A DNA stretch of 35,135 nucleotides from Ilumatobacter sp. (GTDB taxonomy: Bacteria; Actinomycetota; Acidimicrobiia; Acidimicrobiales; Ilumatobacteraceae). The notes below the pieces were generated by a model. The model searched no databases and was not told the DNA's origin. It saw only the letters and a program-made list of their open reading frames with translations. Positions 1-35,135 of the stretch are shown here, piece after piece (position 1 is the first letter of the stretch; each line of letters starts with the position of its first letter). The translations under genes and the position numbers were made by a program. The stretch spans positions 1-35,135 of the forward strand of contig NZ_JASJCS010000063.1 in NCBI RefSeq assembly GCF_030065885.1. The letters are read 5' to 3'.

Positions 1-1600
1 CCGGCCGGCGCGCCACGACCACGTCGTCCACGTCGAAGAGCACCTCGAACTCGCCACCCGGCCCGGTGAGCTGGGTCAGCAGGTCGCGTTGCGCCTCGCC
101 GACGTGGACGCGGTCGATGACGATGTACTCGATCTCCGACGGGTCGGGCAGCTTGTAGGTGTCGTCGTTGCCCCAGTACGACGGCACCCACGGGTTCGGC
201 CAGTCGTAGATCTGCTCACGGTGCGACAGGTGCGGACCGAGCGCATAGGTGGCGGTGACCGAGACACCGTCGGGCACGAGGTCGACCGCGTCGCGCATCG
301 CCTCGTGACGCGGCACCGGCGTGGCCCACACACCGTCGTTGGCACTGATCGGCGACGGCGACCACGCGATGTTCGTGACGTAGGCGCACACCAGCAGCCA
401 CGGCAACAGGAACCGCTGCACGAACCGGTATCGCCACAACCAGCGGGCACCCTCGATCGAGGCGATCACGATCGGGGCGATCATGACCGCCGTGTACTGG
501 TAGCGGATCGTGCGCGCGTACGGGCTCGCCCCGATCACGCTGGCGAGCGTCTGGGGAACCGCCATCGCGAGCTGCCCGAGCCCGGCGAGCGGCAGGCCGC
601 CCCACGGCAACAGCAGGTCGCGGTAGAAGCGGAGCCGGTCGGGCTGCGTCGCGTCGGAGACGACGCGGTCCGGCCGCGTGATCATCGTCTCCGCGATCTC
701 GAACGTGTCGGCGCCGTACGCGCCGTAGAAGTACCCGATGTAGAACGGCTGCTGGCCCTGGTTGAACCCGGGGATGATCAGGCGCGTGCAGACCGCGTAC
801 CAGACGACGCCCAGCGCCGTGACGCCGAGTGCGATGCGCTGGTCGCGCTTGGTGCCGTCGCCGTCGCGCCGCATCATCCACCACAGGACGATGCCCATGA
901 CGACCACGAGCAGCGCCGTGTCCTCACGGGTGGACAGCGCGAGCAGGAGGGCGACGAAGAACGGCCGCCAACGGCGCTGCATAGCGAACCACCACGCGAA
1001 CAGCAGCGGCGTCACGACCAGGGCCTCGGGATGGAAGTTGGCCCACGAGATCCACTGGATCGGCGCGTACAGCAGGTAGACGATGGCGAAGACCGTGCCG
1101 ATCCAGGGGTTGCCGAGGCGGTCGCGAGCGATCAGGTACGTCGGGATCGCGCCCGCGCCGAGCGCCGTCGCCTGCGCGGCGTACAGGAACGACGGCCCGG
1201 CGCCGAACCAGTAGAAGGGCGCGAACAGCACGGCGATGAGGTTGACGTGGTGGCCCCAGAAGTCGAGCCCTCGCACCGTCACGAACGACTTGCCCCGCGA
1301 CACGAGCCAGAAGCTCTGGTCGTAGATGCCCATGTCGAACGCCCACGTGCCGAAGTTCCGGTGGTGCTGGATGCCGAGGCGCCCGAACACGACCGCGAAG
1401 ATCACGGCGCCGATGAACGTCGTCCACGCTGCGGGATGGGTGGTCCGCAGCGCCGTCAGCGCGGCGTCGGTGCGCTGGGTGACCCAGCCGGGAACGACGT
1501 CGTCGGCGCCGTCGATCACCTCGTCGGCGGGTTCGACCACGTCGTCGCCTGTTCCGGCTCGCTCGTTGCGGTCGGCACCGCTGACGACATCGGTCGACAC
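1..1600 (-). CDS. DUF2079 family integral membrane protein (C-terminus cut by window edge)
   Basis: Predicted polytopic membrane protein of the DUF2079 family, whose members resemble membrane glycosyltransferases; the substrate is unknown. Reading from 1600 down to the edge gives 533 codons without a stop. After a hydrophilic N-terminus of about 60 residues come many hydrophobic segments. Family hallmarks are visible: FDMGIYDQSFWL near the first external loop, then WGHHVNLIAVLFAPFYW, then NFHPEALVVTPLLFAWWF, and STREDTALLVVV, which matches the family's acidic (K/R)ED motif. The soluble C-terminal part runs off the left edge at VVARR. GTG at 1598-1600 is chosen because a TAGCCT -10 box lies 8 bases upstream. 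It is 117 bp downstream of nusB and probably transcribed alone. The family call is sound; the biochemical role is not known. Confidence 0.85.
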   Translation of the reverse strand, partial: MSTDVVSGADRNERAGTGDDVVEPADEVIDGADDVVPGWVTQRTDAALTALRTTHPAAWTTFIGAVIFAVVFGRLGIQHHRNFGTWAFDMGIYDQSFWLVSRGKSFVTVRGLDFWGHHVNLIAVLFAPFYWFGAGPSFLYAAQATALGAGAIPTYLIARDRLGNPWIGTVFAIVYLLYAPIQWISWANFHPEALVVTPLLFAWWFAMQRRWRPFFVALLLALSTREDTALLVVVMGIVLWWMMRRDGDGTKRDQRIALGVTALGVVWYAVCTRLIIPGFNQGQQPFYIGYFYGAYGADTFEIAETMITRPDRVVSDATQPDRLRFYRDLLLPWGGLPLAGLGQLAMAVPQTLASVIGASPYARTIRYQYTAVMIAPIVIASIEGARWLWRYRFVQRFLLPWLLVCAYVTNIAWSPSPISANDGVWATPVPRHEAMRDAVDLVPDGVSVTATYALGPHLSHREQIYDWPNPWVPSYWGNDDTYKLPDPSEIEYIVIDRVHVGEAQRDLLTQLTGPGGEFEVLFDVDDVVVARRP

Positions 1601-1608
1601 GTCGCCCG

Positions 1609-1614
1609 AGGCTA
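1609..1614 (-). promoter_or_regulatory. -10 box (TAGCCT) of the DUF2079 gene
   Basis: TAGCCT on the minus strand, 8 bases before the GTG start at 1600. The spacing suggests a leaderless transcript. No clear -35 or Shine-Dalgarno sequence is seen. Confidence 0.5.
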
Positions 1615-1717
1615 CTGCTGCGGCGGGGAGCGAGTCGGGCAGCGTTGCGATCGAACGCAGACGCCGCCACCGTCAGAGGCGATCGCACATGTCGCGGGCG
1701 AACGCGACGAGGCCGGG

Positions 1718-2122
1718 TCAGGCGGCCGGACGCACCTCGGCGGCGATCGCCGCCAGGACGCCGTTGACGAAGCGGCCCGAGTCGTCGGTGGAGAACCGCT
1801 TCGCGAGCTCGACGGCCTCGTTGAGCACGACGGCGGTCGGCACGTGCGGCCGCTCGAGCAGCTCGAACACGGCCAGCCGCATCACGTTCAGGTCGAGCAC
1901 GGGCATGCGGGCGAGCGTCCACCCTTCGGCCTTGGCGTCGATGCGCTCGTCGAGGGTCTCGATCGCGCGGCCGACGCCGAGCACCAGCTCCTGGGTGAGC
2001 TCGTCGGGTTCGATGACCTGCAGCTCGATCGTCGCGGCCGGGTCGATCCCCTTGGAGTGCGCCTCGTAGAGCAGGTAGAGCGCTCGTTCTCGAGCGTCGG
2101 ATCGCTCGTCGGGCCGCAGCAC
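1718..2122 (-). CDS. nusB: Transcription antitermination factor NusB
   Basis: RNA-binding antitermination factor; with NusE (S10) it binds boxA of rRNA leaders and keeps RNA polymerase processive. At 134 residues it has the normal NusB length. The N-terminal ARERALYLLYEA is the usual basic helix. PTAVVLNEAVELAKRFSTD followed by SGRFVNGVLAAI is the conserved C-terminal block (E-x-V-x-L-A-K-x-F, then F-V-N-G-V-L). The start is GTG at 2120-2122, one base after the efp stop, so it is almost certainly translated from the efp message. efp-nusB adjacency is common in Gram-positive bacteria. Confidence 0.95.
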   Translation of the reverse strand: MLRPDERSDARERALYLLYEAHSKGIDPAATIELQVIEPDELTQELVLGVGRAIETLDERIDAKAEGWTLARMPVLDLNVMRLAVFELLERPHVPTAVVLNEAVELAKRFSTDDSGRFVNGVLAAIAAEVRPAA

Positions 2123-2123
2123 G

Positions 2124-2687
2124 TCAGACCCGGGTCATGTACTCGCCCGAGCGCGTGTCGACCCGGATCCTCTCACCCTGCTCGATGAACAGCGGCACGT
2201 TCACGACCTTGCCCGTCTCGAGCGTCGCCGGCTTCGTGGCGCCGGTCTTGCGGTCGCCCTGCACGCCGGGCTCGGTCTCGGTGATCGTGAGCTCGACGGA
2301 TGCCGGGATCTCGACCCCGATGATCTCGCCCTGGAAGAACGCGACCTGGGCGGTCATGCCCTCGACCAGGTAGTCGGCGACGTCGGCCAGCGTCGCCGGG
2401 GTGACGTTCATCTGCTCGTACGACTCGTTGTTCATGAACACGTAGTCGTCGCCGTCGCGGTACAGGAACTGCATCTCGTCGCGGTTGATGATCGCCTGCT
2501 CGACCTTGATGCCGGCGTTGAACGTGCGATCGAACACGTTGCCGGTCTTGATGTTGCGCAGCTTGGTGCGCACGAACGCGCCGCCCTTGCCGGGCTTGAC
2601 GTGCTGGAACTCGACGACCTGGAACAGACCGTTGTCGAGCTCGAGCGTGATGCCGGTCTTCAGGTCGTTGGTGGTGATGGTGGGCAT
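2124..2687 (-). CDS. efp: Translation elongation factor P
   Basis: EF-P binds between the P and E sites and rescues ribosomes stalled on polyproline stretches. The 187-residue product is standard length with three beta-barrel (KOW/OB) domains. The domain I loop reads [15 protein letters not shown], placing Lys34 at the tip where other bacteria carry a modification. No epmA, epmB or ymfI-like modification gene is in the window. The C-terminal signature is intact ([16 protein letters not shown], then [18 protein letters not shown]). The first 28 bases lie inside the 3' end of the upstream M24 peptidase gene. An AAGGA ribosome-binding site 6 bases before ATG 2687 supports this start over longer in-frame alternatives. 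Confidence 0.97.
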
Positions 2688-3781
2688 GGCGTGTCCTTGG
2701 GCGATGCGGTGAGAACCCGGCAGCCGCCGTCGACGACCTCGACCAGGTCCTCGATCCGGAAACCACCGAAGCCGACACGATAGAGGCCAGGTTCGACGGT
2801 CACGACGTCCCCGGTACGGAGTTCGGTGGTGGCCACGGGGGATTCGAACGGATCCTCGTGGATCATCAACCCGACGCCGTGACCGGTGGAGTGCAGGTAC
2901 CAGTCGGCGTAGCCGGCGATCGCGGCGAGGGAGCGGCACGTCGCGTCGACCTCACGGGCCGGTACACCCGAGGCCACCGCGTCGATCCCGGCGGCCTGGA
3001 TGCCGAGCAGCAGCTCGTACAGCTCGCTCTGCTCGGCGCTCGGTTCGCCGACGACGTAGCTCCGGGTCATGTCGGAGTGGTACCCGTCGACCAGCGCACC
3101 GACGTCGATCACCACCGTGTCGCCCTCGCGGATCCGCCTCGGCCCGGTCTCGTGGTGCGGCCGAGCGGCGTGCTCGGGTCCGCTGGCGACGATCGTGTCG
3201 TAGCTCGGTCCGTCGGCCCCGTGCCGGCGCATGCGGTACTCGAGCTCCATGCGTACGTCGGCTTCGGTCACGCCGTCGCCGAGGGTGGGCGCGACCTCGG
3301 CGAGGGCCGCATCGGCGCAGCGACACGCCTCGGCGATACGGGCGACCTCCCCCTCGTCCTTCACCCGCCGACCGTCGTCGATCAGACCGCGGACCGGACG
3401 GAGCGGCAGCTCGTCGGCGAGCTGCAACCACTCGTCGTGGGTGAGCGCGGCCGGGTCGGCGGCGACGGCGTCGAGGCCGTCGAACGACGCGACGAACGCC
3501 TTGCGCTGCTCGACCCTGTTCGGACCGACGACGATCTCGGCATCGACGCCTGCCTCGGCCAGTTCGTCGGCGGCGCGGTCGCGGTAGCGCCCGTCGGTCA
3601 CGAGGACGAGCCGGTCGGGCAGCAGGGCGACCGATCCGTTCGATCCGGCGAAGCCGGTCAGCCACCGCACGCTCGGCTGGTCGGTGACGACGAGCGCTGT
3701 CGCGTCGTGCTCGGCGAGCCGCTCACGAACCGCGGATGCGCGGCCGGCGTACGAGATCGGCGGGAAGCGGGAGGCGTTCAT
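2660..3781 (-). CDS. M24 family Xaa-Pro aminopeptidase/dipeptidase
   Basis: Metal-dependent peptidase of the pita-bread fold that cleaves next to proline. It has 373 residues: a creatinase-like N-terminal domain (about 1-135) and the M24 catalytic domain (about 140-355). All five metal ligands are visible: Asp226 (VIDVGA), Asp237 (HSDMTRS), His301 (STGHGVG), Glu330 (TVEPGLY) and Glu344 (RIEDLVEV). ATG at 3779-3781 overlaps the aroQ stop by four bases. The 3' end runs 28 bases into efp. The aroQ-pepQ-efp-nusB order is a classic actinobacterial and firmicute arrangement and links proline peptide turnover with EF-P. Whether it acts as an aminopeptidase (PepP) or a dipeptidase (PepQ) cannot be settled from sequence. 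Confidence 0.93.
2694..2698 (-). promoter_or_regulatory. Shine-Dalgarno (AAGGA) of efp
   Basis: AAGGA on the minus strand, 6 bases before the efp ATG and inside the coding sequence of the upstream peptidase. It decides the efp start. Confidence 0.7.
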
Positions 3782-4218
3782 GTGGCGAGCTGGTCGGCGA
3801 CGGCCCGTACGGCCAGCTCGTACCCCCGCATGCCGAACCCCATCACCGACCCGCTCGCAACCGGCGCCACGACACTGACGTGCCGCCACGGCTCGCGACG
3901 GTTCGGGTTCGAGATGTGCAGCTCGACGATCGGCCCCTCGAACGCCGCCAGCGCGTCGTGGATCGCCCAGGCGTAGTGCGTGAACGCGCCCGGATTGATG
4001 ATGATCGCGGCGCACCGTCCACGGGCGTGGTGGATGTGCTCGATCAGCTCGCCCTCGTGGTTCGACTGGTGCGCCTCGATCTGCAGGCCCTGCTCGCCGG
4101 CGTGCCGCTCGGCGAACGCGACGTAGTCGTCGAGCGTGGCGGTGCCGTAGATCTCGGGCTCGCGGTCGCCGAGCAGGTTCAGGTTCGGGCCGTGCAGGAG
4201 GAGGACCAGCGAGCTCAC
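3778..4218 (-). CDS. aroQ: 3-dehydroquinate dehydratase, type II
   Basis: Third step of the shikimate pathway: dehydration of 3-dehydroquinate to 3-dehydroshikimate by the small dodecameric type II enzyme. The 146-residue product begins VSSLVLLLHGPNLNLLG, the family N-terminus. It retains REPEIYGTATL with the catalytic tyrosine, INPGAFTHYAWAIHDAL, and ELHISNPNRREPWRHVS with the His-Ile-Ser binding motif. A longer reading from GTG 4227 (149 residues) is possible. I prefer GTG 4216-4218 because a TACCGT -10 box lies 7 bases upstream of it and covers the earlier GTG. It is first in a unit with the M24 peptidase, efp and nusB, and separated by 88 bp from the GNAT gene. Confidence 0.95.
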   Translation of the reverse strand: MSSLVLLLHGPNLNLLGDREPEIYGTATLDDYVAFAERHAGEQGLQIEAHQSNHEGELIEHIHHARGRCAAIIINPGAFTHYAWAIHDALAAFEGPIVELHISNPNRREPWRHVSVVAPVASGSVMGFGMRGYELAVRAVADQLAT

Positions 4219-4225
4219 GCCCGGC

Positions 4226-4231
4226 ACGGTA
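4226..4231 (-). promoter_or_regulatory. -10 box (TACCGT) of aroQ-pepQ-efp-nusB
   Basis: TACCGT on the minus strand, 7 bases before GTG 4218. It would start transcription at or next to that codon, excluding the upstream GTG 4227 as translation start. Confidence 0.5.
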
Positions 4232-4306
4232 GCCGCCGCCGTCGGCCGACCGCCGTCCGGCTCAGGCCGAGCACCGCTCGAACATGGTGCAGGAGGAACC
4301 GGCCAC

Positions 4307-4906
4307 TCAGGCCACCCCGGGCCCTGCCGGCTCGGACGGCGCGTCCGAGCCGGTGCCGCGCTCGGCCCACGTGGCGCGGTGGGCCCGGTAGAGCACGTGC
4401 GGGCGCAGCGGATCCCCCTCCGGCACGCTCGGGTGGTCGAAGTCGCCGTCCGGATCGTGACGGAGACCGATCTTCTCCATCACCCGGCGCGACTTGGTGT
4501 TGGTCGCTGCAGTGAACGAGACCAGCTCGTCGAGGCCGAGCCCGCCGGCGTGCCGAGCCGTGAACGCATGCCGGAGGCACTCGAGCGCTGCTTCGGGAGC
4601 GAACCCCTGACCCCAGTGCTCACTGCGGATCCGCCAGCCGATCTCGACGCCGTCGCGGAACCACGGGACCATCAAGCCCGTGAAGCCGATCGACTCCCCG
4701 TCGAGATCGACGCACCAGAGCCCGAACCCGTGCTCGTCGAACCGGTGCTCGATCCGGTTCATGAACGCATCGGACTCACCGCGGCTCATCGTCTGGCCGA
4801 TCGTCGCCATCACCAGCGGGTCGGAGTTCAGCGCGTGGAACGCCGGACGATCGGCGTCGGTCCACCGGCGGAGCAGCAGCCGCTCGGTGCGGAGCTGGTC
4901 GGTCAC
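4307..4906 (-). CDS. GNAT family N-acetyltransferase (RimJ/RimL-like)
   Basis: Acetyl-CoA-dependent acetyltransferase of the Acetyltransf_3 type, 199 residues. The opening LRTERLLLRRWTDADRPAF and the strand IGFTGLM are typical. WRIRSEHWGQGFAPEAA carries the acetyl-CoA pyrophosphate loop (Q/R-x-x-G-x-G/A, here WGQGFAPEA). ATNTKSRRVMEKIGLR is the conserved C-terminal block. RimJ/RimL-like proteins acetylate ribosomal protein N-termini or small molecules; the substrate here is unknown. GTG 4904-4906 overlaps the aroB stop by four bases (GTGA), so it is translationally coupled to aroB although the family has no known shikimate role. It sits in the aro cluster from which aroK is missing, but a GNAT fold cannot replace a shikimate kinase. 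Confidence 0.88.
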   Translation of the reverse strand: MTDQLRTERLLLRRWTDADRPAFHALNSDPLVMATIGQTMSRGESDAFMNRIEHRFDEHGFGLWCVDLDGESIGFTGLMVPWFRDGVEIGWRIRSEHWGQGFAPEAALECLRHAFTARHAGGLGLDELVSFTAATNTKSRRVMEKIGLRHDPDGDFDHPSVPEGDPLRPHVLYRAHRATWAERGTGSDAPSEPAGPGVA

Positions 4907-5916
4907 GCCATTCGGGCCAGCGCGTCGAGCACCGGCTGATCGTCGACACCGGCGACGACCTCGACGCCGTCGGGCCCGTCGAGCACGAACGTCAACCCGT
5001 CGAGGGCCTTCTTGTCGCGACGCATCAGCTCGAGCAACCGTGCAACCTCGATGCCGGCCGGCAGGTCGGTCGCGAGGCCGTACTCCTCCCCCACCACGGC
5101 GAAGTGCTCGTCGACCCGCTCGACGCCGACGCGGCCGAGCACGTTCGCGAGGTGGGCGGCGAAGATCAACCCGATCGCGACCGCCTCGCCGTGCGCGAGC
5201 CGGTGCTCGGTCGCCGTCTCGAGCGCATGCGCCAGGGTGTGGCCGTAGTTGAGCAGTGCCCGCCGACCGCCCTCGCGCTCGTCGGACGCAACCACCTCGG
5301 CCTTGATCTCGACGCAGCGCGCGATCCGGCTCGTCATGTCGAGCGCCAGCAGGTCGTCCCCGGTCAGGAAGTGGTACTTCGCCATCTCGCCGTACCCGCA
5401 GCGCATCTCGCGGTCCGGCAGCGTGTCGAGGGCGTCGAGATCGCACACGACGCCGCTCGGCTGCCAGAACGCACCCACGAGGTTCTTGCCCTCGGGGAGG
5501 TTGACACCGGTCTTGCCGCCGATCGCGGCGTCGACCATGCCGAGCAGCGTGGTCGCGACGTGCACGACCGGGACGCCCCGGTGGTACGACGCGGCCGCGA
5601 ACCCGGCGACATCGGTGACGAGCCCACCGCCGACGCCGATCACGACGTCGTTGCGGGTGAGACCCATGCGGGCGAACCCGCGACACAGCTCGCCGACGGT
5701 CTCGAGGGTCTTGTGCTGCTCGTCGGCACCGATGTGGAAGACCTCGTGCGGGATGCTCGCAGCGATGTGGAGCGGCACCGTCTCCTGCGTCACCACCGCG
5801 GCGCGCCGGGCACTCCCCGGGAGCAGCGTGCCGAGCTCGGCGGCGGCCCCGCGGCCGACGAGCACCTCGTAGGAGCGGTCGGCGAGCGGCACCCGGACGC
5901 GTCGGATCTCGGTCAT
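4903..5916 (-). CDS. aroB: 3-dehydroquinate synthase
   Basis: NAD- and metal-dependent cyclisation of DAHP to 3-dehydroquinate, the second shikimate step, in the cytosol. 337 residues, slightly short of the usual 345-365. The NAD-binding glycine loop VIGVGGGLVTDVAGFAAA is present, as is TTLLGMVDAAIGGKTGVN. Metal ligands are in CGYGEMAKY (Glu), LLNYGHTLAHALE (His) and HGEAVAIG (His). It starts at ATG 5914-5916, four bases after the aroC stop, and overlaps the following GNAT gene by four bases. In many actinobacteria aroK lies between aroC and aroB; there is no room for it here. Confidence 0.96.
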   Translation of the reverse strand: MTEIRRVRVPLADRSYEVLVGRGAAAELGTLLPGSARRAAVVTQETVPLHIAASIPHEVFHIGADEQHKTLETVGELCRGFARMGLTRNDVVIGVGGGLVTDVAGFAAASYHRGVPVVHVATTLLGMVDAAIGGKTGVNLPEGKNLVGAFWQPSGVVCDLDALDTLPDREMRCGYGEMAKYHFLTGDDLLALDMTSRIARCVEIKAEVVASDEREGGRRALLNYGHTLAHALETATEHRLAHGEAVAIGLIFAAHLANVLGRVGVERVDEHFAVVGEEYGLATDLPAGIEVARLLELMRRDKKALDGLTFVLDGPDGVEVVAGVDDQPVLDALARMA

Positions 5917-5920
5917 CGCG

Positions 5921-7084
5921 CTACAACCCGACGCGGAACGCCTCGGCGTTGCGGACGAACTCGCCGACCGAGTCGCCGCCGAACTTGCGCTGGGCCTCTT
6001 GGGCCAGGACCAGCGCCACCATCGTCTCGGCGACGACGCCCATCGCGGGCACGGCGGTCACGTCGGTGCGCTCCTTGAACGAGACACCCGACTCCTTCGT
6101 CTCGGTGTCGACGGTCTCGAGCGTCGGCCGGTTGAGCGTGGCGAGCGGCTTCATCGCCGCTCGGGCCACGACGAGCTCGCCGTTGGTCATGCCGCCCTCG
6201 AGGCCGCCCGCCAACGTGCTCAGGCGGGCGTAGGTCTCGTTGTCGGCGTCCCACCGGATCGGATCGTGCGCCTGGCTACCGAGTCGGCCCGCCACCTCGA
6301 ACCCGTCGCCGATCTCGACGCCCTTGACGGCCTGGATCGACATCAGCGCCTGCGCGATGAGCGCATCGAGCTTGCGGTCCCAGTGCACGTGCGATCCGAG
6401 TCCGACGGGCACGCCGAACCCGAGGACCTCGACGACGCCCCCGAGCGAGTCACCCTGCTTGGCGGCCGCCTTGATCGCCGCGACCATCGCATCGGTGCCC
6501 GATGCATCGAAGCACCGCACGTCGGACGCGTCGACTGCGGCGAGGTCGTCGGGCGTCGGCCGGACGGCGTCGACCGCGACCCGTGCGTCGCCCATCTGGA
6601 TGACGTGGGAGATCACCTCGATGCCGAGGTACGAGAGCAGCTTCTTGGCCAGCGCGCCCGCTGCGACTCGCGCCGCGGTCTCGCGTGCCGAGGCGCGTTC
6701 GAGGACGTCGCGTGCGTCGGTGAATCCGTACTTCTGCATGCCGGCGAGGTCGGCGTGGCCCGGCCGCACCTGGGTGAGCGGCGCCTTGGTGGCGCCGGGC
6801 GCCGGCGACATCTCGTCGTGCCACTTGTCGGAGCGGAACCACTCGGTGTTCTTGATCTCGATCGCCACCGGCGAACCGAGCGTGCGGCCGTGCCGGACGC
6901 CTCCGATCAGCGTCAGCTCGTCGACTTCGAACTTCTGACGCGGGCCGCGGCCGTAGCCCAGCCGGCGGCGAGCCATCTCGGCCTGGATCTCCTCGACGGT
7001 GATCTCGAGCCCCGCAGGCAAGCCTTCGACGATGACGACGAGCGCCTGGCCGTGCGATTCGCCGGCGGTGAGGAAGCGGAGCAT
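5921..7084 (-). CDS. aroC: Chorismate synthase
   Basis: Final shikimate step: FMN-dependent elimination of phosphate from EPSP to give chorismate. 387 residues, normal length. It starts MLRFLTAGESHGQALVVIVEG, matching the family signature G-E-S-H-G. It has RRRLGYGRGPRQKFEVDE, VRPGHADLAGMQKYGF, the RASARETAARVAAGA block and the C-terminal SGVSFKERTDVTAVPAMGVV. ATG 7082-7084 is supported by a TAGCCT -10 box 7 bases upstream. It leads the aroC-aroB-GNAT unit and is 68 bp downstream of aroE. Confidence 0.97.
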   Translation of the reverse strand: MLRFLTAGESHGQALVVIVEGLPAGLEITVEEIQAEMARRRLGYGRGPRQKFEVDELTLIGGVRHGRTLGSPVAIEIKNTEWFRSDKWHDEMSPAPGATKAPLTQVRPGHADLAGMQKYGFTDARDVLERASARETAARVAAGALAKKLLSYLGIEVISHVIQMGDARVAVDAVRPTPDDLAAVDASDVRCFDASGTDAMVAAIKAAAKQGDSLGGVVEVLGFGVPVGLGSHVHWDRKLDALIAQALMSIQAVKGVEIGDGFEVAGRLGSQAHDPIRWDADNETYARLSTLAGGLEGGMTNGELVVARAAMKPLATLNRPTLETVDTETKESGVSFKERTDVTAVPAMGVVAETMVALVLAQEAQRKFGGDSVGEFVRNAEAFRVGL

Positions 7085-7091
7085 CGGCCGC

Positions 7092-7097
7092 AGGCTA
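7092..7097 (-). promoter_or_regulatory. -10 box (TAGCCT) of aroC-aroB-GNAT
   Basis: TAGCCT on the minus strand, 7 bases before ATG 7084, in the 68-bp gap after aroE. It implies a leaderless aroC message. Confidence 0.5.
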
Positions 7098-7152
7098 CCG
7101 GCGGGCCGCGACGAGCGAACGGCCGGTTCGCACCGAGGGAGCCCCGGTCGGA

Positions 7153-7977
7153 TCAGGCGCGGGCGGCGAGCTCGGCCTCCGCGGCCGCCCGCATCGCTGC
7201 CGGGTCGGGGCGGTGCCCCGTCCACAGCTCTTGCTGGAGGACCGCTTGGTGGACCAGCATGCCGAGCCCGTCGATCGTGTCGGCACCCGCCGTGCGGGCC
7301 GCTCGCAGCAGGGCCGTGTCGAGCGGGTGGTACACGATGTCGGCGACGACGATGCCTGCCCGCAGCAGGCGGGGATCGATCGGCACCTCGTCGGTCCCCA
7401 TCCCGACCGACGTCGTGTTGACCAGCAGCGTCGCCGCGCCGACGTCGTCGAGACCGCCGACCCTCGCCACATCGCTGAGCTCGGCCGCCGACCGGGCTCG
7501 TTCGGTGGTGCGGTTGACGATCGCGACGTCGGCCACGCCGGCGCGACCGAGCGCGTCGATGATCGATCGTGCGGCGGCCCCGGCGCCGAGCACGACCGCG
7601 GTGCTGTGCGTGAGCTCGACCCCGGACGCGATGACCGAGTCGACGAACCCCTGCCCGTCGGTGCTGGCGCCGAACGTCGTGCCGTCGTCGCGCAGCACGA
7701 CGGTGTTGACCGAGGCCAGCGCCGCCGCGGCGTCGTCGACCTCTTCGACCGCCGCGGCCACGTCGGCCTTGTGGGGCATCGTGACCGACAGCCCACCGAT
7801 GCCGAGCGTCCGCATCGCCTCGACGGCGCGTCGAGCGTCACCGGCGGCGACCTCGAAGGCCACCATGGTCCAGTCAGCGCCGGTCGATTCGAAGCCGGCC
7901 CGGTGAATCGCCGGCGAGAGCGAGTGACGAACCGGATCGCCGATGACCGCCGCGAGTCGGGTGCGTGCGGTGATCAT
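7153..7977 (-). CDS. aroE: Shikimate dehydrogenase
   Basis: NADPH-dependent reduction of 3-dehydroshikimate to shikimate. 274 residues, typical length. GDPVRHSLSPAIHRAGF is the shikimate-binding N-terminus (S-x-S pattern). The catalytic lysine is in LSVTMPHKADVA and the paired aspartate in ASTDGQGFVD. The nucleotide-binding loop is AVVLGAGAAARSI followed by IVNRTTERA, the NRT motif that favours NADP. VNTTSVGM and DIVYHPLDT complete the family pattern. ATG 7975-7977 shares one base with the mltG stop (TGATG), so it is coupled to mltG. Confidence 0.95.
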   Translation of the reverse strand: MITARTRLAAVIGDPVRHSLSPAIHRAGFESTGADWTMVAFEVAAGDARRAVEAMRTLGIGGLSVTMPHKADVAAAVEEVDDAAAALASVNTVVLRDDGTTFGASTDGQGFVDSVIASGVELTHSTAVVLGAGAAARSIIDALGRAGVADVAIVNRTTERARSAAELSDVARVGGLDDVGAATLLVNTTSVGMGTDEVPIDPRLLRAGIVVADIVYHPLDTALLRAARTAGADTIDGLGMLVHQAVLQQELWTGHRPDPAAMRAAAEAELAARA

Positions 7978-9176
7978 CAGTCGAGCAGGCCCGCCGCCGC
8001 CGCCGCATTGACGTTCTCCTGGTGCTGCTCGCCCGTGACCGCGAACGCATGGCCGCCGTCAGGGCTGGCGAGCACGTAGAACAGGTAGGCACAGCCCTGC
8101 GTCGGGTCGTCGAGCACCTGGCAGATCGGATCACCGGGCGGCGGGTTCGGCGCCGGGTTGAGCGCCGCCCGGATCGACGCCCGCCCGGGGTTCGCGATCG
8201 GCGTCACCGGGAGGCCGGCGTTGAGGTAGGTGTTGTACGGACCGGGGATCTGGCGCATCTGCGGGAAGGGCATGTCGGGGTCGGGTGCGCCGTACCGGAC
8301 GGCGGCGTCGATCTGGAGGTTCATCCCGAGGAACAGGCGGTTGTAGATCACTCTCGCGATCTTGGCGCGGTCCTCGTCGAGCTTGGCCTCCTTCTCGATC
8401 ATCGACGCGATGACGAGGATCTCGTACGGGGTGCGACCGAGCGCCTCGGCCTGCTCGTCGAGGTCCTCCTGGGACGCGACTCGCTCCATGATCGAGATCA
8501 TCCGCTCGACCACCTGGGCCTCGTTGTCGGCGTTGGAGATCTGGTACGTGTCGGGGAAGAGCAGGCCCTCGAGCGAGCGTTGCCCCGGGCCCCGGTAGCG
8601 GGCAGGGGCGAACGGGTCGTTGGCAGCCTCGACGAACGCCTCGGCGCTCAGGCGCGGCATCGTCTCCTCGAGCCGCTGCCCCATCTGCTCGATGGTGAAT
8701 CCCTCCGGGAAGGTGATCCGCTGGTACGTCTGGTCGGGTGGGGTGCGCAGCCGGGCCAGCACGTTGCCCATGTGGTCGTTGAGCGGCAGCTGGTAGAAGC
8801 CCGGCGTGATCTCGAGGCCGCCCTTCTGCTCGACGTACCACGTGAAGACCGACTCGTCCTCGACGAAGCCGCCCTCCTCCAACCGGGCGGCGATCGAGTC
8901 GACGTCGTCGGTCTCGAGCACGGTGAACGGCACCGACCGGACGTCGCCGTTGCTCGGCTGCACCTTGCCGGTGTACCACCAGCCCACGTAGCCGGCGACG
9001 AGGACGAGCACGATCACGAGCACCATCGAGAGCCAGACCGCCCATTTGACGATGCGCGTCTGCCGGCGGAGCGGCTCGACCGCGGGCACCTCCGCGACCT
9101 CGTCCCACCCGTCGAGCTCCCAGTCGGACCGGTTGCGGTCCGACCGGTCGAGCTCGGGCTCACCGACGATGCTCAC
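7977..9176 (-). CDS. mltG: Endolytic murein transglycosylase MltG
   Basis: Membrane-anchored lytic transglycosylase that cuts nascent peptidoglycan glycan strands and is thought to terminate their growth. 399 residues: an acidic cytoplasmic N-terminus (about 1-42), one transmembrane helix (about 43-65), a LysM-like segment and the YceG/MltG catalytic domain. The catalytic glutamate is Glu261 in IASMIEKEAK. YNRLFLGMNLQIDAAVRYG and GPYNTYLNAGLPVTPI are the conserved downstream blocks, and the C-terminal FYVLASPDGGHAFAVTGEQH is intact. GTG 9174-9176 has a GGAGG ribosome-binding site 7 bases upstream. It lies between ruvX and aroE, a usual actinobacterial order. Confidence 0.95.
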   Translation of the reverse strand: MSIVGEPELDRSDRNRSDWELDGWDEVAEVPAVEPLRRQTRIVKWAVWLSMVLVIVLVLVAGYVGWWYTGKVQPSNGDVRSVPFTVLETDDVDSIAARLEEGGFVEDESVFTWYVEQKGGLEITPGFYQLPLNDHMGNVLARLRTPPDQTYQRITFPEGFTIEQMGQRLEETMPRLSAEAFVEAANDPFAPARYRGPGQRSLEGLLFPDTYQISNADNEAQVVERMISIMERVASQEDLDEQAEALGRTPYEILVIASMIEKEAKLDEDRAKIARVIYNRLFLGMNLQIDAAVRYGAPDPDMPFPQMRQIPGPYNTYLNAGLPVTPIANPGRASIRAALNPAPNPPPGDPICQVLDDPTQGCAYLFYVLASPDGGHAFAVTGEQHQENVNAAAAAGLLD

Positions 9177-9183
9177 GTCATCG

Positions 9184-9188
9184 CCTCC
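9184..9188 (-). promoter_or_regulatory. Shine-Dalgarno (GGAGG) of mltG
   Basis: GGAGG on the minus strand, 7 bases before the GTG start of mltG. This strong site decides a non-ATG start. Confidence 0.65.
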
Positions 9189-9245
9189 ACCACACGGGCA
9201 CCTCGCTCGGACATCGCACCGACGAGCACGCCGACTCGACGCGCG

Positions 9246-9686
9246 TCATCGCTCCTGCGCCGCCCTCGAGTCGAGCCAGGACTGCAGCATCACCGCGGCG
9301 GCCACCTTGTCGACGACCTTGCGGCGCTCGACGGCGTTGAGACCCGCCTCGAGCATCGAGCGGTCGGCGGTGACGGTGGTCAGGCGTTCGTCGTGCATCT
9401 CGACCGGCACGTCGACCAACGTAGCGAGGCGGCGCGCCTCGGCGACGGCAGCCTTCGCCGCCTTGCCCTCCGACCCGTCCATGTTGAGCGGCAGGCCGAA
9501 CACGATGATCTCGGCCTCCTCCTCCCTGGCGATGCGGGCGAGCTCGTGCAGATCGTGCTGCTTCGACTTACTGCGCTGCAGGACGAGCAGGGGCGACGCG
9601 ATCGTGCCGGACAGGTCACTGACGGCCAGGCCGATCCGTTTGGTGCCCGGGTCGACGCCGAGCGCCCGGACACCGGCTCGGCTCAC
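9246..9686 (-). CDS. ruvX: RuvX/YqgF-type RNase H-fold nuclease
   Basis: Small RNase H-like nuclease of the YqgF family, linked to processing of 16S pre-rRNA ends and, in mycobacteria, to Holliday-junction resolution. 146 residues. The first catalytic aspartate is in ALGVDPGTKRIGLAVSD. IIVFGLPLNMDGSEG carries the conserved G-L-P-x-N/x-D-G block and HDERLTTVTA the second acidic site. VVDKVAAAVMLQSWLD provides the last conserved aspartate. GTG 9684-9686 overlaps the alaS stop by four bases. alaS-ruvX-mltG is a conserved cluster. Confidence 0.94.
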   Translation of the reverse strand: MSRAGVRALGVDPGTKRIGLAVSDLSGTIASPLLVLQRSKSKQHDLHELARIAREEEAEIIVFGLPLNMDGSEGKAAKAAVAEARRLATLVDVPVEMHDERLTTVTADRSMLEAGLNAVERRKVVDKVAAAVMLQSWLDSRAAQER

Positions 9687-12313
9687 GCGGTGGCGGCCTC
9701 CGACGCGATCCGCATGGCCTCGTCGAGCCCGCTCGGATCCTTGCCGCCCGCCGTGGCGATGTCGCCCTTGCCGCCCCCGCCACCGCCGACGGCCCTCGCG
9801 GCGGTCTTGATGAGGTCGGCTGCGGCGATGCCCTCGTCGGGCTGCACCGCGGCGACGAGGCTGACACCGCCCGTGGGAGTCTCGCCCATCAGCACGACAC
9901 GGCGGACCTCGGGTTGCTGGCGAACCGCGATCGCGAGGTCGCGGAGGTCGCCGGGCTCGAGACCGTCGAGGCGCTGCACGACGATGCCGTCGGCCGCCGT
10001 GCCGGCGAGCTCGGATGCGCGGCCGGTCGCGAGCTGGCTGCGGAGCTGCTTGAGCTCGCCCTGGAGCGCCTTGATCTCATCGAGCTTGCGCTCGACGCCC
10101 TCGACGACCCCGCCCGTCGTGCCGACCAGCTGGGCGATCTCGGCGAGCTGCCGCTCGTCGCGTTGGAGCAGCTCGACCGACGCAGCGCCGGTGATCGCCT
10201 CGATGCGCCGCAGGTTCGACCCGATCGACGACTCGCTGACGACCTTGACGGCACCGATGTCACCGGTGGCGGCCACGTGAGTGCCGCCGCACAGCTCGAT
10301 CGAGGGGCCGGCTTCGAGCACGCGCACGACGTCGCCGTACTTGTCGCCGAAGAACGCGACGGCGCCCATGGCTTCGGCTTCGGTCTTCGAGGTCTCGAAC
10401 GCCCGCGCCCGCTCGTTGCGCAGCGTCTCTTCGTTGGTCAGCCGCTCGATCTCGGCGATCTCGTCGGCGGTCACCGCGTCGTAGTGCGAGAAGTCGAAGC
10501 GCAGGCGGTCGGGGCCGACCCACGAGCCCGCCTGCTTGACGTGGTCACCGAGCACGTGGCGCAGCGCCCAGTGCAGCAGATGGGTCGCCGTGTGGTTGCG
10601 GCGGATCGAGTTGCGGCGGTCGGCGTCGATCGTGGCGGTTGCCTGCTGCCCGGCCGAGACCGAGCCCGACGTGACCCGCGCGAGGTGGCGGCGGAGGTTC
10701 GGTAGCGCGAACGTCGTGTCGACCACCTCGGCGGTGCCGGTCTCGGTGACGATCGTGCCGGTGTCACCGATCTGGCCGCCGCTCTCGGCGTAGAACGGCG
10801 TGCGATCGAGGAAGACGTGCGACAGCTCGTTACCGTCGTCGTCGGTGCCGCCAGGCAGCACCGCGAGCACTCGGCTCTGGGTCTCGTCGTCGGTGTAGCC
10901 GAGGAACTCGGTGACGCCGAACTGCTCGACGACCTCGCGGTAGCCGTCGAGCTGGCCGTCGTCGCCGCCCGAGTCCTTGCGCGCCGCCTTGGCGCGTTCG
11001 CGCTGCGCCGTCATCTCGGCCTGGAAGCCGTCGAGGTCGACCTCGACGTCGCGCTCGCCCGCGATCTCCTGGGTCAGCTCGAGCGGGAACCCGTACGTGT
11101 CGTGCAGCAGGAAGGCCGTCGAACCGGGCAGGCTCGCACCCTCGCCGAGCTCGTCGTCGAGGATGCCGAGACCGGTCTTCAGGGTGTGGCGGAAGCGCTC
11201 TTCCTCGCGCGTCAACACGCCGACGATGAAGTCGCGGTTCTTCACGACGTCGGGGTAGGCGTTGCCCATGATGTCGATCGACATCTCCACGAGGCGCGGC
11301 ATCACGAGCTGATCGGTGCCGAGCAGGAACGCGTAGCGGACCGCACGGCGGAGGATGCGCCGCAGCACATAGCCGCGACCCTCGTTGGACGGGAAGACGC
11401 CGTCGCTGACCAGCATCGTCGAGGAGCGGGCGTGCTCGGCCAGCACTCGCATCGCGAAGCTGTCGCGGTCGCCGTAGTCGCCGACGGTGTACGACTTGCC
11501 GGTCAGCGACTGCGCCGTCTCGATCAGCGGCAGCATCAGGTCGGTCTCCCAGACCGAGTCGACGCCCTGCAGCAGCGCGAGGATCCGCTCGAGACCCGCG
11601 CCGGTGTCGACCGACGGCTTCGGCAGCGGCGTGCGCGTGCCGTCGGCCGTCTGGTTGTACTGCATGAACACCAGGTTCCAGAACTCCATGAACCGGTCGC
11701 CGGCCGGGTCGCCGAGCGGCCCGCCATCGGGACCGAACTCGGGCCCGCGATCGATGTGGATCTCCGAGCACGGACCGCACGGCCCCGTGTCGCCCATCTG
11801 CCAGAAGTTGTCCTTGTCGCCGAGCCGCTGGATGCGCTCCATCGGCACGCCGACCAGCTCGTGCCACATCTGCTCGGCCTCGTCGTCGGACTCGTGGACG
11901 GTGATCCACATCCGGTCGCCGTCGAGACCCCAGCCGCCGCTCGCCGGATCGCCGGTGACGAGGTCCCAGCTCCAGGGGATGATCGCCTCTTTGAAGTAGT
12001 CGCCGAAGCTGAAGTTGCCCATCATCTCGAAGAACACGAGGTGGCGCTTCGTGCGACCGACGTCGTCCAGGTCGTTGTGCTTGCCGCCGGCGCGGGCGCA
12101 CTTCTGGGAGCTGACCGCACGGGCGTACGGCGGCACCTCGTCGCCGACGAAGTACGGCTTGAACGGCACCATCCCCGCGACGGTGAACATCACGGTCGGG
12201 TCGTGCGGGATCAGCGAGGCCGACGGCACGACCGTGTGGTCCTTCGCTGCGAAGAAGTCGACGAAGGACTGGCGGAGCCCGTCAGCCGTGATCGAGTGGT
12301 TGCCGTTCGTCAT
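9683..12313 (-). CDS. alaS: Alanyl-tRNA synthetase
   Basis: Class II synthetase that charges tRNA-Ala and hydrolyses mischarged Ser- and Gly-tRNA. 876 residues, full length. The N-terminal aminoacylation core has RQSFVDFFAAKDHTVVPSAS, FTVAGMVPFKPYF and DTGAGLERILALLQG. The editing domain keeps the zinc ligands HTATH near residue 573 and CGGTH near residue 675. The C-terminal DHHA1 domain ends with a glycine run followed by KGDIATAGGKD, the usual C-Ala tail. ATG 12311-12313 follows a TAGGCT -10 box 9 bases upstream. It heads the alaS-ruvX-mltG-aroE unit. Confidence 0.98.
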   Translation of the reverse strand: MTNGNHSITADGLRQSFVDFFAAKDHTVVPSASLIPHDPTVMFTVAGMVPFKPYFVGDEVPPYARAVSSQKCARAGGKHNDLDDVGRTKRHLVFFEMMGNFSFGDYFKEAIIPWSWDLVTGDPASGGWGLDGDRMWITVHESDDEAEQMWHELVGVPMERIQRLGDKDNFWQMGDTGPCGPCSEIHIDRGPEFGPDGGPLGDPAGDRFMEFWNLVFMQYNQTADGTRTPLPKPSVDTGAGLERILALLQGVDSVWETDLMLPLIETAQSLTGKSYTVGDYGDRDSFAMRVLAEHARSSTMLVSDGVFPSNEGRGYVLRRILRRAVRYAFLLGTDQLVMPRLVEMSIDIMGNAYPDVVKNRDFIVGVLTREEERFRHTLKTGLGILDDELGEGASLPGSTAFLLHDTYGFPLELTQEIAGERDVEVDLDGFQAEMTAQRERAKAARKDSGGDDGQLDGYREVVEQFGVTEFLGYTDDETQSRVLAVLPGGTDDDGNELSHVFLDRTPFYAESGGQIGDTGTIVTETGTAEVVDTTFALPNLRRHLARVTSGSVSAGQQATATIDADRRNSIRRNHTATHLLHWALRHVLGDHVKQAGSWVGPDRLRFDFSHYDAVTADEIAEIERLTNEETLRNERARAFETSKTEAEAMGAVAFFGDKYGDVVRVLEAGPSIELCGGTHVAATGDIGAVKVVSESSIGSNLRRIEAITGAASVELLQRDERQLAEIAQLVGTTGGVVEGVERKLDEIKALQGELKQLRSQLATGRASELAGTAADGIVVQRLDGLEPGDLRDLAIAVRQQPEVRRVVLMGETPTGGVSLVAAVQPDEGIAAADLIKTAARAVGGGGGGKGDIATAGGKDPSGLDEAMRIASEAATA

Positions 12314-12322
12314 GGTCGGGTC

Positions 12323-12328
12323 AGCCTA
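12323..12328 (-). promoter_or_regulatory. -10 box (TAGGCT) of alaS
   Basis: TAGGCT on the minus strand, 9 bases before ATG 12313, leaving at most a 2-4 base leader. Confidence 0.45.
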
Positions 12329-12430
12329 CCGACGCACGGGTGTTCGACCGCGTCCGGTTGCGGCGGCCGGCCAGCGTGTCGACGTGCCCGGCGGTTTCGT
12401 GCGCGCCTCAGTCGCGCGGCGGAGCGGCGG

Positions 12431-12631
12431 TCAGTCGTTGCCGCCGGCAGCCGCGGTGTCGACCTCGGTGATCTCGACGTCGGTGATCTCGACGTCGGAC
12501 GGTGCCGAACGGGGCGGAACGGTGAGCCCGCTCGGCTGCTGCTCGTTCGCCTGGCGCTGCTCGGAGGCGCGTCGAGCGCCGATGAGGTAGGCGGCACACT
12601 CGCTGTGTCGGACCCTGGTGGCTGCTCGCAT
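12431..12631 (-). CDS. Possible small protein of unknown function
   Basis: 66-codon reading frame with an ATG start. The second half uses this genome's preferred G/C-ending codons and contains a tandem 15-bp repeat giving DVEITDVEITEVD, an acidic, low-complexity tail. The first half is arginine-rich. No ribosome-binding site, promoter box or known domain is seen. The frame stays open upstream of the ATG until about 12690 without an alternative ATG or GTG. It could be the 3' remnant of a larger broken gene. Confidence 0.3.
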   Translation of the reverse strand: MRAATRVRHSECAAYLIGARRASEQRQANEQQPSGLTVPPRSAPSDVEITDVEITEVDTAAAGGND

Positions 12632-12995
12632 GGTCGGGACCGTCCGCCTCGGCGACTCTCGGTCAAGGTGGTCTGGCGGAATCCAGGCGGGGCCGATGGA
12701 CCGGACGCCCCGCTACCGTCCCGGACGACGGAACGAGTCGGCGCGCTGCGCACCTCGGGATCGCCGCGGTCAGCGGCGCTGCCCCGGGTCGGCACGCTGC
12801 GCAGCCGGCGCTCCGTCGACCCGGCCGCTCGCTCGGCGACCGCCGACCGCCTGCGGTTCGGCGGCCGTGGGACGACGACGGGTCTCGATCGGCGCCAGCG
12901 CCGTCCTCGAGTGTCGATCGGTCGCCCGTCCCGGGCAGCTGTCGACCGACGTCTGGGGTCGGTCGGGAAGAAGGCGTCCCGGAGCGCGGCGGTCA
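12632..12995 (-). other. Stretch without a convincing gene; degenerate coding remnant likely
   Basis: No frame on either strand keeps consistent codon bias across this stretch. On the minus strand, an ATG at 12994-12996 overlapping the upstream stop begins well (MTAALRDAFFPTDP, nearly all codons ending in G or C). It then degrades into arginine-rich, low-complexity sequence, with better-looking codons continuing in another frame. Two near copies of GTCGGCRCGCTGCGCA lie about 50 bp apart near 12738 and 12788. It may be decayed coding DNA or a poorly sequenced region. Confidence 0.4.
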
Positions 12996-13452
12996 TCACC
13001 GGCGGACGAACTCGAGGCGGGTTCTGCCGCGCTCGAAGACCAGCCGCCCGCCGTCCAGCCGTCCACCGGTCTCGATCGCATCAGCGACGTCGTGTTGGAG
13101 ATCGCCGAAGTCGACGCCGCCGACCGAGCAGTCCTCCTGGAACTCGGTGGTGTCGTCGATGAGGACGACGAACTCGAGGCAGGCGAGCCGGACCGTGGCG
13201 CGACGGTCGTCGATCTCCAGTCGGGCGGGAGCGTCGTGCTCGACGTCGTCGACGATCACGACCTCGGCGGTCCACCCGCCGTCCGAACCGGCCGGGAATC
13301 GCGTGTCGACGAGACGCTCCCGCACCCCGATCCACACGATCGCGATCAGGAAAGACGACGAGCGGCACCGCCGGGAGGAAGCGCCGCCAGGCGGGTGGCG
13401 ACGCGAGGGGCTCGTCCGACTTGCGACCGCCGAGCGTCGGGTCTGCGGGCAC
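12996..13452 (-). pseudogene. Membrane-anchored protein, possibly META-like, broken by a frameshift
   Basis: Two overlapping minus-strand frames make one sensible protein if one base is removed near 13349-13353. The first frame starts at GTG 13452 and gives a short cytoplasmic tail, then RRFLPAVPLVVF. The second continues LIAIVWIGVRERLVDTRFPAG, completing one transmembrane helix, then an extracellular domain of about 110 residues ending RLVFERGRTRLEFVRR. That ending and the small beta-rich outline loosely recall META/HslJ domains; I am not sure of this. A GATACT -10 box 6 bases before GTG 13452 supports the start. The joined product would be about 151 residues. The break could be a sequencing error, a true mutation or recoding. 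Confidence 0.6.
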
Positions 13453-13458
13453 CTCGTC

Positions 13459-13464
13459 AGTATC
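13459..13464 (-). promoter_or_regulatory. -10 box (GATACT) of the frameshifted membrane protein gene
   Basis: GATACT on the minus strand (five of six bases match TATACT), 6 bases before GTG 13452. Confidence 0.4.
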
Positions 13465-13601
13465 ACACCGCCCGATGCACCCCGCGCCTCACGTCTCCAG
13501 TCCGGTCGTCACCGAGACTGTCGTCCCGGCCGTCCGGCCTGGGATCAGGCGACCGATCCCGTGCGCGACCGGCGCAGCGTGCAGCTGGCTCGGCCGCCTG
13601 C

Positions 13602-13606
13602 GAGGA
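13602..13606 (+). promoter_or_regulatory. Shine-Dalgarno (GAGGA) of the methyltransferase gene
   Basis: GAGGA 7 bases before GTG 13614; it selects this start within a much longer open frame. Confidence 0.6.
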
Positions 13607-13613
13607 TGGCGGT

Positions 13614-14360
13614 GTGCCCGGCACGTCGGTCTCCTATGCCCGCATCGCCGACCGGTACGAACACGCCCGGGGCGGCACCGAGCGGGCCGATGCGCTGGTC
13701 GAGGCGATCGGGCCGTGGCTGACTGACGGGCTGATCTGCGACGTCGGCGCCGGCACGGGCGTCGTGACCGAGCGGTTGCGCACGGCAGGTCGGGACGTGC
13801 TTGCCGTCGACCTCTCGATCGAGATGCTGCGGCGGGCGGCCGAGCGCCTGCCGGGCAGGGTCGCCGTGGCAGACGGCTCGCACCTGCCGCTGGCGGACGG
13901 GACTGTGGACATGATCACGTTCGTCTGGGTGCTGCACCACGTCGCAGACCTCGACGCCACGCTCCGTGAAGCCCGGCGAGTGTTGCGGCGGGGCGGGCGG
14001 ATCGTGACCGTGAGTGGGTTGTCGATCCCGACCGCCGACGAGATGTCACCGGTCTTCGAACGGCTCAACGATCGACTACGACCCGATCGGGTGCGGCAGT
14101 CGCTGGCCGTCGCTGAGGTTGCAGGGTCGGTCGGCTTCACGATCGCGCACGAGGGCACCGCTCGAACCTCGGCCGAGACGTCGCCCAACGCGCTGGCCGA
14201 CGCGATCGAGGAGCGGATGTTCTCCCACCTGTGGGACCTCGACGAAGAGCAGTGGCGCACGATCGTCGCGCCGGCGGTCGATGAGCTGCGATCGCTCCCC
14301 GAGCCGGACCGGGCGCGACATCGTGTCTTCGACCATCCGCTCCTCGTCCTCGACCGCTGA
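13614..14360 (+). CDS. Class I SAM-dependent methyltransferase
   Basis: 248-residue Methyltransf_11-type protein; the substrate is unknown. Motif I is LICDVGAGTGVVTERLR at about residues 40-56, with the acidic ribose-binding residue in LAVDLSIEMLRRA. Motif II/III regions are VAVADGSHLPLADGTVDMIT and VWVLHHVADLDATLREARR, followed by VLRRGGRIVTV, all typical of UbiE/BioC-like enzymes. GTG 13614 is preceded by GAGGA at 13602-13606 with 7 bases between. It is the first plus-strand gene and is divergent from the frameshifted gene (161 bp apart). It is convergent with selD, with a perfect palindrome in the gap. Confidence 0.9.
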   Translation: MPGTSVSYARIADRYEHARGGTERADALVEAIGPWLTDGLICDVGAGTGVVTERLRTAGRDVLAVDLSIEMLRRAAERLPGRVAVADGSHLPLADGTVDMITFVWVLHHVADLDATLREARRVLRRGGRIVTVSGLSIPTADEMSPVFERLNDRLRPDRVRQSLAVAEVAGSVGFTIAHEGTARTSAETSPNALADAIEERMFSHLWDLDEEQWRTIVAPAVDELRSLPEPDRARHRVFDHPLLVLDR

Positions 14361-14429
14361 GCTCACCTGTCCTGATGGTCTCACCGAGCACGACGAGGGG
14401 CCTGCCCGACTCCGCCTGAGATCACGTCG

Positions 14430-14458
14430 TGTCACGTTGTGTCAGACACAACGTGACA
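14430..14458 (+). terminator. 29-bp perfect palindrome between convergent genes (terminator or operator)
   Basis: Two 14-base arms, TGTCACGTTGTGTC and its exact complement, flank a single central A at 14444. As RNA this folds to a stem of about 12 bp with a small loop in either direction, which suits a bidirectional terminator between the methyltransferase (ends 14360) and selD (ends 14539). No U-run follows. The left arm is preceded by a related copy, TCACGTCGTGTCA, giving a direct repeat. A regulator-binding site is the alternative, but no gene starts nearby. Confidence 0.55.
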
Positions 14459-14538
14459 GAACCGGCGATGTCAGCCTGTGGCGATCTGCGCCCCGAGCGG
14501 TCAGTGGCGTCGCCGGAGGATCGAACGCAGCGGAACCG

Positions 14539-15576
14539 TCAGCGCAGGGTGAAGCGCGGTTCGCCGGCTGCGGTCGATCCGATGACCGCAGCGGTGTGGC
14601 CAGTAGCTTCGAGCTCGGCGAGCACGCCGGACGACTCGCCAGGATCGACGCCGAACACCAGCCCGCCCGATGTCTGGGCATCGGCGACGAGGATCTGGTG
14701 CACCTCGTCGTGCGATCCGGCGTCGAGGATCGACCGCCCCCATCCGAGGTTGCGGCGACTGCCGCCGGGTACGACACCTGCGGCGGCGAGCTCGGCGGCG
14801 CCGGGCAGGAACGGCACGGCGTCGAAGTCGACCGCCACGGCGACCCCCGATTCGACCGCCATCCGGCCGAGGTGGCCGAGCAATCCGAACCCGGTCACGT
14901 CGGTGCACCCGGTGGCGCCGGCGGCCACTGCGAGGCGGGCGGCGACGTCGTTGAGCCGGGTCATCGACTCGACGGCTGCGTCGGCGACCTCGGACGACGC
15001 CTCACCGGCCTTGATCGCCGTCGTGATGACGCCGACGCCGAGCGGCTTGGTGAGGACGAGGTCCTGCCCCGGCTCCAGGCCGCGGTTCGTGAGGACGCGA
15101 TCGGGATGCACCACGCCGGTGACCGCCATCCCGTACTTGGGTTCGGGATCGTCGATGGTGTGGCCGCCCGCGACGACGAACCCGGCCGTGTTCGCGATGT
15201 CCTGGCCGCCGCCGAGCACCTCGTCGAGCAGCTCGATCGGCAACGCCTCGGCGTTCCAGCCGACGAGGTTGAGCGCGAACAGCGGCTGACCACCCATCGC
15301 GTACACGTCGGACACGCTGTTCGCAGCTGCGATGCGGCCCCACGAGCGCGCGTCGTCGACCACCGGCGTGATGAAGTCGGCGGTCGAGATGAGGGCGCGC
15401 TCGTCGTCGAGCCGCCACACGGCGGCGTCGTCGCCGGACTCGGGGCCGACGAGCAGTTCCTCGGGGTGTTCGGAGTGGAGATGGCGCACGACCTGCGCCA
15501 GTTCGCCGGGGGCGAGCTTGCAGGCTCAACCGGCACCGTGGCTGAACTGCGTGAGCCGTGTCACGGGTTCGCTCAT
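14539..15576 (-). CDS. selD: Selenide, water dikinase, itself a selenoprotein (in-frame UGA = Sec17)
   Basis: Makes selenophosphate from selenide and ATP, the selenium donor for selenocysteine and selenouridine. 345 residues if UGA at 15526-15528 is read as selenocysteine. The start is MSEPVTRLTQFSHGAG, then UGA, then ACKLAPGEL. This matches the family active site HGAG(C/U)xCK, with Sec17 and Lys20 at the positions of Cys17 and Lys20 in the E. coli enzyme. The remainder is intact: ESGDDAAVW, TADFITPVVDD, NSVSDVYAMGGQPLFALN, VVAGGHTIDDPEPKYGMAVTG and DAQTSGGLVFGV. ATG 15574-15576 has AAGGGG upstream with suitable spacing. Calling the gene without recoding loses 29 residues and the catalytic site. 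No selA, selB or selC lies in the window. Confidence 0.96.
15491..15525 (-). promoter_or_regulatory. Candidate bacterial SECIS hairpin just after the selD UGA
   Basis: The 35 bases after the UGA fold on the mRNA as an outer stem GCCUGC/GCAGGU (6 bp including one G-U), an asymmetric internal loop AAGC/ACUGG(C), an inner stem UCGCC/GGCGA and an apical CCC. The apex lies 16-18 bases after the UGA, within the usual range for SelB recognition. The expected apical G is not in this minimal loop unless the top pairs open. Confidence 0.55.
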
Positions 15577-15601
15577 GTCGTCCACCCCCTTCCCGCACTC
15601 G

Positions 15602-17134
15602 TCATGGAAGGCCGAGACTAACGGCCGGATCGGTGGCCTGGTCGGCCAGCACCGTCCCGACCAGCATCGTCGGGCCCGACGGGCGATCCGCGATGACGTA
15701 GATCGTGTCCCGTCGCCCCACCGCCGTGAGGCGCACGTCCCACCGAGATGCGTCGAGGCCGAGCAGGTCGTCCAGTTCGACCGTCTCCCATGCATCGAAG
15801 TCCCGACTCACCCGCAGCAGCGGGCTGCTACGCGGGTCGGCGGCGACCCACCCGAAGTCGGCCCGGGATGCGCTGACGACCCCCGGGACGTTCGGCATCT
15901 CGACGAACCGCTCACCGTCTGCGGTCGAGAACGCAGCGTGCCGGCCGCCGGTGTGAATGGTCAGTCGAGCGTCGGGATACGAGCCGTGCAGACCCACCGG
16001 AGTGCCCGCCGTTCGCGCCGCCGGCAGCTCGAGCTCGCTCCACCTGCGACCGTCGGCCGACCGCCACAGCCTCACGTCGTCGTCCGCGTCGGCCACCCGC
16101 GCCAGCACGCCTCCGCCGAAGCGGACCAACTCGACGCGATCGTCGAGCTGCCACGGCCGGGCGACTGGTGCGAAGTCCTGACCGTTCCAGCCCAACCAGA
16201 CGAGATCGACGCTGCCGGCAGCCGCCTCCAACGGGCCCCGACCGGGATGTGCGTCGAACGACCAGACGGTCGCACCGTCGGCGTCGACGACGTCGAAACC
16301 GCCGGGTCGCGGTGCGGGCGACAACCTGAACTCCTCGACGCCGAGCCCGCGGTAGTCGCCCTGCGCCGCCCTGATCGCCCGATCGCCATCGGTGAGCCGC
16401 ACCCGATACGAACCGTCATCGACGACGTCGACGAACTCGCGCCACGGCAACTCGACTCGGCGTGATGCGAGCAGGAACAGCTCGTTCCCGAGAACGATGG
16501 GGAACCCGTCGGACGGATCGAGTGCCGGAACGGTCTCGGCCACGAGACCGTCCGGCACCGCCTGTGACGATCCGGCGAGATCGGTCTCCTCCCATCCGGT
16601 CGGCATCTCCACGGCGAGCGTGAGCGATGCCTCACGACCGGCGAGGCGCCAGGCGATGCCACCGACCTCGCGGACAGTCTCCTCGTGTGATCGCCACCGA
16701 CCGTCGGTGCCGAGCTCCCATCGACGTCCGCTGTCGTCACCACCGACCACGTCCCCGTTGGCGTCGAGCGCCACGAACTCGGGCAGCATCCGCTCGACGC
16801 CGTCGACGTGGTCCCAGACGATCGTGCCCACCGTCGACCCGTCGAGTGCGCGGACACCCTCCAGGGTGTTCGCGACCGGCAACTCCGACGAGGCCGTCGC
16901 CGACGGCTCGTCCCCGACCGGCGGTGCATCGTCCTGGCCCCCGAACACCACGACGGCGGCCCCCACCACGACGACCCCCGCGACCACGACGGCCGCGATC
17001 AGCGCGTTCGCGCCGTCCGGGTGCGGCACGTTCTCATCCACGGCGGGCCGCGGGTGCGCCCCCGAGCCGGGCACCACGTCGATCACTCGGTTCGGTTCGA
17101 CGTCCCCCGAATCGTGTCGCCGGCGATCGGCCAT
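15602..17134 (-). CDS. Membrane-anchored protein with Asp-box (BNR-like) repeats
   Basis: 510 residues, function unknown. A cytoplasmic N-terminus (MADRRRHDSGDVEPNRV, residues 1-45 or so) is followed by one transmembrane helix (NALIAAVVVAGVVVVGAAVVVF). A large extracellular part is rich in tryptophan and aspartate. The C-terminal third has repeats resembling sialidase Asp-boxes: LWRSADGRRWSEL, AAFSTADGERFVEM and LLRVSRDFDAWETV, suggesting a beta-propeller. It ends 25 bp before selD begins, so the two may be cotranscribed. ATG 17132-17134 is chosen over longer in-frame starts because the upstream extension is arginine-rich and would cross the divergent promoter region. A weak TTGTCC-N17-CAGACT promoter ends 9 bases before it. 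Confidence 0.75.
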   Translation of the reverse strand: MADRRRHDSGDVEPNRVIDVVPGSGAHPRPAVDENVPHPDGANALIAAVVVAGVVVVGAAVVVFGGQDDAPPVGDEPSATASSELPVANTLEGVRALDGSTVGTIVWDHVDGVERMLPEFVALDANGDVVGGDDSGRRWELGTDGRWRSHEETVREVGGIAWRLAGREASLTLAVEMPTGWEETDLAGSSQAVPDGLVAETVPALDPSDGFPIVLGNELFLLASRRVELPWREFVDVVDDGSYRVRLTDGDRAIRAAQGDYRGLGVEEFRLSPAPRPGGFDVVDADGATVWSFDAHPGRGPLEAAAGSVDLVWLGWNGQDFAPVARPWQLDDRVELVRFGGGVLARVADADDDVRLWRSADGRRWSELELPAARTAGTPVGLHGSYPDARLTIHTGGRHAAFSTADGERFVEMPNVPGVVSASRADFGWVAADPRSSPLLRVSRDFDAWETVELDDLLGLDASRWDVRLTAVGRRDTIYVIADRPSGPTMLVGTVLADQATDPAVSLGLP

Positions 17135-17196
17135 GGACGGCCCAGTCTGCTTCGCCGCGCGACCCGGGACAAGGCGGCGGCTACGCCGGCCGGCGA

Positions 17197-17202
17197 TACC
17201 CT
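17197..17202 (+). promoter_or_regulatory. -10 box (TACCCT) of the cysteine-cluster protein gene
   Basis: TACCCT 8 bases before GTG 17211, in the 76-bp divergent gap. Confidence 0.4.
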
Positions 17203-17210
17203 GCCGCCCC

Positions 17211-17960
17211 GTGACGGCAGCGCCACCCGACGACGTGCACGAGTGGATCTCGTTCGAGGACGCCACCGAGCAGCGAACCTGGGTCTTCGACGCGACCTAT
17301 CTCCGCTCGTCCCACCGCTGCATCTACGGCGAGGGATGTCAGGGCGTCCTCGACGCGCCGGCCGAGGAGATGGCCCAGGGCTGCTGCAGCTACGGCGCAC
17401 ACTTCGTCGACGACGACGACGTGCAGACGGTCGTCAGCGCGTTCGTGCGGGTCGAACCACGTCACATGCAGTTCCACGCCAAGGCGGTGAAGGGCGGCTT
17501 CCTGCGGCCCGGCGAACCCGACGGCGACGGCAACCCGACCACGGTCAGCCGGCTCGTCGACGATGCGTGCATCTTCCTCAACCGGCCGGGCTTCGAGGGG
17601 GGTACGGGCTGTGCGCTCCACATCGCCGCGCTCGACGCCGGCGAGCGGCCGCTCGACTGGAAGCCGAACGTCTGCTGGCAGGTGCCGATCAGGCTCGAGC
17701 ACTCGAGCGACGACAACGGCCACGTGACGTCGCGCCTGCGGGAGTGGAAGCGCCGGGACTGGGGCGACGGCGGCGACGAGTTCCACTGGTGGTGCACCGA
17801 GGCCGCGGAGGCGTTCGTCGGCGACGAGCCGGTCTACGTCGCGTCGCGTGACGAGATCGTCGAGCTCGTCGGCCAGGAGGTGTACGACCTCATGGTCGAG
17901 CAGCTGGAGCGCCCCGGCTGGGTGCCGTTGCCGCACCCCACGGTGCGCCGGGCCTCGTAG
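17211..17960 (+). CDS. Conserved cysteine-cluster protein, YkgJ-like metal-binding pattern
   Basis: 249 residues, no firm family assignment. Cysteines sit at 37, 43, 58 and 59 (C-x5-C-x14-CC). Further ones are in DDACIFLNRPGFEGGTGCAL, in KPNVCWQVPI and in FHWWCTEA. The CC pair followed by C-x-F-L and G-C-x-L-H resembles the zinc/iron-chelating YkgJ family, with wider spacing. There is no signal peptide or membrane helix, so it is probably a cytosolic metal- or cluster-binding protein. GTG 17211 is chosen because of the TACCCT box 8 bases upstream. It stands alone, divergent from the Asp-box protein and convergent with the small charged protein. Confidence 0.8.
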   Translation: MTAAPPDDVHEWISFEDATEQRTWVFDATYLRSSHRCIYGEGCQGVLDAPAEEMAQGCCSYGAHFVDDDDVQTVVSAFVRVEPRHMQFHAKAVKGGFLRPGEPDGDGNPTTVSRLVDDACIFLNRPGFEGGTGCALHIAALDAGERPLDWKPNVCWQVPIRLEHSSDDNGHVTSRLREWKRRDWGDGGDEFHWWCTEAAEAFVGDEPVYVASRDEIVELVGQEVYDLMVEQLERPGWVPLPHPTVRRAS

Positions 17961-17971
17961 CGTCGTGTCGG

Positions 17972-18001
17972 CGTGTGCGGGCGCCGGAGCGCCGGCACAC
18001 G
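17972..18001 (+). terminator. GC-rich hairpin between convergent genes
   Basis: CGTGTGC pairs with GCACACG; inside, after a G-G mismatch, GGCGC pairs with GCGCC around the loop CGGA. The 12-bp stem lies in the 53-bp gap between the stops at 17960 (+) and 18014 (-) and can work in both directions. There is no U-tract. Confidence 0.6.
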
Positions 18002-18013
18002 ATCAGTCGGGCG

Positions 18014-18199
18014 TCAGTCGTCGGTGTCTGCGTCGTCGTCGTCGAACGTGACGCCGTACTTCTCGGCCAGCGCTGCGTACTCGTCGTCGGGGTCCACGTC
18101 ATCGCGCGAACGCTCACCCAAACCGAGATCGAAGGCCTCTGGACCCGACTGCTTCAACTTTCGCGCTTCTTCGAAGCGGCGATGACGACCCTTCTTCAC
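18014..18199 (-). CDS. Small charged protein of unknown function
   Basis: 61 residues. The N-terminal half is strongly basic (VKKGRHRRFEEARKLKQSG) and the C-terminal half acidic, ending in a run of aspartates (VTFDDDDADTDD). No known domain is recognised; the charge split suggests nucleic-acid or ribosome contact, which is inference. GTG 18197-18199 has GGGAG 7 bases upstream, and a TAGTGT -10 box at 18214-18219 leaves a short leader. A second GTG at 18217 overlaps that box, so it is less likely. It is divergent from the ParA-like gene. Confidence 0.7.
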   Translation of the reverse strand: MKKGRHRRFEEARKLKQSGPEAFDLGLGERSRDDVDPDDEYAALAEKYGVTFDDDDADTDD

Positions 18200-18213
18200 G
18201 ACAGGGCTCCCAG

Positions 18214-18219
18214 ACACTA
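18214..18219 (-). promoter_or_regulatory. -10 box (TAGTGT) of the small charged protein gene
   Basis: TAGTGT on the minus strand, 14 bases before GTG 18199, with GGGAG between them. This is one of the few promoters in the window with a short leader and Shine-Dalgarno site. Confidence 0.35.
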
Positions 18220-18337
18220 GACAGTTGACATTGCCGGACAGCCTACCGGCTGAGCCGGCACGATCGGCGGTCCGGCGGCGGACCGGCCCACGTCTCGCCT
18301 GGTCACGACGGCCGGAATCGCGTCGCCGGCACCGTTC

Positions 18338-18343
18338 TACGAT
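18338..18343 (+). promoter_or_regulatory. -10 box (TACGAT) of the ParA-like gene
   Basis: TACGAT 6 bases before GTG 18350, implying a leaderless transcript. Confidence 0.5.
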
Positions 18344-18349
18344 GACGCC

Positions 18350-19114
18350 GTGCACCGGACCTTCGCCATCCTCAACCAGAAGGGCGGCGTGGGCAAGACC
18401 ACCGTGACCCTCGGCCTCGCGTCCGCAGCGGCCGACGCCGGCCGACGGCTCCTCGTCGTCGACCTCGACCCGCAAGCGGCGAGCTCGTGGGTGCTCGGCC
18501 TCGACCCGATGGACCTCGACGCCACGATCGCCGACGCCCTCGATCGGCGATCGGCTGCCGACGTCATCCAACGATCGGCCTGGTCGACGAACATCGACGT
18601 GCTGCCGAGCACTCCAGCGCTGCAGGCCTTCGAGTCGGGCGGCTCGAAGCGGCTCCGCAAGCTGCTCAAGCCGATCGAGCACGAGTACGAGGCGGTCCTG
18701 ATCGACTGCCCGCCGTCGCTCGGCAACCTGACCCGCAGCGCGCTCACCGCGGCACGTCACGCGCTCTTGGTGGTCGAGCCGTCGTCGCTCGGGCTGCGCG
18801 GCATCGGCGGCGTGGCCGACCTCATCGACGACGTCTGGGACGCGACCAACGCCGACCTCGAACTGGCCGGCGTCGTGCTCAACCGCGTGCCGGCGGTGTC
18901 CAACGAGGCGGGTCGCCGCATCGACGAGCTCGCCCGCATCGTCGGTCGCGACGCGATCTGGTCCCCACCGATCCCCCAGCGCGTGATCTTCAACGAGGCG
19001 GTCGGCCAGCGCCGCCCACTCCACTCCTACGGCAGCCGCGCCTACCACCCGATCGCCGTGTTCGACTCGCTGTGGCGCCGTGTCCGCGGCGTCGTCCACG
19101 CGGCCCAGCCCTGA
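18350..19114 (+). CDS. ParA/Soj-like ATPase
   Basis: 254-residue MinD/ParA-superfamily ATPase. The deviant Walker A loop is LNQKGGVGKTTVTLGLA at about residues 8-24, Walker A' is LLVVDLDPQAASSWVLG and Walker B is AVLIDCPPSLGNL. The C-terminal part has IPQRVIFNEAVGQRRPLHSYG, as in chromosomal Soj-like proteins. Such ATPases move or position DNA, chemosensory arrays or carboxysomes. No parB, parS-like TGTTTCACGTGAAACA site or cargo gene is adjacent, so it is an orphan. GTG 18350 is fixed by the TACGAT box. Its stop borders the tandem repeat array. Confidence 0.93.
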   Translation: MHRTFAILNQKGGVGKTTVTLGLASAAADAGRRLLVVDLDPQAASSWVLGLDPMDLDATIADALDRRSAADVIQRSAWSTNIDVLPSTPALQAFESGGSKRLRKLLKPIEHEYEAVLIDCPPSLGNLTRSALTAARHALLVVEPSSLGLRGIGGVADLIDDVWDATNADLELAGVVLNRVPAVSNEAGRRIDELARIVGRDAIWSPPIPQRVIFNEAVGQRRPLHSYGSRAYHPIAVFDSLWRRVRGVVHAAQP

Positions 19115-19439
19115 TCGTCGAACCCGGATCGTCGAAACCCGGAGCGTCGGACCGGGAGCGCCGAACCCGGAGCGTCGAACCCACATCGCCGAGGCCTGAT
19201 CGACACGCCGGAGCGTCGGACCGGGAGCGCCGAACCCGGATCGTCGAAACCCTGATCGTCGAACCCACATCGCCGAGGCCTGATCGACACGCCGGAGCGT
19301 CGGACCGGGATCGTCGAAACCCTGATCGTCGAACCCGGATCGTCGAACCCACAGCGCCGAAACCGGATCGTCGCCACATCGCCGAGGCCTGATCGACAAG
19401 CCGGATCGTCGACCCTGCATCGTCGAACCCGGATCGTCA
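19111..19439 (+). repeat. Degenerate 13-16 bp tandem repeat array between convergent parA and rnd
   Basis: About 23 back-to-back units close to GGATCGTCGAACCC, mostly 14 bp. Variants include GGAGCGTCGGACCG, GGAGCGCCGAACCC and TGATCGTCGAACCC. The pair ACATCGCCGAGGCC plus TGATCGACACGCC occurs at 19183-19209, 19267-19293 and, with one change, 19376-19402. The array starts within the parA stop codon and its last unit contains the rnd stop. Unit lengths vary, so no frame survives and it is not coding. Nearly every unit includes TCGTCGA or TCGCCGA, which can self-pair. Confidence 0.9.
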
Positions 19440-20597
19440 GTCGGCGGCGACGTCGACGAGCCGCAGGCCGGCGCCCCGGTCGAACGTCAGCGCCGCCGCA
19501 CCGTGGAGCAGCCGGTCGATGTCGGCGCCCAGCAGCTCGCGCCGCCACCCGAATCGCAACCGCGCCTCGGGGTCGCCCGCGAGGAAGGCGATCAGGTCCG
19601 CGCGGGTCGCCAGCATCGAGGTGTCGATCTTCTCGCTCTTGGCCACCTGGCTGACCCAGGCCGAGATCAGCGTCACCGCCGGCCGGAGATCGCGTTCGAG
19701 CTCGTCGCCACCCGAACGAGCTGGTGGTGGTTCGGCCCGCTTGCCCTCCTCGACCGCGTCGAGGATCTGAGCCGCGACCTTGCCGCGGCTGAATCGCTCG
19801 TCGACGCCGCGGGCCTGCGACAGCTCCTTCGGGTTGGACGGCTGGCGTTGTGCGATGCCGAGCACGGCGAGGTCGGGCAACACCTGCCGGACCGGGATGT
19901 TGCGCTCCATCGCGGTGCGCTCGCGCCAGGCTGCGACGGCCTGGGCGACAGCGCGGGGCCGGGGCCGGAGCCCCCTGACGTCCTTGAGCCGGGTCCAGGC
20001 GTCCTCGGGCGCCGTGCCGCTCACGGGCCGGCTGCGCAGCTCGTCGCTCGCTTGCGTGACCCAGTCGCGCCGACCGAGCTCGTCGAGCTGCGCGATGAGC
20101 AGATCCCGGACCTCGAGCAGGTACGCCACATCGGCCGCCGCGTAGTCGCGCTGCGCATCGGTCAGCGGCCGGCGCAGCCAGTCGGTCAGGCGATCACCCT
20201 TGGCCGGGCTGACGCCGAGCTCACCGTTGAGCAACGCCACCAGTGACGGTGTGCCGTAGCCGACGAACCCACCCGCGAGCTGCGTGTCGAAGAAGCATCG
20301 TGGGATCGAACCCACCGTGTGCGTCAGCACGTCGAGGTCCTGCTGGGCGGCATGGAACACGGCCTCGACGTCGCTGTCGAACAGCCGGCCGAGCGAGCGG
20401 ACGTCGACGGCCAGCGGATCGACCAACACCAGCTCGTCCCCCCACGCGAGTTGCACCAGCGCCAAGCTCGGGAAGTAGGTCCGCTCGCGGTGGAACTCGG
20501 TGTCGATCGCGTAGCGGTCGACAGCCAGCAACTCGTCGATGATCGCCTCGAGCTCGTGTTGGTGAGCGACCCAACGATGCGGGTGGCGGATGCTCAC
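19437..20597 (-). CDS. rnd: Ribonuclease D
   Basis: 3'-5' exoribonuclease of the DEDDy group, involved in tRNA and stable RNA 3' maturation. 386 residues: exonuclease domain (about 1-200) and an HRDC domain (about 205-290), plus a C-terminal extension. Catalytic residues are visible: Asp32 and Glu34 (AIDTEFHRERTYF), Asp87 (HAAQQDLDVL), and Tyr152 with Asp156 (RDYAAADVAYLLEVRD). GTG 20595-20597 overlaps the rhodanese stop by four bases (GTGA). The 3' end enters the tandem repeat array. Confidence 0.95.
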   Translation of the reverse strand: MSIRHPHRWVAHQHELEAIIDELLAVDRYAIDTEFHRERTYFPSLALVQLAWGDELVLVDPLAVDVRSLGRLFDSDVEAVFHAAQQDLDVLTHTVGSIPRCFFDTQLAGGFVGYGTPSLVALLNGELGVSPAKGDRLTDWLRRPLTDAQRDYAAADVAYLLEVRDLLIAQLDELGRRDWVTQASDELRSRPVSGTAPEDAWTRLKDVRGLRPRPRAVAQAVAAWRERTAMERNIPVRQVLPDLAVLGIAQRQPSNPKELSQARGVDERFSRGKVAAQILDAVEEGKRAEPPPARSGGDELERDLRPAVTLISAWVSQVAKSEKIDTSMLATRADLIAFLAGDPEARLRFGWRRELLGADIDRLLHGAAALTFDRGAGLRLVDVAAD

Positions 20598-20911
20598 GCC
20601 GGGCCGGTCTCGACGTCGCGGCCCGAGGCGATCCACGCCAGGGTGCCGCCGGCCACGTTGACCACGTCGGCACCCTGCGCCGCGACGAACTCGCAGGCCT
20701 GCATGCTCCGGCCACCCGAGCGGCAGATGACGTACGTCGTGCCGTTGCCGCGGAACGCGTCGACGTTGGCCGGCACGGTTGCCAGCGCGACGAGCCGGGC
20801 GCTCGGGACCCTCGCCTGCTCGAACTCGGCGGGCTCCCTGACGTCGATCACGGTTCCACCGGCGTCGATGTGCGTGGCCAGTTGGTCGACGGAGACTTCA
20901 GGGATCGTCAT
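20594..20911 (-). CDS. Rhodanese-like domain protein
   Basis: 105-residue single-domain rhodanese. VIDVREPAEFEQARVPSARL is the conserved N-terminal block. The active-site loop is YVICRSGGRSMQAC, with the catalytic cysteine in CRSGGRS. Such proteins carry persulfide sulfur to various acceptors; the partner here is unknown. ATG 20909-20911 follows a TAGCCT box 9 bases upstream. It is cotranscribed with rnd, which overlaps it by four bases. Confidence 0.92.
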   Translation of the reverse strand: MTIPEVSVDQLATHIDAGGTVIDVREPAEFEQARVPSARLVALATVPANVDAFRGNGTTYVICRSGGRSMQACEFVAAQGADVVNVAGGTLAWIASGRDVETGPA

Positions 20912-20920
20912 ATCGGCAGC

Positions 20921-20926
20921 AGGCTA
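20921..20926 (-). promoter_or_regulatory. -10 box (TAGCCT) of rhodanese-rnd
   Basis: TAGCCT on the minus strand, 9 bases before ATG 20911, in the 70-bp gap after mobA. Confidence 0.45.
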
Positions 20927-20981
20927 CCGGCGATCACCTGAGGGAACCGGGGCGGCGGCGCCTGCGAGCCGGCCCGCGGCG

Positions 20982-21551
20982 TCAGCGCTCGCGCTCGTCG
21001 AGCAGGTCGCCGGGCGTGTTGACGTTGCGGACGCCTGCGACATCGACGTCGACCTCGATCACCGCCAGCTCGTCGAGAGCGGCGCCGTAGCTGCGGGTGC
21101 CGCGTGCGATCAGATCGGCGAGCGGCGCTGCGGCCCTGGCCGCCCAGTACGACAGCAGATGGCGTCGCCCGGCTGCCGTTGCGACGATGACATCGGCGGC
21201 GTCGTCGCCGGCACCGGCGCGGTCGATCAGCGCAGTGACGGTGGCAGCGTCGAGATCGGCGAGGTCGCAGGCGGCGACGACGATGTCGCCGCGGACGCGA
21301 TCGATCGCCGCGTGGATCGCCGGGAGCGGGCCTTCGCCCGGCATCGAGTCGGGCGAGACCTCCAGCCCGAAGGAGGCCAGCGCCGCAGCGTCACCGCCCT
21401 GGCAGAACACCGGTTGGCAGCCGGCCTCCCACAGCGCGTCCGCGACGCGCACTGCCATCGGTCGACCATCGACGGGCAGCGTCGCCTTGTCGCTCCCCAT
21501 GCGGGCGCTGGCGCCTCCCGCCAGCACCACACCGGCCGGGTGACTCGTCAT
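20982..21551 (-). CDS. mobA: Molybdenum cofactor guanylyltransferase MobA-like protein
   Basis: Nucleotidyltransferase that attaches GMP to molybdopterin, giving the MGD cofactor of DMSO-reductase-family enzymes. 189 residues. The signature GVVLAGGASARMGSDKATLPVDG matches L-A-G-G-x-S-x-R-M-G-x-D-K. VVAACDLADLDAATV carries the metal-binding aspartate (the family usually has P-C-D-x-P). The C-terminus ends VNTPGDLLDERE, the usual N-T-P-x-D motif. ATG 21549-21551 overlaps by ATGA the stop of a 20-codon micro-frame coming from DUF3151. A related CTP-using enzyme (MocA) is the alternative assignment. Confidence 0.87.
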   Translation of the reverse strand: MTSHPAGVVLAGGASARMGSDKATLPVDGRPMAVRVADALWEAGCQPVFCQGGDAAALASFGLEVSPDSMPGEGPLPAIHAAIDRVRGDIVVAACDLADLDAATVTALIDRAGAGDDAADVIVATAAGRRHLLSYWAARAAAPLADLIARGTRSYGAALDELAVIEVDVDVAGVRNVNTPGDLLDERER

Positions 21552-21610
21552 CGGGCGGGGCCCGGGTTCAGGGCGCGGTCGACCGCGACGCTCGCGGCAG
21601 CGGCCGTCAC
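21548..21610 (-). CDS. Possible 20-codon coupling micro-ORF between DUF3151 gene and mobA
   Basis: GTG 21608-21610 overlaps the DUF3151 stop (GTGA). Twenty codons later the stop overlaps the mobA ATG (ATGA). The peptide MTAAAASVAVDRALNPGPAR uses preferred codons. It would let ribosomes pass from DUF3151 to mobA without a ribosome-binding site. It may be translated only for coupling, or may be chance. Confidence 0.35.
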   Translation of the reverse strand: MTAAAASVAVDRALNPGPAR

Positions 21611-22059
21611 GCCGGCGGGATCGAGACGACCTCGTCGTCGGGCACGCCGCTCGGGTCGAGCTGGAGCAGGAAGTGGCAGGTGCGCTCGGCCTCGTCGGTC
21701 TCGCCGATCGCGTCTGCCATACGGTGCAGGCCGAGGAGACAGTGCAGGAAGCCGACGTTGCCGTCGTGCGCCCACCGCACGTAGCCCGAACCACGCCAAC
21801 CACACGCACGAAGGGCATCGAGCCCTCGGTGGTAACCCACCCGGTACGCGGCGTACCGACCGATGACATCGTGGGTGAGGTCACCCAGCGCCGCCCAGCT
21901 CTCGAGGGAGCGCGGGTTGTGCGACACCAGTTCGGCCACTGCCGCACGGGGATCATCGGCCGCCCTGGCGTGCTCGAGCGCCGTTCGCATGGCGGGGTCG
22001 ATGTCCGGGAGCACCGTCACGGGGATCCCGTCCGACATCTGAATCGTTTGGTCGGTCAT
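21607..22059 (-). CDS. DUF3151 family protein
   Basis: 150-residue actinobacterial protein of unknown function. Family hallmarks are LVSHNPRSLESWAALGDL, YRVGYHRGLDALRACGWRG, VRWAHDGNVGFLHCLLGLHRMA and IGETDEAERTCHFLLQLDP. It looks all-helical and cytosolic. ATG 22057-22059 lies 7 bases after a TATCGT -10 box. A second in-frame ATG seven codons later is possible but has no such support. Upstream of mobA and perhaps cotranscribed with it. Confidence 0.9.
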   Translation of the reverse strand: MTDQTIQMSDGIPVTVLPDIDPAMRTALEHARAADDPRAAVAELVSHNPRSLESWAALGDLTHDVIGRYAAYRVGYHRGLDALRACGWRGSGYVRWAHDGNVGFLHCLLGLHRMADAIGETDEAERTCHFLLQLDPSGVPDDEVVSIPPA

Positions 22060-22066
22060 ACCGTCA

Positions 22067-22072
22067 ACGATA
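22067..22072 (-). promoter_or_regulatory. -10 box (TATCGT) of the DUF3151 gene
   Basis: TATCGT on the minus strand, 7 bases before ATG 22059. Confidence 0.5.
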
Positions 22073-22188
22073 CGACCCTCGCCCGCCCATTGCCCGGGGT
22101 CGCCGGGCCCTATCCACCCTGCCGTTCGTCCCGTCCCGGCCGGCCCGGCGTGGTCGGGCGATGCGAGCCGACCGGATCGCCGATGTCC

Positions 22189-22194
22189 TAGGGT
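22189..22194 (+). promoter_or_regulatory. -10 box (TAGGGT) of the small membrane protein gene
   Basis: TAGGGT 6 bases before ATG 22201. The 141-bp gap to the divergent DUF3151 gene holds both promoters and no other clear feature. Confidence 0.45.
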
Positions 22195-22200
22195 CGTCGC

Positions 22201-22479
22201 ATGCTCGCACTCACGCTCGGCCAGGCGAGGACGCTCGCGGTCGTGGTCCTCCTCGCGTTGATCGTCGCCGCGCTCGGAGCTGCCTGGATCATGAAGGAGA
22301 TCATGCAGAAGGTCGCGCTCGTCGTGATCCTCGGCCTGCTCGCCCTGCTCGTGTGGACGCAGCGTTCGTCGCTGGACGAATGCGCCGACAAGGTCCGCGA
22401 GGGCGGCATCCGCGGCGACACGACCTGCTCGTTCTTCGGTCGTGACGTCCAGATCTCACTCAATCGCGACGACGAGTGA
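22201..22479 (+). CDS. Small two-helix membrane protein
   Basis: 92 residues, unknown function. Two hydrophobic helices (about 11-30 and 37-53) are separated by a short charged turn (MKEIMQK). A hydrophilic C-terminal tail of about 40 residues contains two cysteines, Cys61 and Cys76, which could form a disulfide if the tail is outside. The transporter gene after it overlaps by four bases (GTGA), so the two are coupled and the small protein might be an accessory subunit; that is inference. Confidence 0.75.
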   Translation: MLALTLGQARTLAVVVLLALIVAALGAAWIMKEIMQKVALVVILGLLALLVWTQRSSLDECADKVREGGIRGDTTCSFFGRDVQISLNRDDE

Positions 22480-23678
22480 CCGCGCTGGCCCGACGGGGCG
22501 GCGCGCACGTCGGACGGCCGAGCGAGCTCGCCGTCCTCAACGCGGCGAAGGCGGTCTCGAACACCGCCCTGCGGTGGGTCGGTCCGTTCCTGCCGACGCT
22601 CGAGCGGGCGTTCGGGGCCAGCACCGGCACGCTGACCGGCATCATCGGCGCGACCGAACTCGGCGGGCTGTCGACGATGGCGACCGGCGGCCTGCTCGAC
22701 CGCGGTCACGAACGCCGGATCTTCCTCATCGGCACCGCAGCGGTCGGCGTCTCGTCGCTCATCGCCCTCGCTGGCTCGGTGACCGCGTTCGCGGTGTCGT
22801 TCGCCGTGATGCTCGTCGGCCACGCCAACCTCGTGGTCGCCGGCCACGCCTGGATCGGCCATCGGGTCCCGTTCGCCGCGCGCAGCAGGGCGATCGGCAT
22901 CTTCGAGACGTCGTGGGCGGTCTCGCTGCTGGTCGGCGCGCCGATCATCGCGCTGTCGATCAGGTGGTTCGGCTGGCGGGGCGCCTACGGCGCCCTGGCC
23001 ATCGGGTCGGTGATCGGCTTCGTCGCGGTGTCGCGGCTGGTCTCGGGGGCGCCGCCGCACGAACCGGACACGGCGAGCGGCTCGACCCGCCGGGCCCCTC
23101 CGTTGCCGGCGAGCGCCTGGCCGCCGATCGTCGCCGCGGCCGCGACCGCGGCGGCCGGGCTCTCGATCGTGGTCGTCTCGGGCGCTTGGCTCGACGACGA
23201 CCACGGGTTCTCGACAGGCGGGCTGGGCGTCGTCGCCGCGGCGTTCGGAGCCGTCGAGCTCGTGTCATCCTCGTCGGTGGCACTCGTCGGCGACCGCGTC
23301 GGCACCCGGCGCTCGGTCATCGCCGGGCTCGTCGTGCTCGCTGCAGGGCTTGCCGTGATGGGGTGGCTCGGCGGAGGTCGCGGGCCGGCGATCGTCGGCC
23401 TGCTCGTGTTCCTCGCCGGGTTCGAGTACGGGTTCGTGTCGTCGCTGGCGCTCGTCACCGAGGCCGCGCCGCGATCGCGCGGCCGGGCGATCGGCATCGG
23501 CAACGCGGTCGGCACAGTGGCCCGTGCAGGAGCCGTGATCGCCAGCGGACAGCTGTACGAGGCGTTCGGGATCGGCGGACCGGTCGCCCTGGCCGGGGGT
23601 GCGGCGGCGGTGGCGATGATCGCCGTGGTCGTGCCCAGGCCCGCGGACCTGGGCACGAGTGCCGCCGCCGTCAGGTGA
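22476..23678 (+). CDS. Major facilitator superfamily transporter
   Basis: 400 residues with about 12 predicted membrane helices in two halves, split by a polar loop near residues 190-210 (PHEPDTASGSTRRAPP). LLDRGHERR after the second helix corresponds to the MFS motif A region, and GDRVGTRRS is the matching loop in the second half. No substrate-specific motif is recognised; drug/proton antiporter-like members of similar size are common. GTG 22476-22478 overlaps the preceding stop. The 3' end overlaps the convergent hydrolase gene by 8 bases. Confidence 0.9.
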   Translation: MTALARRGGAHVGRPSELAVLNAAKAVSNTALRWVGPFLPTLERAFGASTGTLTGIIGATELGGLSTMATGGLLDRGHERRIFLIGTAAVGVSSLIALAGSVTAFAVSFAVMLVGHANLVVAGHAWIGHRVPFAARSRAIGIFETSWAVSLLVGAPIIALSIRWFGWRGAYGALAIGSVIGFVAVSRLVSGAPPHEPDTASGSTRRAPPLPASAWPPIVAAAATAAAGLSIVVVSGAWLDDDHGFSTGGLGVVAAAFGAVELVSSSSVALVGDRVGTRRSVIAGLVVLAAGLAVMGWLGGGRGPAIVGLLVFLAGFEYGFVSSLALVTEAAPRSRGRAIGIGNAVGTVARAGAVIASGQLYEAFGIGGPVALAGGAAAVAMIAVVVPRPADLGTSAAAVR

Positions 23679-24429
23679 CTCGCTCGACGAACTCGGTCAC
23701 CCGCTGTGCGACGGCGTCGGCGTGCGTGTTCGGACCGAAGTGGCGGGCGCCCGGCACGACGTCGACCGCGGCGTCGGGCAGCGCCTCGGCGAGCGCTTCG
23801 GTGCCGAGGCGGTGATGATCGCGTGCGAGCTCGCCGCGCTGGGCCAGGACGGGAACCGTGACGGCCTCGGCCCGCCACGGCGGACGCCGGCGGAGATCGG
23901 TCAGCTCCGCGACCATCGCGACGCCTTCCTCGCGCCGTGCGGCCCTCGAGGCCGACGAGAGCCGTCCCCACCGCTCGTCGCCGAGCAGATGGCGCATGAA
24001 GCGCTCGGCGGCCTCGCCGGGGTCGTGCGCCCACGACACGGCATCACCGCCGGCCGAGTCGGTCGGCCACCACGGCTGCCACGAGTGCGGCGACTCGTAG
24101 CTGATCACACCGTCGACGACGCCCGGATGGCGGTCGACGAGCGCCAAGGCGACGTTGCCGCCGTAGCTGTGGCCGAACACGACCACCCGGTCGGCGGCGC
24201 ACGCCTCGACCACTCGGAAGAGGTCGTCGACGTGGGCGTCCATGTCGAACGGGCCGTCGTGCGGGCGCGAGCGGCCGTAGCCACGACGGTCGTAGCGGGT
24301 CACGCGAAACCGATGATCGAGCCGGCGGCTGAGCTTCAGCAGGCCTGCCGAACGGTCGAGCGACCCGTGGACCAGCACGACACCGACGGCGCCTTCGACG
24401 CCGGCGGTCGCCGACCAGACGTCGGTCAT
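23671..24429 (-). CDS. Alpha/beta-fold hydrolase
   Basis: 252 residues. The oxyanion region is VVLVHGSLDRS, the nucleophile elbow VVFGHSYGGNVAL (serine) and the likely catalytic histidine is in GARHFGPNTHAD. The lid segment (SWQPWWPTDSAGGDAVSW) is tryptophan-rich. It resembles small esterases or peroxidase-like hydrolases; the substrate is unknown. ATG 24427-24429 overlaps the pyk stop (ATGA), so it is translated with pyruvate kinase. Confidence 0.9.
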   Translation of the reverse strand: MTDVWSATAGVEGAVGVVLVHGSLDRSAGLLKLSRRLDHRFRVTRYDRRGYGRSRPHDGPFDMDAHVDDLFRVVEACAADRVVVFGHSYGGNVALALVDRHPGVVDGVISYESPHSWQPWWPTDSAGGDAVSWAHDPGEAAERFMRHLLGDERWGRLSSASRAARREEGVAMVAELTDLRRRPPWRAEAVTVPVLAQRGELARDHHRLGTEALAEALPDAAVDVVPGARHFGPNTHADAVAQRVTEFVERVT

Positions 24430-25859
24430 CGCACCTCGACGATGCGCATCACGTCGGCGGCCGTGTCGACATCACGCCCGGGCGAACCGGCGAGCACGAG
24501 CACGGTGTCGCCGCGAGAGATGCGTTCCTGCTGGACGGCCTTCTCGACGGCGTACCAGACCATCTCGTCGGTCGACGAGTAGGTCGAGACCTCGATCGAG
24601 TCGACGCCCCAGCTCAGCGCGAGCGCGTTGACCGTCCGCGTCGTCGGCGAGAGCGCGAGCAGGGCGGCCGAGGGCCGGAACCGCGCCATCGCCCTGGCGG
24701 TTCGCCCGGCGTTCGTGCAGCACAGGATGGCGGCGGCACCGAGGTCGTCGGCTGCCTGTGACGCGGCATGCGTCAGGGCCGCCGTGACCTGATCGTCGAC
24801 GCTCTCCCAGTGCTCGCGTTGGATCCGCCCGAGCCGCGCCGCCCACTGGCGGTACGACGCCTCGGCTTCGGCGCGCTCGGCGATCCTGGCCATCGTGGTG
24901 ATGGTGAGCGTGGGATCGTGACCGATCGCGGTCTCGCCGCTCAGCATGAGTGCATCGGCCCCGTCGAACACCGCGTTCGCCACGTCGGTCACCTCGGCGC
25001 GCGTCGGCGACGGGGCGGTGATCATCGACTCGAGCATCTGCGTCGCGATGATCACCGGGATGCCGTACTCGACGCACCGCCGCACGATGGACTTCTGCAG
25101 GTGGGGAACGTCTTCCAGCGGGCAGTCGATGCCGAGGTCGCCGCGCGCCACCATGATCGCGTCGGACGCCACGAGGAGCTCGCTGAGGTTGTCGAGTGCA
25201 GCGCTCGTCTCGATCTTCGCGACCAACTCGGCCCGGTTGCCGACCACCGCCCGTACCTCGTGCAGGTCGGCGGCGGTCCGGACGAAGGACACGGCCACGA
25301 ACTCGACGCCGGCCTCGGCCAACTGCGCCGCCAGCACCAGATCCTCCTCGGTCGGCGTGGTCAGGCGCATTCGCTCGGACTGCAGATGGACCCCGGGGCG
25401 CCCCTGGGTGTGACCGCCGGTCTCGACCACCGCCTCGGCGCGACCGTCGTCGACGTCGGTCACCCGCATCGAGATCGCACCGTCGCCGACGACCACGACG
25501 TCGCCGACATCGAGGTCGTCGATCAGCGTCTCGTACTCGACCCAGATGACCGACGCGTCGCACGACCCGTCCCCCGACCGGAACTCCACGGTGGACCCGG
25601 CCAGCAGGTCGACGCCTCCCTCGGGGAACTGACCGGCGCGGACCTTGGGGCCGGGCAGATCCGCGAGCACACCGACGGGGCGACCGACCGAGCTGGCCGC
25701 GGCACGTACCCGAGCGAGACGCTCGAGGTGCTCCTCGACCGGTCCGTGACTCAGGTTGAGGCGCACCACGTCGACCCCCGAGCGGATCAGGCGCTCGAGC
25801 ATCTCCGGCTGGTCGCTCGCCGGTCCGATCGTCGCCACGATCTTCGTACGCCTCGTCAT
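24426..25859 (-). CDS. pyk: Pyruvate kinase
   Basis: Last step of glycolysis: phosphoenolpyruvate plus ADP to pyruvate plus ATP. 477 residues, normal length. TKIVATIGPASDQPEML and VVRLNLSHG begin the barrel. The active-site block LVAKIETSAALDNL is followed by MVARGDLGIDCP and IIATQMLESMITAPSPTRAE, then ALMLSGETAIG. The C-terminal domain has AAILCCTNAGRTARAMARFRP. ATG 25857-25859 is preceded by GAGGA nine bases upstream. It is divergent from the histidine phosphatase gene with only 21 bp between the start codons. Confidence 0.97.
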   Translation of the reverse strand: MTRRTKIVATIGPASDQPEMLERLIRSGVDVVRLNLSHGPVEEHLERLARVRAAASSVGRPVGVLADLPGPKVRAGQFPEGGVDLLAGSTVEFRSGDGSCDASVIWVEYETLIDDLDVGDVVVVGDGAISMRVTDVDDGRAEAVVETGGHTQGRPGVHLQSERMRLTTPTEEDLVLAAQLAEAGVEFVAVSFVRTAADLHEVRAVVGNRAELVAKIETSAALDNLSELLVASDAIMVARGDLGIDCPLEDVPHLQKSIVRRCVEYGIPVIIATQMLESMITAPSPTRAEVTDVANAVFDGADALMLSGETAIGHDPTLTITTMARIAERAEAEASYRQWAARLGRIQREHWESVDDQVTAALTHAASQAADDLGAAAILCCTNAGRTARAMARFRPSAALLALSPTTRTVNALALSWGVDSIEVSTYSSTDEMVWYAVEKAVQQERISRGDTVLVLAGSPGRDVDTAADVMRIVEVR

Positions 25860-25866
25860 GGGTGCT

Positions 25867-25872
25867 TATCCT
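25867..25872 (+). promoter_or_regulatory. -10 box (TATCCT) of the histidine phosphatase gene, doubling as the pyk Shine-Dalgarno on the other strand
   Basis: TATCCT 8 bases before GTG 25881. The complementary strand reads GAGGATA, the purine-rich site before the pyk ATG, so one hexamer appears to serve transcription one way and translation the other. Confidence 0.45.
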
Positions 25873-25880
25873 CGTCGATC

Positions 25881-26504
25881 GTGGAGCTGATCCTGATCCG
25901 CCATGCGCTGCCCGAGCGGCGAGAGCAGACGGATGGCCCCGCCGACCCCCCACTCGCCGAAGCCGGCCACCGGCAAGCACGCCGACTCGCCGACTACCTC
26001 AGCACCGAGCGGATCGACGCCATCTATACCAGCCCGCTGCGCCGTGCCGTGGAAACCGCGTCGCCGCTGACCGAGGCGACGGGGTGCACGGCGACCGTCG
26101 TCGACGGTGTCGCCGAGTGGGACCGGCAGTCGACCGAGTACGTGCCGATCGAGGAGCTGAAGGCGGCCGGCGACCCGCGCTACCACGAGGTGATCAACAA
26201 CCTGTGGGAGGGTGAGGACCCCGTCGAGGACTTCGAGCAGCGCGTCACGACGTCGCTGGACGCGATCATCGCCGATCACGCCGGCGACACCGTCGCGGTC
26301 GTCTGTCACGGCGGGGTGATCAACCTGTTCCTCGCCACGGTGCTCGGCATCGGCGAGGAACGGACCGGATTCTTCTACCCGAACTACACGTCGATCAACC
26401 GGGTCGCCGCGTCGCGATCGGGCGTGCGATCGGTCGTGACGATCAACGAGACCGCCCACCTCCGCAACACCGGCCTCCCGATGGGGATCTTCCAGAACGG
26501 CTGA
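25881..26504 (+). CDS. Histidine phosphatase (phosphoglycerate mutase-like) family protein
   Basis: 207-residue histidine phosphatase superfamily member. The phosphate pocket is LILIRHALPERRE, with Arg7 and His8 and alanine in place of the usual glycine of RHG. IYTSPLRRAVETASPL supplies the second arginine and VAVVCHGGVINLFL the second histidine. Substrates in this superfamily range from sugar phosphates to protein phosphohistidine; which applies here cannot be told. Two bases separate it from the M18 peptidase gene. GTG 25881 is supported by the TATCCT box. Confidence 0.9.
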   Translation: MELILIRHALPERREQTDGPADPPLAEAGHRQARRLADYLSTERIDAIYTSPLRRAVETASPLTEATGCTATVVDGVAEWDRQSTEYVPIEELKAAGDPRYHEVINNLWEGEDPVEDFEQRVTTSLDAIIADHAGDTVAVVCHGGVINLFLATVLGIGEERTGFFYPNYTSINRVAASRSGVRSVVTINETAHLRNTGLPMGIFQNG

Positions 26505-26506
26505 CC

Positions 26507-27751
26507 ATGTACGAGATCGACGACCTCTGCGCCTACCTCGACGGCTCGCCGTCGCCGTTCCATGCCGCCCGCACGGCGGCCGACCGGCTCGGGGCGGCCG
26601 GCTTCGCCGCAGTCGCCGACGGCGACGACTGGAGTGACCTACCGGCGGCGGGCTTCGTGCTGCGCGACGGGAGCGTCATCGCATGGCGCACCCCGGCGGA
26701 CGCCCGGTCCGACGCGCCGTTCCGCCTCGCCGGCGCCCACACCGACTCGCCGTGCCTGCGGGTCAAGCCGCGCCCCGACGTCGATGCGGTCGGTTGGCGG
26801 CAGCTCAACGTCGAGGTCTACGGCGGCATCCTCAACAACTCGTGGCTCGACCGCGACCTGGGCGTCGCCGGGCGTCTCACGTCGGTCGACGGCGAGCACG
26901 TCCTCGTCGACGTGCGCAGGCCGATCGCCCGAGTGCCGCAACTCGCCGTCCACCTCGACCGCGGCGTCAACGACAGCCTCAAGCTCGACCCGCAACAGCA
27001 CCTCCGACCCGTGTGGGGGTCCGGTTCCGGTGAGGACTTCGCGAGCTGGATCGCCGAGCAGGCCGGCACCGATCGACCGGCGTTCTGGGAGCTGTGCCTC
27101 TACGACACGCAGCCGGCAGCCGTGCTCGGCGGGGACGAGTCGCTGCTCGCCAGCGGGCGGCTCGACAACCAGGTGTCCTGCTGGGCGGCCGTCGAGGCAC
27201 TGATCGCCGCAGAACCGACCGACGCGGTCGCCGTGATCGTGCTGAACGACCACGAAGAGGTCGGCTCGGCGTCGACGACGGGCGCCGCCGGGGCGCTGCT
27301 CGAACGAGTGCTGGAGCGCCACGTCGCCGCACGCGGCGGCGATCGCGACGACCTGCTCAGGGCGCTCGCCACGTCGAGCTGCATCTCGGCCGACAACGCA
27401 CACGCCGTGCATCCCAACTACGTCGAGCGCCATGACCCCGAGCACCGGCCGCTCGTCAACGCCGGGCCGGCGATCAAGATCAACAGCAATCAGCGATACG
27501 CCACGTCGTCGGCGACCGCAGCGCGGTTCCGCAGGGCGTGTGAGACCGCGAGCGTGCCGTTCCAGGTGTTCGTCTCGCGCAACAACATGCCGTGCGGTTC
27601 GACGATCGGGCCGATCACCGCGACGCGCCTCGGCATCGACACGGTCGACGTCGGCGTGCCCCAGCTCTCGATGCACTCGGCACGCGAGCTGTGCGGCGTC
27701 AGCGACCCGCCGGCGCTCGCCGCCGCCCTGCACGCCGCCTTCGCGGAGTAG
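26507..27751 (+). CDS. apeB: M18 family aminopeptidase
   Basis: Zinc-dependent aminopeptidase of the aspartyl aminopeptidase (M18) family, 414 residues, cytosolic. Metal and catalytic residues are in AGAHTDSPCLRVKP (His and Asp), ASGRLDNQVSCWAA (bridging Asp), VLNDHEEVGSAS (Glu pair) and SADNAHAVHPNY (Asp). The terminal MHSARELCGVSD holds the last zinc histidine. SRNNMPCGSTIGPI is also characteristic. ATG 26507 is two bases after the previous stop. apeB-like naming reflects the family and not proven specificity. Confidence 0.95.
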   Translation: MYEIDDLCAYLDGSPSPFHAARTAADRLGAAGFAAVADGDDWSDLPAAGFVLRDGSVIAWRTPADARSDAPFRLAGAHTDSPCLRVKPRPDVDAVGWRQLNVEVYGGILNNSWLDRDLGVAGRLTSVDGEHVLVDVRRPIARVPQLAVHLDRGVNDSLKLDPQQHLRPVWGSGSGEDFASWIAEQAGTDRPAFWELCLYDTQPAAVLGGDESLLASGRLDNQVSCWAAVEALIAAEPTDAVAVIVLNDHEEVGSASTTGAAGALLERVLERHVAARGGDRDDLLRALATSSCISADNAHAVHPNYVERHDPEHRPLVNAGPAIKINSNQRYATSSATAARFRRACETASVPFQVFVSRNNMPCGSTIGPITATRLGIDTVDVGVPQLSMHSARELCGVSDPPALAAALHAAFAE

Positions 27752-27764
27752 ACCGCGCAGCCGG

Positions 27765-28531
27765 TCAGCTCTCGATCGGGTATCTCCATGGCACGCGGGT
27801 CATCGCCAGGTCGAACAGGCGCTGCAGTTCGGCGTGCAGCGCGTCGGCGTGTTCCCGGTACGCGGTGCGCGGCAGGCGTCCGCCGTCGGGCGCCACCGGC
27901 GGCGGGATCGGCGGACCGATCTCGACGTGGACCTTGCGCGGGTACACGAACTTCGACCCCTTCGGCATGACCCGCTCGGAGCCCCCGATGCCGACCGGCA
28001 CGATCGGCACGCCGGCCTTGATCGCGATGTACACGGCGCCGTCGAAGAGCGGCTGCACGACCGGGCCCTCCTTGCGTTCCCCCTCTGGGAACAGCACCAG
28101 CGGGTCGCCGCCCTGCAGCACCTCGATGGAGCGGCGCAGGGCCTCGCGATCCGCCGTGCCGCGGGTGACCGGGAACGAACCGAGCGCCGAGAAGATCCAA
28201 CCGAACTGGCGGTTCTTCCACATCGTGTCCTTGCCCATGAACCGCATCCGCTTCCAGCGCACGCAGCCGGCGAACGGCGTGTCCAGATACGACCGGTGCA
28301 CCGGCGCCAGCACGAACGCGCCGTCGCGAGGCAGGTGCTCGCGACCGTTGACGGTGAGGCGGGTGTACAGCCGCAGGATCGGCACGACCAGCAACCAGGC
28401 CACGCGGTAGAACACCCGACTGCCGAGCCCGTTGCCGGCGAGGAACGTCTCGGGCTTCTCGTCCATCGTCGAGCTCGAGAAGGTCGGCTTCGCCGGATCG
28501 GCGCCGGACTCGGACGCAGCGGTGGGCTCGC

Positions 28532-28535
<4 letters not shown>
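27765..28535 (-). CDS. plsC: 1-acyl-glycerol-3-phosphate acyltransferase (PlsC family)
   Basis: Membrane-associated acyltransferase, likely converting lysophosphatidate to phosphatidate. 256 residues. A hydrophobic segment (VAWLLVVPILRLY) comes first. The catalytic H-x4-D motif is in APVHRSYLDTPF, the phosphate-binding FPEGERKEG follows, and GVPIVPVGIGGS is block IV. ATG 28533-28535 overlaps the cmk stop (ATGA). The cmk-plsC pairing is common in actinobacteria. It ends 13 bp from the convergent M18 gene. Confidence 0.93.
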
Positions 28536-30672
<2,137 letters not shown>

Positions 30673-30674
30673 TC

Positions 30675-30680
30675 AGGTTA
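30675..30680 (-). promoter_or_regulatory. Candidate -10 box (TAACCT) of guaB1-cmk-plsC
   Basis: TAACCT on the minus strand, 38 bases before ATG 30636, in the 76-bp divergent gap. Confidence 0.3.
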
Positions 30681-30699
30681 ACGGGAGGATCGCCGCGCC

Positions 30700-30705
30700 T
30701 ACGCT
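30700..30705 (+). promoter_or_regulatory. -10 box (TACGCT) of the hydrolase-sua5 unit
   Basis: TACGCT 7 bases before GTG 30713. Confidence 0.5.
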
Positions 30706-30712
30706 GACCGGA

Positions 30713-31426
30713 GTGTCAGATCGATCCGGCCGTCCGGTCCTCCTCGTGCACGGGTGGGGAGGCTCGTTCGCGACCACGTGGGAGCAGTCGGGATTCACGG
30801 CGCTGCTCGCCGACGCCGGGCGCCCGGTGATCGGCATCGACCTCCTCGGTCACGGCACCGCGCCGAAGCCGCACGACCCCGAGGCGTACCGCGATCTCAC
30901 CGAGCGCGTCGTCGACGGCCTGCCCGACGAGCCGGTCGACGCCGTCGGCTTCTCGCTCGGTGCGCTCACGCTGCTGCGAACCGCCGTCGACCACCCCGAT
31001 CGGTTCCATCGCGTCGTGCTGGCCGGGATCGGCCGCAACGTCTTCGACCGCGACGTGAGCGGTGCCCAACAGATCGCCGACGGGCTCGCTGCGGTCCGTG
31101 ACGGCGTGGAGCTGGCGTCGCTGGCCCAGCAGGTGCGGCTGTTCGTGCAGTACGCGCAGCAACCCGGCAACGACGTCGACGCGCTCGAGGCGGTCATGCG
31201 CCGACCTTCGGGCGGTGACCTCGCGCCCGAAGACATCGCCCGGGTCACGTGTCCGGTCCTCGTCGCGGTCGGCGATCAGGACTTCGTGTTCCCCGGCGAC
31301 GAGCTGGCCGATGCGTTCCCCGACGGACGCTGCACCGTCCTGCGGCGTACCGATCACTTCGCGACCCCCGAGTCGTTCGACTTCATCGACGCCACGTTGC
31401 AGTTCCTCGATGCCGTCCCGGACTGA
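30713..31426 (+). CDS. Alpha/beta-fold hydrolase
   Basis: 237 residues, cytosolic. LLVHGWGGSFATTWEQ carries the oxyanion HGWGGS; the nucleophile elbow is AVGFSLGALTLL (serine). The acid is probably in VAVGDQDFVFPGDEL and the histidine in RRTDHFATPES. Typical of small esterases or lactonases; no specific substrate is suggested. GTG 30713 is fixed by the TACGCT box; longer in-frame starts would run through the divergent promoter region. The 3' end overlaps sua5 by 17 bases. Confidence 0.9.
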   Translation: MSDRSGRPVLLVHGWGGSFATTWEQSGFTALLADAGRPVIGIDLLGHGTAPKPHDPEAYRDLTERVVDGLPDEPVDAVGFSLGALTLLRTAVDHPDRFHRVVLAGIGRNVFDRDVSGAQQIADGLAAVRDGVELASLAQQVRLFVQYAQQPGNDVDALEAVMRRPSGGDLAPEDIARVTCPVLVAVGDQDFVFPGDELADAFPDGRCTVLRRTDHFATPESFDFIDATLQFLDAVPD

Positions 31427-32378
31427 CCTGATCTCGACCGACGTCGAGCTCGCCGCCGAGCGCATCCGGCGCGGCGGGTTGGTGGCGATCCCGACCGAGA
31501 CCGTCTACGGGCTCGCAGGCGACGCCGAGAACGCCGACGCCGTCGCCCGCATCTTCGAGGTCAAGGGCCGGCCGACCGATCACCCGCTGATCGTCCATGT
31601 CGCGGACGCCGACCAGCTGCACGGATGGGTCGCCCGGGTCACCGACGAGATCACGGCGCTCGCCGAGGCGTGCTGGCCGGGCCCCCTCACGATCCTGGCC
31701 GAGCGCGGGCCTCGGGTGCTCGACGCCGTCACCGGCGGTCGCCCGGCCGTTGCGGTCCGCGTGCCCAGCCACCCGATGACCAACGAGCTCCTGACTCGTG
31801 TCGGCGGCGGGCTCGCGGCGCCGTCGGCCAACCGCTTCGGCCGGGTCAGCCCGACCCGGGCCGAGCACGTGCTCGCCGACCTCCCTGGCCTCCAACCGGG
31901 CCGCGACCTGATCCTCGACGGCGGCGCCTGCCCGGTCGGTGTCGAGAGCACGATCGTCGACCTGACGGTCGACCCGCCCCAGGTCCTCCGCTCGGGCGCG
32001 ATCGACGCGGCAGACATCGAGCGGCTGCTCGACACACCGGTCAGCGGCGCGGCCGGCCCCAGCAGGGCCAGCGGCATGCTCGCGTCGCACTACGCGCCGA
32101 CCGCGACGGTGATCCTGGCTCAGGACGCGGGTGCCGCCGAGATCGCCGCCGGTGATCTCCGCCACGGTGGGCGACGTGTCGAGGTGCTCGATCGGACCGG
32201 TGATCTCGTCGTCGCCGCCCGCGAGCTCTACAACGACCTGCGGGCGGCCGACCGCGAGGGTCTCGACGCGCTCGTCGTCGTGCTGCCGCCAGCGGCCGGG
32301 ATCGGGCACGCGCTGCGCGACCGACTCATGAAGGCGGCGGCGCAGCCGGGCCCTGATCACCCCAGTCGAGGCGGTTGA
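31410..32378 (+). CDS. sua5: L-threonylcarbamoyladenylate synthase (Sua5 type)
   Basis: Makes threonylcarbamoyl-AMP from threonine, bicarbonate and ATP for the t6A37 modification of ANN-decoding tRNAs. 322 residues: an N-terminal YrdC domain (about 1-200) plus the C-terminal Sua5 domain, so the long form. GLVAIPTETVYGLAGDA and FEVKGRPTDHPLIVHV contain the K-x-R substrate-binding residues; GGLAAPSANRFGRVSPT has the S-x-N motif. ASGMLASHYAPTATVIL is the interdomain linker segment. ATG 31410 lies within the end of the hydrolase gene. The 3' end overlaps the convergent J-domain gene by 53 bases. Confidence 0.94.
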   Translation: MPSRTDLISTDVELAAERIRRGGLVAIPTETVYGLAGDAENADAVARIFEVKGRPTDHPLIVHVADADQLHGWVARVTDEITALAEACWPGPLTILAERGPRVLDAVTGGRPAVAVRVPSHPMTNELLTRVGGGLAAPSANRFGRVSPTRAEHVLADLPGLQPGRDLILDGGACPVGVESTIVDLTVDPPQVLRSGAIDAADIERLLDTPVSGAAGPSRASGMLASHYAPTATVILAQDAGAAEIAAGDLRHGGRRVEVLDRTGDLVVAARELYNDLRAADREGLDALVVVLPPAAGIGHALRDRLMKAAAQPGPDHPSRGG

Positions 32379-32943
32379 GACCCTCGATCCAGGCGTCACG
32401 CACATCGTCGATGTCGGGCGGTCGCCCGCCGGGCAGGCCCGCGACCCGCAGGCTCACCGTGCTCGCGCCCGCATCGGGCACCACCTCGACGCCGCACCAA
32501 CCGCGCACCGGCTCGTCGAGGGCGAGCTCGAGCAGGTAGGGAGGGTCGTCGTCGAGGACGTCGCCGAGCCAGTTCCCGACGATCAACAGCCCTTCGAACG
32601 CCTCGGCGGGCAGGGCCTCGATCGTGAACGACGGATGGTCGGAGCGGACGCGACGGGGGGCGTGCTTGTACTCGCGGCGGCCGTGCTGCGTGCGGTCGGC
32701 GGCCGCCGCTCGATCGCGCGCCTGCTCGCCCGGCGGCGGGGCTTCGGGCGGGGTGTCAGCCGCCAATTCGATGAGCGCGAGCGCTTCCGCGGCCGCCCGA
32801 TTGATGCGCTGCATCCCCTCGATCGAGCCGCCGACATCCGGATGCTGCTGCTTCGCCAACCGGCGGCGCGCGGCATGGATCTCGTCGGCGGTCGCGTCGG
32901 GGCGCAGCCCGAGCACGGCGAACGGGGCGTCACGGGCCGGCAT
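32326..32943 (-). CDS. J-domain (DnaJ-like) protein
   Basis: 205 residues. The N-terminal J-domain (about 1-70) has FAVLGLRPDATADEIHAARR and the HPD tripeptide in AKQQHPDVGGS, which stimulates DnaK ATPase. A proline/charged linker follows, then a C-terminal domain of about 105 residues (FTIEALPAEAFEGLLIVGNW onward) that I do not recognise. There is no zinc-finger or substrate-binding domain of canonical DnaJ, so it is a specialised co-chaperone. It starts 28 bases after ctaA, in the same direction. Confidence 0.85.
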   Translation of the reverse strand: MPARDAPFAVLGLRPDATADEIHAARRRLAKQQHPDVGGSIEGMQRINRAAAEALALIELAADTPPEAPPPGEQARDRAAAADRTQHGRREYKHAPRRVRSDHPSFTIEALPAEAFEGLLIVGNWLGDVLDDDPPYLLELALDEPVRGWCGVEVVPDAGASTVSLRVAGLPGGRPPDIDDVRDAWIEGLNRLDWGDQGPAAPPPS

Positions 32944-32971
32944 CGGTCAGCGGCGCGTCATCGCGCGTCGG

Positions 32972-33889
32972 TCATCGTTCGGCGGCCGTGGCCAGCGGGG
33001 CCGCCGGGGCGGGGGCGTGATCGGCCACCGGTCGAGTCGTTGCGAGCAGCACGTGGGTCGTCACCAACATCACCGCCGTGGCACCGGCGACGTGGAGGCC
33101 GACGAGCAGCTCGGGCACGCCGTTGAAGTACTGCACGTAACCGAGCGCCGCCTGGAGCACCCCGACGAAGATCCACGTCGAGAGTGGGTTGACGAGCGCG
33201 TCGCGGTCGTCCGCCGCCGTCCGGATGCGCCAGGCGATCAGCAGCGCGACACCGATCGTGATCATCACGGTCGCCCCGTGCAGGCGGGCGACGGTCGGGA
33301 TCGCGATGTCGAGCCGTTCGGCCTCCTCGTCGCCGGCGTGCGGACCGGCCCCGGTGACGAGCGTGCCGGTGAACACGGCGAGCGACGTCAACACGAACAA
33401 CGCCAGGACCAACCGCTTCGCCGGTTCGCTGACGGCCGGTGCCCTGGGTACGTCGTCGGGCTCGCCGGCTCGCCGCACCAGCGTGGCGGCGGCGACGATC
33501 AGCGCCATCGAGAGCAGCAGGTGGCCCTGCACGGCGATCGGGTGGAGGTCGACCAGCACCGAGATGCCGCCGAGCACGGCGTTGGCGATCACGCCGACGA
33601 CGAGCCAGGCCGAGAGCACGGTCAGGTCCCGGCGCCGGGGGCGGCGGACCAGCGACCCGAGCACGGCGGCGATGACGGCGATGCCGACGACGCCGGTGAA
33701 GAACCGGTTGATCTGCTCGATCGCGGCGTGCTTGGAGGAGACGTCGATCAGCCGCTCGCTCGAGCAGTTCGGCCAGTCGTCGCATCCGAGCCCGCTGTTG
33801 GTCAGCCGGACGGCCGCGCCGGTGACGATGATGACCGCCAGCGCGACGAGGGCCCCGATCGTGACCTGGCGATAGCGAGCGGGCGACAT
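32972..33889 (-). CDS. ctaA: Heme A synthase (CtaA/COX15 family)
   Basis: Oxidises heme O to heme A for cytochrome aa3 oxidase. 305 residues, about eight membrane helices. RLTNSGLGCDDWPNC holds the C-x5-C pair of the first external loop. IEQINRFFTG keeps the conserved glutamate, with asparagine where Bacillus-type enzymes have a heme-ligand histidine. Histidines in PIAVQGHLLLSM, TVARLHGATVMI and VGLHVAGATAVM are likely heme ligands. ATG 33887-33889 follows a TAGGCT box 10 bases upstream. No ctaB or cox genes are in the window. Confidence 0.92.
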   Translation of the reverse strand: MSPARYRQVTIGALVALAVIIVTGAAVRLTNSGLGCDDWPNCSSERLIDVSSKHAAIEQINRFFTGVVGIAVIAAVLGSLVRRPRRRDLTVLSAWLVVGVIANAVLGGISVLVDLHPIAVQGHLLLSMALIVAAATLVRRAGEPDDVPRAPAVSEPAKRLVLALFVLTSLAVFTGTLVTGAGPHAGDEEAERLDIAIPTVARLHGATVMITIGVALLIAWRIRTAADDRDALVNPLSTWIFVGVLQAALGYVQYFNGVPELLVGLHVAGATAVMLVTTHVLLATTRPVADHAPAPAAPLATAAER

Positions 33890-33899
33890 GGCAGCTGTC

Positions 33900-33905
33900 A
33901 GCCTA
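33900..33905 (-). promoter_or_regulatory. -10 box (TAGGCT) of ctaA
   Basis: TAGGCT on the minus strand, 10 bases before ATG 33889, in the 37-bp gap after the methyltransferase gene. Confidence 0.4.
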
Positions 33906-33926
33906 CGCCGCACGACCGCCCGAGTG

Positions 33927-35006
33927 TCAGGGCCTGATCTCGTAGAAGGCGTTGACTGCGTGGTCGACCGGCAGGCGTTCGAACCTCGTGAAGCCGGCGG
34001 CCCTCGCCATCTCCTCGGCCTTCGAGGCGGGGAGGCCCAGCGTGCCCAACCCGGCGCCGCCCGGCTCGGACATCGCCGACGACATGCAGCTCAGCACGCT
34101 GACGCCGTACAGGAGCGACGCCATCGGGTTGGCCTCCATGTTGCCGGCGAGGTCGTCGGCGGCGTCGATGTCGACGAGCAGCCAGTGTCCGTCGTCGTGG
34201 AGCGAGAGCCGGATCGCATCGATCGTGTCCTGCGGGTGTGACATGTCGTGGATGCAGTCGAACGTGGTGATCACGTCGAACGAGCCGTCCCGCGGCAGCC
34301 GTTCGTCGCGCGGGTCGATGAACCTGGCGTTCGGGAGCGGCGACGAGGCCAGCTTGGCCCGGGCCCGGTCGAGCGCGTGCCGGCTGATGTCGTAGCCGAC
34401 GAACTCGCTGTTCGGGAACGCCTCGGCCATCATCATCACTGCGCTGCCGGCGCCGCAACCGACGTCGGCGAGCCGGGCACCGTTCTGGAGCAGGTCGACG
34501 ACGCCGTCCATCGCCGGCAGCACGGTGCGCAGCAGGTTGGCGTTGTTCCACGGCTCGAAGCTGCGCTCGATGCCCTCCGCCCCCTGCGCGCCGTGGCTGT
34601 CGTAGTCGTGACCGAGCCCCGTCTCGAAGCTCTCGGGCATGCGCTCGAGTGACTGCATCGTGGCGGGGAGGCGGTGGAACATGCCCATCCCGAAGGCCGG
34701 GTGGTCGGGTGTCGCCAGCACCGCCTTCGCCTCACGCGACATCGAGAAGCGGTCGTCGCCGTCGGCGACGTCGTGGTCGAGCAGCCGTGCGGCGGCCTGG
34801 TTGTGGAGCCACTCGCGCACCCACCGCTCGTGGAGGTCGGTGGCGACGGCGAGCTCGACGCTGGTCATCGGCTGATCCGCGTCGGCCAGGGCTCGGTAGA
34901 GGCCGAGCCGGTCGCCGAGGTGGATCATCCCGGCCGTCATGGCCCCCTCGAGCTTGCCGAACACCTGGGCGCTGAACAGTCGGAGTCGGTCGTGGCCGTC
35001 GCTCAT
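33927..35006 (-). CDS. Class I SAM-dependent methyltransferase with N-terminal winged-helix domain
   Basis: 359 residues, full length. The N-terminal ~100 residues (GKLEGAMTAGMIHLGDRLG, then SVELAVATDLHERWVREWL) form a dimerisation/winged-helix domain as in O-methyltransferases. The SAM domain has motif I RLADVGCGAGSAVMMMAEA, the acidic residue in FVGYDISRHALDRA, and FDVITTFDCIHDMSHPQDTI as motif IV. The substrate is unknown. ATG 35004-35006 is preceded by a TACGTT box 6 bases upstream. Codons about 13-44 recur in inverted orientation at the right edge of the window. Confidence 0.88.
   Translation of the reverse strand: MSDGHDRLRLFSAQVFGKLEGAMTAGMIHLGDRLGLYRALADADQPMTSVELAVATDLHERWVREWLHNQAAARLLDHDVADGDDRFSMSREAKAVLATPDHPAFGMGMFHRLPATMQSLERMPESFETGLGHDYDSHGAQGAEGIERSFEPWNNANLLRTVLPAMDGVVDLLQNGARLADVGCGAGSAVMMMAEAFPNSEFVGYDISRHALDRARAKLASSPLPNARFIDPRDERLPRDGSFDVITTFDCIHDMSHPQDTIDAIRLSLHDDGHWLLVDIDAADDLAGNMEANPMASLLYGVSVLSCMSSAMSEPGGAGLGTLGLPASKAEEMARAAGFTRFERLPVDHAVNAFYEIRP
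34874..34970 (+). repeat. Left arm of a perfect 97-bp inverted repeat
   Basis: Inside the methyltransferase gene. Its reverse complement matches 35039-35135 at every base. The arms are separated by 68 bp. Confidence 0.97.
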
Positions 35007-35012
35007 GGGCCG

Positions 35013-35018
35013 AACGTA
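35013..35018 (-). promoter_or_regulatory. -10 box (TACGTT) of the terminal methyltransferase gene
   Basis: TACGTT on the minus strand, 6 bases before ATG 35006; it lies in the spacer of the terminal inverted repeat. Confidence 0.45.
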
Positions 35019-35038
35019 ACCGAGCCGATCGTGTCGGT

Positions 35039-35135
35039 GCCCAGGTGTTCGGCAAGCTCGAGGGGGCCATGACGGCCGGGATGATCCACCTCGGCGACCG
35101 GCTCGGCCTCTACCGAGCCCTGGCCGACGCGGATC
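35039..35135 (+). repeat. Right arm of a perfect 97-bp inverted repeat, ending at the window edge
   Basis: Reads on the plus strand as methyltransferase codons (AQVFGKLEGAMTAGMIHLGD onward), beginning abruptly at GCCCAGGTG. There is no start codon in frame upstream and the first 12 residues of the gene are missing. This looks more like a fold-back copy than a second gene. Confidence 0.95.

Follow-up and report, generated by a model that had tools for sequence, protein, structure and literature searches.

The roles of SelD, SelA and SelB belong to established biology, and bacteria differ in whether SelD is itself a selenoprotein. In PMC4561486, selenocysteine (Sec) is encoded by 19% of the SelD genes found in reference prokaryotes, at one invariant position, and the bacterial SECIS of these Sec-containing genes was obtained with RNAz. 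PMC1794560 counted 38 SelD selenoproteins in 2006; among the organisms for which it lists SelD are Symbiobacterium thermophilum and Rubrobacter xylanophilus, which it classes with the Actinobacteria.

Here, we analyzed a stretch of 35,135 nucleotides from Ilumatobacter sp. (the window), which carries a selD coding sequence on its minus strand (15576..14539; ATG at 15576-15574, TGA stop at 14541-14539). Its 345-aa product, with Sec at residue 17, is predicted with very little doubt to be a SelD (selenide, water dikinase) that is itself a selenoprotein, its UGA17 being read as Sec. The translated frame reads MSEPVTRLTQFSHGAG-UGA-ACKLAPGEL..., and its sole internal stop is the TGA of codon 17 (15528-15526, minus strand), in the context HGAG-U-ACK. 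A purine-rich stretch, GGAAGGGGG, upstream of the ATG at 15576 (15585..15593, minus strand) is a probable ribosome binding site. The preliminary description, made from the letters alone, had placed this UGA at the position where SelD proteins carry Cys or Sec, with SelD frame on both sides, and the profile searches bear this out. The read-through product matched TIGR00476 with an E-value of 8.7e-115 (383.2 bits, cut-off 125), residues 7-312 covering positions 1-308 of the 311 in the profile, and NF002098 over residues 3-336 (369.1 bits, cut-off 299); Pfam AIRS and AIRS_C domains were also found. PDB chain 3u0o_A, which we take to be Escherichia coli SelD, aligned with residues 1-333 (1.4e-80), U17 and K20 standing opposite its Cys17 and Lys20. 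Both marks of SelD membership, a match to a curated model above its cut-off and a Sec or Cys followed three residues later by Lys, are therefore present; residue 17 and Lys20 are presumably the catalytic residues.

A nonsense pseudogene, or a shorter protein started at a GTG 29 codons in, would also account for the internal TGA. Mechanical ORF calling with table 11 yields exactly such a frame, a 316-aa ORF starting with GTG at 15489 (14539..15489, minus strand), as the preliminary description had foreseen in stating that standard annotation would start 29 codons late and lose the active site. Residue 17 and Lys20 lie upstream of that GTG, so this ORF lacks the active-site loop. By eye, relatives conserve the protein sequence encoded ahead of the GTG, and the upstream ATG is preceded by the ribosome-site-like stretch. 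Moreover, this gene is the only SelD match (E 0.001) in the whole assembly, which has selA, selB and tRNA-Sec. We regard a pseudogene or a late start as very improbable and retain the reading of a full-length Sec-containing SelD.

Three other genes of the window were noted along the way. The nearest neighbor of selD on its upstream side, in the same orientation, is a 554-aa open frame (15602-17266, minus strand), whose stop is 25 bases from the selD start; searches of Pfam and NCBIfam with its product gave nothing at E 0.001. Further away, in the product of 20982-21956 (minus strand), a MobA-like NTP transferase domain begins only at residue 141, and the roughly 140 residues before it had no family match at E 0.001. 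For a methyltransferase-like gene convergent with selD (12618-14360, plus strand), the matches to two selenoprotein methyltransferase models were weak and generic; it was dropped as a selenoprotein gene, no continuation being recognizable by eye beyond its stop.

We examined codon 17 in an order-level set of 198 genomes of Acidimicrobiales, 125 of which had a SelD match. Seventy-five of these were flagged for a TGA inside the gene, 40 were uninterrupted, and one had a TAG; the matches in the remaining nine (G060, G068, G070, G082, G116, G145, G147, G171 and G196) were weak, partial or resembled fusions, and these genomes were left out at codon 17. In the 116 selD genes examined, the window's own copy included, codon 17 was TGA in 74 and TGC or TGT in 42; the flagged genomes include G124, whose codon 17 encodes Cys and whose TGA lies in the tail of the gene instead. 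A locus-level set, which overlaps in part with the order-level one, gave a comparable picture: among the matches listed, TGA occupied codon 17 in at least 70 of 110 loci (window copy included) and TGC or TGT in the other 40. Among the named loci in these matches, at least 40 of 80 had TGA and at least 40 of 80 had Cys, numbers that are no census, since one search pattern held Cys and some loci may duplicate other genomes (identical rows). The titles of the 40 TGA named loci among the matches listed were of Acidimicrobi- or Ilumatobacter-type in 28 cases and of other actinobacteria in seven; the rest were two Anaeromyxobacter, two Gemmatimonadetes and one Bacterium HR12. The nearest loci among the named matches listed bore the titles Acidimicrobiales, Ilumatobacteraceae or Ilumatobacter.

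The recurrence of TGA at codon 17 across relatives is more than chance. It also bears on the possibility that a TGC or TGT codon for Cys was turned into TGA by a mistake in sequencing or assembly, an idea to which the draft state of the assembly and the Cys codons of the 42 order-level genes lend some color. An error of this kind would have to be shared by 73 other genomes of the order, which carry TGA at codon 17 together with the same hairpin, and by the TGA-bearing named loci; we consider it highly unlikely, and a genuine Sec codon remains the preferred reading. A quick tree built from 114 of the 116 selD genes requires four changes of the Sec/Cys state. Thirty-five of the 42 Cys genes represent a distant SelD type with a KW-type loop (CGGCAAKW-like; loci L141-L174 and L220), and the other seven lack this loop. 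Within the window's own genus, genome G006 has a single SelD match, which is of this distant Cys type (L166), alongside selA and tRNA-Sec.

Downstream of the UGA, we identified a SECIS-type hairpin, UGGCGCA-GGUCG-UGCGCCA (15482..15500, minus strand), which occupies nt 29-47 counted from the T of the TGA. The bacterial SECIS (bSECIS) model, as set out in the relevant section of PMC13188914, calls for a loop of 3-9 nt with a G in its first two positions, a stem of 4-16 bp, a spacing of 16-37 nt and an energy of at most -7.5 kcal/mol. The selD hairpin is within all these limits, with a 5-nt loop (GGUCG) that starts with G, a 7-bp stem, a fold energy of -11.6 kcal/mol and a spacing of 32 nt past the UGA, near the long end of the range. 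As a stability control, we took 400 random codons in 14 other genes of the window: 40 of them were followed by an equally stable hairpin of the model type and 161 passed -7.5 kcal/mol. Fold stability, weak by itself, was therefore dropped as evidence.

Nine pairs were tested: 83% of them were standard across 59 distinct TGA sequences, compared with 49% across 40 Cys sequences; the outermost tested pair, 28-48, is not a pair (1/59). None of 2000 column shuffles did as well, in a control that ignores relatedness. Because the hairpin had been picked with these 59 sequences in view, 43 unseen distinct TGA sequences were counted apart, and they kept a mean of 7.16 of 8 pairs. At the order level, the 72 distinct TGA sequences, of which 29 had already been counted among the 59, were paired in 91% of cells, versus 46% for 42 Cys sequences. 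This contrast is partly phylogenetic, since most of the Cys genes belong to the distant type; the four closest Cys sequences kept 5.00 of 8 pairs. The loop GU was found in 72/72 TGA sequences, in 2/4 close Cys sequences and in 0/38 other Cys sequences. Pair 33-43, formed by the silent third base of an Ala codon and the first base of codon 14, mostly changes in step (GCG/CGC, GCC/GGC, GCU/AGC), being standard in 57 of 59 sequences, two of those 57 having U-G. By parsimony, Watson-Crick-type changes numbered 4, 6 and 6 at pairs 30-46, 31-45 and 33-43, respectively.

A slide control revealed, at offset -18, a second possible hairpin in the KLAPGEL codons (15500..15518, minus strand; nt 11-29 from the UGA). 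Its pairing in TGA sequences was close to that of the hairpin at nt 29-47 (0.78 vs 0.83 in the set of 59; 0.86 vs 0.90 in the 43 unseen sequences), and the two had 38 double-changed cells each, so pairing and covariation alone do not prove a SECIS. At the order level, however, nt 11-29 was paired in 0.86 of the TGA and 0.73 of the Cys cells. Since it is paired in Cys relatives too, the Cys contrast, the loop and the spacing are what single out nt 29-47. The nt 11-29 hairpin, with a loop that is mostly CCN and lies 15 nt past the UGA, is outside the bSECIS model and is probably not the SECIS; it may play a supporting role, and the palindrome may reflect RNA structure or be a by-product of the codons. 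A 65-nt fold around the UGA (z -2.37) contained two hairpins, the second of which is that at 15482-15500; the first holds the UGA in its 5′ arm and was discarded on visual inspection, its bases varying among relatives. A putative SECIS hairpin is present downstream of the UGA and is conserved in the Sec forms of the gene.

The machinery for Sec insertion was sought in the window's own assembly, a draft of 5.04 Mb in 200 contigs that is 90.68% complete with 5.06% contamination. Scans of the window with Rfam (gathering threshold) and for tRNAs gave no match, and selC is on another contig: tRNA-Sec scored 66.6 bits against a gathering threshold of 47, and ARAGORN called it a tRNA-SeC with anticodon tca. 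On contig C12, selA (402.3 bits, cut-off 267.9) adjoins selB (277.4 bits, cut-off 242.25). All three exceed their curated cut-offs. The preliminary description had predicted selA, selB and tRNA-Sec for this genome and had named the absence of selA, selB or selC from a complete genome as a finding that would speak against it; a search of the assembly recovered each of them. As selD, selAB and selC are on three contigs, their assignment to a common organism rests on binning. A genome-wide reassignment of UGA (e.g., to Trp), or its read-through by an ordinary near-cognate tRNA, which an in-frame UGA by itself cannot separate from Sec insertion, is the least probable alternative and has almost nothing in its favor: TGA is the stop of 15 of the 17 window genes checked, selD included, so UGA is a normal stop recoded by context; a tRNA-Sec with a TCA anticodon is present; and relatives have Cys, not Trp, at the UGA position. 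Recoding of UGA17 as Sec is thus the reading we keep. For mnmH/ybbB (TIGR03167), which marks the selenouridine trait, the best score in this assembly was 20.9 bits (cut-off 219.75); as far as an assembly of that completeness tells, Sec may thus be the only use of selenophosphate here.

Across the order, a selA match was found in 72 of the 75 TGA-flagged genomes (one weak, 35.4 bits) versus 47 of the 123 others (Fisher p 5e-18); without G124, it was found in 71 of the 74 genomes with TGA at codon 17. The three TGA genomes without selA (G050, G063 and G125) have a tRNA-Sec above the cut-off and no selB above the cut-off in drafts that are 92, 78 and 90% complete, respectively, and gaps in these draft assemblies are the likely cause of the missing selA and selB. 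The genomes with an uninterrupted SelD had selA in 36 of 40 cases, which indicates that selA accompanies either kind of SelD. With a TGA in SelD, in addition, selA is hardly ever missing.

Other selenoproteins had also been expected in this genome, formate dehydrogenase being given as an example, and candidates were indeed found. One of the six PF00384 places in the genome has an in-frame TGA, in the context DSCNRT-U-HAPS (L128, contig C187), which we take to be the Sec site of formate dehydrogenase. The assignment to FdhA is based on PF00384 (222.1 bits), a partial model match and this motif; the FdhA model score, 368.7 bits, is below the cut-off of 666.25 because only the part downstream of the UGA was searched. 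The corresponding hairpin has a GGUCU loop 18 nt past the UGA and, as cut, an energy of -7.4 kcal/mol, just short of the -7.5 limit. A SelW/Rdx-like gene, the sole match of its kind in the genome (L229, C55:38650-39400; 53.3 bits, cut-off 22.6), has a TGA in its CxxU motif (CVPU). Among 16 AhpC-TSA places, five have in-frame TGA codons and are peroxiredoxin/thioredoxin-like candidates. Four are of the UxxC type, namely HULPC, WUSTC, WUPYC and GUSLC (L224, L225, L226 and L228, on contigs C161, C93, C158 and C61, respectively), the last of which scores below the family cut-off. The fifth, a thioredoxin-like candidate with WUPFU (UxxU; L227, C184:41300-42100), has two in-frame UGAs, a lipoprotein-type start as judged by eye, and a hairpin with a GGUC loop, 26 nt past its first UGA and 17 nt past its second. 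The WUSTC, WUPFU and GUSLC genes have in common a GGUC-loop hairpin 26 nt past the first UGA, and the best model-type hairpins of the HULPC, WUPYC and SelW-like genes carry other loops. With selD, this makes eight candidate selenoprotein genes, a minimum obtained from a search of three further families; organisms with at least six selenoproteins are called selenoprotein-rich in the pertinent passage of PMC1794560.

A mechanism in line with established SelD and SelB biology can be proposed for this locus. SelD would make selenophosphate from selenide and ATP, and SelA would use selenophosphate to make Sec-tRNA-Sec. SelB, bound to the GGUC-loop hairpin past the UGA, would bring Sec-tRNA-Sec, and Sec would be inserted at codon 17, a scheme that in part follows the account of Sec insertion in PMC13188914. 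The terminal UGA, putatively without such a hairpin after it, would end translation. In the product, Sec17 would lie with Lys20 in a flexible active-site loop and serve selenophosphate formation. As selenophosphate feeds SelA, SelD would help to make its own catalytic residue as well as those of the FdhA, SelW-like and peroxiredoxin/thioredoxin-like candidates, and an enzyme dependent in this way on what it makes may tie its own synthesis to the selenium supply through feedback. The direct observations behind this scheme are the gene, its codon, the machinery genes, the hairpin with its Sec-specific conservation and the co-occurrence with selA.

The spread of Sec-SelD in Acidimicrobiales and the eight selenoprotein candidates, one of them UxxU, are the less expected part of these results. 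PMC13188914, PMC5029168 and PMC12013277 contain no word beginning with acidimicrob in their main texts, and among open-access titles and abstracts we found none that joins Ilumatobacter with selenocysteine or Acidimicrobi- with selenoprotein; large surveys may include such genomes unnamed. Tentatively, and with somewhat more doubt than confidence, we suggest that Sec-SelD with its own SECIS may be the prevailing old form in the order, with few losses to Cys or replacements by the distant Cys-SelD, and that it may sustain a large, largely unannotated selenoproteome that includes a UxxU thioredoxin-like lipoprotein. The selD gene offers a carefully checked example of Sec encoded by a stop codon, where standard annotation truncates the protein at its active site; environmental actinobacteria (Acidimicrobiales, going by the titles of related loci) emerge as a group that often uses Sec and whose selenoproteins may carry wrong annotations.

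Sec-SelD has long been published, and the window gene is in all probability a further instance of it, from a lineage in which Sec-SelD seems to have received little description. It shares with the known bacterial Sec-SelD genes the family, the same single Sec site, a putative bacterial SECIS downstream and selABC in the genome, and it differs from them in coming from another lineage (Acidimicrobiales/Ilumatobacteraceae). With Escherichia coli SelD (3u0o), it has in common the HGAG-x-xCK active-site loop within the alignment over residues 1-333; the E. coli protein, however, has Cys17 in place of Sec and therefore needs no SECIS.
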